Source of the DNA: Neovahlkampfia damariscottae
Lineage: Eukaryota; Heterolobosea; Selenaionea; Neovahlkampfiida; Neovahlkampfiidae
Direction: 5' to 3'
DNA: 64,000 nucleotides
NCBI GenBank assembly: GCA_016618085.1
Contig: JABLTG010000074.1
Coordinates: 30,514 to 94,513, forward strand
The notes under the pieces are model-generated. The model did no database searches. It saw only the letters and a program-made list of their open reading frames with translations, and had not been told where the DNA came from. The position numbers were made by a program, and so were the translations under genes. Positions 1-64,000 of this stretch are shown one piece after another. Every line of letters begins with the position of its first letter. Within the stretch, counting starts at the first letter, position 1.

Positions 1-1181
1 AAGAAACAAAAATTGTAAAAGAATTAGAAAAGAAATATTCATTTACACAATCACCAAAACAACTTCAAATTACAAAAGAAAGTTCAAAATTGATTGATAT
101 AAGACATTCAAATGAATCAAAATCTTATTCTAATCCATTGGTCAATTCAATCATTGATGATAATGAACAAAAAGTTAAAGAAATTTTAATGGAAAAACCA
201 GATCTTGCAAATCAACAATTTTTTGATCAATCTTTATTACATTTGGCAATTTGTTATTCAAACGAAAAAATAGTAGGTCATTTAATAACAGCAGGTGCGC
301 ATATTAATTCAGGTGATAAATTAAAAAGGACACCATTACACATCGCAGCTAATATGGGAAATACAAATATTGTTTTAAATTTACTTGGAAATGGTGCAAA
401 TGTTAATGTCAAAGATTTATATGGTTTCTCTCCAATCATGTTATCAATTAAACAACATCATTGGGAAATTTCAGAGAACTTAATTTTATTTGGTGCTGAT
501 TTAAATTTTAAAAAAGATAATGGATTAACAATATTACATGAATCTTTACAATATGGTGATGAAGAATGTTTGGATTGGATTTTAAAAAAGGAAAAAATAA
601 AGTTAAATGGAAAAGATCAAATGGGGCAAACACCACTTTTGAGATCATTAGAAAGATCTCCAATTTCATTAATTAAAAAGTATATGGAAGTTAAAGGAGT
701 TGATATACTTGCAACGGACAATAACTCAAAAAATTTATTTCATTTTGCTACTAGAAATCAGAGAAATGATTTTCTTGAATTCATATTGGAAAAAGATGAT
801 ATTTCACCATTTGAAAATTTAATCACTCAAAAAGAGAAATTATCAGGTCAAAATCCATTACATTTTGCCATTAGATATGGAAATTTAACAACTGTTAGAT
901 TGATGATTTCATTATTTCAAAAAGTTAATGCTGATATACTCTCTAAAGATGGATCGAATGAATTACCATCTGGAATTGCACATAAAACAGTTGATAAAAT
1001 GTTTAATGATTATATTTCATCAAATGATTATGTTCATTTGGACAGAATTAATTCAAAAATTGAACATTTGCTGAGAATTAGAAAATATTTTAGAGAAGTA
1101 GAAAAGAATATCATTCCATCAGGTAAAAAAAGTAGAAGTAACTCAAAAAAGAGAAGTTCTTCAACATTATTTAATTTTTAA
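1..1181 (+). CDS. Ankyrin-repeat protein, C-terminal part (5' end outside window)
   Basis: The reading frame is open from base 3 with no ATG that must be the start, so the gene begins left of the window. At least six ankyrin repeats can be read, for example the TPLHIAANMGN and NPLHFAIRYGN units, each followed by a helix and a GA-N loop. The last 60 residues are basic and end in a Ser/Arg/Lys-rich tail, which looks disordered. Ankyrin repeats mediate protein-protein contacts; no catalytic domain is visible in this part, so the role is unknown. The stop is 88 bp upstream of the eIF3b start in the same orientation. An N-terminal domain outside the window could define the function. Confidence 0.85.
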   Translation, partial: ETKIVKELEKKYSFTQSPKQLQITKESSKLIDIRHSNESKSYSNPLVNSIIDDNEQKVKEILMEKPDLANQQFFDQSLLHLAICYSNEKIVGHLITAGAHINSGDKLKRTPLHIAANMGNTNIVLNLLGNGANVNVKDLYGFSPIMLSIKQHHWEISENLILFGADLNFKKDNGLTILHESLQYGDEECLDWILKKEKIKLNGKDQMGQTPLLRSLERSPISLIKKYMEVKGVDILATDNNSKNLFHFATRNQRNDFLEFILEKDDISPFENLITQKEKLSGQNPLHFAIRYGNLTTVRLMISLFQKVNADILSKDGSNELPSGIAHKTVDKMFNDYISSNDYVHLDRINSKIEHLLRIRKYFREVEKNIIPSGKKSRSNSKKRSSSTLFNF

Positions 1182-1269
1182 AAATAAATAATTTGCATTC
1201 AATTTTGTTTTGGATTCATTTTTATTGGCTTATTTTTTTTAACCAATCGTTTTGAACAAAGAAAAAAAA

Positions 1270-3303
1270 ATGTCTTTTACAGAGAGTGAGTTAAACAACT
1301 TTAATCCAGATGAAACTTTTGAATTTGAAATTGTAGAACCAGTTAAAAATGATAATTTATCAAATTGTCTTCTCATTGAAAATATTCCAAAAGCACCAAA
1401 AGAAAAGCTTACAAAACTTGAAACTGTTTTAAAAAAAGTTTTATCATTAAAAGGTGCAAAACCTATTAAAAACTTTTTAGTTGCTACATCTGAAGATGGT
1501 AGTTCAGCTGGTTGTTGTTTTGCTGAATATGATAATGTTACATGCGCAAAAGAAGTTCAAGAAAAATTAGATGGTTTTGAAATTGATAAAAAAATGAAAC
1601 TCAATTTAAAAGTACATTATTCATAAATTTAAACTTTTTTCAAGATCACATTCATGACTGATTTAGAAGAAAAAGAAATAAAAGAATACAAACCTCAAGA
1701 ATATCAAGAACCAATTCAACTTAATGATTGGTTATTTGATAAACAAGCAAGAGATCAATATGCTATTCGTTATTATGAACAAACAGAAATTTGTTGGAAT
1801 GATGAAATCCAAAAAGCTATTACAGTTAAAAAAGAAAATGTAAAAAATTAAAATCATTAACATTTCAAGAACTGGACTTTAAATTTAATTACATGGTCAC
1901 CAAGAGGAAGTTATATTGCTACATGGCATGAACAAGGTATTGCTATTTGGGGTGGTGAAAATTTTGCAAAACAAGCTGCTTTTGCTCATTCAAATGCAAA
2001 ACTTATTGATTTCTCACCATGTGAAAATTTTCTTTTAACATGGAATGAAGATGAAAAAAAGAATGTTGTTGTTTGGGATATTAAAACAAAAAAAGTTAAA
2101 AAAGTTTTTTCACTTTCAATTGATCCTTCTGAAATTATGAATTTTTGGCCAGTTTATAAATGGAGTCATGATGATAAATACCTTTCAAGAATGGGTGAAG
2201 ATTCAATTGAAATTTGGGATACTGAAACATTTGAATCAAAAACAATTTCAATTGATAGACTTGAAGGATATTCTTGGTCACCAAATGCTAATATTATTGC
2301 TTATACAGTTCCTGAAAAAGGTACAATTCCAGCAAAGGCATCATTAATGGAATATCCATCAAAAAGAGAAATTAAAACAAAAAATTTCTTCAAAGTTAAA
2401 GAGGAGATTAGAATCAATTGGTCACCAAAAGGAGATATTGTTTACTTTAAAGTTAATACAGAAACTAAAAAAGGACAAAAAGTTAAACCAAAAACTAATT
2501 TTGAATTCTTCTTTGTTAAAAAAAGAAATATTCCAATTACAACATTAACAGTTGAAGATCCAGTTGCACAAAATATTTGGTCACCAAAAGGAAATATTTT
2601 GTTATTAGTTATTCCAGGTGAATCACAAAAATCCAATTTCCGTTTTTACAGAATTGATCAATCAACAAACATTAAACAAGTTAATGAAATTAAAGAGAAA
2701 TTATTCACACATATTAACTTTTCACCACATGGTAGATATGGTATTTTCCATTCACCAAAATCTGTTAGTGGAACAATGGAATTTTATGATTTTGATGATT
2801 GTGAATTTTTAGGTCAAGGAGAACATTTTATGATGACAGACCTTCAATGGGATCCAACAGGAAGATATTTAGCTACAAGTGTTAGTTATCATGAACATCA
2901 ATCTGAAAATGGTTTCATTATTTGGAATTTCTTAGGTAAAATGATTCATAGTTTAAAAGTTGAAAAATTCTGGCAATTTCAATGGAGACCAAGACCACCT
3001 ACATTATTATCAGAAGAAGAAGAACTTGCAATTTCAAAATCATTAATTCAAAAAAAGAACGAAATTGTCAAAGAATCAAAAGAATTAGAAAGACTTCAAA
3101 AAAAAGAAATTGATGACAAGAGAAAGAAATTAATGACTGAATGGAAAGAATTAAGGTCAAACATGTTAAAAGTTTATAATGAACAAAAAGAACAAAGAAA
3201 ACAATTAAGAGGTGGTATTGATTCAGATGATGAAACTGATTATATTGAAGTTGATAAAGAAACTGTTGAAATCTTAGAACAAAGAGTTGAAGAAGTTGTT
3301 TAG
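1270..3303 (+). CDS. EIF3B: Eukaryotic translation initiation factor 3 subunit B
   Basis: Three exons, 1270-1611, 1645-1839 and 1870-3303, joined by introns of 33 and 30 nt, give 656 residues. Residues about 25-115 form the RRM (LIENIP RNP2-like strand, then GCCFAEY as RNP1-like strand). The eIF3b signature follows (NDWLFDKQARDQYAIRY, then IAIWGG and KLIDFSP), then an eIF2A/WD40-type beta-propeller with repeated WSP.G units, and a C-terminal coiled coil rich in K/E. eIF3b is the scaffold of the eIF3 complex on the 40S ribosome, acting in the cytosol. I placed the start at the first ATG in frame (1270). A CCAAT box lies at 1243-1247. The length is slightly below the usual size of about 700. 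Confidence 0.95.
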
Positions 3304-3331
3304 ACCAATAAAATTTGTTTGATCTTGAAAA
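3304..3331 (+). promoter_or_regulatory. 28-bp gene gap holding a CCAAT box
   Basis: The stop codon of eIF3b and the start of the DUF202 gene are only 28 bp apart, yet the gap contains CCAAT (3305-3309). This is the clearest small example of the start-proximal CCAAT element seen across the window. A promoter role is inferred from position and recurrence, not shown. Confidence 0.45.
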
Positions 3332-3760
3332 ATGAAAGTTGATATGAAGAAATTACTCTTGAGTTTAATACCCAAGTGGAAAAAGATTAAAAATGCTGAA
3401 ACTACAGCAAGAGATCTTTTATCACTTGAAAGAACTTTGTTCGTTTTTTTAGAATTCTAAATTCTCTAAAGATTGGCATGGTTGAGAACTTCCCTGGCAT
3501 CTATTGCTTTAGGTGTAGCAGTTGCTAAATTTGTCCCTGGAAAAGATCCTTCATCTAAATGGTTGGCAACAATAACTGGTGTGATATTAGTTATATTTGG
3601 ACTAGTAATTTCATTTTATGCTATCATTAGAAATTTTTATATGAACCACATTATTGTGGCGGATGATTCAATGTGTATTTTGGATAATATTGCACCAATT
3701 TTATTATCAATTGGTATTGTTGGAATTAGTGGATTATCTATTGCCATTATGTTCGTTTAA
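3332..3760 (+). CDS. DUF202-domain small membrane protein
   Basis: Two exons, 3332-3438 and 3472-3760, with a 33-nt intron give 131 residues. Splicing restores the DUF202 signature ERTLLAWLRTSLASIALG across the junction, which fixes both the intron and the start. Three membrane helices follow: the signature helix, one around WLATITGVILVIFGLVISF, and the C-terminal one. DUF202 occurs in bacterial YidH-like proteins and, more distantly, in the yeast VTC1 membrane subunit; the function in protists is not established. The stop lies 11 bp from the stop of the convergent elongase gene. I do not assign it to polyphosphate synthesis because no SPX or catalytic partner is in view. Confidence 0.75.
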
Positions 3761-3771
3761 AATAAAAAAAT

Positions 3772-4581
3772 TTATTCTTTTTTGACTTGTTTCTTTTTTG
3801 AATATTTTTGAACAAAGAATTGAACAAATAAAATTAAATAAGAAGCATACATAATGAATGCACAAATGATTAAAAATTTTGGTCTTTCACAACCACAATC
3901 AACACCAATGAACCATAAATAAGCCCAATATCCATTTACACCAATTCCAATAAACATTTGAATGATTTGAAATAAAGTTAAATAAATTGCCCATTTTGGT
4001 CTTTGTCCAATAGACATCAAAAAATAGTAAAAATACATGATTGTATGAACACAAGCATTAATTGTACCAAATAACCATCCAATTGTCATGTGATTAACAA
4101 TAGCATACCATGTGAATAATAAAACTGTTGTATGATGCCACCAATGAAGAAATTCAATATGTCCTTGTGGTTTTTTTGCAAGTCTTAAAACTGTATCAAA
4201 CAATTCAAAGTATTTTGAAAAAACAAAGAGTAAACCCCAAAAATGAAGTGTTGAAGGTTCCCATGTAACACCTTTTTCATCACAAAATAATGTCATAAAT
4301 CCATGTTCTTGTGCTTTTTGACTATATGGTATAACAACTCCAACTAAAATTACTAATGACATTATTGATAAACTTAAATTCCAAATAGCCATAATTGGTT
4401 TAATTATACCCTCAGGTACTCCTGTTTTGAATAATTTTGGTACCAAAAATATGATTAAAAGATAAAGTGTAACTGCGATTATTGGTGCTGCATTTGTATA
4501 ATACATTGTCCATGGTAATCCTCCATTTTGAAGTGAAGAAACTGTAAATAATTCTTGGTACAATTCAAGATAATGTTCCAT
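3772..4581 (-). CDS. Very-long-chain fatty acid elongase (ELO family)
   Basis: Single exon of 269 residues, a typical ELO length. It has about seven hydrophobic segments, the conserved FSKYFELFDTV stretch and the catalytic histidine box HWWHH (LHWWHHTTVLLFTWY), in the form used by ELOVL3/ELOVL6-type enzymes rather than HVYHH. The family condenses malonyl-CoA with an acyl-CoA in the endoplasmic reticulum. The lysine-rich C-terminus KKKQVKKE resembles an ER retrieval tail. The ELOVL6-like box suggests saturated C12-C18 substrates, but substrate preference cannot be read safely from sequence. Confidence 0.93.
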   Translation of the reverse strand: MEHYLELYQELFTVSSLQNGGLPWTMYYTNAAPIIAVTLYLLIIFLVPKLFKTGVPEGIIKPIMAIWNLSLSIMSLVILVGVVIPYSQKAQEHGFMTLFCDEKGVTWEPSTLHFWGLLFVFSKYFELFDTVLRLAKKPQGHIEFLHWWHHTTVLLFTWYAIVNHMTIGWLFGTINACVHTIMYFYYFLMSIGQRPKWAIYLTLFQIIQMFIGIGVNGYWAYLWFIGVDCGCERPKFLIICAFIMYASYLILFVQFFVQKYSKKKQVKKE

Positions 4582-4814
4582 TTTGCTTGTTTACTTCGGC
4601 AGATAAAAAAGTTTTTAACAGTTCAAAATAGAAACTAAAATGATTGGCTATTTCTTCCACAACGGAAAAGTTTCATTCGTCCAATCATTTAAGAACTATT
4701 TTGTTTTTTTTCCAAAAATTATAAATCAAAATCAAATATACTTCAATTTTCATCAAAAAAATTTGTGATTTATTCATCCAATGAAATACTGTTTATCAAC
4801 GACAATCTGACTTG

Positions 4815-6056
4815 ATGTTCAATAAAAGTGAAGCCATAGAAATATTAGAGACCAATCCAACATTGAAAAAACTGTCCAAAGAACAATTGTATAATTACGA
4901 TTTCATGTATTATGCAATCAAAAAATATGGAGCAGCTGAGTTATTAGGTTGGCAATTCCAACACTTACCTGATTATTTAAAACAAGATTCTGAAATTATA
5001 AAATACTATGCAAAAACATTTGGAATAAAATTGAAAGACATACCGACCAGTTGGACAAAAGAAGAATTCAAAAAATCTTGTTTCTCAATAATTGTCCAAA
5101 ACCCAAGGAGTATTGAAGATGCCCCTGATTTCATTAAAGATGATGAAGAAATAATGGAAATATGTATTCATGAATCACCTGAATTATTACAATTTGCTTC
5201 AGAAAGACTGAAAAATGATAAGAAATTTGTGTTAAAAACTTTACAAATTGATAAAGGAATAAATCTCAGTGATTATATTCTTTGTACAAGAGTACCATTG
5301 AAATTTGCATCTAAAAGATTGAGAAATGATAGAGAAGTGATCATAGAATCCATCAAATCAAACTACTTAAATTTACAATATGCATCAGCAGAATTCACTA
5401 TGAACAAAGAATTTTTATCAGAATGTATGAGGACAAATGGACATTGTTATGATATTAATCATGTATATAAGAATGATGAAGACATTTGTATGGCTGCTGT
5501 TTCCGAAAATGGATTAGTAATTGCAGAAATGCCAACAAACATTCAAATGAATGAAAAAATAGCATTTGAAGCTGTAAAGAAATCAGGATATGCTTATTTC
5601 ATACTATACCAAAAGATAGGTCATAAGGCAGATTTCTTTAAAAAGTTTGATTTTTGTATGGCAACTGTTGAATCATATCCAGAAGCAATAATTTACAATG
5701 AATTTTATCAAAGAGACAATAGAGAAATAGCAATGACAGCATGTTCTAAAGATGGTACACTTTTAAATTCGTATCGATGGAGAAGTACAAAAATTAATTT
5801 CTGTGATGATGAGGAGATCGTAATGGTTGCTGTAAAACAAAATGGATTAGCATTAGAACAAGCATCAGCAAGATTAAAACAGAATAGAAAAATAGTATAT
5901 CAAGCTGTTAAACAGAATGGTGATGCTTTAAAGTACTCTATCGGTTTTGAAAATGATGTAATCATTACTATGCTTTCAGAGAAAATGTATTTCAAATTGA
6001 TTACTGATATGAAGATGGAGAGATTATTTGATGTCAATTTTAGTTTTTTGAATTGA
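4815..6056 (+). CDS. DUF4116 repeat protein
   Basis: A single exon of 413 residues built from imperfect repeats of about 45-50 residues with the consensus 'ND.E.V...V..NG.AL..AS..LK', for example EIVMVAVKQNGLALEQASARLKQNRKIVYQAV near residues 335-370. This is the DUF4116 repeat, an all-helical repeat of unknown function that is expanded in several protists. There is no signal peptide, membrane helix or enzyme motif. Two more members lie at 51.3-54.4 kb. A CCAAT box sits about 35 nt upstream of the ATG. The last about 30 residues (LITDMKMERLFDVNFSFLN) resemble the ends of the other two copies (IKDINFSFA, LNDFTFHFKDE), so a short C-terminal cap is shared. Confidence 0.8.
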   Translation: MFNKSEAIEILETNPTLKKLSKEQLYNYDFMYYAIKKYGAAELLGWQFQHLPDYLKQDSEIIKYYAKTFGIKLKDIPTSWTKEEFKKSCFSIIVQNPRSIEDAPDFIKDDEEIMEICIHESPELLQFASERLKNDKKFVLKTLQIDKGINLSDYILCTRVPLKFASKRLRNDREVIIESIKSNYLNLQYASAEFTMNKEFLSECMRTNGHCYDINHVYKNDEDICMAAVSENGLVIAEMPTNIQMNEKIAFEAVKKSGYAYFILYQKIGHKADFFKKFDFCMATVESYPEAIIYNEFYQRDNREIAMTACSKDGTLLNSYRWRSTKINFCDDEEIVMVAVKQNGLALEQASARLKQNRKIVYQAVKQNGDALKYSIGFENDVIITMLSEKMYFKLITDMKMERLFDVNFSFLN

Positions 6057-6320
6057 AAAATAAATTTCATTCAATCTCTTTTTCAAAAACAACTTTATTA
6101 TGGATATAAATCTCTTTGTTTTTTGAATGATCAACTCAAATGATGAAAAAGACTACTGTTCATCGGATCATCAATTTTATAGAGCGAAATGAAAGTTCTT
6201 TTGAATCTTTTATGGTTAAAGCAATTTGAAATAATCTTTTGTATAACCAAATTTGTTCTGATTTCACCCGACGTTTTTGTTAAAATCTCCGGATAATTTT
6301 TATTGGCCCAAACAATAAAC

Positions 6321-7210
6321 ATGAGTCAAGACAAAGTTTGGAAATTTGGTTATGGTTCAAACATGTAAACCTTTCTAATTTCTTAAAAAAAAAAAGGTCC
6401 GTGGAGAACATGAAGAAAAAAAAAAATCTCGAAATATTTGAACACACAGCAGGAATTCTGAAAGGATTTAAATTGATATTCAAAGATGGTATAGCATTTT
6501 CTGAACCCGGTTTTGCTGCTGTGGTGAAAGGAACGGATCAAGATGAAGTTCATGGTACTTTGGCTTTAATTTCCAAAGAAACTGCCGAAGGACTTGATAT
6601 ACAAGAAATGGGATATCTCATACAAAAAGTTACAGTTGAAACATACGACAACAGAAAAATTGAAGCAGAAGTTTACGGAGAATATCCTGATAAAGAAATA
6701 AAAACATCTCCACCAAGTTTAAGATATCTTCGCTTGTTAATAAAAGGTGCAGAAGAATCAAATCTTCAAAAAGAATACATTGATAAGTTGAAAAAAGTTG
6801 AATATTATGAACCATCAGGGGAAGTGTTAAAAAATAGAAGTGTAAAAATCCCAAAAAGTAAAGAAGAAAGAGAGAAATTAAAAGTGTTTACTAATGAAGA
6901 ATTAAGTAAATTTAATGGTAAAGATGGAAATCCTAAGTATACTTGTTGTTTGGGTTTTGTCGTTGATCTTGAAAATGTTTGGATTTTTCCATCATGGCAT
7001 GGAAGAGATGTTTCGAATAGAAATTTACTTCATTTCAGAGGGTTTTCCCTTGATACCATGGACGATGGTGGGAAAACTTTTCCAAAACTTTCAACGTTAA
7101 ATGAAGAAGAAATTGAATATTTAACACAAAATCTTGATAGATTTATTCAAGGAGACAATAAAATCATTGGATACTTGAAAGAATTTTATGATTTTCAAGA
7201 ATCAGATTAA
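6321..7210 (+). CDS. Gamma-glutamylcyclotransferase-like protein with C-terminal extension
   Basis: Two exons, 6321-6364 and 6397-7210, separated by a 32-nt intron that ends in a run of 11 A before G. Splicing creates WKFGYGSNMSVENM, the BtrG/GGCT substrate-loop signature YGSN. Later come VHGTLALI and LDIQEMGYLI, where the Glu matches the catalytic acid of GGCT, followed by the A-V-Y strand. The predicted 285 residues exceed a GGCT domain (about 190) by a C-terminal segment with the CCLGFVVDLENVWIFPSWHGRDVSNRN region of unknown role. GGCT enzymes release 5-oxoproline from gamma-glutamyl peptides in glutathione turnover; the activity here is inferred. The stop is 50 bp from the convergent M50B-like gene. 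Confidence 0.85.
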
Positions 7211-7260
7211 ATAAAGACAAGTTGTCAAAACTTTGATTAAATTTCAAAAAAAATTTTTTC

Positions 7261-8178
7261 TTAATCTTCATGCTTCTTGTATGAAATGTATAATGATAAA
7301 GTCAATAAAAATATTGATACAGCAATCATTGATGATGCCCAAAACCAGTATGGTAATAATAAATTTTGTTGAATTGCTCCTGTATCAGACAACATTTTTT
7401 TTCCATCAATTTCGACTTGATAGGTGAAAATGTAATCAATATCACTGAAGGTGCTGATACAAATTTGTGTACCCAAGAAATCAACAAAGAAAACTTGAAA
7501 CCATAGTGGAAATAAAACACCCACTATCAAAAAAATCAATGCCAACAGACCCACAATTATTAAACCAAAATTCGAACGTACAACAAACACATCAGATAAC
7601 ATTAAACAAATTGACAATAATATAAGGCAAACCCTTGACATCTGTAAATGTAAGCACCTTATCAGAATGAAAAATGAACCTACAATTGGTCCTGACATTG
7701 GTCCCATTGCTGCAACTAATGCTAACTTCAATTTATTCGCATTTTGAGGTGTATAATAATAAGCAACACCAGAACCATCTTCATAAAGTATTAATTTCTC
7801 AAATGTAAATCCTGATAATAATGCTGTCAGTCCATGTGACATTTCATGAAACCAAGTTGCCAAAATTGTAAAAGGATAAAGTACATAATTTCCAAATGGA
7901 ATTCTCCATAATAACATTGTGAAAATTGCACAAACAAGTAATCCAACATACCTCAAAGTTTTTTTTTTCATGAATAAAGTTTTTGTCTCTTCAAAATATG
8001 AAATAGTGTTTTCTTTTTTGTTTGGTTCTTCAATAGATTCTTCAAAAAGTTGTTTATCTTCAGTTTCTTTAAAGTCTTCAAATTCAAGTGAAGGGTACTG
8101 TGGATCAAGAGAATCTTCAATCAAAATTTGTTCAAGTGAGATGGTTGGTGTGAAGGAGACATTTTCATCTTTCATCAT
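7261..8178 (-). CDS. Peptidase M50B-like membrane metalloprotease
   Basis: A single exon of 305 residues. The first about 75 residues are acidic and cytosolic. Five or six hydrophobic helices follow. The zinc-binding motif HEMSH lies in the first helices (ATWFHEMSHGLTALLSGF), followed by the family's GGSG-like strand (LYEDGSGVAYYY) and a GPMSGP loop, as in the peptidase M50B-like family. The second metal ligand is not obvious. These proteins are predicted intramembrane or membrane-bound proteases of unclear substrate. The start codon is preceded directly by a CCAATCA element, and the promoter region is shared with the divergent small secreted protein gene at 8290. Confidence 0.8.
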   Translation of the reverse strand: MMKDENVSFTPTISLEQILIEDSLDPQYPSLEFEDFKETEDKQLFEESIEEPNKKENTISYFEETKTLFMKKKTLRYVGLLVCAIFTMLLWRIPFGNYVLYPFTILATWFHEMSHGLTALLSGFTFEKLILYEDGSGVAYYYTPQNANKLKLALVAAMGPMSGPIVGSFFILIRCLHLQMSRVCLILLSICLMLSDVFVVRSNFGLIIVGLLALIFLIVGVLFPLWFQVFFVDFLGTQICISTFSDIDYIFTYQVEIDGKKMLSDTGAIQQNLLLPYWFWASSMIAVSIFLLTLSLYISYKKHED

Positions 8179-8289
8179 TGATTGGATGACTAACCATGAA
8201 CAATTGAAAATACAGTTGACAGTTTTTTGATGTTTTTAGACTCAAATTTCTTTTAATTTGAAGAGTGGTTTCCAAAATTTTATACACCA

Positions 8290-8655
8290 ATGAAATCAGT
8301 TCTATTTCTTTTTTGTTGTTTGTGTTTGTTTGTTTTTGTTCTTGCAAATGAAGAAAAAGTTGCATCAGCAACAAAAACAGCTGATGATTATATCAAAGAA
8401 GCATATGAAAAATTATCAAAAGACCCAAAAACTATGGATTTCATAAATGACTACGGTTTCAAAAAAAAAAAAAAAAATTAATAAATTCAAACAGGAAAAC
8501 TAGCTGAAGAATTTGGTAAACTTTCAGGTGAAAAATTTGAAAATGCACAAGAAAAAATTTTATCTGGTCTCATGGGAGATTTCTTTAAAAAAATGGCAGT
8601 TGAACATCAAAACAAAGTTGGAGCTGAAAAAAAAGAAAAAAAAGACGAATTATAA
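8290..8655 (+). CDS. Small secreted protein of unknown function
   Basis: Two exons, 8290-8455 and 8495-8655, with a 39-nt intron that contains a run of A, give 108 residues. Residues 1-20 are a clear signal peptide (LFLFCCLCLFVFVLA, cleavage near ANEEK). The mature part is charged and helical (DDYIKEAYEKLS, GKLAEEFGKLSGEKFENAQEKIL) and ends in a lysine/glutamate-rich tail. No family is recognised. The stop is 23 bp from the convergent TFIIIC gene end. The intron is supported by the continuation of the helical, charged reading frame after it, not by homology. Confidence 0.7.
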
Positions 8656-8678
8656 ACTTTGATTAAAAAAATACTTCT

Positions 8679-11352
8679 TCATTGCCAACCAAGTTTTATG
8701 AATTTATTTCCACACAATGAACATTTTTGATTTTGATTTTTTAAAATATCTTCACATTTACATGAACAACCAGTACATTTTAAACTCTTCTTTTGTATGA
8801 TTTGAAATGTCAAAACATCAATTTCTACTCTTTTAAAAAAAAAATCTTTCTTTACCAAAAGGATGATTTTTTGAACAAACTCTTTGATTAATATTAAATT
8901 CAACTTTTACATCTTCATCACAAATTGGACATTTATATCTTTTTGGATAATCAATTTCAATAGTTTCAAATTTTTTAGTTTCACAAATTGTCTTCAATTT
9001 TTGAAGAGAACTCAAACAATTTTCATTTCCTTTAAATTTTTTGTACACATTTTCAATTGAATTTAATTTTAATTTTGCATTTTCAAATGATTCTATTGAA
9101 GAATCTTCTGTCAAAGTCAATATTAAAAACTGTAACATCCAATCACAAATACACAGAATCTCATTTGAACTGATATCTTTTTGATCACTCAAAAAAGAAT
9201 GAAGAATATCAGAACAATACTGAAACATCAATATTGTCTTGAATGAATTAATTTGTTCTTCAAATCCTTCATACATTTGTTGAGTTGTTGGTATGAAACT
9301 TAAAATCAAATATGAAAATTTCAATGTTCCAATAATTCCTTTTGTTTGATATTCAAGATATAATCTATCAACAATAGTCTTAATTGATTCTTTTGGTAAT
9401 GTTGAAATGAAATCTAAAACATCTAAATTTGAGTATTTGAATTTTTTGGTTTCATTGATTTCACAAACTTCAATTAATTTATCAATAATCAAATCAAGAT
9501 TATCTGTTGTCATAGTTGAATACATTGATATTTTTGTTTTTCCTTTCGATTCAAATGAAAAAGTTTTTGATAAATCTCCGGGGTATTCTATTAAAATTGA
9601 TAATAAAATATCATTTGGAGATAATGCAATTCCAAAAATTGGATGAAGAAAACTAGTTTTAATTAATGTATTCTTTGAAATATCAAATGTTTCTGAAATA
9701 AAATATTGCATTAATAAACCATCAAATCCACATGTGAATAAGATGAAAGATTTTCCAGATTTCATTATTTCAATTCCATTAATTGTTGAAAAATGATCAT
9801 TCAATGTTGTTTTGAATAAAATTTTATCATTTTCAAATTTTATGATAATAATTTCAAATCCTTGACAAATGATTAAAAAATATTCAGTTTTAGAAATGAC
9901 AAATATTTTAAAAAATGATATTGGGATACCATTTGGAATTTCGTTTTTTTGGATATGTGAAAAGTTCACCATTTCAAATTTTCCATTTTTGAGTTGATAT
10001 TGATTGATATTTCCTTCAATATCTGAACTAAATAAAGATGACGTTTCTTTGAATTTTAAACAAGAAATTTGAGTTTCATGAGCATCAAATTGTTGAATCA
10101 ATTTAGCTGTTCTTTTTAAAGAGTTGAGTCAAAACTGAATGACTTACAATTCATTATTTTCAAATTTCACTTCTAATATGAAAATTTCACCATTTCTATT
10201 TCCAAGAGCCAAATATGCTGAATTTGAATCTGTTATTTCAGACCAAGTTATTGAGTTAATTTTGAATCTATTTGTTAATCTCAAATAAAGATCTGTTGCA
10301 AGTATTTTTTTAGGTAATTTTTTCTTTGGTGTCTCTTCAACAATTTCTTCTTCTTCCTCAGTTGGTTTTTTTCTTTTTGGTGTTGATTGGTTTTTTGATG
10401 TGGATTTTTTTGGGGTTGATTGATTATTTTCTGATTCATCTTTTTCAGCTTTTTCTTTTATATCTTTCATTTGAAGTCTCAATTTTGTTTGTAAATACTA
10501 TCTTGTATTAAATAATGTTTTTAAATCATACATGATTAACATCTTTTTTTGAATAAGTTTTATAATCCTCTGGAAATTCTTTTAATGCTTCATCCATTCC
10601 TTTCTCTTTTGCTGTTTTTTCATCTTTATTTAGTCTTCGAGCTTTGATTTTCTGTGAAACAAAAAAAGTTACTTTTAAATTATTTTTACATTTAATTCTG
10701 GTAATTGTTTTGATAAATAATCATTTGGTAAAAATGAAAGGTAAGAATTCCAAAAGAAATCGAAGATCTTATCCATTGTAATAGTTTTTTCAAATTTTGC
10801 AGTTTTTGGTGTTTTTGATGGTGTTTTTTTTATTTCACCAGCAGTTGTATATTCTTCCACTTCTTCAATCATCAAATCATCAAATCCTTTATTTTCGAAA
10901 ATGATTTCATTTAACTCTAAAATCTTTTCAAAAGAAGTTTGTAATGAATCAGGTTTTGCGTAAAGGCTGATATGATTTCTTGAATCTTGAATCAATAAAA
11001 CGGATTTTCCATTGTAAATTGGTGGTGACCATTCTATAGCTTTACTTGTACATGGGTTATTTTTGTACAAAACAGTTTCGTCAAAAAAATCAAATTTTGA
11101 AAAATTTGGTTTTATATTCATGCTTTCTGAGAATAAGTATTCAGGAATATCATCATTTAATACACAAAAACTCTTATCATTTGATAAATCCTTCAAACAA
11201 AAAAAATTAAAAAAAAACAAATTTACGACAAGATGAGCTAAATTTGAAGAATCTGTATTCATCAAAGTGATTAAATTTGAATATTTTGACCATATAAGAC
11301 TATTTGGATAAATTGAATTCGACAAATAAGAGTTCTTTGTCTCACGTATCAT
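8679..11352 (-). CDS. Transcription factor TFIIIC WD40/zinc-finger subunit (TFIIIC90 family)
   Basis: Six exons on the minus strand (11352-11227, 11190-10690, 10651-10532, 10497-10148, 10111-8856, 8827-8679) give 833 residues; introns are 28-38 nt. The N-terminal part has WD40-like units (SLIWSKYSNLITLMN, AIEWSPPIYNGKSVLLIQD, SITWSEITDSNSAYLALG) of the TFIIIC delta type. A basic low-complexity linker with KKSTSKNQSTPKRKKP lies between blades. The C-terminus carries two zinc modules, CPIC...CSKNHPF and CTGC...CEDI...CSLCG, matching the TFIIIC zinc-finger domain. Family members bind RNA polymerase III promoters at tRNA genes in the nucleus. The first intron (11191-11226) is a multiple of three without a stop. 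The start (11352) has CCAAT about 15 nt upstream. Confidence 0.85.
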
Positions 11353-11400
11353 TATTCAAAAAAGAATATTATTGGATAAAACCAAAAAAATTTATTTTTT

Positions 11401-11970
11401 TTACCATGAATTTTCCTGAGGTTCAGTCCAAACAAATTGACTTTCATAATCTCTTTTACTTGTAGTTGTACTTTCATTTGGATTTCCTTCGTCAAGAATT
11501 TTAAATCCATTTTTTTCTGCGTATTCAACAGCTTCTTCTTTTGTTCTGAAACGTTTTGCTTGAGATAATTGAAGTTGAATTGATGGATCACTTGTTCCTA
11601 AAAAAAAAAAAATTAAAAAGTATATTTATCTACCAGTCCTTTTTGAAAGAATTAAAAAAAAGTTATTTTTCCTACCATCCCATTAATGGATCACTCCAAA
11701 CTGTTCCACTTTCACCTTTTACCCATTGAATTCTCCATTGTTTTGTATTTTCTTTTGACATGCATGCAGCTTGTGGTGATTCCATGTATACTTTAACGTG
11801 TCTGTCTGTTGAGAGAATTTAATTTTTTTTTTTTTTTCATTACGTTGTTCATTCTCTGGAAAAGAGCTTACATGTTGTAAGTCTTCACTGTTGATACTAT
11901 ATAAACGAATAAAATTTGTGTTTTTATTTGTTTTGAAAAGTTGTTTAGTTTTGTTGAGTGAACGGAACAT
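11401..11970 (-). CDS. NDUFS4: NADH dehydrogenase (complex I) 18-kDa subunit NDUFS4
   Basis: Four exons (11970-11844, 11805-11676, 11638-11634, 11597-11401) give 152 residues. The N-terminus (FRSLNKTKQLFKTNKNTNFIRLYS) is a mitochondrial presequence. The conserved core reads KVYMESPQAACMS, TKQWRIQW, SDPLMGWTGTSDP, EEAVEYAEKNG, as in NDUFS4 (human MGWASTADP). The third exon is only 5 nt long, GACTG: without it the reading frame after LMG is lost, and with it the residues W-T-G-T-S-D-P align exactly. NDUFS4 is a peripheral-arm accessory subunit in the mitochondrial matrix, so its presence argues for an aerobic organelle. It lies 24 bp from the esterase stop and 48 bp from the TFIIIC start. Confidence 0.93.
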
Positions 11971-11994
11971 TTTTAATTGGTTGAAAAAAAAAAT

Positions 11995-13733
11995 TTATTC
12001 TTTAAAATAATTCCCAATTCTTTCCCACATTTTGCAAAATTTACCTCTATATTCTTTAATTATTGATGATTTTAATGAAAAACTCCAAATTTCTTGTTTT
12101 TTCAAATCAAATTTTGGAAGTTGAATTTGTTTATCTGCTGCATAGTTAGCTATTGTATTTATCATTTCAGTTGATAAATTTTTTTCATCTTCAGTTCTTG
12201 CAGAAGGATTATAATAACCATATGATTTCCAGAAGAATGATAATTCAGCAGAATGACATGAATAATTATGATTTGAACAAGCACCAAATGAATTTGGCAT
12301 ATCTCTCAATGGTGCATGGTTAAAAAGATACATTGATGCATCAGCATTTTGTCTTATCAATTCTTTAGTTGCTGCCAATCCACCACAATAAAAATAATAA
12401 TCAGTTCCAAGTTCAATGAGTGTATGTCTGGCGTCATGATGTCTCTGTGGATAAGTTCTCAAAACCTAAGGTAAAAGTTTAAATTTTGTGATTTTGAATT
12501 TTACTTCAGGAGCAAAAATACCAAGCCAAGGATATGCCAAAGCTACTAATTGCCAACGTGGAGTGTATCTTGTCCAAGCTTTTAAAATAAATGTTGCAGT
12601 TTCATCTCTATTAAATCCAATGATAACTTTGACATTTTTTTTGAATAATCCTTTTTGAATCAATTTCATCGGTTGATTTGGTAATATTTCTCCATCAATT
12701 GTTGGTTGCCAAGGCAGTACATTTCTTGTGTTCAAAAGTGGTGGAATTGGTGCAACTGTTGTTCTTGAACTTGCAAGTAAAATTTCATTGAGAGATTTCT
12801 TTTCATAACATTCTCTATCATCAGTTTTACATCCAAGATTAATTGCAAACATTCTCATGTACTCTTGATTTTGATTTCTTCTTCTGTAAAGTACTGCAAA
12901 TGGTGAACCCTTTTTAGAAGTAAAATTTGAAATGATTTCTTTTTTACCATCAAAAAGACTTTATGAAAAAGATTATCTTTTGTTTTTGGTGAAACTAAAT
13001 GAACTAAAACGGCCATTGCTCCAGCTGATTGACCTATTAATGTCACTTTTTTTGAATCTCCTCCAAAATTGTGAATATGTTGTTGAATCCATTCTAATGC
13101 GAGTCTTTGATCCATAATACCATAATTACCTTTACCTCCTAAACCATCTAAAAATCCAAGAGCACCTAAACGATAATTGATACTGATGTATATTGTATTT
13201 GTTGAATTTGCCATCGATGTTCCTCTAATATTAAAATTTGCACTTGTTCCTGTGATCTATATTCAATTATTAATTAAATTTATTCTTACAAAAGTTCCAC
13301 CATGAATGTATACAACCACTGGAAACTTTTCATTTTTTCTTCTCATTTTTGGAGTCCAAATATTCAAATTCAAACAACTGAAGAATTAATAATTATTGCA
13401 AAAATACTCTTCACTTTGTTTTGGAAATACTCTTGGATTCCATTCTTTTGCTTGAGCACAAATATGACCTTAAAAAAAGAAAAAATTAAAATTGTGTTTT
13501 TTAAACAAACCGAATTGTGTTGCATTGAAAACAGATGGTGACCAAGGTGTCTTTGACAATGGAGGTCTCCATCTTTTTGGTTGTTCTCCATATGGAACTC
13601 CAAGAAAAGAAACATAATTATTTTCTTCTGTTCCTCTTATTTCTCCATTTTCTGTTTTAATGATGACAAATTTTGAAAGAATTGATGACAGCAGTGTCAA
13701 CAATAAAATAATTGAAAACAAACTTTTTGTCAT
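11995..13733 (-). CDS. Secreted type-B carboxylesterase
   Basis: Six exons (13733-13511, 13468-13408, 13377-13290, 13256-12948, 12909-12505, 12465-11995) with introns of 30-42 nt give 518 residues. A signal peptide (SLFSIILLLTLLSSILS) starts the protein. Next come FLGVPYGEQP, the SEDCLNLNIWTP signature, the oxyanion-hole HGGTF, and the nucleophile elbow GQSAGA. The acid is in GFNRDET and the catalytic His in CHSAELSFFW, so the triad is complete. Such enzymes hydrolyse carboxylic esters outside the cell or in the secretory route, and the substrate is not predictable. The splice sites are well supported because several conserved motifs cross them. Confidence 0.93.
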
Positions 13734-13905
13734 TCTTTCAACCTTTCCAAAAGTTATTTAGAGTCAGAACAATGATTTTATTGGTTCTTTTTTTCGGATT
13801 TACTGTAGGGGATGAAACATATTTTTTAATTCAAAAGAGAAGTAAGATTTCAGGAAAAAAAAAACTACAATTTTTTCATTGGCCAAAAAAAACCATTCAA
13901 ACAAA

Positions 13906-14361
13906 ATGAAGAGAAGTTTGGAAGAAGAAGATTCAGACGTGGAAGAATCACCAACACCAAAAAAAAAGAAACAAAAAACAACTCAAGAAAATAATAGTTC
14001 TTCAGAATCTGATTCTGAAGAGAAAAAAACGACAAAAAAAAAATCCTCCAAAAATCAAAAAAAAAAAACCGAAACAAAGAAAAGAATTTTTACCAAAGAA
14101 ATAAAAACAATGATGTTTGGTTTTGGTGAAGTATCAAATCCTATAGCTGAAACTGTTGATTTAATCGAAGACTTAGTTTTTCAATACGTTCATGATATGT
14201 CAGTAAAAGCTTTACAAACAAGTCAAAAAAGAGGAAAACTGACAACAGAAGATTTTGTTCATGGAGTCAGAAATGATCCAAAAAAACATGCTAGAGCTCA
14301 AGAATTATTAAAATTAGAAGAAGAAATCAGAATTGCAAGAAAAGCATTTGAGGATAAATAA
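13906..14361 (+). CDS. TAF13: TFIID subunit 13 (TAF13), histone-fold
   Basis: A single exon of 151 residues. The first about 60 residues are a charged, Ser/Lys-rich tail. The rest matches the TAF13 histone fold: RIFTKEIKTMMFGFG, NPIAETVDLIEDLVFQYVHDM, GKLTTEDFVHGVRNDPKKHARAQELL, EEIRIARKAFED. TAF13 pairs with TAF11 in the general transcription factor TFIID in the nucleus. The true start is the ATG at 13906; the open frame further upstream lacks an ATG. An ATTGG box (reverse CCAAT) lies at 13878-13882. The stop is 17 bp from the stop of the convergent glutaminase-like gene. Confidence 0.95.
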   Translation: MKRSLEEEDSDVEESPTPKKKKQKTTQENNSSSESDSEEKKTTKKKSSKNQKKKTETKKRIFTKEIKTMMFGFGEVSNPIAETVDLIEDLVFQYVHDMSVKALQTSQKRGKLTTEDFVHGVRNDPKKHARAQELLKLEEEIRIARKAFEDK

Positions 14362-14378
14362 AAAATTTTGTATTATTT

Positions 14379-16141
14379 TTATTGAAGTAATCTTTCTTTT
14401 TTAGTTGCATATAAAACATCAAATGCACTCCAACTATATCTTTCTGTTAATTTCTTTGCAAATAATTCAGCTCTGATACTATTTCCTGTTTTATCATTTA
14501 CTTTTGGTGAATTGATTACAATTCCACATAATCCAGGAACAACAATCATTGTTAACCCATTCAATCCACTTTTTGATGGAAGACCAACACCACATGCCCA
14601 TTCTCCTGAGACATCATACATCCCACATGAATACATCATTTGTAATGTCTTTTGTGTTGTCAATTTAGAGATTGCTCTTTCTCCTGTGAATGGACACACT
14701 CCTCCATTTGAAAATGTTGCACATGCAGTGGCCATTTGTAAAGGTGACATTTCAAGTGAATAAAGTTGTAAAAGAAAATCAGTTGTTTCTGAAATATTAC
14801 CAATTGTATTTGAATTAGAAAAACCTTCATTGGCAGCAATATAGTAAGACAATGATGACAATTTATCTTTTTTTTCTTTTTGTGACAAATAAAATCTGTT
14901 ATCAAAACCAACTTTTCCGTCAACAAATTGAGATATTCTTTTTGCAACATATTTAAATTTTCCTGAAATATTTTCTTTTGGTTTTATGAATTCAGCACAA
15001 ACTAAAGAACCAGAATGAATTAATGGATTTTGTGGTTTGTTTTTTATGTTCAAACCTATTTCATCATATTTTAAAGGACATGGTTCTTTTCCAACTTTTT
15101 CATGAATCACATCATACCCAAGGTCTTCAACATCAATGGCGTATAACAAAGGTGATATTAAAGCAAATAAAGGAAATCTTGAATCAGTATCACCAACTTC
15201 AATCACTTGACCATCAGCTGAAACAATTGTAATACCAAATTCATCTGATGATTCAAATCCAACTGGTGCTACACCTTCATCAACGTCAACACATTCCCAA
15301 TATAAACTATTAATATTCAAACAAAAATTCTGCCAATTTGGAATGATCAAATCATCAGAAAGAGCTCTTTGAAGAACACTTTCTTTTTCAATACAGTACT
15401 TTGCAAATGCTGACCAAATAATTTCATCTTCATCAGCCATTAAATCGACTTGTCTTTTCAAAACAGGATTAATGTCATAGTACAATCCTCTAGTTTCTAA
15501 AAATGAATTTAATCCTTCAATATAAACTCTATTGTCAAAAAAACCATCTAAATGTTCAAATAACAGTCTAAATTTTTCTAATTTTGATTCAACTGCTCCT
15601 TTTGATAATTTTGTTGTACCAACAGAAACCTCACCTGAAAGTTCAATACCTGTTTTTGCTCCATTTTGTTTTAAAAGTTCCACTACTTCTGTTTGATTTG
15701 CGTTCATGGCACATCTCAAAGGTGAAGCACCAAATTTATCTAATTCATTTATATCGGAAAGTTTGGTAAGAAGATATTCAACAACTTCATATCTTCCTTC
15801 TTGAGCTGCAACATGTAAAGCTCCTCTTTTAAAATGAAATTAAAAAATCAAATCTTTTACCTGTGGTCATAATCTAAAACATCAGGATCAATTTTATCTA
15901 CTTCAATATATTTTTTGACTAAATCCAAGTCTCCTATATAAACAGCATAAATTAAACTGAAATGTTTCGAAGTGAAAGGTGTTTTTGATTGAAAATACAT
16001 GTGGCGAGGTGAAGTGAGTGGTGTTACCAGTGTTGAACCTGGAGATGCAGCAAAAATATCAGGTGAAGCATTTGCTGAAAGTGTGGAGCCAAAAGGATTT
16101 AATCCTGTTCCTATGCTCAATCTTCTGCTCTTGTAACTCAT
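14379..16141 (-). CDS. Ankyrin-glutaminase protein, probable pseudoenzyme
   Basis: Two exons (16141-15861 and 15825-14379) with a 35-nt intron give 575 residues. After a Ser/Pro-rich N-terminus come ankyrin repeats (residues about 55-150; GALHVAAQEGRYEVVEYLL), an EF-hand-like helical region, then the beta-lactamase-fold glutaminase domain (YAIDVEDLG, VGKEP, YYIAANEG, NGGVCPFTGERAIS, YSCGMYD). Active glutaminases have Q-S-x-x-K before the P-L-x-Y-A-I segment; here the aligned residues are F-A-L-I-S, so the nucleophile Ser is Ala and the Lys is Ser. The substrate Asn in NPMVNAG is His (NPLIHSG). The catalytic Tyr in CGMYD remains. Ankyrin repeats are C-terminal in animal GLS but N-terminal here. 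A regulatory or scaffolding role is inferred. Confidence 0.88.
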
Positions 16142-16398
16142 AGATGATTGAGAATTAAAAAAAGGTATTTGGTTGGTTGAAGAAAAAAATTTCCAAAAGG
16201 AAAATTTCCTAAAATGAAGTCATTCAGCTTTTTAACTCTTTCAGGCAATTTCATTAAAAAATTGAGTAATTAACTACCTAGAATGAAGTGGAATTTCTTT
16301 TTCTTTTTTCTTTTCAATTTTCGAAATGAAGAAAATTAATCAAATTTCATTGGTTAATTCTCCTCTTCATTTTTTGGAATTTTTAAAAACTTCGAAAA

Positions 16399-19300
16399 AT
16401 GGATGATTTGGAAAGAGCGGTTTTGTGTGAATTAGATCCTTTGGCTTCTGATGAGTTAAGAAATTCAGCAAGAACTTATCTTGAAAAAATAAAACAAAAC
16501 CCAGATGTTTGGAAATTTTGTTTTCAACGACTTTTTCAACCAAGTGACCCACGAGTTCAATTCTGGTGTCTTCAAATACTTTCTTCATTATTCAAAGAAC
16601 CTGAATTCTACAAAAAAATTTCAAATTTACAACAAAAAGAGGTACAAAGAGCAATAATGAATTACTACGCAAATGTTTGCAAAGAAAATCCAAAAGTTTT
16701 TTTAAAAAACAAACTTTGTGAAGTATTAGTTTATTACTTTAGGTTTCAGTATTCAGAGAAAATGTGGCCTAATTTTTTTAAAGACATTTTTTCAACTTTA
16801 AATTCAGGTGTCGTTTACGTTGAAATGTTTTTGAGAATTTTAAATACAATTGATGAGTTAATTGTTGTTCCTGATATTTCAACATTAAATAAGAAAGAAA
16901 GAAATAGAAACACTTTGGTAGTATGAACAAACTTTTTTTTCTAATCTTTTTTTTTTTCAGAAAGATATTATGAGAGATGACGCTGTGCCAACAATAATCG
17001 AATTCTTCTACTCTGTGTTAACTGGAAATAATGAATCATTGATAAAAATGGCTCTTGGTTGCTTAAAAAACTATATAGGTAATTTTTAACAAAAAATAAA
17101 ATTAAAAACTGTAAAGATTGGATTGATATACAATTTGTTACCACTGAAAAATTCGCTACTTTATTTTATAAATATGTTAAAATGGAATATTTCAAAATTG
17201 AAGCCATTGAATGCATAGAAATGGTAAGAACAAGTTAAAACAAAAATTTATCAAATTTTCAGATTGTTTTGAAAGGAATGGACTTAGTTGAAAAATTGAA
17301 ATTGATTCAATCTTTACATATTCTTGATGTTATTTGTAATATCAAATTCGAAGTTTTAACATTTTTTTTTAATTTCTTCATTAAGGATTCTGGTGATGAT
17401 TTTGAAGTCAATGCATCTGCTCTATCATGTTCTGTAGCAAGACAATTAAGAGAATCATGGATTGGATTAGCCAAAAGTGATCCAATATACTCACAAGAAT
17501 CATATAAATTAATTGAATCATTTTTACCATTTATATTTCAAATTTTCAGTAAAACACCAAAAGTATCAGCAGAAGTAATTCCATTCTTAACAGATTATGT
17601 CAATTCAGTTTCAATTTTATTATCTAATTTTCTTTTATAGTTAAATGATCAATTGAATCAAACAGAAACAAAACAACTTGGTTTAATCTTGAATATTATT
17701 CATCAAAAAGCAAAATATCCAAAGGATTTCAATTTTAATGGATTAGAACAAACAGAATATGAAAATTTAATCATTTCTTATCGAAGAGTATATTTTTTGT
17801 TCTTTTTAATATATCAAAGGATTTATTTGCACTATTTAAAACTATTGCAAGAAAGAATAAGTTATTCACTTTAGGATTCATGAAATCAGTCATTACAAAT
17901 TTATTCAAAAATTTAAAAAATTTACCATATGATGAAATAGAAATTGCATTGTCTTTATTTTATTTTCTCGGTGAAGTAATTCCAGAAGATACTTCAAAAG
18001 ATTCATTTTTCATTGAAACAGTGGATGCAATTATCACAAACAGTAAAATAATCTCGAACTAACATGTTTAAAGACATTTCATATCATGAACATCAAACTA
18101 TTCAAATTTTATATTTTGAAATTATTAATAGATATTCAAAGTTATTAACATCACATGAAAAAGTTATTCCTTTCGTTTTAGAATCATTCATTGATAAAAG
18201 AGGTCTAAGGAATCCAAATCCAGCTGTTCAAAGTCGAACAAGTTTTTTATTCAAAAAATTCGTTTCTTCATTGAAATATTATTTACATACATATATTGAG
18301 AAATTATATGAATTTTCAAAAGTAAGAAGTTTTCTTTTTTTGATCCAATAGGATTTTATGATTTTTAAATTACCTGGAACAACCAATGAAGATGAAGATA
18401 TGATTGATGATAAAATGTTCATTTATGAAGCGTTTGGATTAATACTTGGAAGTGATAAAATGGATCCAAATTTAAGAATAACAATCATCAAAGTAAAGTT
18501 AAATTTTTGTTAATATTGAAATAGAAAATTTTACAACCTTTAATTTCACATATTGATGAAATTATAACAAAGAAATTATATCTTCAAGATACAAAAGAAA
18601 AACAAATTTTTTCAATTTTATTATCACAAGAAATCGGAGCAATTGGATTCATAAGTAAAGGATTCTATGGATATAATCAAACAAAAGAAACAGTTGAATT
18701 ATTTCAAAGTTTATTTAATATTGTAATCAATGTATTTAAATCATTACCAAAGAATACAATGATTAGAGAAAAAACAATATTTGTTATTCAAAGAATGATT
18801 CAAATTTTAGGAGAACATGTAATTCCAATGTTTAAAAATGTAATTTCGGAGTTATTCTCTTTAGCCAATGAACCAAATGAATTAACAAATGTTTTGGTTT
18901 TATTAAATCATTTATTATCAAAAACACAAAAAAAATCATATGACCTGATTGAAGATATATTTCTACCAATCATTCAAAAGGTTTTTAAATTGATTTCAAA
19001 TGGAAATTATAATCAAAATTCACAATCTGAAATTGATAGAGAACAATCAATTTTACATAAACATTATTTCATGTTCATTCAATCAATTTGTAATAATAAG
19101 TTGTTACCTGTGTTTACAAGTCAAAGTAAGTTGAAAAAAAAAAAAATTAAAAAGAAAAGAAAACTCTGCAAATTTGAATCAAATTTTGGAAACCATTTTA
19201 CAAGGTTGTCAACATCAATCTATTCATGTTATTAAGTTATCTATTTCAATATTAACTTCAATGATTCAAAATTGGTGTGGAATTGGAACAAAAGATAATT

Positions 19301-19608
19301 TGAAAGGATTTGATACATTTGTCTATGAAAGAATTATTCCAGTTATTTTTTCAATTTCATCATTGGAACAAATTGATTTTGATGATGCTTCAACTGTCTT
19401 ATTAATCAAAGATTTAAGTAAATTGTTGAGAATTACATATCTTCAATTGGGTGGTGACTTTTTAGTTTTTTTGAGAAATCAAATTTTATCAAAATTGAAA
19501 TTGAATGATCAAGAAATTCAAAATTTTTTAGTTTTAATTCAAAATGATAATAACAAGGCATTTGATAATGCATTTTTAAATTTAATGAAAAATTTAAATA
19601 AAAGTTGA
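16399..19608 (+). CDS. XPOT: Exportin-T (tRNA nuclear export receptor)
   Basis: Eleven exons (16399-16917, 16961-17078, 17117-17223, 17263-17352, 17386-17607, 17641-17787, 17820-18042, 18074-18321, 18352-18492, 18525-19125, 19160-19608) with introns of 30-43 nt give 954 residues, close to human XPOT (962). The match runs end to end: the N-terminal LCELDPLASDELRNSARTYL, NTLKDIMRDDAVP, NYIDWIDIQFV, KGMDLVEKLKLIQSL, DKRGLRNPNPAVQSRTSFLFKKFVSSL and the C-terminal GFDTFVYERIIPVIF. Exportin-T is a HEAT-repeat karyopherin that carries mature tRNA out of the nucleus with Ran-GTP. The intron at 17353-17385 is in frame without a stop, so that exon border is less certain than the others. Confidence 0.93.
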
Positions 19609-19668
19609 TCTTTTTTTTCAATGATCGATCATTTTATTATTATTTGGTCAGAGTTAGGTCACTGACAT

Positions 19669-20856
19669 TTATTCTGATATTTCAATGATTTCAAGAGTTT
19701 CTTTTCTTTTTCTTTTATTTTTGATAAATTCAATTCTTGCTGTCAACCATTCTTCTTCTTTTTTAATATCATTTTCTTGATGAAATTTTAACAAATTTTC
19801 ATATCTTTCAAGAAGATTGGTTTTAATGGAATAATTGAATTTGGATAAACATACGACACATAAATGAAATGGTGCTGCATCATCTTCATCAATATTTCCA
19901 CTTCCATTCATCAAACTTCTTTTATTAGATGAATAGAATTTTACCATTTATAATAAATACAATGTCCCTATTGCTATATTAGTCTGAAATAAAATCTTAC
20001 AAAACCCAATCCATGCAATATTTCATGTCTAAATATTAATATAATTCAATTTTACGTTATAGTTTTGATTGATCTTTTCAAAATCAATTTGATTCTTTCT
20101 TTCTTATCTTGTTTGATTTTTTTATTGAATCGAACTAGACTGGTATGATAAATTTTGTCTTTTGCTCTTTGTAAATAGAATTCATCATATCTTGCAAAGC
20201 TAAATAATCCGATGTGTAATCCAGCTTGATTCCAACCTGCCAAATATAAATCTGATTCATCTTTATACAAGTCATACATGGTCATTCCACATAAATGAAA
20301 TGCATCTTTTGGTTTTACATTTTTCAAACCCTTAATAATATCATTCAAATTTAATTGTATCTCATCATGATCCAAACCTTTTCTTGATTTTATTTCACAT
20401 TTCTCATTTTTAACAATCATGTAATGTTTGTTTTGAGTTTCTTTTTCTATGACCAAATTTTCAAGCAACACAACATCTGTTATATTTCCTTTCAAATTTG
20501 ATGCAAAAAAAACTCGACTGTATTCTAACAATAAGTTAACATCAGGATAAGCAGGTTGACCAATCTTTGGATTCAAATTCGATTTTGGAATACCAACAGG
20601 AACCAAATATAAAATTGATTTACTTTTTATGTTTTTAGTTTTTTAAACTTTACTCTTTTGGTATTGTTGGTGCTGTTTGTTTGAAATCACTCAATGGTTG
20701 AAAATCTTCATCATAATTACTTAACCAGTCATCTTCAGTTTCTGGCATTGGTAATTTTTCAAAAAAATTCTTTCCTAACTCAAATTCTCTTCCTTTGACA
20801 GATTTTCCAATTGCTTCTTTCACTTCTTTGTTTGTCAAGTTTGTGTAGTGGGACAT
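19669..20856 (-). CDS. Archaemetzincin-type metalloprotease
   Basis: Five exons (20856-20654, 20622-20056, 20028-20001, 19967-19945, 19915-19669) with introns of 27-33 nt give 355 residues. Two exons are only 28 and 23 nt. Splicing rebuilds the metzincin zinc site HEILHGLGFGHC (the family form is HExxHxxGxxHC followed by a CxMNGS segment), here continued by IYYKCLMNGSG, then HLCVVCLSKF and an LLERYENLLKF helix as in human AMZ2. Upstream, GMTMYDLYKDE and GLFSFARY match the family. The two reading frames around 20.65 kb belong together: the second has no ATG, and the join gives PTIPKDKSILYLVPVG. Archaemetzincins are cytosolic or nuclear aminopeptidase-like zinc enzymes of poorly known role. Confidence 0.92.
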
Positions 20857-20946
20857 TTTTATTGGATACAAAAAAAACAAGAATCTTAATTTATTCACAA
20901 CATGGAATGGTCTGAAGGTTGAAAATATTGTCACAGTAGTGGAAAA

Positions 20947-21234
20947 TTAAAAGAATTTATTATAAAAATACATCAAAAAAGCAACAATCAAAAATGTAAA
21001 AAAAACAAATTTTGATAAATTTTCAGGTCCAAAAAATAAAAATGGATAACGACTTGAATATTCTTCTTTCATTTGCACTTTTTTTAAAGAATGAATTTGC
21101 CAATTATTTGGATAAATAAATTTATCACTCCACCACTCTTGACCTGTTGATTCTTCTTTTTTAGAAGTTTCAAAATCACTTGGAGATATATTTTCTTTGT
21201 TTGAACAAATTGTAAATTGATTCAAAATTCTCAT
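20947..21234 (-). CDS. Small tail-anchored membrane protein, unknown family
   Basis: A single exon of 95 residues. The first about 75 residues are polar and include WWSDKFIYPNNWQIHSLKKVQ. The last 20 residues are a hydrophobic helix (FVFFTFLIVAFLMYFYNKFF) that reaches the C-terminus, the layout of a tail-anchored protein of the ER or mitochondrial outer membrane. The W/Y-rich middle recalls small accessory subunits of respiratory complexes, but I recognise no specific family. A CCAATCA element lies about 37 nt upstream of the ATG. Coding status rests on length, ATG, promoter element and sensible composition. Confidence 0.6.
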   Translation of the reverse strand: MRILNQFTICSNKENISPSDFETSKKEESTGQEWWSDKFIYPNNWQIHSLKKVQMKEEYSSRYPFLFFGPENLSKFVFFTFLIVAFLMYFYNKFF

Positions 21235-21315
21235 TCCTTAATTGCTAACAAAACTCTTTGGTTCTAATTTGAATTGATTGGTTCAACAAAACAAGAAAAA
21301 AAGAACTGTTAAAAT

Positions 21316-22040
21316 TTATTCAGAGATTGAACATACTTCATCAACAACAAGTTGAACAGCTTTAATAGCTTCAACAGCTTTGTTTAAGTTGTCAAATTTT
21401 ACAAGTAAAGTTTGATCAGCATCATAATTCATTCCTTTAAGAATATTCCAACCTAAATCATTATAATTGTGAAGGTCTTTTCCTAATCCCATAGCAATAA
21501 CTTTCCATCTTGCATCTTGACCAGCAGCTTTACGCCATGAATTAATTTCAGTAGCTCTTGCTACAGGTGAAGCACATGGTTGACACCAAACTCCATAATT
21601 ATCTGAACAAGAAACACAATTTTTACATGGATGATGTCCAATATAATCACATTTGTTACAATTACATGGTCTATTTGCAACACCATCTGACATTACAACA
21701 ATTACTTTTGGAATTCCTTTTCTTCCACCATTTGTATCATGTACTTTAACTGCATCATTCAAACCGAGTAATGTACCTGTCCATCCTCTCATATGATCAT
21801 TTTTCAAACCATTTAATTTATTATTGAGAACTGCGTTGTAATTTGCTAAACCAATTTTTGTTTTTGAAGTTGTTGAAAATTGAACAACACCAATTTTGAT
21901 ATCATTTGGATGATTCATATTTTTAGTGATAGCTTTACTAATATTTTTAGAGAATTCAACTTGTGTAGCCCAATCATTATTTGACATTGATCCTGAACTA
22001 TCTAAAGCAAAAACAACATCAACTTGACCACGACATTCAC
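21316..22040 (-). other. von Willebrand A domain with cysteine-cluster insertion
   Basis: The last 240 or so codons of the giant surface protein read DVVFALDSSGSMS (complete MIDAS motif D-x-S-x-S), then a Thr in the TGTLLGLNDAV segment and the D of VIVVMSDGVAN, which complete the metal site. Eight cysteines are packed into about 33 residues immediately after that Asp, where a normal vWA has a short loop. The insertion could hold disulfides outside the cell or bind metal. Confidence 0.85.
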
Positions 22041-25000
22041 AATTAATATATTTAACTGTAACTGTACCACAAACTGTAGCTCCTGGAAGTTTATCTGTAT
22101 CTACACAATATTTGAATTTATTTTCACGACATGAATTTTGTTTGTAGTTTAATGTAATATATCCAGCAGAAGGTGAATTCAAAACTGGTTTTTTATCAAA
22201 GAGACAATAAATATCATTATCTAATGTGTTACAATCCACAAGTGAATGGAATCTAAGTGACATTCCAGCTGGTGCTTCATCATTTGCTAATAATGATTCT
22301 GTTGAAATGACAGCAGGAGTATTCCAGTTAACTTTAATTAAATCATCATTTACAACTGGTAAAGCTTCAATGACTGTAACTGAAAGTGTTCCTGTAGCTG
22401 TTTTTGAATTATCTTGATCTGAATCTTTAATTGTATAAGTAGCTGTTGTTGTACCAGCAAATGAATTTGAAGGAACAAATTTTACTTTGTTTGCTTCAAC
22501 AGAAACAGTACCAACAGTTCCATCAGTCAATGAAACTGAAACAAGTGAAACTGAATCACCTGCATCTGGATCACTATCATTTTCTAAAACAGCAATTGAG
22601 TGAGAAGCATCGTTGACTTTGAAAGCATTATAAACATCATTGACAGCAATTGGAGCTTTATTATTAATTGTAACTGTGACAGTTTGAGGATCAGATGCTA
22701 AAAGACCATCAAAGCAAAGGTATTTGAATACATAAACTCCTGATCTTTGAGATTTTGATGTAAATTTAACTTCTGTTTGACTTTGAATTGAAACTTCTGC
22801 TTTGTCAGCAACATTTGTCGCATCTAATTGAATTGTAATATCATCACCATTTGGATCTGAAGCAGAACCTAATGTTTTGAGATCCCAAACATAACTTTGG
22901 ATTTTATCAACAGTTTTTGTAATTGGACCACATGTTGGTTTTTGATTTGTAACTGTGATTGAAAGTTTTGCTGAAGCAGTTAATTGACCATCTGAAAGTA
23001 CAAAAGTAACTTCATCATTTCCACGGAATGTTGAAGCTGGTTTATAATTGATTTTGTTATTAACAATTGTAACAGCAGCTCCGTTTCCAGTTGTATATGA
23101 AATTGCAGAAATTGTAATTGCATCTCCATCAGCATCAGTTGTTGTTGTACCAATGACATCAATTACTTGAGCAACATTTGCAGCAGTTTTTGCAAATGTG
23201 TGAGATTTATCTGTAGCAGTTGGTGGTGCATTTCCTACAGTAACTGTAACAGTTCCTTCTGATGACAATCCATAAGAATCTTTTACTTTGTATTTGAATG
23301 TATCAACAGCAATTCTTTTATCGCCACTTGTAGATGTATAAGTGATTGAAGACAATGGAGTGTAAGTTACTTCATTTCCTGCAACAGTGATACTTCCTGA
23401 AGTTGGTTGTTGAGAAATTGATGCCAAAGTGAGTGGTGTGTTATTTTCTACATCATTATCATTCGTAATTGGTAAAATTTGAACTTGTTTGTTCCATTGA
23501 ACAGTTGCAGAATCAGCAACAGCGTTTGGAGCAGAATTTGAAATTGTAACTTTAACAATTCCTGTGTTTGAATCTGACATAGAATCTGTAGCAACATAAG
23601 AAATAGTTTCTTCTCCAACAAATCCATCTTTTGGTTTATAAGCAAGTTTGTTGTTTGAAATTGAAACAGAACCAGTACCGGTGTACGAGAATGATTTAAT
23701 TGTAAGAGGATCTGTATCTACATCATTTGATAAAACATCTAATTCAAATGTACTTTGTGGTTGTGTTCCAGTGAAAGAGTATGTATCATCATTAGCAACA
23801 GGAGCAGTATTTTGAACAGTTACAGTAACAAGTTTAGTATCAGTTGAAGCACCATCAAAAACAGTATATGAGAATGTAACTGCTTTGTTAACAAAGCTTG
23901 ATGGTGTTGCAGCAGAGATTGATGCACCATTTGCTGTTTTTGATATAGTTCCAGCAGTAGAATCTGATAAAGCAGAAACACTTTGAAGTGAAACAATATC
24001 ACCGTCAGCATCTGTAGCTCCAGTGAGTAAATTCATAGCAAAACCAGTTTTATGTTCTGTCCATTGAATAGTGAAGCTCTTAGCTTGAGCAACTGGAGCA
24101 GTATTTGTAACTGAAACAATTGCTTGTTTTGTAACTTTAGCTAAACCATCTGTAACAACGAAATTGAAAGTACAATCTCCAAGAACAGCAGGGTTTCTAT
24201 TTGCGAATGTGAGTTTTCCAGCATTTTGTGAAACATCACCGCATGTTGGTGAAGTATGACTTTCATATGAAACTGAATCTTCAGCATCTGCATCAGAAGC
24301 ACCAGTGAGAATTGAGAGTTCAACTGAATTTGCTGACCAGTGAATTGTAGCTGTTGCATCATTTGCTGTTGGTGCTTGATTTGTAACTTTGACTTCTACA
24401 GTGAGTTCAGGTTTATTATCACCAGCAACATTTGACATTTTAAGTTTAAATGTATCAGTTCCAACAAATCCAACATTTGATTTATAGTTAATTTTGTAAA
24501 CTCTAGCAATATCATCAACAACTTCAGCAGCTTCAAAAGAAACTGAACCTGATTGTGGAGGAACAGTAACGTCTTTTGTTAAGTGAAGTGTTTTCTTGTC
24601 AACTGCATCTGTAATATTTTCTGTGACAAATAAAACATTTCCTGTTGTTTGAGATGCTTTCCAATGTTTTGAATATGATTTAAATGATAAAGTTGGAGCA
24701 AGATTGTCAACATTAACAGTAGCTTCAAGTGAATCATCAAGTCCATCAGTAACTGTATATTTGAATGAATCAGCACCAACATATCCATTAGTTGGTACGT
24801 ATTTAATTTCGTTTCCATTGTTTTGAATAACAGCAGTACCTTGAGTTGGAGAAACTGTGACAGCTTTAATTGTTAAATGAGGAACATCAGCAGCATTTGC
24901 ATCAGTTGCATCAGCAGCAGCATCAATAACAAGTCCAGAAGCTGCATTTGAAGCATGAAGATATAAACTATATGATTTTGCAACTGGAGCTGCATTTGTG

Positions 25001-28000
25001 ATTGTAAATGAAACTGTTGCAGTAGCAGTATCTAATCCATCAGAAACTGTATAATTAAATGAATCAGCTCCTTTATATGGTTGATTTTGTGCATAACTCA
25101 ATGAAACAGCACCTGAAGTAGCATCAGTTTGTTTTGTAACAACACCATTTTGTGGATTTGTTAAAACAACTGTAATTGAATCACCATCACCAGTTGTAGA
25201 AGTTTGAGTAACTTGAGTAACAGTTGGAGTTTGTCTCCAATGAATTGTATGTGAAACAGGTGAAGCTGAAGGTTTATCAGTATTTGTAACTGTTACAGTA
25301 ACAGTACCTGTAGCTTCAGAAGCTCCATCAGTAATTGTATAGTGAAATGAAAATGATCCTGATGAACCATCTGGTTTGTATGTCAAGACATTTCCAACTT
25401 TAGTAACTGAACCTTTAGATGGTTGAGTGAAAGTGGTAACTGAAATAGCATCTAAATCTGCATCGCTATCGTTATCTAAAACGTTAATTTGAACACCGTC
25501 AACAGATTTCCAATGAACTGAAGCAACATCAGCAACAGCAACTGGAGCTGTATTTGTAACAGTAACTGAAACTAATGCTGTAGCATCTTTGTCTTCGTCA
25601 GTAATTGTGTATTGGAATGTTTGAACACCAAGATCTGCAGTTGCTGTATATTTAATTTTTCCTCCTTCAATAACAGCAACTCCTTTAGTTGGAGTAGTAA
25701 CTGATTTAATTGAAATAGCATCTGAATCTGCATCTGAATCATTTGATAAAACATCAAAAACAGCAGTAGCACCAAAGTGTAAAGTATAAGCATCAGCTTG
25801 AGCTACAGGAGCTGTATTTTGAACATCAACGTTAACAGTAGCTGTGTTTGAACCTTCAATTCCATCTGTAATTGTATATGTGAATGAATCTGTTCCAACA
25901 AATCCTGTATTTGGTTTGTAAGTGACAGTTTTTTTATTTGCATCAATTGAAACAATTCCATTTGTAGCTGTTGAAACAGATGAAACTTCTAAAATTGCTA
26001 AATCACCAGGGTTAATATCTTTATCATTTGACAAAACATCAATTGTTTTTTGTGTATTCCATTTCATGGTGACACTATCATCTACAGCAACAGGTGCTGT
26101 ATTGACAACATTAACTGTAACAGTGACTTCGTTTGAAACAAGATCTTTATCAGTACATTTATATTTGAATGTATCAACATAAGCAGCACCAGTTAAAGCA
26201 GTATATTGAACTTTGTTGTTTACAATTGATAATGAAACACCGGATGTTGAAACACTGTCAACTGAAGCAATTTCAAGAGTATCTTGATTAACATCACTAT
26301 CATTAGCTAAAACATCTAATTGATTTGATGATCCTCTTTGAGCTGTGAAAGTATCAGGATTTGCTTCAGGAGCTGTGTTACTAACAGCAACAACAACTTG
26401 AGCATCGGATGTTAAAGCTTTTGTCATATCTTCTTGGATGTCTGTAATTGTATACATGAATGAATCAACACCAGCGAAATCAGTTGGAGGTGTATATTCA
26501 ACATCTGAATCTGAAATGACTGCAACTGAACCACCTTTATCACATGCTCCAATACTTTTAATTTTAAGAGCATCACCATTTGCATCATTATCGTTGATAA
26601 CCAAACTGATTATTTTTTTGTTATTTTTTTGTGATGCTGAATTATCGTTAACAGCTACTGGACGAGTATTAACAACATTAATGTTAACTGTTCCTTCAAC
26701 AGATTTATCTCCATCACTTACAATGTATTTAATAACATCAGTATAAAGTTTTCCTTTTTGAGGTGTATAGGTTAATGTATAAGTATTTTTTGTATATGTG
26801 ATATCTTTGTCGAAACCTTCTAAATATCTGGTAGTAATTTGTTCTGATTGACTTGTAAGTGAATATGTACCAAGTGTAGGTGGTGTTGAAATTGAAACAG
26901 TTAAAGTGTTAAATGGATCTGGATCTGAATAAAGAATGTTGAGTACATTGTCATTTGAATTTTTGGAAATTTCAACGTCAATTGTTCCAGCAACAGGTGG
27001 TTTGTTCACCATAGCAATTGAGACATATGATTGTGAAGTAGCCTCACCATCTGTAATTGTATAAAAAAAGTAGTCAAATGGGTATTCTGGTGCATAAGGG
27101 TAATACTTGACAGATTTTCCATCTGCAGAAAGCACTGGTGTACCTAAACTAGGTTCAATATGTATAATTGTTAAGTTGTCACCATTTGGGTCAACATCGT
27201 TTACAAGTGGATATATATCGAGCACTACATTTGTTGGAGAATCATGAAGCAAATCTGGATTCGCTACTGGTGGTTCGTTAACAACAACAAAACCAACATC
27301 TGTTGTAGTTGATCCACTACCATCAGTAACTGTGTATGAACCTGAATCTGGAAGTGTTTGAGCAACATCAGCATTTGAGCTTGATTGAGAGTTTGAAAAT
27401 CCTTTGTTCGGTGTATAGATGACTGTTTTTCCATCAGCTGAAACTTTTAAAACACCATTAGGTGGTTGTCTAGTAATTGTGGCAATTGAAAGTTCGTCTT
27501 CGTCAACATCAGTAGCTTGTTTTCCTTGTTTATCTTTATCTGATAAAACAGAAGCAACATAGTTTTCTGTATTCATTGGAACAACATACACAAGTGCAAC
27601 AGGTTCTGGTAAACGATTTCTAACATCAACTGTCACATTTGTTGTTGATTCTAATTTTTCATTTTGAACTGAGTATGTGAATGTAACTATTCCTTCGTAA
27701 TGGTGTCCTCTTTTACCCATGTTTTGCGGAGTATACAATAGGAAATTACCAGCATCGATAACCACCGAACCATACCGTGGTTGTGTAACTTTAGATATTT
27801 TTAAAACGCCTCCTTTTGGATCAACATCGTTCAAAAGAACATCCATTTTGAGTAAGTTTGTTTTTGTTGTGATATATGTATCTGGTTTGAGAACAGGAGC
27901 TGCGAATGATGAAGTTGTAGCAACGACAATAACAGTGAGTGTGGTAGCTGTTAAAGCCATAGAAGCAAATGTTGCTGAAAAAAAATAAATTTGAAAAATC

Positions 28001-28115
28001 TCAAATTACCTCCTGCCAAGACTTGCATCAATGGTCCAACTTTAAATAATGAAAAGTTAAGACCAGTTGACGCTGATGAGGAAGTTGCGGTTAATATTCC
28101 TGCTTCAGTTGTCAT
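21316..28115 (-). CDS. Giant surface protein: about 20 bacterial-type Ig/cadherin-like repeats plus C-terminal vWA domain
   Basis: Two exons, 28115-28010 and 27974-21316, with a 35-nt intron give 2254 residues. Residues 1-35 are polar; a hydrophobic helix follows (about 30-65, LAGATFASMALTATTLTVIVVATTSSFAA) as signal peptide or signal anchor. Then come about 20 repeats of 90-100 residues with the consensus 'N.APVA..D......VL.ND.D...L.I.SV..P..G.V......Y.P...F.G.DSF.YTITDG', the tandem cadherin/Ig-like type common in bacterial adhesins. The C-terminal 230 residues are a von Willebrand A domain with MIDAS DSSGSMS and an inserted eight-cysteine cluster (RPCNCNKCDYIGHHPCKNC region). Base composition is less AT-biased than the neighbours. 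Role in adhesion or prey capture is inferred. Confidence 0.88.
22100..27900 (-). repeat. Tandem protein-coding repeats of about 290 bp
   Basis: About 19-20 tandem units encode the Ig/cadherin-like domains of the giant surface protein. Unit borders can be counted by the 'N(T/S/K)APVA' motif, which recurs at roughly 95-100-codon spacing. DNA identity between units is low by eye, so the array is old or under divergent selection and not a recent amplification. Confidence 0.8.
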
Positions 28116-28372
28116 GTTTTTTCGAACTTTGTAAATGGAAAAAGAAGCAAAATGAGTGGACTAAAAAGTTTCTAAACACCCTCCCATTGGACATTATCAA
28201 ACGTCAATCGAGTCAATCAATTTTTTTCATTGTTCAAGTTCAGTTCACCAATCAACACTCCGAACCATCTCCAAAAATGGAAATTTTGAAGTCTAAAAAA
28301 TTTCAAAAATAGTCAAACTTTTTTCCACATCAAAGAAATTTTTTGTTTCAACAATGAAAAGTTGAAACGGAT

Positions 28373-30907
28373 TTATTTATTGAGTTTTGAGGTATATCTG
28401 ATGAAGAAATTGAAAAATATAAATCCTAACACAATCACAGCTAAAATGCTCCACTTGATAAATATCGGTGTTGTTTGTTTTGGTGTTGGAAAGTGTGAAA
28501 AATTAATATCGTCTTGAAATTTCTTTGTGCTTTCTTTTACTTTTTCATCTGTAAATAATCTATCTGAGTTTTCTCTTTTTAACAAAATGGAAGAAGGTTT
28601 AAATTGATTTCCAAAATCTTTTTCAAATTCTTTTAGTTTCTCTATGATATCAGATGGTTTCCAATGTCGAAAAATAGAACAAATACCACCAGAATCTGGA
28701 GGATATCCAATTGAAACTGAAATGATATCAATAACTTCTTCTGTATCAACAACTTTTTCTTCAATCAAATATAAACTTTCATTTAGAGATCTAAAAATGA
28801 TTCTTTCAATTATTTTTTTTTCTTTTGGTGGTATAACTTTCTTGTATTCAATCAATTCATCTTTAAAGGTTGTGTTTAATTTTCCTAATGCTCCTTTTTC
28901 ATTGTAAAAATTAAATCCTTTTGATGTTTTTTTTCCTAAAGAGTTCTCTTGAATTAATTTTGTCAAAATAGGATTTTCTTTGAATCTTTCATTATTTTTA
29001 ATCCAATTTTGAATTTCGTCAAGACCAATAGCATCCATTAATTCAATAACTTGAATGGTGAAACCAAAATCTCTAATCTCTTTTTGAATAACAGTTATTG
29101 GATATCCTTCTGTGATCATTTCAAGAACTTCACAAAATAAACAACCAAGTAAATTGATTGAAACAGGTTTTTGGTTCAATACAATTGGTACTTTTCCAAG
29201 TTCTTTTGTGAATTTAAAAATTTTGTTTAATTCTTTTTCATCAGTTGATTTTGTGGTCAATATTTCAGCAATAGGTGTTCTATGGAAAGGATATGTCAAA
29301 TATAAACCTAAAGTATTGAATTTTGACAATGAAGTAACAAGTGTAGGTGATGATGTAATCATCAATCTTTGGTCCTTGTGTAACTTTGAATAAACATCTT
29401 GTTTTGAATCCAAGTCTTCATTAACAGCTTCAATAACAAAATCTATATCTTCTTTCTCTGATTAAAAAAATTTAATTTTTTTTTTCATTGTTGACCATAC
29501 CTAAGCTTGACAGATCTGAAGAAAATTCTAAATTTTTTAAAAATTGACTGGCTTCATTTTTTTGTATTTGATGACTCTCTTCTGAATAATTCAACAAAAA
29601 TTCAATCTTTTTACGAATTTCTGTTTCATCTTTTTTTTCAACAAGAACAACTGAAAATCCTTTCATCAAAAGAATATGAGCAAAACCAACACCTGTCAAA
29701 CCACCACCTATAACACCCACTTTCTTTGGTAATATCCAACTTGGATCAATTTCAATTGACTTTTTTAAATTATCTTGAATTATGAATAATCTCGTTAATT
29801 TTTTAGCCATTGGTGTTTTTAATAATTTTTCAAAAGATTTTGATTCCAAATCAATAGCATTTAAAATTGAAGATTCACAAGTTTCCAATAAAATCTCCAA
29901 AATCCAATAAGGTGCTTTTTCAAAAAATTAAAACTCAAAAAAAAATAATGTTACCTGGATATTTTAATTTTGTCCTTGAATGTAATTGATTTATAACTTG
30001 ATTATAAATTAAAGCTCTTCCTAAATCAGTATTTCGAACAACCTTGTCCAATAAATTCCACGGAAGTTTTTTTGATTTCGTGTGTTTGATGGAAAATTCT
30101 TTTGCTTCTTTTAGAGTGTCATCTGTTTTTAAAATTTCATCTATTAATCCAATTTTTAATGATTTTTTTACATCATATAAAGATCCTGAAATGCATAAAT
30201 CCAGTGAGTTTATTAAACCGATGATATGAGGAGTATACGCGCACTAAATTTTTTTTTAAAAACTTTTTTGAAAAACTTACACCACCAGCACCTGGTATTA
30301 AACCTAATTTAACTTCTGGAAAACCTAGCTTTACTTTAGGTGAGTCAATTGAAATTCTTTTTTTTTTTTAAAAAATTAAATTTATAAAATTTGAATAGTA
30401 CCTATAATCACAAGCAAGCGCTAATTCAAGACCTCCACCTAAACAGCTACCCTTTGGAGTTTGAGTTATATGGAATAAATGACTTACGTTGATCAAAGCG
30501 ATGGTCATGCATTTTAATTGTCTGACTCGATTGAAAATAGTATGGAGCTGTCTTAAACCTTGTTCAACAACTAATGATATTAATTATGAAATAAGAAAAC
30601 CTTCTGGTTTCTTCATGTATTCACGTAACATATAAATGTTTGCTCCCACTATGAAACTGTCTTTTTTTAAACTTCTAAATATAACAGCATCAAACTGTGG
30701 TTGAAGGAGAATATAATCTATGCACTAAAATATTTAGTATTTTTTGAAAATTCAAACTGAATTTAATTGAAGAGCAAAGTCAACAGTGATTGTGTTTGTT
30801 GAAGTATTTTTGTTGTCAATGTCAATCCAATAAATTACTTTTCCTTTATACTTTTCAGCATGAAGTGATAAAGTTGACTTGGTGAAACAAACTTGAATCT
30901 CGCTCAT
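28373..30907 (-). CDS. Trifunctional-enzyme alpha-like protein (enoyl-CoA hydratase + degenerate 3-hydroxyacyl-CoA dehydrogenase), tail-anchored
   Basis: Eight exons (30907-30758, 30724-30601, 30570-30488, 30451-30402, 30356-30281, 30243-29955, 29914-29501, 29457-28373) with introns of 30-45 nt give 756 residues, the size of HADHA. The hydratase half keeps both catalytic Glu positions (GGGLELALACDY and FPEVKLGLIPGAGG). The Rossmann fold (KVGVIGGGLTGVG, DFVIEAVNEDL) is recognisable. The dehydrogenase site is damaged: the catalytic His of the HFFSP/HYFSP segment is Tyr (GLYLTYPFHR), SNTS reads SPTL and the PGF-NR loop is absent. Residues about 725-748 form a C-terminal membrane helix (WSILAVIVLGFIFFNFFIRY), not normal for the family. 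Hydratase activity is plausible, dehydrogenase activity doubtful. Confidence 0.88.
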
Positions 30908-31066
30908 CAAAAAAATTAACGAAAGAGTTGTCCAATAAAAGTGAACAGAAAATTCACTTTAAGAAAAACAAAAAAAAAAATAAAAGATTAAATTCGTTTA
31001 TTATACAAAATTTAAAATTGGTTGAGAAATGGGTTGTTTAGATTAAAATGTTACAAAATTTGGTAG

Positions 31067-31420
31067 TTAAAATACTTTCATCATTGAACCTCTTGAGTCA
31101 ATATTTACCATGAACTCTTCATCAAAACTTTCGTCATCTGAATAAATTTCAACATTTTGAGTTGATCCTGTTTTGTACTTTCTGATTAAACTTTCATTTG
31201 AAATAAGTGGTGCTGAAGGAATTTTATCCATGTCAATGGTTTCCATAATGTCATCATAAATGATTCCAGTTTTATTTTTACAGACTTTGATTACTTTCTT
31301 TTTATGAATTTTGTTTTCCATTTTTCTTTTCTTCAAAGAATGACTATTAGATGTTAATCTTCTTTGAGGATGAGAAAATTTAGAATTACCTTTAATATCT
31401 TCTTTAATGATGCTTTTCAT
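31067..31420 (-). CDS. Hypothetical basic/acidic low-complexity protein
   Basis: A single exon of 117 residues with no recognisable domain. The N-terminal half is basic (SLKKRKMENKIHKKKVIKVCKNK) and could act as a nuclear localisation signal. The C-terminal half is acidic (YSDDESFDEEFMV) with possible phosphorylation sites. It has an ATG at 31420 and a CCAATCA element about 35 nt upstream, which supports a real gene. The neighbours are the trifunctional-enzyme gene downstream and the broken acyltransferase upstream, and they give no functional clue. Confidence 0.55.
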   Translation of the reverse strand: MKSIIKEDIKGNSKFSHPQRRLTSNSHSLKKRKMENKIHKKKVIKVCKNKTGIIYDDIMETIDMDKIPSAPLISNESLIRKYKTGSTQNVEIYSDDESFDEEFMVNIDSRGSMMKVF

Positions 31421-31605
31421 GTCTGTTGTTGAGTTTGTTGAGTTTGATGTTTGATGAAATATTGATTGGTCCGGAATAATTTATGTACTTTCCATCCAAT
31501 CAGAAGGACGTTGGCTTTAGTTGAACGAAAAAAGAAAATGATTGGTTATTGATTCAAATTGAAAAATCACCTATTGTTATTGGAGTGATCATTGCAATGG
31601 AGATT

Positions 31606-32864
31606 TTATTTCAAAAGTTCGAATTCTTGTTTGAAATATTTGTAATATTCTTCAGATTTGAAACTTAGCTCGTCACAAGAGACAGTTGATGCTGAAATAT
31701 GATCATTGTAAGATATGAAGCAAAAAAAATCCCTAATGAATATTTGGGATAGGTAAAAAATGAAATGGAGTATATTGTAGACCCACAAAAGTCTAATTCG
31801 TAAATTGGTCCAGGAACATTTGAATAACTGAATGTTGATCGTTCTCCAAAAAATTTTGTGATCCATTTGATCAACATCCCAGGTAGTAATCCAACTAAAA
31901 TCCAAAGAATTTTAGAGAGAATTGGTTCAAATGAAAGAATTAAATTGTCCAAAGTTTCATGAATTAAAAACAATCTCGATTTTGAAGATTCTTCTTTCAC
32001 TGGTAAATCCAGAACAACAGTCGAAATGGATACGTTTGCTGATTGAATGCAAAATATACTTCCGGATTGCTCCTGTATAACAAGAATAAATTACATCATT
32101 AATTGTTGCATTATTCTTCTTTGCAATTTGTTTCACTTCTTTGACAGTCAAAATACTGTTCGAAATGGATACGTTTGCTGATTGTTTTTCAGCATCTTTC
32201 ACTGAAAAAAGTGTTTCAGTATCTTTTTCAGGATACAAAATACATTTTGTGGAACCAATAAAATCTTTTGTTGATTCTAAAATAGATCTCTTTTTCATTA
32301 TTCTTTTTCTTGATTTCACATTTTCTTCAGTTTTTTCTTTGTTTTTTGTTGTACATAAATTTAACAATAAATGAATTGAAGAAAAACCATCAGCAATTGA
32401 GTGATAATATTTCATTACCACTACACTACAAATTGCATCTGTTTCTTCATTTTTGTAATTTTGAATCAAAATAGCTTGCCATAAAGGTTTTTCTTTGGAC
32501 AATGGTTTGGAAGCAAATTTGGCAATAATTTCTTCAACTTTTTTCAAGTTTATTGATTCCTCAAAGTTAATTTCTTGAATGTGATTTGAAATTGAATAAT
32601 TTTCATCTTTCACATAATAAGGCCATCCCAGCCAACACACTTTAACTTTTTCTTTGAATTGAGGAAATTTTTCAAAAGTTTTTTTGAAATTGTTTTTAAA
32701 CTCCATGAATGTTATTGTATCTTGAGAAACAATGAACCTGAAATGTTGTTCAGGTTTTCTTCATCACTTCCAACAATGAAACTTGATTGAGCTGACAGAT
32801 ATTTTGAGTTTGAGTATCTGAGTATTATCACTATTATCAAAAACACCAGAAGAAAAATAATCAT
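31606..32864 (-). pseudogene. Wax ester synthase/DGAT-type acyltransferase, frameshifted
   Basis: The pieces match the bacterial/plant WES/DGAT family: an N-terminal membrane helix (MIIFLLVFLIIVIILRY), LSAQSSF, FPQFKEKV, the active-site region KYYHSIADGFSS (family HHxxxDG; the first His is Tyr here), NATINDVIYSCYTGAIRKY, DLPVKEES, FSYSNVPGP and ISYNDHI. The frame changes three times, near 32740, at 32021-32045 and at the T-run 31722-31729. The middle break is a 25-bp insertion identical to 32160-32184 in the same gene; removing it joins the two frames exactly. No intron of the local size and phase repairs all breaks without losing conserved residues. The gene is a recent pseudogene or an assembly error. 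Confidence 0.75.
32021..32045 (-). repeat. 25-bp duplicated segment (copy 2) that breaks the acyltransferase frame
   Basis: Bases 32021-32045 are identical to 32160-32184, 139 bp away in the same orientation. The upstream copy (in gene direction) codes natural family sequence. The second copy sits between codons that are continuous in the family and shifts the frame by one base. Confidence 0.85.
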
Positions 32865-32969
32865 CCTCTGTTCAGTGTTGTGAATAAAGTTAAAATCGAA
32901 ATGATTGGATAATTTAGGAAAATTAGGAAAATTTAAGGTTGCAGTTAAATTTGTATTTTTCTTGTTTTT

Positions 32970-34010
32970 TTAGAGGTATTTTTGAAATTCCTTTGGAATC
33001 ACAGATTTAACATTGTCCAATTGTTTTTCAAGAACACGAAATTCAAATGGACCTTCTTTCAGTTGTTTCAGATCATTTTTCCAACTAAACATTGATGCTT
33101 CTGAGCCAATATCAAAAGTATTCAATTCAATAAATTTAACACAATCTCTTCCATCTTCTATTTCTTCAACATTTGTCAAAACATGAAAATCAATTATCAA
33201 GCAACCTTCACAGATGTTCATTAACTTTGGTTGAATCTCATCAAAGAATTCTTTGATTCTTTGTTGAATAATATTCTTCTTTTTGACAACATGAGGAAAA
33301 AAAACAGTGTAATTGTATTGAGAAAGAGCTGTGAATTTTCCGTTGAAACAAAAACCCCTAAACTCCATATCTGGATGAATATCAACCCACTCTCTTAGGA
33401 TTAATGAAATTTTGAATTCTTCTCTTTGTAATTCCTCTTGAAAGTCAGAATAGATTCTTTCACTTTTTATCAACAAATCAATAACTTCTTGACGGGATTT
33501 TACTTTCAATAATAAACAAGCAGCTCTTAAAATTGCAAAACATTTTTCGTTGTCATCATTTTTTGTTTTTTTTGAAAGTTCTTCCTTTACCAAAGAATCA
33601 AATTTTTCATTCATCACATCTTTTGGACTTCTTGAACTCATTTTCAAAAAAGCTTCATCATTAAACTCTTTTATACCTATTTCAACTTTTTTCAACAATA
33701 GTTCGATGGTTTGAATTTCTTCTGGTTTTGGATTACTTTCACCAGTTTTGACAAATTTTTCATGTTGTTTGGTGAGAAACTGAGCTTCTTTTTTTGAAAT
33801 TGAAATTGTAGTTGTTTTATATGTGTATTCTTTCAAAGGCTGATACCTTTTCTAAAATTAAAAAAACAAAATTTCTCACCATTCCTCCATGAACAACTGT
33901 CGAATGTTTTGTTGAAATTTCCTCAACTCTTCTGCATCATAACCCGTAATTTTAGGAGCACTTTTGTCAATTGTTTTGGTGGGTTTTAATTTGACTTTAC
34001 TGAGATCCAT
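32970..34010 (-). CDS. CDC123: CDC123 (D123) family protein, eIF2 assembly chaperone
   Basis: Two exons (34010-33880 and 33846-32970) with a 33-nt intron give 335 residues, the size of human CDC123. The join produces EEWYQPLKEYTYKTTTISI, the conserved W-Y-P start of the fold. Later come LILREWVDIHPDMEFRGFCFNGKFTALSQYNY and FIELNTFDIGSEASMFSWK, corresponding to the ATP-grasp-like core. CDC123 binds eIF2-gamma and promotes eIF2 heterotrimer assembly in the cytosol. The family core motif for EFR-F and ISQY is intact. The gene shares a 33-bp divergent promoter with the membrane protein at 34044, with one CCAAT box. Confidence 0.92.
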
Positions 34011-34043
34011 TGTACAAAATTTAACCAATGAGAATATTTTGAC

Positions 34044-35373
34044 ATGAGAGAAAAAAAAGTAAAGGAGACAATTAATGGAATAAATGATAGAAATTCTTTA
34101 GTTTTGAATCTACTTCTATCTTTCATTTTTTTGGTAATTGTTTATTTTGCAGGAAATTTTAGAAATTGGAATTCACCTTTTGCCACCAACAGTGACTCCA
34201 GGTTTTCTCCAAAACCTGAAAAAAATCCAACATCACATTATTTTTGGCAATTAAAACCTGAAGAAGTTACTTTTTGGTCAACAGCAAGTTACTGGATTTG
34301 TTATTCTCTTCATCAACTTTTTATTTGGTGTTGTATATATTATTCACAAATGAAAAAAACAAAATATTCAACAAAACTTCATGGAATTAATATAATTATG
34401 ATTATTGGAAATATAATATTTCATATTCTTCATTTAATTCAAACTCACATTTTTTATGATGGTTTAGCTCAAAATGTAACATTTATCACATTAACTGATT
34501 CTTCAGGTTCCAGAAGCATCTTCACAAAGCTCGGTTATCATTATATTAAGTTTTATTATCGCAATGGAATCTTCTGAAAGAGGTATTTTCCTAGGATATC
34601 CAACAAATCCGGTGAAAAAGTCAAACATGTCATTAATCAGGAAGTATCATGGATATGCATTCGCTTGGGGTGCAGTTTATACATTTTGGTATCATCCAAC
34701 AGAGTCAACATGGGGTCATTTATTTGGATTTTTTCATACTTCAATATTAATGCTCCAAGGATCTTTGATTTTTACTGAAGCTCACTTAAACAAATATTGG
34801 ACAATTTTTATCGAATTTTGGGTTACTATTCATTCAGGAATTATTAGTTATCAAACTAAGAATGGTATGTGGGGAATGTTCGTTTTTGGATTCGCAATGC
34901 TATTTTTTTTGAATCAAATATTCTATCACAAAATTTGGAATGGAAAATCAAAATTTCTTAGGATAATTCCTCTGTTTTTTTATGTTTTTTTGACATGTTT
35001 CGGATATTATTTCATTTTTGATAAACAAGGAAGAAGATTTACCAGAATACATGAAGTTATTCGAATTCCAATGATTGAGATAATTCTGGTTTATTTCATT
35101 TTCGTTTTGATGTTTTTTGTCTCTAAAATTTATTCAAATTCGAAAAAGGTTAAAGAGTCCAGCTATTTAAAGAGAATATCTTATTTTATCATTGGTATTT
35201 CAAATTACATTTTGATCACTCTTGTTGGAGTGTGGATGCATCAACATAAAATTGATATGAATTTTCATTTGTTGATTTTGATGGTAATTTTGAATTTTAC
35301 CTACATAATCATTTCAATTATCAGTTTTTATTTCATTGGAATGAGTTTGGATGTTGAAAAAATCAAAAAATAA
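34044..35373 (+). CDS. Multi-pass membrane protein, unknown family
   Basis: Two exons, 34044-34475 and 34507-35373, joined by a 31-nt intron give 432 residues. The join restores a membrane helix (SSVIIILSFIIAMESSE). About nine or ten hydrophobic segments are present. A conserved-looking block reads YHGYAFAWGAVYTFWYHPTESTWGHLFGFFHTSILMLQGSLIF, with several His, Trp and Tyr residues inside or near helices, so a metal site or acyl-transfer role is possible. I do not recognise the family. There is no signal peptide. The C-terminus is basic and short. It is divergent from CDC123. Confidence 0.75.
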
Positions 35374-35440
35374 AAATAATCCATTTGGATAAAAAATTCT
35401 AACTATTTCATTTGTCAATTTTTTTTTCTCAGTTGATTGA

Positions 35441-35920
35441 ATGGAAGTGCACAAAAACATTGAGGAAACAATTGGATTTTTAATTGGTACATGGAAAGGA
35501 GAAGGTGTTGGAAAATACCCAACTATTGAAACTTTTGAGTATACTGAAGAATTAACCTTTGTTGCTTTACCAAAAAAACCAATACTTTTTTATACACAAA
35601 AAACATGGAAAAAACAAGATAAATCACCTTTACATGTCGAAACAGGATATATTAGAGTTCCTAAAGAAAATAAAGTTGAATTAGTTAATTCTCAACCAAC
35701 AGGAATGACAGAAGTTTTAGAAGGATTTGTAAAAGACCAAGAAATTACGTTGGAATCAACAGGTATTATTAGAAGTGATTCAGCAAAGAAACCACATGTT
35801 TTAAAATCAAAAAGAATTTTTTCATTAAAAGATGGAAAATTAGAAGAAATTGTTGAAATGGCAACAACAAACACTGAAAAGATCCAAAATCATTTAACTG
35901 CTGTTTTAAGTAAATTTTGA
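35441..35920 (+). CDS. Nitrobindin (THAP4 C-terminal domain-like heme protein)
   Basis: A single exon of 159 residues, the size of one nitrobindin barrel. It begins with FLIGTWKGEGVGKYPTI (family GTW.GEG.G.YPTI), then ETFEYTEELTFVALPKKPILFY, PLHVETGYIRVP, KVELVNSQPTGMTEVLEG, and ends with NHLTAVLSKF, where the His corresponds to the proximal heme ligand. Nitrobindins bind ferric heme in a ten-stranded barrel and react with NO or peroxynitrite. No CCAAT box is visible within 75 nt upstream, one of few exceptions in this window. The gap to the previous gene is 67 bp. Confidence 0.92.
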   Translation: MEVHKNIEETIGFLIGTWKGEGVGKYPTIETFEYTEELTFVALPKKPILFYTQKTWKKQDKSPLHVETGYIRVPKENKVELVNSQPTGMTEVLEGFVKDQEITLESTGIIRSDSAKKPHVLKSKRIFSLKDGKLEEIVEMATTNTEKIQNHLTAVLSKF

Positions 35921-36030
35921 ATGACATTTTATTTAATTTCATTTCTAGTCTATATTCCAATATTCTTTACTTTTTGATTTGTTCAGAATTGATTCAACCA
36001 ATGACTGCCTTTTAGATCTGTAGTTGAAAA

Positions 36031-37256
36031 ATGAATACAAGAAGGGCTATTATAATTGACAATGGAACAGGGACTATTAAATGTGGATTTTCTGGGAATT
36101 CCACTCCTACATCAGTAAAAGCCCAAATACTGAATTAAACTCTTTCAATAGGTATTTCCATCAATAATCGGAATTCCAAAAAGAAATTTACCGAGATGTG
36201 ACGCTAAAGGGATTGGAGCTTATATTGGAGAAGAGGCTCAATCGAATCGAAATATTTTATCTCTGAAATATCCAATACTACATGGAATCACAAAAAATTG
36301 GGAAGACATGGAGAAGGTAGTAAAAAAATCTTTAAATTTCGTAGATTTGGTATCACTCATTCTACAGTCAGTAAGATAAACATTTAAATTTTGATCTCAA
36401 AAGATTGAAGGTTTCACCAGAAGAACATGGAGTACTTTTGACGGAACCACCCTTAAATCCAAAAGTAAACAGAGAAAAAACATGTTCTATTATGTTTGAA
36501 ATGTTCAATATTCCTCTTCTTTACCTCTCTTTTCCAGCTGTTCTATCACTGTATTGTTCAGGAAGGACAACTGGAATTGTTCTTGACTCAGGTGAAGGAG
36601 TAACGAATGTTGTGCCGATATTTGAAGGTTTTGCATTGTCACACTCAATTAGAAGAGTAAATTTAGGAGGGAGAAACTTAACAGATTATTTAGCTACAAA
36701 TTTGCATGTTAGAGAGGATAATTTTAGTTTCCGAACTTCATCAGATAGTGAAGTATTTCGTGATATTAAAGAGGAATTATGTTACATTGCTTTAGATTTT
36801 GAAGATGAGTGTTGCGTAACTGATTCTTCTCATTCTTTTGAAAGATATCTTCTTCCTGATGGGCATGCCATTTCTATTGGGGATGAGAGATTTCGATGTC
36901 CAGAAGTGTTATTTAAACCTGACAGTATTGGAATGGGATCAAAAGGAATTCATCAATTAGTTATTCAATCAATAAATTCATGTGAAATTGACCTTAGAAA
37001 AGAACTACATCAAAATATCATACTTGCTGGAGGATCCACTTTATTCAAAGGTATTTCTGAAAGATTAACAAAGGAAATTGAAAAATCAAAGTATATGTTT
37101 TTCAATTCCAAAGTTGTTGCACCTTTAAATAGAAAATACTCTGGTTGGATTGGAGGAAGTATTTTTACATCTTTAGAATCATTTCAGAGAATGTGGGTTG
37201 AAAAAGAAGAATATGAAGAATCAGGGATATCAATAGTTGATAGAAAATGTTTTTAA
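36031..37256 (+). CDS. Divergent actin / Arp1-like actin-related protein
   Basis: Four exons (36031-36114, 36152-36316, 36345-36370, 36404-37256) with introns of 28-37 nt give 375 residues, the exact size of actin. The third exon is only 26 nt. Actin-fold motifs are complete: [15 protein letters not shown] (phosphate 1), [40 protein letters not shown] (phosphate 2), [61 protein letters not shown] and the KxEYEExG end resemble Arp1 (centractin) of dynactin, while the terminal KCF resembles conventional actin. It is too divergent to be the main actin. It acts in the cytoskeleton; Arp1 identity is an inference. Confidence 0.88.
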
Positions 37257-37294
37257 AACTTTCCAGTCATCTTATTTCTCAATTGAAGATTTTT

Positions 37295-38283
37295 TTATTC
37301 AAGTTTAATGTATGCCTCAATTACAATTGAATCATCAAATAAAATGTCATCATTAAACTTACTACATGCAAAAAATTCACTTTTTCCCCAACCATTACAT
37401 TGTCTAAATACATCACTACCTCCATCAAATGAATAAGATAAAATATCATTTTGTTGATTGATTATTCTCAAAATGAAATGTGCTGTGCAACGTTTATCAG
37501 GTCCAGCATAAATAAGATATAATGTTACATGAGTTCCATTGTCCTTTTCACCAGCTGGATAAAATCTTAAGTACCATTGTTGTCCATTCAATTCAAAAAC
37601 TTCACTTTCACATTTATAATTCAATAATGAAAAGTTTGATAATCTCCAACGAAAAGTAGCTGTTTTGGAATCTAATTTCTTCACTAAATGAATTCCATTT
37701 CCTTGAAGTTTGATATCTCTGATCAGATTTCTAAAAAAGACGAATTAGTAAAATTTTCAATTACTTTAAATTGTAAAACTCCGCTTCAAGTAATAATTCT
37801 TTTGCATCAATAGAAGACAAAGGTGTGATTAATACTCCTGTTCTCAAGTAATTCAAAATTTTTCTAAAATGGGTGTCGTCTCTATCAATAAAAACCTTTC
37901 CTGTTTTATCAACTTGCAGAGGATATTTACCGCTAAACATTGCATATAACATTGAATCTTCATCTGTTTGAATAGTTTCAATACTAGTTGTGAAATATTT
38001 TCCACCAACATTTAATTCAATTATTTGACAATCATACAGTTTCTCAATTTTAATCTTTTGGTCTTCTATTTCTTTTCTAAATAGTTTTTAGTTTTATGTA
38101 TTCACTTTACAGTTGTATTATTACTTCTTCTTTAATGAGATCCATTTTATTTTTTTCTCCATCAATGAATTGAGTGTACTCCTTAAGAACATCTTTCATG
38201 GTCACAGCTGCATTTGATAATTTTTCATCAAGTAATGATTCTGTGGAATCCGAAGTCTCAGCTTTGTTTTCTTGTTTTTGCAT
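37295..38283 (-). CDS. BTB (T1/KCTD-type) plus MATH-like domain protein
   Basis: Three exons (38283-38111, 38076-37765, 37730-37295) with two 34-nt introns give 306 residues. The N-terminal about 75 residues are a coiled coil. The BTB/T1 domain follows (IIELNVGGKYFTTSIETI, MLYAMFSGKYPLQVD, FIDRDDTHFRKILNYLRTG). The C-terminal 135 residues look like a MATH/TRAF domain (FRWRLSNFSLL, SEVFELNGQQWYLRFYPAGE, VTLYLIYAGPD). KCTD-type BTB proteins are often substrate adaptors of cullin-3 ubiquitin ligases, and MATH domains recruit substrates. The order here, T1 then MATH, is the reverse of animal SPOP (MATH then BTB). RBX1 of the same pathway lies at 47 kb. Confidence 0.85.
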
Positions 38284-38503
38284 TTTTGTGATTTTGAAAA
38301 TTTGATTTTGCTTTATTAGTCACAAAATTCATCCAAAAATACTAAATTTGGAATTTATTTGTGAACTTGATCTTGAAGGTTAAATTTTTTTGGTTTTTCT
38401 TTTCATGAATGTTCTTTTAAAAACTTTGGTGGGAAATAAACAAAATGCAAATGATTGGCGGAATCATTCGGAGTTCAACAAAAATTTTTAACTGCAACAT
38501 TAC

Positions 38504-38764
38504 ATGAAATCAATTCTTCCTTTGCTTAGGAAGAAAGTCAATGCAAAACGGATAATTTTCAATCACAAATATGCAACAGAAACAAAAACAAAACTATTAG
38601 AGAAACCAGAACCACCTCGACAACCTAATCCAGAAGAATGTTGCGGTAATGGTTGTCAATCTTGTGTGTGGACCATATATTTTGAAGAGGATATGGAATA
38701 TCAAGAAAAGCTTCAAGAATATGAAAAACAACAAAAACATCTTGAAGAGGAGAATTCAAAATAA
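38504..38764 (+). CDS. Oxidoreductase-like domain protein (OXLD1-like), mitochondrial
   Basis: A single exon of 86 residues. The N-terminus (LPLLRKKVNAKRIIFNHKYAT) is basic and resembles a mitochondrial presequence. The core PPRQPNPEECCGNGCQSCVWTIYFEEDMEYQEKL matches the oxidoreductase-like domain (PP.PP.P..CCG.GC..CVW..Y...L..Y) found at the C-terminus of OXLD1-type proteins. The four cysteines probably bind metal. The function is unknown. Its stop codon (38762-38764) is directly followed, with no base between, by the stop codon of the convergent ELMO gene. Confidence 0.9.
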   Translation: MKSILPLLRKKVNAKRIIFNHKYATETKTKLLEKPEPPRQPNPEECCGNGCQSCVWTIYFEEDMEYQEKLQEYEKQQKHLEEENSK

Positions 38765-39837
38765 CTAAAATTTATAACTGTATATTTTAAGGTATTCTTC
38801 CAAATTTTCATTAAATTTCATCACATTAGATTGCTTTTTCATCAAAAAATCATTCAAACCAACGAAAAAATCAACTAAACAATTTTTTAATCACTTGTTT
38901 CTGTTCTTACCATATATTTCATTAAAATCGTTCAAATAGTCTTTTGAATCATAGAAATATGAATTTAATTGATGGCTTCTCAAAAGGTCTGAAATTTTTG
39001 ATGACACATTTATACCACAAACAGCAAAAGGATACCAAAATTCAGAATTTGAATCTTGTAAAACTTTTTGAACTTTTTCATATTTTGAAAAATAAATTAG
39101 ATTTAACAATCCAAGCATTCCCATTGCTCTAAAATCTGTTGCTGGATCTTCTCCTTGAAATCCAATTTTTGACCAATCTTTGCATTTCCTTTTGGTTAAT
39201 TTCACATTTGGAGATAAATTCTCCCATAACTTGAGAAATAAATAAACATATATTAAATATTTACCTCCATTAATAAATTTTCATGTGTTTCATTTGAAGA
39301 ATCATATTTTTCCTTTTGAATTTTTTCTATTTTTTCAATTGCCAATTCCACATTATAAATTTGATGAATTGAAGATTTTAAGTTGCTTATTACAATAGGA
39401 CTAATCATAAAATACTTAGATTTTGATTTTAATTTACCTTCCAATTTTTTTTGTTTTCAAAATTTCATTTACAACTTCATCAGGTGTGTATTTTTTGAAA
39501 TTTAATTTTTTTTTTTCATTTTGGATATTCATCAATTGAAATGAATTTGAAATTGAGTTTTCTGATGTTTTTTTAAAAACAAAATAAAATTCAAACCTAA
39601 AAGTACAGTTGAAGTTTTACTTCTTTTTCCACTTAAAATTCTTTCAATTTCTGACTTTCCTGAGATCAGATGAAGAATATATTTCTTTATTCTTGTAATT
39701 TGATACCAAAAATAATTGATAAAAACCCAACAGAATGAGAACATTGAAGTTGAACTGAAGGTTGACGTGGAAGAAATATATTGATTGGCTAAAATAAATC
39801 CTTCAAAATCAACTTTTTTTTCACACACAATTTCCAT
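38765..39837 (-). CDS. ELMO/CED-12 domain protein (ELMOD type)
   Basis: Five exons (39837-39597, 39561-39438, 39400-39265, 39229-38911, 38874-38765) with introns of 35-37 nt give 309 residues. The ELMO domain carries the family signature LWENLSPN...WSKIGFQGEDPATDFRAMGMLGLLNLIYFS. In ELMOD proteins an Arg in the 'WxxxGFQxxxPxTDFR' segment acts as GAP finger for Arf-family GTPases; DFR is intact here. It probably works as an Arf/Arl GAP in the cytosol. The CDS end abuts the OXLD1 stop. The start is divergent from USP39 over 54 bp. Confidence 0.9.
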
Positions 39838-39891
39838 ACAAAATCAGATGAACTACTCACAAATTGTCCAATCAAATATAACAAAAACTCA
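39838..39891. promoter_or_regulatory. 54-bp bidirectional promoter region with one CCAAT box
   Basis: The ELMO gene (minus) and USP39 gene (plus) have start codons 54 bp apart. The gap contains a single CCAATCA at 39868-39874 and no other motif I can see. If the CCAAT element is the core promoter element, one copy must serve both directions or both genes share it. Confidence 0.5.
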
Positions 39892-41371
39892 ATGAGCAAA
39901 AGAAAACATGAAGAGAAAACTGAAAAAGAAACCATCGAAAAAAAGCAAAAACTAGAAAACGAAACTGAATGTCCTTACCTTGACACAATAAACAAAAAAG
40001 TTTTAGATTTTGATTTTGAAAAACAATGTTCAGAAACATTGGCAAATTTCAATGTTTACTGTTGTTTGGTATGTGGAAAATATTTTCAAGGAAGAGGAAA
40101 TAAAACACCTGCATACTTTCATTCACTTCAAGAAAACCATTATGTGTTTTTGAACGTAAATTCATCAAAAGTTTATTGTATACCTGATGATTATGAAATT
40201 AATCATCCTTCTTTGAATGATATCATACATAATTTATCACCTAAATATACAGAAAAAGATATTCAAGAAATTGATTCATTAAATGGAAATTATTTGTCTT
40301 TACAAAAACAAAAGTTTATTCCAGGATTTGTTGGTTTAAATAATTTAAAAAACACTAGTGGATTTAATGTTGTCATTCAAACATTAACAAAAATACCAAA
40401 ATTCAGAAATTTTTTACTTTCATGGAATTCAAAAGTGACTTTTTTTTTTTTAACCAACATTTGTTTTTACAGAATGAAACACCAATTTTGAACTCATTTT
40501 CTGAATTAACAAAGAAAATTTGGAATGCAAAGAATTTTAAAAATCATGTAAGTCCTCATGAATTTCTTCAAGTTGTTCATAATTCAAAGAAATTTGAAAT
40601 TGGAAAAGTGGTTGATCCATTTTTATTCTTAGTTTGGCTATTGAACTCTATTCATTTTGAATTATCCAAATCAAAAGTATTAACAAAGAGATCTATCATT
40701 ACAGATATTTTCAGAGGTGAAATTAAAATGATATCTCAAATAGTTCCAGTAAAAGAAGATTCAGATGAAAAACTATCCATTCCACAATCAAAAAATATGC
40801 CATTCTTGTAAAATAACCTTTTTTTTATTAATAATCTATTCAATAGAAGTTTAACTCTTGACATTCCACAAACACCTTTGTTCAAAGATAAATTAGAAAA
40901 AAATCAAATTCCACAAGTACCTTTGGTGCAATTATTAGCAAAGTTTGATGGAAAAAATGAAATTCTTTCACCAATTTCTGATAAAATTGAAAAGAAGAAA
41001 TTTCAAATTGAACAACTTCCAGAATGTTTAATTGTCCATGTTAAAAGATTTACAAAGAACAATTGGAGTGACGAAAAGAATCCAACAATTGTGAATTTTC
41101 CAGTGAAAAATTTGGATTTAAGAGATTGTTGCAAGTTACCTGAACATTTCGAAAGAACAAAATATGATTTAATTGCGAATATTTGTCATGAAGGAAAAAA
41201 TGGAAAATCAAAAGTTCATTTGCACAATTCAGTAAGGATTTTTCAATTTTTTATTTATTTTTCAAGAATCATGAAAAATATTATGAAATTATTGATTTAT
41301 TTGTCAAAGAGATTTTACCTCAAGAAATTGCTATTTCTGAATCTTACATTCAATTTTATCTAAGAAAATGA
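39892..41371 (+). CDS. USP39: USP39/Sad1 splicing factor (inactive ubiquitin hydrolase)
   Basis: Four exons (39892-40434, 40473-40807, 40847-41231, 41267-41371) with introns of 35-39 nt give 455 residues. A basic start is followed by the ZnF-UBP domain (CPYLDTINKKVLDFDFEKQC, YCCLVCGKYFQGRG, YVFLN, VYCIPDDYEI) and the USP-fold (FVGLNNLKNTSGFNVVIQTL, HVSPHEFLQVV, ITDIFRGEIKM, LIVHVKRFTKNNW, NPTIVNFPVKNLDLRD, YDLIANICHEG). As in other USP39 proteins the catalytic Cys is repla­ced (Asn in SGFNVVIQ), so no protease activity is expected. It is a component of the U4/U6.U5 tri-snRNP in the nucleus, apt in a genome with many tiny introns. Confidence 0.95.
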
Positions 41372-41398
41372 TTGGTGGAAAATTAATAACCCAATAAA

Positions 41399-41889
41399 AT
41401 GTCTTCTCAAACATCTAATGAGTCATTGTCAACAAGTCAGAAAATGAATAAGTTGAAACAAGCACTCAGTGCCTCTCCAATCGAAAATTCTCTAGAAAAT
41501 CATTCAAGCCCTGGAGGTTCAGAAGGACAACTAAATGAAAAAAAAACTTCCGACTCAAGACTTAGTACTACTGAACATAAATTACCAGATACTTTGTCAT
41601 TTGATGATGAAGAGTAAACTACAAGAAAAAATATTAATTGTTACCAAGTGATCCAACGTTAAACACAATGACACTTTTTAGAAAAGCTAGCAGTTTACAT
41701 TTGGGACCAAAGCCTGAACTATTATCACAAAAAAAAAAAAAAACTTACTCCATTGAAAATTGTTCTTTCAATTGGAGAAAACAATTAAAAACTTTAGATG
41801 AAGAAAAATTCGATATGAATTCAATAAATCAACATATTCCTGACTGGAAAAAAGCAGTCATGAGAAAAAGATCAATCATGGATGTTTGA
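41399..41889 (+). CDS. Disordered protein with C-terminal CSxNW motif, paralogue A
   Basis: Two exons, 41399-41613 and 41649-41889, with a 35-nt intron give 151 residues. The N-terminal two thirds are Ser/Thr/Lys/Glu-rich and probably disordered. The C-terminal about 48 residues contain NCSFNWRKQLKTLDEE, then a gap, then DWKKAVMRKRS. The next gene ends in the same pattern (GCSANWKIQ ... HWRIAIHQKRM), so the two are tandem paralogues that share only this end. No known family is recognised. CCAAT (41391-41395) is 4 nt upstream of the ATG, which leaves almost no 5' leader. Confidence 0.65.
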
Positions 41890-41970
41890 TAAAAGAAAAA
41901 AAAAATGTAATAAAATTTTGACCAACCAAATCATTTTTGAACAGAAAAGTAACCGACAACTTGAGACAAC

Positions 41971-42972
41971 ATGGACACACCTTTACCAAATTCACCAGGT
42001 GCAGGACCATATAAAAATGCAGCAATAGGACCAAAATCATTCACTTTTGAGAAACTAACTAAAGAAATGAAGTCAAGTCAAAAAACACCATTACCTTCAA
42101 AGTCACCTCGAGGATTAGGTGGTGCAAAAGTAATGTCACCAAAACCTTCATTCAAAACGAATAATATAAAAAAAGTTAAAGTTGGAAAAAAAATAAACAT
42201 CAGCTCAAAAGATTTAACTATTCAAGTTGGCAAAGATTCACCTTCACCTTCACCGAAAAATGACAGTCCAAGTGGTCAATCATCCTCACCGGATATATTT
42301 GTAATAACAGAGGCTACTTCACCACCTGAATTACCAAAGAGTGCACCACCACCAATTCCTTTGCCACAAACACCTTCCACTCCTGCTCCTGAATTACCAA
42401 GTGACGATGAAGAAGAAAAACAAGAAGTTCAAGATGAATCTGAAGATAGTGCTGAACGACCATTGACACCATTGAATCGTAAACCATCTTTGAAAAAAGT
42501 GAAACAAAAAAGAATTGTATTTCAAGAGGAGGAAGAAGATATTTTAGAAGAAGATGTTATACTAACTAGTCCAGAGATTACACCACATTATGACCGAACA
42601 GATTCAAGATCTTTCATGGAACAGATAAATAGTCCATTTTTGACAAGTCCTGTAATCACAAGTCCTCTGAGTCACAGTTACTCACCATCAGGAGGAGGAA
42701 AACTTAGAAGTGGTTCATCTGCAAAGTTGAATCGTTTAATGAGATTGTCTATTAGTCAATCTAAAGATTTATCAGATACTGAAAAATCACCATCGAGTGC
42801 ACGATCAAAAAGTAACAGTTTCTCATCAAATGTGGAGAAATATACAACAAGAGGATGTTCTGCAAATTGGAAAATTCAAATGCAATTTGTTGAAAAAGAT
42901 GTTCAAACCAAACCACAATTATCTCATTGGAGAATTGCAATTCATCAAAAAAGAATGAATATCAATCAATAA
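41971..42972 (+). CDS. Pro/Ser-rich disordered protein with C-terminal CSxNW motif, paralogue B
   Basis: A single exon of 333 residues. Most of it is low-complexity: many S-P and T-P sites (about 25), a polyproline stretch (SAPPPIPLPQTPSTPAPELP) that could bind SH3 or profilin-type partners, and acidic blocks (EEEEDILEEDV). The last about 45 residues carry GCSANWKIQMQF and HWRIAIHQKRM, shared with the neighbour upstream. The many S/T-P sites suggest phosphorylation by proline-directed kinases. No family is recognised. A CCAAT box is not seen within 75 nt; only a CCAACC-like run is present. Confidence 0.7.
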   Translation: MDTPLPNSPGAGPYKNAAIGPKSFTFEKLTKEMKSSQKTPLPSKSPRGLGGAKVMSPKPSFKTNNIKKVKVGKKINISSKDLTIQVGKDSPSPSPKNDSPSGQSSSPDIFVITEATSPPELPKSAPPPIPLPQTPSTPAPELPSDDEEEKQEVQDESEDSAERPLTPLNRKPSLKKVKQKRIVFQEEEEDILEEDVILTSPEITPHYDRTDSRSFMEQINSPFLTSPVITSPLSHSYSPSGGGKLRSGSSAKLNRLMRLSISQSKDLSDTEKSPSSARSKSNSFSSNVEKYTTRGCSANWKIQMQFVEKDVQTKPQLSHWRIAIHQKRMNINQ

Positions 42973-43108
42973 TTACTTTAAAAAAACTACAAATAAAAAA
43001 ATGTATTTCTATTCAATTTTTTTTTTCCTTTTCGTTGAATTTTATGATAAATATATTGGACAGGACTTTTAAACTTCCCATTGGTCAGAAAAAAAAAAGG
43101 AAAACATA

Positions 43109-43930
43109 ATGACAGAATACACAATTACAGATGAACTCAGAGAATCATTTAAAAAGATTACTCAAGACAAAGTTGATTTCAAATCAGAAAATAAAGCTGG
43201 AAATTGTCCGGGTTATTTAGTTAAAAAAGAAGGAGCTTCAGGACTTGTAGTTCTTCAAGGTAAGATTTAACTACGACTAAATCATTAGAATGGTGGGGTG
43301 TTGAAGATGGTATTTTACAAAAAGGAAAATATTTTGCTTCAAATGGTTATACAACTCTTGTACCTGATCTCTATCGTGGAAAAGTTGCAAAAGACAATGA
43401 AGAAGCTGGTCATCGTAAGATTTAACTATCTAAATGAAAAAAAGACATGGGAAATTTAGACTGGGTTGGTGCTGTTCAAGATATTCAAGCAGCTGTTAAT
43501 TATTTAAAAAACGACTTAGGTTGTAAGAAAGTTGGCATTATTGGATTTTGTATGGGTGGAGCTCTTTCATTAAAAAGTGCTATGGAAGTTTCAGGTTTAG
43601 ATTGTTCTGCATTTTTTTATGGAATTCCTTCACCAGTTGATGCATCAAAAATTAAAATTCCAATTCAAGTTTTTTTTTCTTTATTAAAGTTTTTTGAAGG
43701 GACATTTTGGTAATGCTGATAAATTGGTTGGATTTAGTGATAAAGATTCAGTAGATGCACTAATTCAAAAATTGAAAGATGGAAATGTTCAAAATTATTC
43801 ATTTTTACGTCATGATAATGCAGACCATGCTTTTACAAATCAAGATTATCATAATCATGATAGATATAATAAAGAAGCATGTGCTGCTTCTTTCAAAGCT
43901 GTACTTGAATTCTTTTCTAAAAATTTATAA
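43109..43930 (+). CDS. Dienelactone hydrolase family protein
   Basis: Four exons (43109-43259, 43289-43414, 43445-43668, 43700-43930) with introns of 29-31 nt give 243 residues. The alpha/beta-hydrolase core is complete: LVVLQEWWGVED (the Glu that pairs with the nucleophile), TLVPDLYRGK, the nucleophile elbow GFCMGGALS with Cys as in dienelactone hydrolases, and the catalytic His in NADHAFTNQ. The catalytic Asp is probably in the GNADKL segment. Family members hydrolyse dienelactones and related esters in the cytosol; the natural substrate in protists is unknown. The first two introns are almost the same length and share the opening GTAAGATTTAACTA. Confidence 0.92.
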
Positions 43931-44074
43931 ATAAATTTTACTTCAGAAATAGAAACTATTGAGAGTAAATCAAAAGATTAATTTAGTCAAAAAAGAAAAA
44001 GTTCTAAAATGTTTCGGTTGGTGCTAAAAAATTTATCTTATTGGTTGATTCATTTTTGGTGTTGTTTTGAAATA

Positions 44075-46759
44075 ATGGAGAATGAAGAAGAAAAAAAACC
44101 AGAACCAAACGTTGAAGAACCAAAAACAGAACAAAAAGATCTTCCTGTGATAGTTGAACCTGAACAAAAAGTTGAAGAAATACCAGAGAAAAAAAAAGAA
44201 GTAAATTCAACCAAACCTGAAGGACCAACACCTCCGGTAGCAGTAGACATGACTAACTATTCACAGCATTTATCAACTTCTTCAGACCTTTCAGACACAC
44301 CATTAATACCAGAAGAGAAAACAGAAGAACAAACAACAATAACAATACCAGAACCAGAAGCAGAACCAGAAAAAAAAGAGAGAGCAATTCCTGAGATTAA
44401 TATATTGCCACCAACTATTTCTATAGAACCTGTTCAATCAGAACCAAAAATACCAAATTCTGAAAAATTAAAAAGACTCACACAAGAGTCAATGTTAAAA
44501 CCAAAATCTTTTAAAAAAAAAAGAGGTTCATTAGAATTAGGTGATGGTGAAGTGGAGGAAGAAGAAATTTTAGAAAGACATAGTATCGATGTACCTGTTC
44601 CAACAAAAGAAAAACCAAAACTTTCAATTGAAAAAGATATAGATGTAAGACCTTCACTTGATTTTAGTAGAGTACCAAGAACAACAAATCCAATTCAAAG
44701 ATCAAATACAAAAAGACCAAAAATTGATTTACCATTGATGAAATTTATCTCAGCAAAACCAAAAGTGATTCATGTTAGGAAAAGAAGTTGGAATGAAGAT
44801 CATTATGCGTTTCATACTTTTGAGAATCAGGCACCAAAAAGACCAGGAGAAGAAGATGATGAAATTCTTGAAAGAAAAAGTTTTGGAGTCATGAGAGAAT
44901 ATGCTCCAAAACAATTTCAAACTCTTCCTCCAAGAAGAAGTGAAGATGGATTTGGAAGAACAATAAAATCAAATAGAGAATCATTAATGGATGATTTACC
45001 ACCTTTAGAAGATCCAGAAGAATCCGGTGCATATGACCCAGAAAGAGAAGAAGAACTTTCAAACATTGGAAAAAGAATTGAACAGAAAAAACAAGAATAT
45101 GAAAGGATTAGAACTAAATATGAAAATAGATATAGATTTGATCCACGATTTTACTTCTTTTTTCATTTAGCTTGGATTTTAAGTGTTGGTTTCTTTGGTG
45201 GGTTACTCATTTATTTGATTGAATTATCTTATACCCAAATATCATTCATAGATGCTGTTTTTATGGCTTTTAGTGCTTGTACTGTCACAGGTTTATTTGC
45301 AGTCAATTTTGCTCTTTGGTCGATTTATGGTAAAATTGTGGTTTTTATGTGTATTTGTAAGGAAAATTTAATTTTAAGTTTTATAGTATTGGGAACTATT
45401 ACATTGACAACTGTACCTTTGATGATCATTCGATGTTGTGAAGCAAGAAAAAGAATGTATTATGAAAGAATTCTTCATCCAGATCCTGAAAAAAAGAAAA
45501 CTGAAAAAGTCTCATTTAGAAAATCATTAATCACAATTACAAAAGCACCACCAACTTCAGATATTGAATATTTAGCTTATAAACATGCAATTATCGTTTT
45601 ATTGCTTGTTCAAGGAGTATTTCAATTCACTTCTTTTTTGACTCTTGGATTTTACTTACAATTTAGTTATTCATTAGCATTTTTAGCAGGAAACCAACCA
45701 TTTTGGTGTGCTCTTTTTTTGACTTTTTCTGCTTGGGGAAATGCAGGTTTCACAGTTTTTCCAGATAATTTAGTTCGATTTAGAAATGATGTTCTAGTGA
45801 ATATTGTGATTTTTATCATGGCTCAATGTGGAAATACTTTATTTCCTTTCATTTATAGATCAGTCATTTCGATACTAGTCAAAATTCCATCTTCAAATCA
45901 AGTTGTTTATCAATTTATTTTGGATCATCATCATAGAATGACAATTCATTGTTTTCCAGCTACACAAACCAAAGTTTATGCAATTACATCACTTGCTCTT
46001 CAATGTTTAGGTTTCTTTTCATGCATGATTATGGAATACTCAAACACACAAATGGAAGGTACATTCTTCAAAAAAGTGATGATTGCATTATTCCATTCAG
46101 GTTCATCAAGAACATCAGGTTTTAATACAGTGGATATTTCTGCTTTTTACTCTGCCACCTTAATGATTTATATTTTGATGATGAGAACAAAACCTCAAAT
46201 GCTTTGTTCTTTAAGTGATCAAAAAGATGAAATTGCGAATCTTGCAGAAAATGAATATCAACTTGAAAAACTTCAAGAAGCAAGAATGATGAATGAACTC
46301 AAAAATGATTATACAGTCATGGAACGAGATAATGTTGGAAATACTGTTTTTGAATCGATTACAAAGATGCTTCAACAATTTTTTAGAAGAGAAACAATTC
46401 AAGATTATGTTCAATCTTGGCTTGATGCGCTCAAAACATTCGTCACTCAATATTTGGGTAGGGTTCGAAGTACCAATGTTTGGTTGATGATTATTATTTT
46501 TTTGATTACTACATTTGAAAGAGAGAAATTCATTTCAGATCCAAATGGAAGTTTTACCATTTTTAAATTGATATTTGAAGTCATCAGTGCATTTGGTAAT
46601 GTTGGCTTGTCCTTGGGGTATCCTGGATTGGTGACAAGTTTTTGTTCTGTTTTTTCGGATTACTCAAAGGTTTTGATTATTTTTGTGATGGTTATGGGTA
46701 GACATAGAGGGTTATTTGGTGCAATGCAGGATCAAAATGTGGATTTTGTGTTGGACTGA
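44075..46759 (+). CDS. Trk/Ktr/HKT-type potassium (or sodium) transporter
   Basis: A single exon of 894 residues. The first about 350 residues are disordered, acidic and Pro-rich, with two similar blocks (EEEILERHS and DDEILERKS). The membrane part has four M-P-M units with filter loops SACTVTGLF, SAWGNAGFTVF, SSRTSGFN and SAFGNVGLS; all four keep the filter Gly, which in the family usually means K+ transport. It would lie in the plasma membrane. I chose ATG 44075 over 44009 because an ATTGG box lies between them at about 44040 and the extra 22 residues look like 5' leader. Phosphorylation of the long tail may regulate it. Confidence 0.9.
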   Translation: MENEEEKKPEPNVEEPKTEQKDLPVIVEPEQKVEEIPEKKKEVNSTKPEGPTPPVAVDMTNYSQHLSTSSDLSDTPLIPEEKTEEQTTITIPEPEAEPEKKERAIPEINILPPTISIEPVQSEPKIPNSEKLKRLTQESMLKPKSFKKKRGSLELGDGEVEEEEILERHSIDVPVPTKEKPKLSIEKDIDVRPSLDFSRVPRTTNPIQRSNTKRPKIDLPLMKFISAKPKVIHVRKRSWNEDHYAFHTFENQAPKRPGEEDDEILERKSFGVMREYAPKQFQTLPPRRSEDGFGRTIKSNRESLMDDLPPLEDPEESGAYDPEREEELSNIGKRIEQKKQEYERIRTKYENRYRFDPRFYFFFHLAWILSVGFFGGLLIYLIELSYTQISFIDAVFMAFSACTVTGLFAVNFALWSIYGKIVVFMCICKENLILSFIVLGTITLTTVPLMIIRCCEARKRMYYERILHPDPEKKKTEKVSFRKSLITITKAPPTSDIEYLAYKHAIIVLLLVQGVFQFTSFLTLGFYLQFSYSLAFLAGNQPFWCALFLTFSAWGNAGFTVFPDNLVRFRNDVLVNIVIFIMAQCGNTLFPFIYRSVISILVKIPSSNQVVYQFILDHHHRMTIHCFPATQTKVYAITSLALQCLGFFSCMIMEYSNTQMEGTFFKKVMIALFHSGSSRTSGFNTVDISAFYSATLMIYILMMRTKPQMLCSLSDQKDEIANLAENEYQLEKLQEARMMNELKNDYTVMERDNVGNTVFESITKMLQQFFRRETIQDYVQSWLDALKTFVTQYLGRVRSTNVWLMIIIFLITTFEREKFISDPNGSFTIFKLIFEVISAFGNVGLSLGYPGLVTSFCSVFSDYSKVLIIFVMVMGRHRGLFGAMQDQNVDFVLD

Positions 46760-47048
46760 ATCCAATTTACAATAAAAGTTAATGTCTTTCAATAAATCGC
46801 AATTGGGGATTCTCTTCATTTGAATCCACTCAACAAACTAATAAAAATGAACTTTTAAGAAAAAGTGAGGCTTTCAGTTTTCGTCTTGTTCAATTGACCA
46901 GTGCGAAAGCTTGTAGTTTTCATGTAGTTTATTTTTATGTGTTCAATTTCCAGTAAAAGTTTCCACGAACTTTTTTTTTTTTTGGTTTTATTTGCTTCTC
47001 AATTTTGACTCATTTTTTATTTTTAAAAAACAATTAAAGAGATTTATT

Positions 47049-47486
47049 TTATTTTGTACTTTTAAAATCGAATTCTTTGTTACACAAAGGACAATGTGGA
47101 TTTAATTTCAAATATTTGATAATGCAATGATAATGATAAGCATGATTACACATACCCCAAGAAACTTTACATTGAGCATTTTCTATTGTAAAACTATTTG
47201 CTTGACAATCTAAACACATATCATGTAATTCTGATTTACAAATTGCACAATGTGTTTCTGCTCCTTCACCACCACCGTATGTCCAAAAAATAATAGCATT
47301 CCATTTTTTAAGTTCATATCTTTTTGTACCTTCTTCCAACTTAAATCCTTTTGATGCTTCTTTTTTCAATTTTTGTGCTGCTTTTGCTCTTTCTTTAGCT
47401 TTTGCTCTTCTTTCTGCTATTTTTTTAGCCTCTATTGGATCTACTTTTTTTGAGCCTGGTGTTGAAGGTGAAGCTAAATCAGACAT
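47049..47486 (-). CDS. RBX1: RING-box protein RBX1 (cullin-RING ligase subunit)
   Basis: A single exon of 145 residues. The N-terminal about 60 residues are basic and form a coiled coil (AKKIAERRAKAKERAKAAQKLKKEA), longer than in animal RBX1. The RBX1 core is highly conserved: KKWNAIIFWTY, CAICKSELHDMCLDCQAN, CKVSWGMCNHAYHYHCIIKYLK, CPLCNKEF, which provides all ligands of the three-zinc RING-H2. RBX1 recruits the E2 enzyme to cullins in SCF and related ligases. It is separated from the Trk gene by 289 bp that hold no recognisable feature. Confidence 0.95.
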   Translation of the reverse strand: MSDLASPSTPGSKKVDPIEAKKIAERRAKAKERAKAAQKLKKEASKGFKLEEGTKRYELKKWNAIIFWTYGGGEGAETHCAICKSELHDMCLDCQANSFTIENAQCKVSWGMCNHAYHYHCIIKYLKLNPHCPLCNKEFDFKSTK

Positions 47487-47696
47487 TGTTTGTTTTATTT
47501 TTTTTTTCTCAAAAAATAACCAATTACATTGCTATTTATTTTTAATTCCTTTTTGACCAATGAAAAACCGATAAAAAGTATAATATTGTATTTCACAATC
47601 AAAAAACTTAATTTCATGTTCACTTATTTCTACATAAAGGTCATTCATTGGTTCTTTTCATCTATTTTTAGAGCCACGCTTTTTAAAGTGTTTAAG

Positions 47697-49127
47697 ATGA
47701 ACATGATGAACGGTGCAAGAAACAAAGGGACATTTACCCAATCTTTAAGTAGTGGTAGTGTTCCTCATGAATCTTCAATTTCTTATGAAGGTACATTCTC
47801 AGAATATTATTTTGATGACAACTCACAAAAACTTCAAGAAGTTTGTTACACCACTCTTTCAGCAGCAAAAACAAAGGACACTTTCACAGGAGATAACGAA
47901 AAATATATATCTGCTTCTTTTCATTCAGTTTTTGACGGAATGAACCACAGAGAACCTTTGAATTTGTTAGTAATCCTTGATATTTCAGGAAGCATGGGAG
48001 GAAGATTTCATAATGTCACAGATTCTGAATATCAACAACAAACTAAAATGACCGTAGCAAATGAAGTTTTAGTTGAAATCCTAAATACTTTAAAAGAAGA
48101 TGAAACTTTGGGTATTCTTTTATTTGATGACAAAACACAAGTTCTTCAGTCTATGAAAAATGTTGGTAACATTAATAAAGATGATTTATCAAAAAAAATT
48201 CTTCAAATTAAACCAAGAGGAGGAACTCACATGGAAAATGGAATGAAAACTGGAATTTCAATGATGAAGGATTTCTTGGAAATTGGAAAAGAAAAAAATC
48301 AAAATAACAGAATCATATTTTTAACTGATGCCATGCCAAATGGTGGAGGTGGGAAAAATTCATTGAAATCACTCTCCGAAGATGCTACAGTTAATAAAAT
48401 CTACACAACTTATATTGGCATTGGTTTAGATTTTAATACATCTTTAGTTGAATCATTGACAAAAGTAACTGGGGCAAATTATTTTTCTGTTCATTCAAAA
48501 AAAGAATTTCAAAAAATTTTGAATGAAGAATTCAATTACATTGTGACAAATATCGCATTAGATTGTTATCTTTTAATTGAATCAGAAGAATATGAAATTG
48601 AAGAAGCATTTGGTACCCCATTTAAAGATGAAACAACAATTAACACAATCAAAATTGGATCTCAAACTGCTTCAGATGTTAATAAAGATGGAACAAAAGG
48701 TGGGATGATTTTAATCAAACTTAGAGAAAGAAAATTGAAATCAAAAGAAAATACATCAAAAAAAGTTCATGTTCATTTATTTTATGAAACTATTCTTGGA
48801 AAAAAAATGAAAACTTCATACGTCATTGATTTTGAAGAAAAATCAAAAAATTCAGAAATCTACTTTGATAACAATGGAATTCAAAAATTAGTTGCATTAA
48901 CAAAATATGTTCAATTTTCAAAGAGAATTTTGAAGTTAAAACATTCATCAGGATATAAACAAGAAGAAGATGGAAAAGATATTACAACATTTATCAAATA
49001 CTTTCAAGAACAAATGGATGAAATTAAAGATAAGAATTTAGAAAAAGAAATTGAATCTTTGAATCAAATGAAGTATAATTCCTCAACCAGTTCAAGTGGA
49101 AAACAAAGACCATTTGTAATGATGTAA
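47697..49127 (+). CDS. Cytosolic von Willebrand A domain protein
   Basis: A single exon of 476 residues starting at ATG 47697; an ATTGG box lies about 50 nt upstream. A vWA domain occupies about residues 80-290, with a complete MIDAS: VILDISGSMGG, the Thr of GGTHMENG, and IIFLTDAMPNGGG. A beta-rich domain follows (VTNIALDCYLLIESEEYEI, FETILGKKMKTSYVIDF). It has no signal peptide and no membrane helix, so it is probably intracellular. The layout resembles bacterial and protist vWA proteins of the YfbK/calcium-activated channel-regulator type. The function is unknown. Confidence 0.8.
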   Translation: MNMMNGARNKGTFTQSLSSGSVPHESSISYEGTFSEYYFDDNSQKLQEVCYTTLSAAKTKDTFTGDNEKYISASFHSVFDGMNHREPLNLLVILDISGSMGGRFHNVTDSEYQQQTKMTVANEVLVEILNTLKEDETLGILLFDDKTQVLQSMKNVGNINKDDLSKKILQIKPRGGTHMENGMKTGISMMKDFLEIGKEKNQNNRIIFLTDAMPNGGGGKNSLKSLSEDATVNKIYTTYIGIGLDFNTSLVESLTKVTGANYFSVHSKKEFQKILNEEFNYIVTNIALDCYLLIESEEYEIEEAFGTPFKDETTINTIKIGSQTASDVNKDGTKGGMILIKLRERKLKSKENTSKKVHVHLFYETILGKKMKTSYVIDFEEKSKNSEIYFDNNGIQKLVALTKYVQFSKRILKLKHSSGYKQEEDGKDITTFIKYFQEQMDEIKDKNLEKEIESLNQMKYNSSTSSSGKQRPFVMM

Positions 49128-49239
49128 TAAAGAGACTATTGTTTGTTTTGTTTATTTGTTAAGGTTTATTTAGCGAAATTGTGATTTTTCGGAAGTGAAA
49201 TTTAAACACAATTTAAAAGGAAAAGCGAAACTCGTTTAT

Positions 49240-49248
49240 CCAATCAAA
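49240..49248 (+). promoter_or_regulatory. CCAAT box immediately before a start codon
   Basis: CCAAT at 49240-49244 is followed by CAAA and then ATG. The messenger would need a leader of only a few bases if transcription starts downstream of the box. Confidence 0.4.
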
Positions 49249-50558
49249 ATGAAACGCACCAAACTCCAGGAATTTGACGAACCACCAAAGAAAAAAATTT
49301 GTATGACATCAAAAAATAAGATGAGGGTTGATTTGATTCTGAGGTTACATCGTGATTTATTCAACGAAAAGAATCAAGTGATACATAGAGCTTTGATTAT
49401 GATTACAAAAATGACACGCTTTGGTAAGTTCCAGACACTTCTAATCCTTCAATAGATTCAATTTATGAAGAATTATCCAGTAGTGATTTCTTTTCAACTT
49501 TTGGACATTTACTCAATCATTTTGATCCAGATATTCAATTGAAAACAGTTTTGTGCATCAAAGCACTTTCAGCACGTAAATATCTTCTTGAAGAAATGAA
49601 GGAAGCAGGGTTAACTGTACAATTAGTTCAAATGATTCAAAATTCAGATCCTTTGAAAAACTATAATGTCATTACTGCTGCCATTTGTTCTCTAGCTAAT
49701 TTTGCTTCATTTTCGGATAATAGTAAAGATCAACTGAATGGAATTGGAATCTATGCTATATTGATTGATTTTTTAAAGAGCAATATTCGTTTAAGAGTAT
49801 GTACTGTCCGGTATGTTTTTATTTCTAACAACAAAGAGCTATTTTGTCGTTAATTTATGTTCTTTTAAAAAAATATTCACCTGTTTCATTCCCTCGCTGC
49901 ATTTTATCATTATTGAACTGTAGAGATGTTGAAATTATTTTTCAAACACTCAGAATTATTAAACTAGTTACCACAAGTAATAACAAAAGAACTCAAGAAT
50001 TTATTTGTTACAATGGTATGAAATTTGTGTTGAGTTGCTTTTCTTCCACACCTTCTTCACAGATTTTCTCGTTTAGTTTCGGAATATTATCAAAGTTGAT
50101 GGATGTAAAATCATTTAATGTGATGATGACAGACAGGAAATTATCGACAAAGTTTTTTCAACTTTTTGAAAGAGAGAATATAATTGCTCATTACGACATT
50201 TGTGTATTAATTCAAAGAATGTGTAAATCTGGAAATTTGGAAATGATGATCACCAAGAACATTTTTTATCATTTGAAGAAATTATTGTATGTGTCTTCTG
50301 GCACTTCAGTTCTAACAATTATTTCAGAAATTTTGAATGAATTTCTTGTCATTGCATCTCCAGATCAAATTTCTTATTTAATAGATACTCAGATCATTCC
50401 AAAATTCATAAAGAAAGAAATCGTTGGGACTTCGATTTCAAAAAATATAGAATCAGTAATTCATAACATCAGAAAGGTTTGATCAAACATATCTAATATT
50501 ATTCCTGAAGACCAGAAATTTATTTGAAGATGAATTGAGATTTTTACAATTTCCATAA
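49249..50558 (+). CDS. Armadillo-repeat protein, importin-alpha-like
   Basis: Four exons (49249-49423, 49456-49810, 49837-50476, 50511-50558) give 405 residues; the second intron is only 26 nt, the shortest in the window. A basic start (KRTKLQEFDEPPKKK) is followed by about eight helical armadillo units (GHLLNHFDPDIQLKTVLCIKALSA, AAICSLANFASFSDN, CILSLLNCRDVEIIFQTLRII). The layout is like importin-alpha, but the Trp-Asn arrays that bind nuclear localisation signals are not evident, so cargo binding is uncertain. The ATG is preceded by CCAATCAAA directly. The last 15 bp overlap the coding end of the convergent gene. Confidence 0.75.
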
Positions 50559-51283
50559 ATTTTCAATATGAATATCATCCTTATTTTTATAATTTCGACA
50601 TGAAATATTGATACATATTCTATGTGAATCCTCTAATAATCCCATTTCATCACCACAATACCCACACATGTGAGATAATTGTGTTGGATGATAAATTGCA
50701 GATGCTTCTGTTCTTGATTCATTTTCACTTTCGGTTTGGGAAATTGTTTTTCTTTGTGATAAAAATTGAATTTCTGAAGAGGTCCCTAATGGAAATACAA
50801 TACATGAAATATTTTTGCAGTTTTTGTTGAAATATTTTCCGAGTATTTGTTGAGGGAATTGCCTGAAATTGAATTAAATTCTACTTAATTAACACAGAAT
50901 TCGTGATCTTTTTGACAATAAAATTCCTCTATTTTTTTGACAGATTCAATTTTTTGTCCAAATGTGATATAGAGCTTTATTTTGCATTTATTTGTTTGAG
51001 ATAGAAACAAAACTCTGAAAGGAGACATAATCCAGATTGTATCATACATAATTGTTCTGTTCAAATAAGCATTAAATATGTCTACTGAAAATTTGAAACA
51101 AATTATTTCAAGACTTTTTTCTGGTTCTGATGATAATCTAAAATCAACAGGATGCCTAATACTAATCCCTTTCTGTATGGTATCAATCATTATTCCCATA
51201 TCCAGGATTTTTTGAATTTCATGTTCATATTTTTTAGTGCTCATTGATAACATTTGAAACTGTTGTTGTATGAACAAATTCAT
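50544..51283 (-). CDS. Unknown protein with C-terminal cysteine cluster; exon border unclear
   Basis: The first part, 51283 to about 50897, codes MNLFIQQQFQML...FDI-type helical and beta sequence with GIMIDTIQKGISIRHPVDFRL. A second open stretch from about 50851 to 50544 codes FPQQILGKYFNK and ends in a probable zinc knuckle (MCGYCGDEMG...CINISCRN). The obvious 30-nt intron (GT at about 50881, AG at about 50852) leaves the second stretch one base out of frame, so a non-standard splice, an indel or a sequence error is needed. I recognise no family. The last 15 bases overlap the armadillo gene on the other strand. Confidence 0.5.
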
Positions 51284-51319
51284 GACCAAATTTATTTCAA
51301 AAGAACCAATCAAATTGAA

Positions 51320-52402
51320 TTATGCAAAAGAAAAATTTATATCTTTGATTGTTTCTAATTTATCAAATGAATGCATTCCATGTATTTTTAAAAGGAACAT
51401 GATATCATATGAATCTGCTTGATTAACTTTGTCCAATGGATAAATTTCATCTCTCCAACTATTCTCAAAATATAATTGATCATATAAATAAAATTTGGTT
51501 GTCAAATAATCATTAATTCCATTTGCTAATTTATACTTTAATGTTTTCTTTTCAGTAGAATTTTCAAAAGTTTCAAGTTGTTTAAAAATGAATTTTGAAA
51601 TAAACTTATAAGGTACTCCTTTAATACTCGTGTATAATAATGGTGCGTTAATATAAATATCAGTTGTTTCTTCATTCTTGAATTCTTCAGAAATATATGG
51701 GTAAATTTCTGGTTGTTTTTTTAGCATTGATAAAACAACCAAATAATCATTTTTCAAAACATCTCCAATAACACTGTACTCCCATGGTGCATATGTTATC
51801 ACTATAGTTGCTAAATCAATATCATTTTTTAATTTTTCAGGTAAGGTTTTCATGTGACTTCCAAAATATTTTAAAGTTTCCATCATGACTTCTTTATCAC
51901 ACCAAAATTCATATGGCAATAAATGTGGCACATAATTAGTTGTACTCATCAATTTCATTAAGAACTTTTTGTCTTTTCTTATGACATTCGGAATTTTTTT
52001 GTAATTCGGATATGCATAAAGTAGTTCTGGATTTTGAAACATTTTCCATATAATTTCTTTATCTGATCTCATTTCTTCATTAATGACTCTATAAATCATC
52101 AAATTTTCAGCTATTATTTCCAGAATTATTTTTTTGTTGTTTCTTAGTCTTGGAGAGAAATATTTGAATGATTTTAAAAATCTTTTTTTGTTTTGGAAAC
52201 ATTGATCAAATAGTTCATCATTGTCACGAATATTCTTGTCAAAATACCTTAAAGTTTTTGGATTAAGTTTCACGCATGTTTTTGCAACTTTTAAGCTCTG
52301 AAGAATATCTTTTGGTGCTCTTTTGATATAATTTCCATCATATTCAATTAGTTGGATATAATTATCTTCTTGTGATTCATGCCAAAAATTGGGTTGGTTC
52401 AT
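51320..52402 (-). CDS. Divergent DUF4116 repeat protein
   Basis: A single exon, 360 residues when started at ATG 52402; the frame is open for another about 27 codons upstream but has no ATG there, and an ATTGG box about 30 nt before 52402 supports this start. Repeats are degenerate but visible (DKEIIWKMFQNPELLYAYPNYKKIPNVIRKDKKFLMKLM; PEKLKNDIDLATIVITYAPWEYSVIGDVLKNDYLVVLSMLKKQPEIYPYISEEFKNEE). They match the DUF4116 pattern of a helix, a proline turn and an N-D-x-x-x-V/I start. The C-terminus (LETIKDINFSFA) resembles the copy at 4.8 kb. The function is unknown. Confidence 0.7.
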   Translation of the reverse strand: MNQPNFWHESQEDNYIQLIEYDGNYIKRAPKDILQSLKVAKTCVKLNPKTLRYFDKNIRDNDELFDQCFQNKKRFLKSFKYFSPRLRNNKKIILEIIAENLMIYRVINEEMRSDKEIIWKMFQNPELLYAYPNYKKIPNVIRKDKKFLMKLMSTTNYVPHLLPYEFWCDKEVMMETLKYFGSHMKTLPEKLKNDIDLATIVITYAPWEYSVIGDVLKNDYLVVLSMLKKQPEIYPYISEEFKNEETTDIYINAPLLYTSIKGVPYKFISKFIFKQLETFENSTEKKTLKYKLANGINDYLTTKFYLYDQLYFENSWRDEIYPLDKVNQADSYDIMFLLKIHGMHSFDKLETIKDINFSFA

Positions 52403-52548
52403 ACGCACAGTTGTTGGAAAAAAAATTGTCCAATCATGAGCAGTTCTCTCTGAACAAATTATTTCTTCCAAATTTTGATTCACACAATTGATGGTTCAAA
52501 TTGAAATAGAGGTTTCTCTTCAAATTTAAATTGTAGAGAAAAAATAAA

Positions 52549-52557
52549 CCAATCGCT
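52549..52557 (+). promoter_or_regulatory. CCAAT box between divergent DUF4116 genes
   Basis: CCAAT (52549-52553) lies 4 bp before the ATG of the plus-strand DUF4116 gene. The minus-strand neighbour has its own ATTGG/CCAAT element nearer to its start. Confidence 0.4.
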
Positions 52558-54378
52558 ATGAGTTTTATTTCTGAAGAAGTCATTGAAGAGAATGGAAACC
52601 TTTTGAAGTATTGTTCTTCTTCATTAAGAAAATCACCTGAATTTGTTATGTTAGCATTAAAAAATTGTCCTCAGGCCATTAATTTTGCTCACAAAAAATT
52701 AAAACAAAACAAAAATTTCTTATTCGATGCAATCTCATTGAATCAAAACGTATTTGATTTTATATCATATACAATAAAGGATGATGAAATATTTATATCT
52801 AGAATTATCAAAATTAATGGTTTGTTCATTGAAAAATGTACGAAAAGAATTCAAAGCAATAAAAACATCGTTTTAGCAGCAGTTCAACAAAATGGAATGG
52901 CATTAGAATTTGCTTCAAAAAGTCTAAAAAATGATAAAAAAATCGTTTTGGAAGCTGTAAAACAAAATGGATGCTCAATTCAATTTGCTTCAAAAAATTT
53001 AAAACTTGATAAGAAAATTGTCATTGAAGCAGTAAAAAATCATGAAAATGCTCATAAAAATGTTCCTTTGAGTTGTTATAATGATAAAGAAATTATTTTC
53101 AATTCAGTAAAAAAGAATGGTTTGACATTACAATTTGCATCAACAAAACACAAAAACGATTTAGATATCATTACAGCTGCTATTTCAAACAATGGAAATG
53201 CTTTAATTTATGCATCTGATATTTACAAAGAAGATAAAAAAATTGTCATTTTGGCATTGAATCAAACCTTAGAATCTCTTAATTATGTAACAAAAATGTT
53301 GAAAAAAGATTTTGATGTTTGTATGACAGTGGTAAAAAAAAATGGAATGTTCATTGAGAATTTACAAAATAGAGCTGATGAGATAGTTTTAGAGTCTGTG
53401 AGAAATAATGGTCTTTCTCTTCAATTCACTAATGCAGCCAGATTTAAAAATGAAATTGTTTTGGAAGCAGTAAAGAATAATGGACTTGCTCTTCAATATT
53501 CTGCTGACCCAACAAGAGAAATAACATTAGAAGCTGTGAAAAATGATGGAAGATCCATAAAATTTGCATCAGAAAAATTCAGAGATGACAAAGAGATAAT
53601 GATGACTGTTGTGGAAAAATATCCACTTTTGGTTTCATATGCATCAAATGAATTACTTGATGATGAAAAGTTGATTTTAAATGCTGTTTTAAAAGAAGGA
53701 ATTTCTTTCCAATTTGCATCTGATCGCTTAAAAGATAATTTTGAATTGGCCAGAATTGCTTGTGAACAAAATCCAAAAGCAATGGAATATATCTCTAATA
53801 GATTGCAAAATGAAAAGGAAATTGTTTATCCATGTGTAAGAAAACTAGGAAATCTCTTCAAATTTGCCAGTTATCAACTTCAAAAAGAGAAGGAACTCGT
53901 CAAAATAGCAGTTACTCAGTATCCACCAATGATTGAATATGTCAATTATCAATATTACAATGACAAAGAAATTATGAAAATTGTTATAGAAAAGAGTCCT
54001 TTTTTGATTTGTTTTGGTTCCAATTCAATAAAGAACAATTTGGAACTTTGTTTAATTGCCGTTGAAAAAAATGCTTCTTCAATAACTCACATGCTTGATC
54101 GTCCAAGGAATGATGAACAAATAATGAATATTGTAATGAAACATTCAATGAAGCTAATATCTCATTGTGGTACTGGATTATTGTTTGTTAAATCATTCGT
54201 GATTAGTGCATTAAAATTGGACAGAGTTGGATTCATGAAACATGTTCAAGAAAATTTTTTCATTGATATTGATATTTTAATGCTTATGGATGGATTGTAT
54301 TTAGAATTGAGTTACAAACATGAAAAGATTGGATTGTTAAATGATTTTACTTTTCATTTCAAAGATGAAATATATTAG
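52558..54378 (+). CDS. DUF4116 repeat protein, 12 or more repeats
   Basis: A single exon of 606 residues made almost wholly of repeats of about 45 residues, the most regular in residues 95-330: KNIVLAAVQQNGMALEFASKSLKNDKK, KIVLEAVKQNGCSIQFASKNLKLDKK, EIVLEAVKNNGLALQYSADPTREI. The consensus is '(D/N)KEIVLEAVK.NG.ALQFAS..LK.'. Some units are shortened (around residues 270-320), a sign of unequal exchange. No other domain is visible. In protists such proteins form large families, so roles in recognition or scaffolding are guesses. It faces a degenerate paralogue on the minus strand. Confidence 0.85.
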   Translation: MSFISEEVIEENGNLLKYCSSSLRKSPEFVMLALKNCPQAINFAHKKLKQNKNFLFDAISLNQNVFDFISYTIKDDEIFISRIIKINGLFIEKCTKRIQSNKNIVLAAVQQNGMALEFASKSLKNDKKIVLEAVKQNGCSIQFASKNLKLDKKIVIEAVKNHENAHKNVPLSCYNDKEIIFNSVKKNGLTLQFASTKHKNDLDIITAAISNNGNALIYASDIYKEDKKIVILALNQTLESLNYVTKMLKKDFDVCMTVVKKNGMFIENLQNRADEIVLESVRNNGLSLQFTNAARFKNEIVLEAVKNNGLALQYSADPTREITLEAVKNDGRSIKFASEKFRDDKEIMMTVVEKYPLLVSYASNELLDDEKLILNAVLKEGISFQFASDRLKDNFELARIACEQNPKAMEYISNRLQNEKEIVYPCVRKLGNLFKFASYQLQKEKELVKIAVTQYPPMIEYVNYQYYNDKEIMKIVIEKSPFLICFGSNSIKNNLELCLIAVEKNASSITHMLDRPRNDEQIMNIVMKHSMKLISHCGTGLLFVKSFVISALKLDRVGFMKHVQENFFIDIDILMLMDGLYLELSYKHEKIGLLNDFTFHFKDEIY

Positions 54379-54538
54379 AAGGTTCTAAAAAAATCAAAAT
54401 TAATAAAGTTGAAAGAAAAGAATTTTTTTGAGTAATAATATGGGAAAAATACAAAAATCCAAAATGAGGGAAAATTTAATTCAATTTTGGAAGAAAAATG
54501 AACCAATCATAACACAGATACACCAGAATTGACAACAC

Positions 54539-56455
54539 ATGAAAAATTCTTGCTTGCTTATCTTGCTGACTGTTTCTTTTCAAATTTTGTTTTTAAATTC
54601 AGAGCCTTGTTTCATTTGGAAGAACCATTTTGTGAAGGTTGTGAAACTGTCAAAAATGAGAAATAATCAAACTGAAATTTTTTATGAATTTGAATTTGTT
54701 GGACGACAAGATAAAGGATGGATGGGATTTTCACTTTCAACGAACAAATCCACTGAAGATTCAACTTCTGTTGTTGGTTATTACCCAAACAAAATTCTTC
54801 TTTTCAACAATCACACAGAACAATTTTTGGACAATTTTTCAGAGATGAAAGTTATTAGGCCTTGGAATTTTGTAGTTGATGGCATATTTTCATTTAAAAT
54901 CACCTTGAACGCATCAGTTATGTCTGGAAAGAAGTATCTTTCCATTGGACAATATAGCGATCATTTATATGAATGGACAAACAAAACTGTATTGCCAAAA
55001 CATTCTGCACTCAGTGATTTTATAAATTTTGACTTGAATTCACCAAACGAGAATTATCCATTTTGTACAACAAATTTAAATTTTCCAGGAAGATTAATGG
55101 CTTTTAACTGGATTTCATACACTATCAGTGCTTTATTATTAGCACTAATTGGATTTATATTTATTTATTACAGAAATGAACAACCTCTCAAAAGTAGATT
55201 TGTTGCTCCATTGTATTGTATCATCGGCACACATACTGGATTGATTGGCGAATTCATTTATGGATTATTTCCATTTGAACAAAGTGCATATTTTCAATGT
55301 GCATTTCATGGTTTTTTTGTTTATGCTCCGGTTCAATTTTCACTCGTTATTCCTTCATTAATGATCATCAGATATACCATTTTTTTACAGCTGCATTTTT
55401 ACAAAAGAAATTACATAAAAAAACATAGAAAACTAAGAAAAACAATGTTTGGAGGAAGTACTTCTGGTTCTAACTCATTCATTTCCAATGAAAATATCAC
55501 AATGAAAAAAGAAAATACTTTAATGAAACTTTGGAAAATGATGAGAGATTTTCTCTCAAGATTAAAGTCACCTTGGTTTTTTGTAGTTTTGCCATTCATT
55601 TGGACTGCTTTTTACATGTTTTGTGCCGCTTTGATTTTTGGAATTGGAGGATTTCGTTGTAGTACTTTTTCAAGAACTTACATTAGAATTGCTCACATCA
55701 TTTTACTTGGAGTTGCTTTTATTCTCTTGACAACATTTATATTTTTGGATTTCTTATTAAGCATCAGAAGATGGATAAAATGTGAATGGAAAATATATTT
55801 ATATGAAGAAGATCCGTTTCATTATAGATTAGATATGCTGACTTGTATTGTTGCATTTTATCCAATGTTGATCATTTGGGCTGTTGTTCCACTTCCAAAA
55901 ATGATTTCAGGTGCAATTGTGGATTACTTGAACATTATTGCAGTTGTTTTGACTGGAGGTACTGCTTTAGTTATTACAATTTTTCAAACTGTCAAACATT
56001 CAATCCAGAGCAAAATAAATGAAAAAAATGAAGCACAGAATCCAAATAGAATTCATTTAACTCCAGAGATGATTTTTGCCGAAAAGACGTTATTGGACAT
56101 ATTTCTAAAATTTGCAACTCTTGAATGGTCTTCTGAGAATATTTATTTTGTTCTTGATGTCATGGAGTATAAAAAGTTAAAAGATCTGAAAGCCAAGAGA
56201 CATAATGCGTTTCAAATCAAAGAGAATTATTTCATACCGAATGTTTCACCATTACAAGTGAATGTTACTGGAAAAAATTTAAAACCATGTTTGAAGATGA
56301 TGGATGAAAATGACTTTACAAATGAATTGTTTGATGCAGTTCAAGAGGAAGTTGAAGTAAATATTTGTGATACAATTTCAAGATTTATCATTTCTGATGA
56401 GTATAAGGAATACAAGAAATATGATGCAGAAAGATTAATTACCTTAGGATTGTGA
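54539..56455 (+). CDS. DOMON-7TM-RGS receptor-like protein, copy 1
   Basis: A single exon of 638 residues. Residues 1-22 are a signal peptide. Residues about 25-185 form an N-glycosylatable extracellular domain of DOMON type (EFEFVGRQDKGWMGFSLS, SVVGYYPNKILLFNNHT). Seven membrane helices follow (about 190-480), with the intracellular loop after TM1 EQPLKSRF and the TM3 end IIRYTIFLQLHFYKRNY. Residues about 515-635 are an RGS domain: LLDIFLKFATLEWSSENIYFVLDV...YKK; the ENI motif that stabilises G-alpha switch regions is intact. 7TM-RGS proteins (AtRGS1 in plants) accelerate GTP hydrolysis by G-alpha in response to a ligand. The intron found in copies 2 and 3 is missing here. A CCAATCA box is about 35 nt upstream. 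Confidence 0.85.
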   Translation: MKNSCLLILLTVSFQILFLNSEPCFIWKNHFVKVVKLSKMRNNQTEIFYEFEFVGRQDKGWMGFSLSTNKSTEDSTSVVGYYPNKILLFNNHTEQFLDNFSEMKVIRPWNFVVDGIFSFKITLNASVMSGKKYLSIGQYSDHLYEWTNKTVLPKHSALSDFINFDLNSPNENYPFCTTNLNFPGRLMAFNWISYTISALLLALIGFIFIYYRNEQPLKSRFVAPLYCIIGTHTGLIGEFIYGLFPFEQSAYFQCAFHGFFVYAPVQFSLVIPSLMIIRYTIFLQLHFYKRNYIKKHRKLRKTMFGGSTSGSNSFISNENITMKKENTLMKLWKMMRDFLSRLKSPWFFVVLPFIWTAFYMFCAALIFGIGGFRCSTFSRTYIRIAHIILLGVAFILLTTFIFLDFLLSIRRWIKCEWKIYLYEEDPFHYRLDMLTCIVAFYPMLIIWAVVPLPKMISGAIVDYLNIIAVVLTGGTALVITIFQTVKHSIQSKINEKNEAQNPNRIHLTPEMIFAEKTLLDIFLKFATLEWSSENIYFVLDVMEYKKLKDLKAKRHNAFQIKENYFIPNVSPLQVNVTGKNLKPCLKMMDENDFTNELFDAVQEEVEVNICDTISRFIISDEYKEYKKYDAERLITLGL

Positions 56456-56999
56456 ATGTTGAATAAAATTTTCTTGATTTCATTGGTTGTTCTATTTATT
56501 TTCATACAAAATGCCTCAATTGAAAGACAAAAAAAACAATTTTGATTTAATGATTTTGATGATGAAATAGAAACTGAATGAAAAACACAAAACAGATTTA
56601 CAAAAATATTAACTCCAATTTTTGATTTCAAAAAAAAATAAAAAAGAGAGAAATGTTTGCTCACTTTTTAAAACATTAAAAAATTTGTAGATTAGAACAA
56701 AAAAAACACTTCACTGAACGAACTCAAAGCGGCGGACATCTCTCTGTTGATGATTTGAATCAAACTGACAATAAGAAATTGATGTTAGCCATTTTATTTT
56801 TTTCTTGACACGTTTTAGGAAAGATTGTCCAATTTAAGAAACAACGGAAAAATGAATGATTTCAGTTGAAGCTCAAGAATGGATGATTTTTCGATAGATT
56901 TACTCTTTATGAATATCCATTGATCTCATTTTTTTGAAAGTGTTGACTCAGAATTGAACCAATGAAAAAGTGTCTTCTTCTCTGACGTTAGATTTTCAG
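56456..56999. other. Gene-free gap between receptor copies 1 and 2
   Basis: In these 544 bp I see no credible gene, tRNA or repeat. A short reading frame starting at 56510 (19 codons, Lys/Asp-rich) follows an ATTGG box at about 56484 and would be longer with one more base, so it may be a decayed small gene. A CCAATG at about 56959 probably belongs to the promoter of receptor copy 2. Confidence 0.5.
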
Positions 57000-58977
57000 A
57001 TGTGCAGACACTTCATTTTAATTTATGTCATATTAGCGATTTTAATGATTGTATCAAGTTCAAAGCCTTGTTTTATCTGGGAAAATCATTATATCCAAGT
57101 TACCAAGTTTTCAAGAGTTTCAAACAATAAAACTGAACATTTTGTGGAACTTGAGTACGTTGGAAGACAAAATCGAGGGTGGCTAGGGTTTTTATTATCT
57201 AGAAATAAATCAACGCAAAACTCAATTTCGGTGGTTGGATATTTTCCAGATAACATTTTGTTCTTCAAAAACCACACAAAAGTTATTTCATCAAAAATAA
57301 GTCAATCATTTTCAACAGTACAGACATTGAATTTCAAAATAGATGGTTTATTCTCATTTAAAGTAGTTTTTAATGCATCAGTTATTGCTGGATTTAACTA
57401 TATTACTTTTGCTCAGAATTTCAATTTTTTACCAACATTTACGAATGAAACTCACCTTAAAAAACATACATCAGCAAGTGATTATTATCATTTTACAATA
57501 GATTTACCTGATGACAAATATCCTTATTGTACAACTACTTTGAATTTTCCTGGAAGATTGTTAGGTCAAAACTGGGTATTGTATGTTTTAAGTGCATTGG
57601 TTTTATCTGTAGTTGGGTTTATTTTCATCTATTTTAGAAATGAACAACCGCTCAAAAGTCGTTTTGTTGCTCCTTTGTATTGTATTATTGGAACCCACAT
57701 GAATCTATTTTCGGAATTCATTTATGGACTATTTCAATTTGAACAAAGGTGAAAATCAGATTTATTAACATATTTGTAGTGCTCATTTTCAGTGCGCATT
57801 TTATGGATTTTTGATTTATGCTGCAATTCAATTTGCTTTAGTAATTCCTTGTTTAATGATAATAAGATATGCCATATTGTTACAACTACATTTTTATAAA
57901 AGGGATTATATCAAAAAAAACAAAGCATTGAGGAGATCTTCATCATTCAATCTTGATTCCACCTCTGCTGCTACGATGACTACTAACATTTCAAATCGAG
58001 CAAAATCAAAGTTATCTCTGTATTATGAAGAAAGCTCTTTTTTATCCAAAGCTTGGAAGAAAATGAGAGATTTACTTTCGATTTTGAAGTCACCATGGAT
58101 TTTCATCATTGTTCCTATTTTTTGGGTTTCATTTTACTATTGTTGTGCTTTTATCGTTTTTTCCATTGGAGGTTTAAGATGTGGATCATTTTCTCGAAAT
58201 TACATGAGAGTAGTCCATATTGGGTTCTTAGGAGTGGCCTTTATCATTTTAATTTTGTTCATTTTACTTGATTTTTTTCTCAGCATTCGTAGATGGATCA
58301 AATGTCAATGGAAAATTTATTTTTTTGAAGAAGATCCATTTCATTACAGAATTGACATGATAACTTGCATTTTCGGTTTATTACCAATGGTTATCATCTG
58401 GGCAATTGTTCCACTTTCAAGGATGATTTCTGGAGTCATTGTTGATTATATGATGATCATTTCCCTGTTTTTAACAGGAGGAAATGCTCTAATCATCACA
58501 ATTTTCAAAAAAGTTAAACTTTACATTCAAAACAAATTGAATGAAAGAAATGATTCAAAGAATCCAAATCGTATTGTTTTGGATATTGATATGATTCTGG
58601 CTGAAAAAAAATTGTTGGAAATTTTCATCAAATTTTCTGATTTTGAATGGTCCTCAGAGAACATTTATTTCATATTAGATGTTATGGAATATAAAAAACA
58701 AAAGGATATAAAATCAAAAAGATTATTAGCAATTCAAATTAGAGAGAACTATTTTATTGCAAATATTTCTCCTTTGGAGTTGAATATCAGTGGGAAATAT
58801 TTGAAACCATGTTTAAAATTGATAGAAGATAATGAATTCACTAATGAGATATTTGATAATGTTCAAAAAGATGTTGAAGTTAATGTGTGTGATACAATTA
58901 CCAGATTTGTAGTTTCTGATGAATATCAAGATTACAAAAAGTATGACGCTGAAAGATTATCAAATTTAGGATTGTGA
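57000..58977 (+). CDS. DOMON-7TM-RGS receptor-like protein, copy 2
   Basis: Two exons, 57000-57748 and 57780-58977, with a 31-nt intron give 648 residues. The order is the same as in copy 1: signal peptide (FILIYVILAILMIVSSS), DOMON-type domain (LEYVGRQNRGWLGFLLS), seven membrane helices and an RGS domain (LLEIFIKFSDFEWSSENIYFILDV). The intron falls at the start of TM3, and the spliced sequence EQSAHFQCAFYGF matches copy 1 EQSAYFQCAFHGF. A Ser/Thr-rich intracellular loop 2 (SSFNLDSTSAATMTTNIS) differs from copy 1 and resembles copy 3. The receptor would signal to heterotrimeric G proteins at the plasma membrane. Confidence 0.85.
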
Positions 58978-59251
58978 AATTGAATTTTGACAATATATGA
59001 AATTGTTATTCCTTTGGAGCAAGGAGAAATTTAAATTGCAAAAAGTTCTATTCTAAAAGTTGGATCAAGTTTTCGCAATATCAGAAAAGAATCAATTTTT
59101 TCTAAAATAAGAAGTTTGATTGAAAAGTAAAGTTGTTTTCAAATATTAAATTTTATGGTGACTTCTAATTTCTTGTTGATTATTTTATCTTGGTTGACTC
59201 AAGTCAGAAATCCACCAATCGAATCGCATACAGTTTCTTGACGTTACCGAC

Positions 59252-61236
59252 ATGAAGCTGGACTTACAAATTCTCTTCATTTTACTTACAACACTAACTA
59301 CTTTTACGATAACAAAACCATGTTTTTTATGGGATAACCTATACGTCCAGGTCACCAAAACTTCAAAAAAAACCTTAAATCAAACAGATTCTTTTTATGA
59401 ACTGGAATTTGTTGGACGTCAAAATAGAGGATGGGCAGGAATTCTATTATCAACAAATAAATCATTAGATACGTCAATATCCATCATTGGATACATACCA
59501 AACCAAATATTTTTGCTTCACAATCACACACAAGTTGATTCATCAGATAATTTCAATTCAATAGAAATAATTGACAAACTAAATTTTAAAATGGACGGAA
59601 TTTTTTCTTTTAAAGTCACTTTGAACGAGTCTTATATTTTAGGAAAAAATTACATTAACATTGCTCAAAATTACAACTACTTACCTGGTTGGAATAATGG
59701 AACAAGCATACCAAAGCACACAGGATTAAGTGAATTTATGCCTTTTGAACTTGATTTACCTGATGAAAAATATCCTTTTTGTACAGACAATCTGAATTAT
59801 CCAGGAAGAATGTTAGCAAATCATTGGACTTTATACCTCGCAAGCACATCAATTTTAGCAGTACTAACAATTTTATTGGTATATTTTAGAAACGAACAAC
59901 CACTTAAAAGTAGATTTGTTGCTCCATTGTATTGTATTATAGGTACTCATATGAATTTATTCAGTGAGTTCATTTTTGGAATGTTTCCATACGAGAAAAG
60001 GTTTATTTTTATATTTCTAATGATTTTTTCAGTGCTTATTGGAATTGTTCATTTTATGGCTTTGCTGCTTATGCTGCAATTCAATTTTCAATTGGTATAC
60101 CTTGTTTAATGATGATTAGATACGCTATTTTATTACAATTACATTTTTACAAAAGAAATTACATTAAAAAACATAAAGCATTGAAGAAATCACCATCTTT
60201 CAATTTAGATTCAACAAGTTCTTCTGCGGCGACTGTCACCACAAATTTATCAAAGAGAACTAAATCAAAATTATCACTTCATTATGAAGAATCAAATTTA
60301 TTTTCAAGAGCATGGAAGAAAACAAGAGATTTACTCGCTTATTTAAAATCACCTTGGATTTTTGTTGCAGCCCCTATTATTTGGGTGGGGTTTTATTTAT
60401 GTGTAACTTTTGTAATTTTTGCGATTGGTGGTTTAAGATGCAGTGAATTTTCACGTACTTTTATCAGATACAATCATATATTATTTTTATTCATTGCTCT
60501 TATGGTATTGATCTCATTTGTGTTGCTTGATTTTTTTTTAAGTCTCAGAAGATGGATAAAATGTCAATGGAAGATATACTTATTTGAAGAAGATCCATTT
60601 CATTATAGAGTTGATATGTTTACCTTTGTATTCGGTTTATTTCCTCTCATTGCTATTTGGGCAGCGCTACCACTTCCAAGAATTTTTGGAGGTGCAATAG
60701 TAGATGGAATTATGGTGATTGCATTATTCCAAACCTCAATAAATGCACTGGTAATAACTATTTTCAAGAAATTGAAATTCATGATTCAAAGTAAATTTGA
60801 TGAAAGAAATTCATCAACGAATCCGCATCACATCAAATTAACTCCGGAAATGATTTTTGCGGAAAAAAAATTATTAGATATTTTCATCAAATTTTCAGAT
60901 TTTGAATGGTCCTCAGAGAATATATATTTCGTTTTGGATGTGAATGAATACAAAAAACAAAAAGATGTAAAATCAAAGAGATTATTGGCCATTCAAATCA
61001 AAGAGAATTATTTTGTTCAAAATGTATCTCCGTTGGAATTAAATGTCACATTCAAAAAATTGAAACCTTGCCTGAAATGTATAGAAGAGAATGAATTTAC
61101 AAACAAATTATTTGATAATGTTCAAAAGGAAGTTGAAGTGAACATTTGTGATACAATTTCCAGATTTATTGTTTCAGATGAATATAAAGAATACAAAAAA
61201 TACGATTTTGAAAGATTATCTTCATTGGGATTATAA
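59252..61236 (+). CDS. DOMON-7TM-RGS receptor-like protein, copy 3
   Basis: Two exons, 59252-60000 and 60033-61236, with a 32-nt intron at the same place as in copy 2 give 650 residues. The first exon has exactly the same length (749 nt) as in copy 2. The domains are the signal peptide, the DOMON-type domain (LEFVGRQNRGWAGILLS), seven helices and an RGS domain (LLDIFIKFSDFEWSSENIYFVLDV) with an intact ENI motif. Extracellular domains of the three copies differ more than the loops and the RGS domain, which suggests separate ligands with common signalling. A CCAATCG element lies about 35 nt upstream. Confidence 0.85.
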
Positions 61237-61246
61237 AATCAAGTTT

Positions 61247-61643
61247 AGATTTGTGATGGTACAGTGTATATTTTGGTTGTTCATATTATGCTTTTTTTTT
61301 ATATGCTTCACTTCAATTTTCATTGATGATTCCTTGTTTAATGGTCATTCGCTACGCAATATTATTACAGTTACATTTTTACAAAAGAAATTACATTAAA
61401 AAGCACAAATTATTAAGAAAAAGTTCTTCTATGAATATAATATCCTCAGATACCACAACACAATCAAGTATTTCATCAAAATCAGAAATTTATGTTGAAA
61501 AATCAATTCTCAGAAAAATTTGGAAGAAATTACGGGATATATTATCAGTATTGAAATCACCTTGGATATTCATAGTTGCTCCAATTATTTGGGCTTCAAC
61601 ATTTTTGGTTGTTTTTGCTTATGGTGTGTGGCAGGACTCGTAG
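61247..61643 (+). pseudogene. Truncated fourth DOMON-7TM-RGS copy (TM3 to TM4 only)
   Basis: The fragment begins with the end of the conserved intron (acceptor CAG near 61261-61263) and continues in frame with TM3 (SVYFGCSYYAFFLYASLQFSLMIPCLMVIRY), the KRNYIKKHK segment, a divergent Ser/Thr loop and TM4 (SPWIFIVAPIIW), then stops after VFAYGVWQDS. The DOMON domain, TM1-2, TM5-7 and RGS domain are missing. It starts about 10 bp after the stop of copy 3, so unequal crossing-over or an illegitimate join probably made it. There is no start codon of its own. Confidence 0.85.
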
Positions 61644-62229
61644 TAATAAAATAAATTTTATTTACGAAATGGAGGAAATTCAAAACCTGACAGTTTCTCT
61701 TCCGGCTTCGCCCTGAGCAATTTAATAACTCCAATCTAATTGAAACATTTAATTTATTACTTTAATTTACAATTACCATTTTACCGATTAAATTATAACA
61801 AAAAGGAATAAGATAAGGAACTGGTAAAATGGTAAGGTGGTTTTAGTAAAATCTGAAACTTTTAAAAAATGGTCAATTTTACAGGAAAGGATTTTAAGTG
61901 CTGACCAACCTACCAAATGACCTGACAATAAAAACTGGTAACTGAATGTCAGCAACAATTATTGGAGGTATTGTTGGTAACTAAATGCCAGCAACAAAAT
62001 TTTCGGAAAATTATTGTCCAACAGAAATGAAGGAAAATTGAAACTCGAGTTTGAAAACAACCAATCATCACTTCACAAACATCAAAAGGATGCTTTAACA
62101 GCAACTTTTAGTATTTTGAAACTAAAAATATTTCAAATCAACACTTCAATTATTCAATCAATTTTTTACTCATTCATTTCTTCTTCCTCTTCAATTTTTT
62201 CTTCATCCTCTTTCATCTGTTTCCTTAAT
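61644..62229. other. Degenerate gene-free segment with direct repeats
   Basis: These 586 bp separate the broken receptor copy from the RHS/Crinkler-type gene. It holds a short GC-rich island (61700-61716, in a window that is otherwise AT-rich), an imperfect 23-bp direct repeat and repeated ACTGGTAA motifs. No credible gene is visible on either strand; an acidic Lys/Glu-rich frame on the minus strand (about 62160-62215) may be a lost C-terminal tail of the next gene. Confidence 0.5.
61936..61997. repeat. Pair of imperfect 23-bp direct repeats
   Basis: 61936-61958 and 61975-61997 agree in 21 of 23 positions (TGGTAACT and CAGCAACAA are common). The 39-bp period suggests a short tandem repeat or the edge of a decayed mobile element. 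Confidence 0.7.
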
Positions 62230-64000
62230 TTATAAGTCAAAATCTCCAAAGTATGAATAAATATTCGGATTCATGTATTGTTGAAGTTTATCATTATCAA
62301 TTACAATTAAATCTTCCCAAAGTAAAATTTTCTCTTTTTGAGTATCATTTATTTTTCCATTTGTAATGAATACATAAATTTTTTCATAATTCTCAAAATG
62401 ATTTTCCATCTTTTTATGCATACTTTCATACCAATTAATAGGATTTTTTTCTGTTTCTTCTTCACTTGTATGTTTATATTGAATAAATATCAAATAATCA
62501 GAATAATCTTCATATGGACTTTCAATAAATAATCTTCTATCAAATCTTGGATGATTTAATGAGAACTGGAATACATATTTAAAAAAATCTTTTGTTGTCA
62601 ATTTTTTTTTTCTTTTTGTTATGAGAATTGGTTTATTTTTTGAATGATATATCAACTTGTTATTCTTTAATTCAACGAAAGATTTGGTTTCTAATGCATA
62701 TCTCCTTTCATTGTAATTAAATTGGAGTTCTAAAACATCGTTATTGGCGTAACCTTGAAAAATATCTTTCATCTTAGGTAATTCTTTGGATTCAATATCT
62801 TTTCTAAAATGAAATAATAATGATATTCTAAATAAATCTATTTTTTCAAATAATTGCCATGTTATTGATGTTTTTAAATCTGGTAATAAATCGAAAGGTA
62901 AAATTGAAGTGTATTCACATAATTTTTTGAATATAAAATGAGAAGTAAATACTCTGCCATTTATTTGATGTAAAATTCCTTTTTCAACAAATTTATAAGT
63001 CAATTGGATATGTTTATTTTCTAGGTCAGTATATTGAAGATTAGAAAATAATATTAAAAGTAAATCATTTGAATATTTTTTTGTTTCATCATCTAATATC
63101 ACATTTCTCATTTTATTATAACATTCATTCATAAATTCAATATCAATTTGAATTTCACTTTGAGTGTTTCCTTGAAGTTCATTAAAATAATTTATAAAAA
63201 TATTAATTCCTTTTTCTAAATCTCTTGGAATTAAAGAACATAATATCCAAAATCTATAAAATTCACTTTTAATATTTTTATTTTCATATTGAATAATTTT
63301 TTCATCTTTTAATATTTTTTTTAATGTTTCAATGGTAAATGAATCTAATTTAAACTCATAAAAACCATATTCAGTTAGAAGAAATTTAATATCATTAATT
63401 TTTGTTCCTCCAATACTTGGTATTAAAATTAAATTATAATCTTCAATTCTATCTTTTCTTCCCCAAATATATGATCCAATATTATTTCTGATATCTTTCC
63501 ATTCTCCTTCAACTCTATTTAACGTATATTGTATTTCATCTAAATTGATAATAATTGGTGTATATCCATTAATGTTTTTTTTTCTGTTATATTCATTGAT
63601 ATAATCATTTAAAAAATCTAATACAATACTTAACTCAAAAACACCAGAATTTGAATAAATTTCAAAATTATTTTCAATTTGAAATTCTTCAATTTTTTCA
63701 TTTCTAAAAAATCTACTAAATATTCTAATACCAAGTATATCATTTGGATCTTTACTTTCTTTGACAATAATTTTATCACCATTAAAAAAATCAATATAAA
63801 TTTGTAAAGTATTTTGAAATTCTGGATATTTTTTTGAATCAATGTTTAATAAAATATTTCTTAATTCTAATAAAGATCTTGTTTTTCCCATTCCTGAACC
63901 TCCAATATGTAATAAATATTTTATATCTTGTTTGCTGTATGTTCCATTTTTAAATCTTTTAATTAAATCTAAATTTTCAATTGCTGATTTTTTAGCAACT
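62230..64000 (-). CDS. RHS/Crinkler-type P-loop ATPase with possible C-terminal nuclease domain (5' end outside window)
   Basis: The frame is open to the right edge, so the N-terminus is missing; at least 589 codons are present. The Walker A motif is IGGSGMGKT (near 63880-63910), followed by RSLLELRNIL. A Walker B-like strand IIINLDEIQ lies about 120 residues later. This is the layout of the ATPase domain in retrotransposon-hot-spot (RHS) and Crinkler-type proteins. The C-terminus (ALETKSFVELKNNK, DYSDYLIFIQYKHTSE) resembles the restriction-endonuclease-fold domains often fused to it (a D...ExK/QxK pattern), but this is weak. Such genes are often linked to recombination or mobile DNA; the broken receptor copy next to it fits. 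Confidence 0.7.
   Translation of the reverse strand, partial: VAKKSAIENLDLIKRFKNGTYSKQDIKYLLHIGGSGMGKTRSLLELRNILLNIDSKKYPEFQNTLQIYIDFFNGDKIIVKESKDPNDILGIRIFSRFFRNEKIEEFQIENNFEIYSNSGVFELSIVLDFLNDYINEYNRKKNINGYTPIIINLDEIQYTLNRVEGEWKDIRNNIGSYIWGRKDRIEDYNLILIPSIGGTKINDIKFLLTEYGFYEFKLDSFTIETLKKILKDEKIIQYENKNIKSEFYRFWILCSLIPRDLEKGINIFINYFNELQGNTQSEIQIDIEFMNECYNKMRNVILDDETKKYSNDLLLILFSNLQYTDLENKHIQLTYKFVEKGILHQINGRVFTSHFIFKKLCEYTSILPFDLLPDLKTSITWQLFEKIDLFRISLLFHFRKDIESKELPKMKDIFQGYANNDVLELQFNYNERRYALETKSFVELKNNKLIYHSKNKPILITKRKKKLTTKDFFKYVFQFSLNHPRFDRRLFIESPYEDYSDYLIFIQYKHTSEEETEKNPINWYESMHKKMENHFENYEKIYVFITNGKINDTQKEKILLWEDLIVIDNDKLQQYMNPNIYSYFGDFDL

Follow-up and report, generated by a model that had tools for sequence, protein, structure and literature searches.

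Several kinds of receptor are already known in which seven membrane helices are fused to an RGS domain (7TM-RGS), and their ectodomains vary. Aspergillus class VI GPCRs are 7TM proteins fused to RGS, and AtRGS1 of Arabidopsis is not known to have a large ectodomain, which sets it apart, by description only, from the receptors reported here; to our knowledge, its glucose binding site is not known. As far as the available text of the sources goes, AtRGS1 resembles our receptors in that its 7TM part carries a cytoplasmic RGS domain acting as a GAP on self-activating G-alpha, and it has been linked to glucose (PMC3386157, PMC9283941), while the Aspergillus proteins are fungal, in contrast to the protist receptors of the present array (PMC10794492, available text). 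Naegleria fowleri has 28 7TM-RGS proteins, an expanded protist family that likewise shows an N-terminal ectodomain, seven helices, a C-terminal RGS domain and several G-alpha subunits (PMC9283941). In the available parts of that report, the RGS domains of three of these proteins act on the amoeba's own G-alpha subunits and accelerate their GTP hydrolysis (the authors doubt one pairing), two G-alpha subunits self-activate, and how outside cues alter the GAP activity is stated as still to be determined. Several Naegleria ectodomains are described as EGF-like repeats and lectin domains with GPS motifs, a difference that is again one of description only, and the word DOMON was not found in the main text of PMC9283941.

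DOMON domains occur in CYBDOM proteins (DOMON plus cytochrome b561), where an extracellular DOMON is joined to a membrane helix bundle as in the receptors reported here (PMC10691727, available text). Unlike CYBDOM, the array receptors have seven helices without conserved histidines, lack the heme methionine and bear an additional RGS domain. In its available text, a diatom study mentions a DOMON gene and, separately from it, a GPCR-like gene (PMC8027222), and a Brassica RGS paper was discarded as a precedent, 'DOMON' there being the name of an author. A DOMON ectodomain on a 7TM-RGS protein was not found in the open-licence literature, and the combination, seen in one genome with relatives in environmental data, is new in the sense that we did not find it in print.

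Here, we analysed a window of 64,000 nt from Neovahlkampfia damariscottae, in which an array of three tandem intact genes and one fragment lies at 54539-61643 on the + strand. The window is eukaryotic, with introns and a GC content of 25-35% per 4-kb block. Gene 1 (54539..56455, +) is a single open frame of 638 aa with no intron. It encodes a signal peptide according to hydropathy (residues 1-21, 54539..54601; a low-confidence helix at 2-16 in the AF2 model), a DOMON-type ectodomain (residues 22-186, 54602..55096), seven membrane helices (residues 187-498, 55097..56032) and an RGS domain (residues 511-625, 56069..56413), all on the + strand. Gene 2 (57000..58977, +; 648 aa spliced) and gene 3 (59252..61236, +; 650 aa spliced) are interrupted by GT-AG introns of 31 nt (57749..57779, phase 2) and 32 nt (60001..60032), identical in position and phase, and carry their RGS domains at 58588..58935 (Pfam E 9.7e-11) and 60850..61194 (Pfam E 1.2e-9), respectively. 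Both spliced models match EukProt proteins letter for letter (P0002 and P0003). The fourth copy (61265..61643, +) is a second exon running from the intron acceptor to TM4; it spans TM3 to TM4, ends at 61643 and has neither ectodomain nor RGS domain, and its coding start at about 61265, directly 3' of an AG acceptor, was read by eye. It has no first exon because the gap to the stop of gene 3 amounts to 28 bases only, and it shares one identical 32-nt stretch with the C189 copy and another with gene 3. A first-pass annotation had described three intact genes and a fragment, which the open frame of gene 1 and the two spliced models uphold, and a tandem family with the order DOMON-7TM-RGS, which is borne out by the gene models, the RGS Pfam matches, the AF2 helices and the DOMON profile and structure comparisons.

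Three DUF4116 repeat proteins also lie in the window, at 52537-54378 (+), directly upstream of the array, at 51320-52495 (-) and at 4785-6056 (+), with Pfam E-values of 5.2e-125, 2e-27 and 1.5e-56, respectively. The protein at 21316-28005 (-), 2229 aa long, bears a von Willebrand A domain at its C-terminus and gives 17 matches to Big_9 (bacterial Ig) and cadherin-like repeats; these repeats look bacterial though the host is a eukaryote. The long open frame that adjoins the array at 62230-63999 (-) gives no Pfam match at E<=0.01 and contains, by eye, a P-loop-like GSGMGKT stretch.

Is the ectodomain a DOMON domain? A plain Pfam search of the window genes at E<=10 does not call one, and the assignment therefore rests on relatives, profiles and structure. 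Among 18 different proteins, none reaches the PF03351 cut-off of 32.7 bits and four match below it (E 3.5e-5 to 0.15), and a profile of the ectodomain gave no match to PDB sequences at E<=10. Profile-profile comparison of the ectodomain with DOMON yielded a P of 6.6e-5, the best of 10 shuffles reaching 0.014. The gene 1 ectodomain was folded alone, since the Foldseek and VIA lists for the whole model were full of RGS and 7TM matches, and structure comparison assigned it to the beta-sandwich fold known from dopamine beta-hydroxylase and dehydrogenase cytochromes. Profile and structure comparison thus support the DOMON-type ectodomain that had been proposed from the letters. The ectodomains had also been called more variable: when genes 1-3 are compared with one another and with the C189 copy, the ectodomains are 50-58% identical, as against 62-75% for TM1-3, 54-65% for TM4-7 and 68-81% for the RGS domain, so that the description holds in part, the ectodomain not being uniquely variable.

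Among the DOMON proteins elsewhere in the same genome, judged by eye, L055 and L058 look like ferric-reductase fusions, L056 and L057 resemble copper monooxygenases, and L059 and L061 combine DOMON with EGF-like repeats, L061 also having RCC1-like repeats. P0014, a predicted protein of 345 aa, has a family-like ectodomain at its end but neither 7TM nor RGS, and the genome match C173:17937-18482 covers the ectodomain only; both are possibly ectodomain-only copies or bad gene models.

The ectodomain of gene 1 contains six N-glycosylation sequons within residues 22-186. It could be imagined to act in adhesion or recognition between cells, binding a glycan or protein, so that the RGS output would follow contact and not soluble cues. 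Such a role has been proposed for adhesion-like Naegleria 7TM-RGS proteins, the published ones having ectodomains of the EGF and lectin kinds as well as motifs of the GPCR proteolytic site (PMC9283941, available text), and the occurrence of DOMON in the EGF-like repeat proteins L059 and L061 points the same way. However, the array ectodomain is short and single-domain, and the Pfam matches of the window genes include neither EGF nor lectin nor GPS domains; we judge an adhesive role distinctly unlikely.

The ligand itself can be narrowed down further from the heme ligands. In dehydrogenase cytochromes and CYBDOM proteins heme is ligated by a methionine (PMC10691727, available text). No methionine was found within three columns of the ligand column in any of 20 aligned members (a set that leaves out C246, C299 and C164, which were not cleanly modelled, and the C253 pair), yet each of the seven DOMON stretches with which they were compared, from the same genome, has it. 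The four conserved heme histidines of cytochrome b561 were not found in the membrane helices of the 20 members either; the only histidines kept in at least 85% of them are H92 and H155, both in the ectodomain, and the membrane part has no conserved one. The missing ligands rule out a cytochrome b561 or Met-His heme reading, and the earlier remark that DOMON binds heme or sugars needs narrowing in its heme part. A redox or heme sensor would still be conceivable if the DOMON domain bound heme via a conserved histidine and another ligand, with the heme or electron state driving the receptor. Indeed, H155 aligns with the C-terminal DOMON histidine and is kept in 19 of the 20 members, as is H92; two members (C276a and C273b) have a histidine adjoining the missing-Met column, and a Met-to-His change in the cellobiose dehydrogenase cytochrome has a structure (1pl3, from the available part of its record). 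However, H155 lies in a region with pLDDT <50, so its geometry is uncertain, and H92 is located within a glycosylation sequon. Together with the uniform loss of the methionine and the membrane part devoid of conserved histidines, this makes such a sensor, in our estimate, very unlikely.

The AF2 model of gene 1 contains seven long helices, in line with the seven first proposed, and its last helix (TM7) continues towards the RGS domain. By hydropathy, genes 1-3 show the signal peptide and six of the seven helices, TM2 falling under the threshold, and the same rule finds all seven in 5 of 19 modelled members. The signal peptide would place the N-terminus outside. Structure comparison of the model points to a GPCR-like seven-helix fold, an invariant cysteine sits near the start of TM3, and the second outer loop contains a further one. 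At the inner end of TM3, R278 is present in 20 of 20 members and is followed by Y279 in 19 (Phe in one member), a pair that we take to be reminiscent of the DRY motif. The fold, the cysteine pair and the Arg-Tyr pair are consistent with a GPCR with a built-in timer, i.e. a ligand-activated activator of G-alpha whose fused RGS domain would merely shorten the signal, rather than a ligand-controlled GAP. We consider this unlikely, as the Pfam families listed for 11 members at E<=10 include none of the 7tm kind, and the 7TM-RGS proteins of plants and Naegleria go with self-activating G-alpha, for which no GEF is needed (PMC3386157, PMC9283941, available text).

The RGS domain, proposed at first pass to have an intact ENI motif, is confirmed in this respect: the motif reads SSENI, and all three intact genes score above the Pfam cut-off of 23.9 bits (36.2, 42.5 and 39.0 bits for genes 1-3). 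The RGS residues contacting G-alpha are invariant in all 20 aligned members. Outside these members, two neighbouring, distant DOMON-7TM-RGS-like genes lie on C253:80281-83942 (L078), Pfam DOMON being listed in neither; in the one at 82191-83939, a Tyr replaces the conserved RGS Asn, the score is 23.6 bits against the cut-off of 23.9, and the GAP activity may, judging from the sequence, be lost. G-alpha genes are present in the genome, and for its 20 Mb the G-protein repertoire is very large: 123 match pieces for G-alpha, of which one gene can contribute several and some fall under the family cut-off, and for RGS at least 150 matches, with 150 of 421 candidates scored. Of 30 fetched G-alpha loci, some of which overlap, 24 have a switch I motif that contains the RGS-sensitive glycine; the pattern itself required the glycine, and the remaining six loci are uninformative.

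Sequence and modelling together support an architecture of a signal peptide, DOMON outside, a GPCR-like bundle, and RGS inside with its G-alpha contacts kept. Based on this architecture, we think it probable, with some reserve, that the array encodes cell-surface 7TM-RGS proteins in which a ligand outside, bound by the DOMON ectodomain, sets the G-protein off-rate. The DOMON domain would bind a small ligand or glycan, though not via a Met/His heme site, as the methionine is lost, and the seven helices would pass on the ligand-induced change. In the model a continuous helix links TM7 to the cytoplasmic RGS domain, which would then start or stop speeding GTP hydrolysis by G-alpha, so that the receptor would set the speed of G-protein switch-off rather than only switching on. 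That a ligand outside alters GAP activity inside we infer by analogy, and a chemosensory role in which the receptor itself turns G proteins off, as first suggested, would fit the published 7TM-RGS work in plants and Naegleria.

How widespread is the family? Searches of the genome with the three query proteins found 80 related loci, counting the four of the window; the match extends to the RGS domain in 76 of them, and in 32 it spans the whole protein from ectodomain to RGS domain. These counts are rough, since each search scored part of its candidates, RGS-only matches may be unrelated RGS genes and at least one gene, C272, is possibly counted twice. Further groups are found on C273 (five members), on C253 (two neighbours) and on C276, where a close pair lies in opposite orientation. 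Intron positions sort by subfamily. An intron at gene 1 residue 249 (phase 2) is shared by the C189 copy and genes 2 and 3, while gene 1 and the C87 copy have none; one at residue 268 (phase 2) occurs in 11 modelled members of a second group, whose twelfth, C276a, seems to have an in-frame intron there; and the two distant members C165 and C120 have one between DOMON and TM1 (phase 1). The introns of C120 and C233 were picked by hand among candidates. In the tree, genes 1-3 group with the C189 copy (support 100/100), the environmental P0005 pairs with the C87 copy (97/99), and the two distant rows sit on long branches. Protein searches, in each of which about 8000 word-sharing candidates were scored, returned proteins of this species in EukProt, P0005 (JGI, 37%), which is full length, and P0013 (ENA), which is without the ectodomain; one search missed several members of its own query alignment, and the arrangement may also be present in other protists.

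Among 24 family sequences or stretches, including the fragment and the C253 stretch with its two genes, only 1 of 276 pairs has a long identical tract. This tract of 386 bp is found at C273:50818-51203 and C273:72177-72562 (L070:1319-1704 and L071:1178-1563), in two members about 21 kb apart that are otherwise diverged; the next longest measure 95 bp (3' of a gene, at the start of contig C164) and 41. It corresponds to residues 44-172 of the first protein and takes in most of the DOMON sandwich, though not the first two strands; beyond it, identity in 60-base windows is 44-83%, leaving aside short gapped ends. The tract, a single case, suggests that the ligand domain recently underwent gene conversion, though an assembly error may lie behind it. 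We speculate, tentatively and with considerable doubt, that the family forms a large chemosensory repertoire, in which the variable DOMON would be a DNA cassette swapped by gene conversion and the output a ligand-controlled switch-off of self-activating G proteins.

The present family offers a compact, single and foldable extracellular domain on a 7TM-RGS chassis, in dozens of paralogues. The DOMON-7TM-RGS arrangement makes possible a direct test of whether a receptor can act through the G-protein off-rate. The tandem set may serve the cell in chemical sensing, through control of the rate at which its G proteins are turned off.
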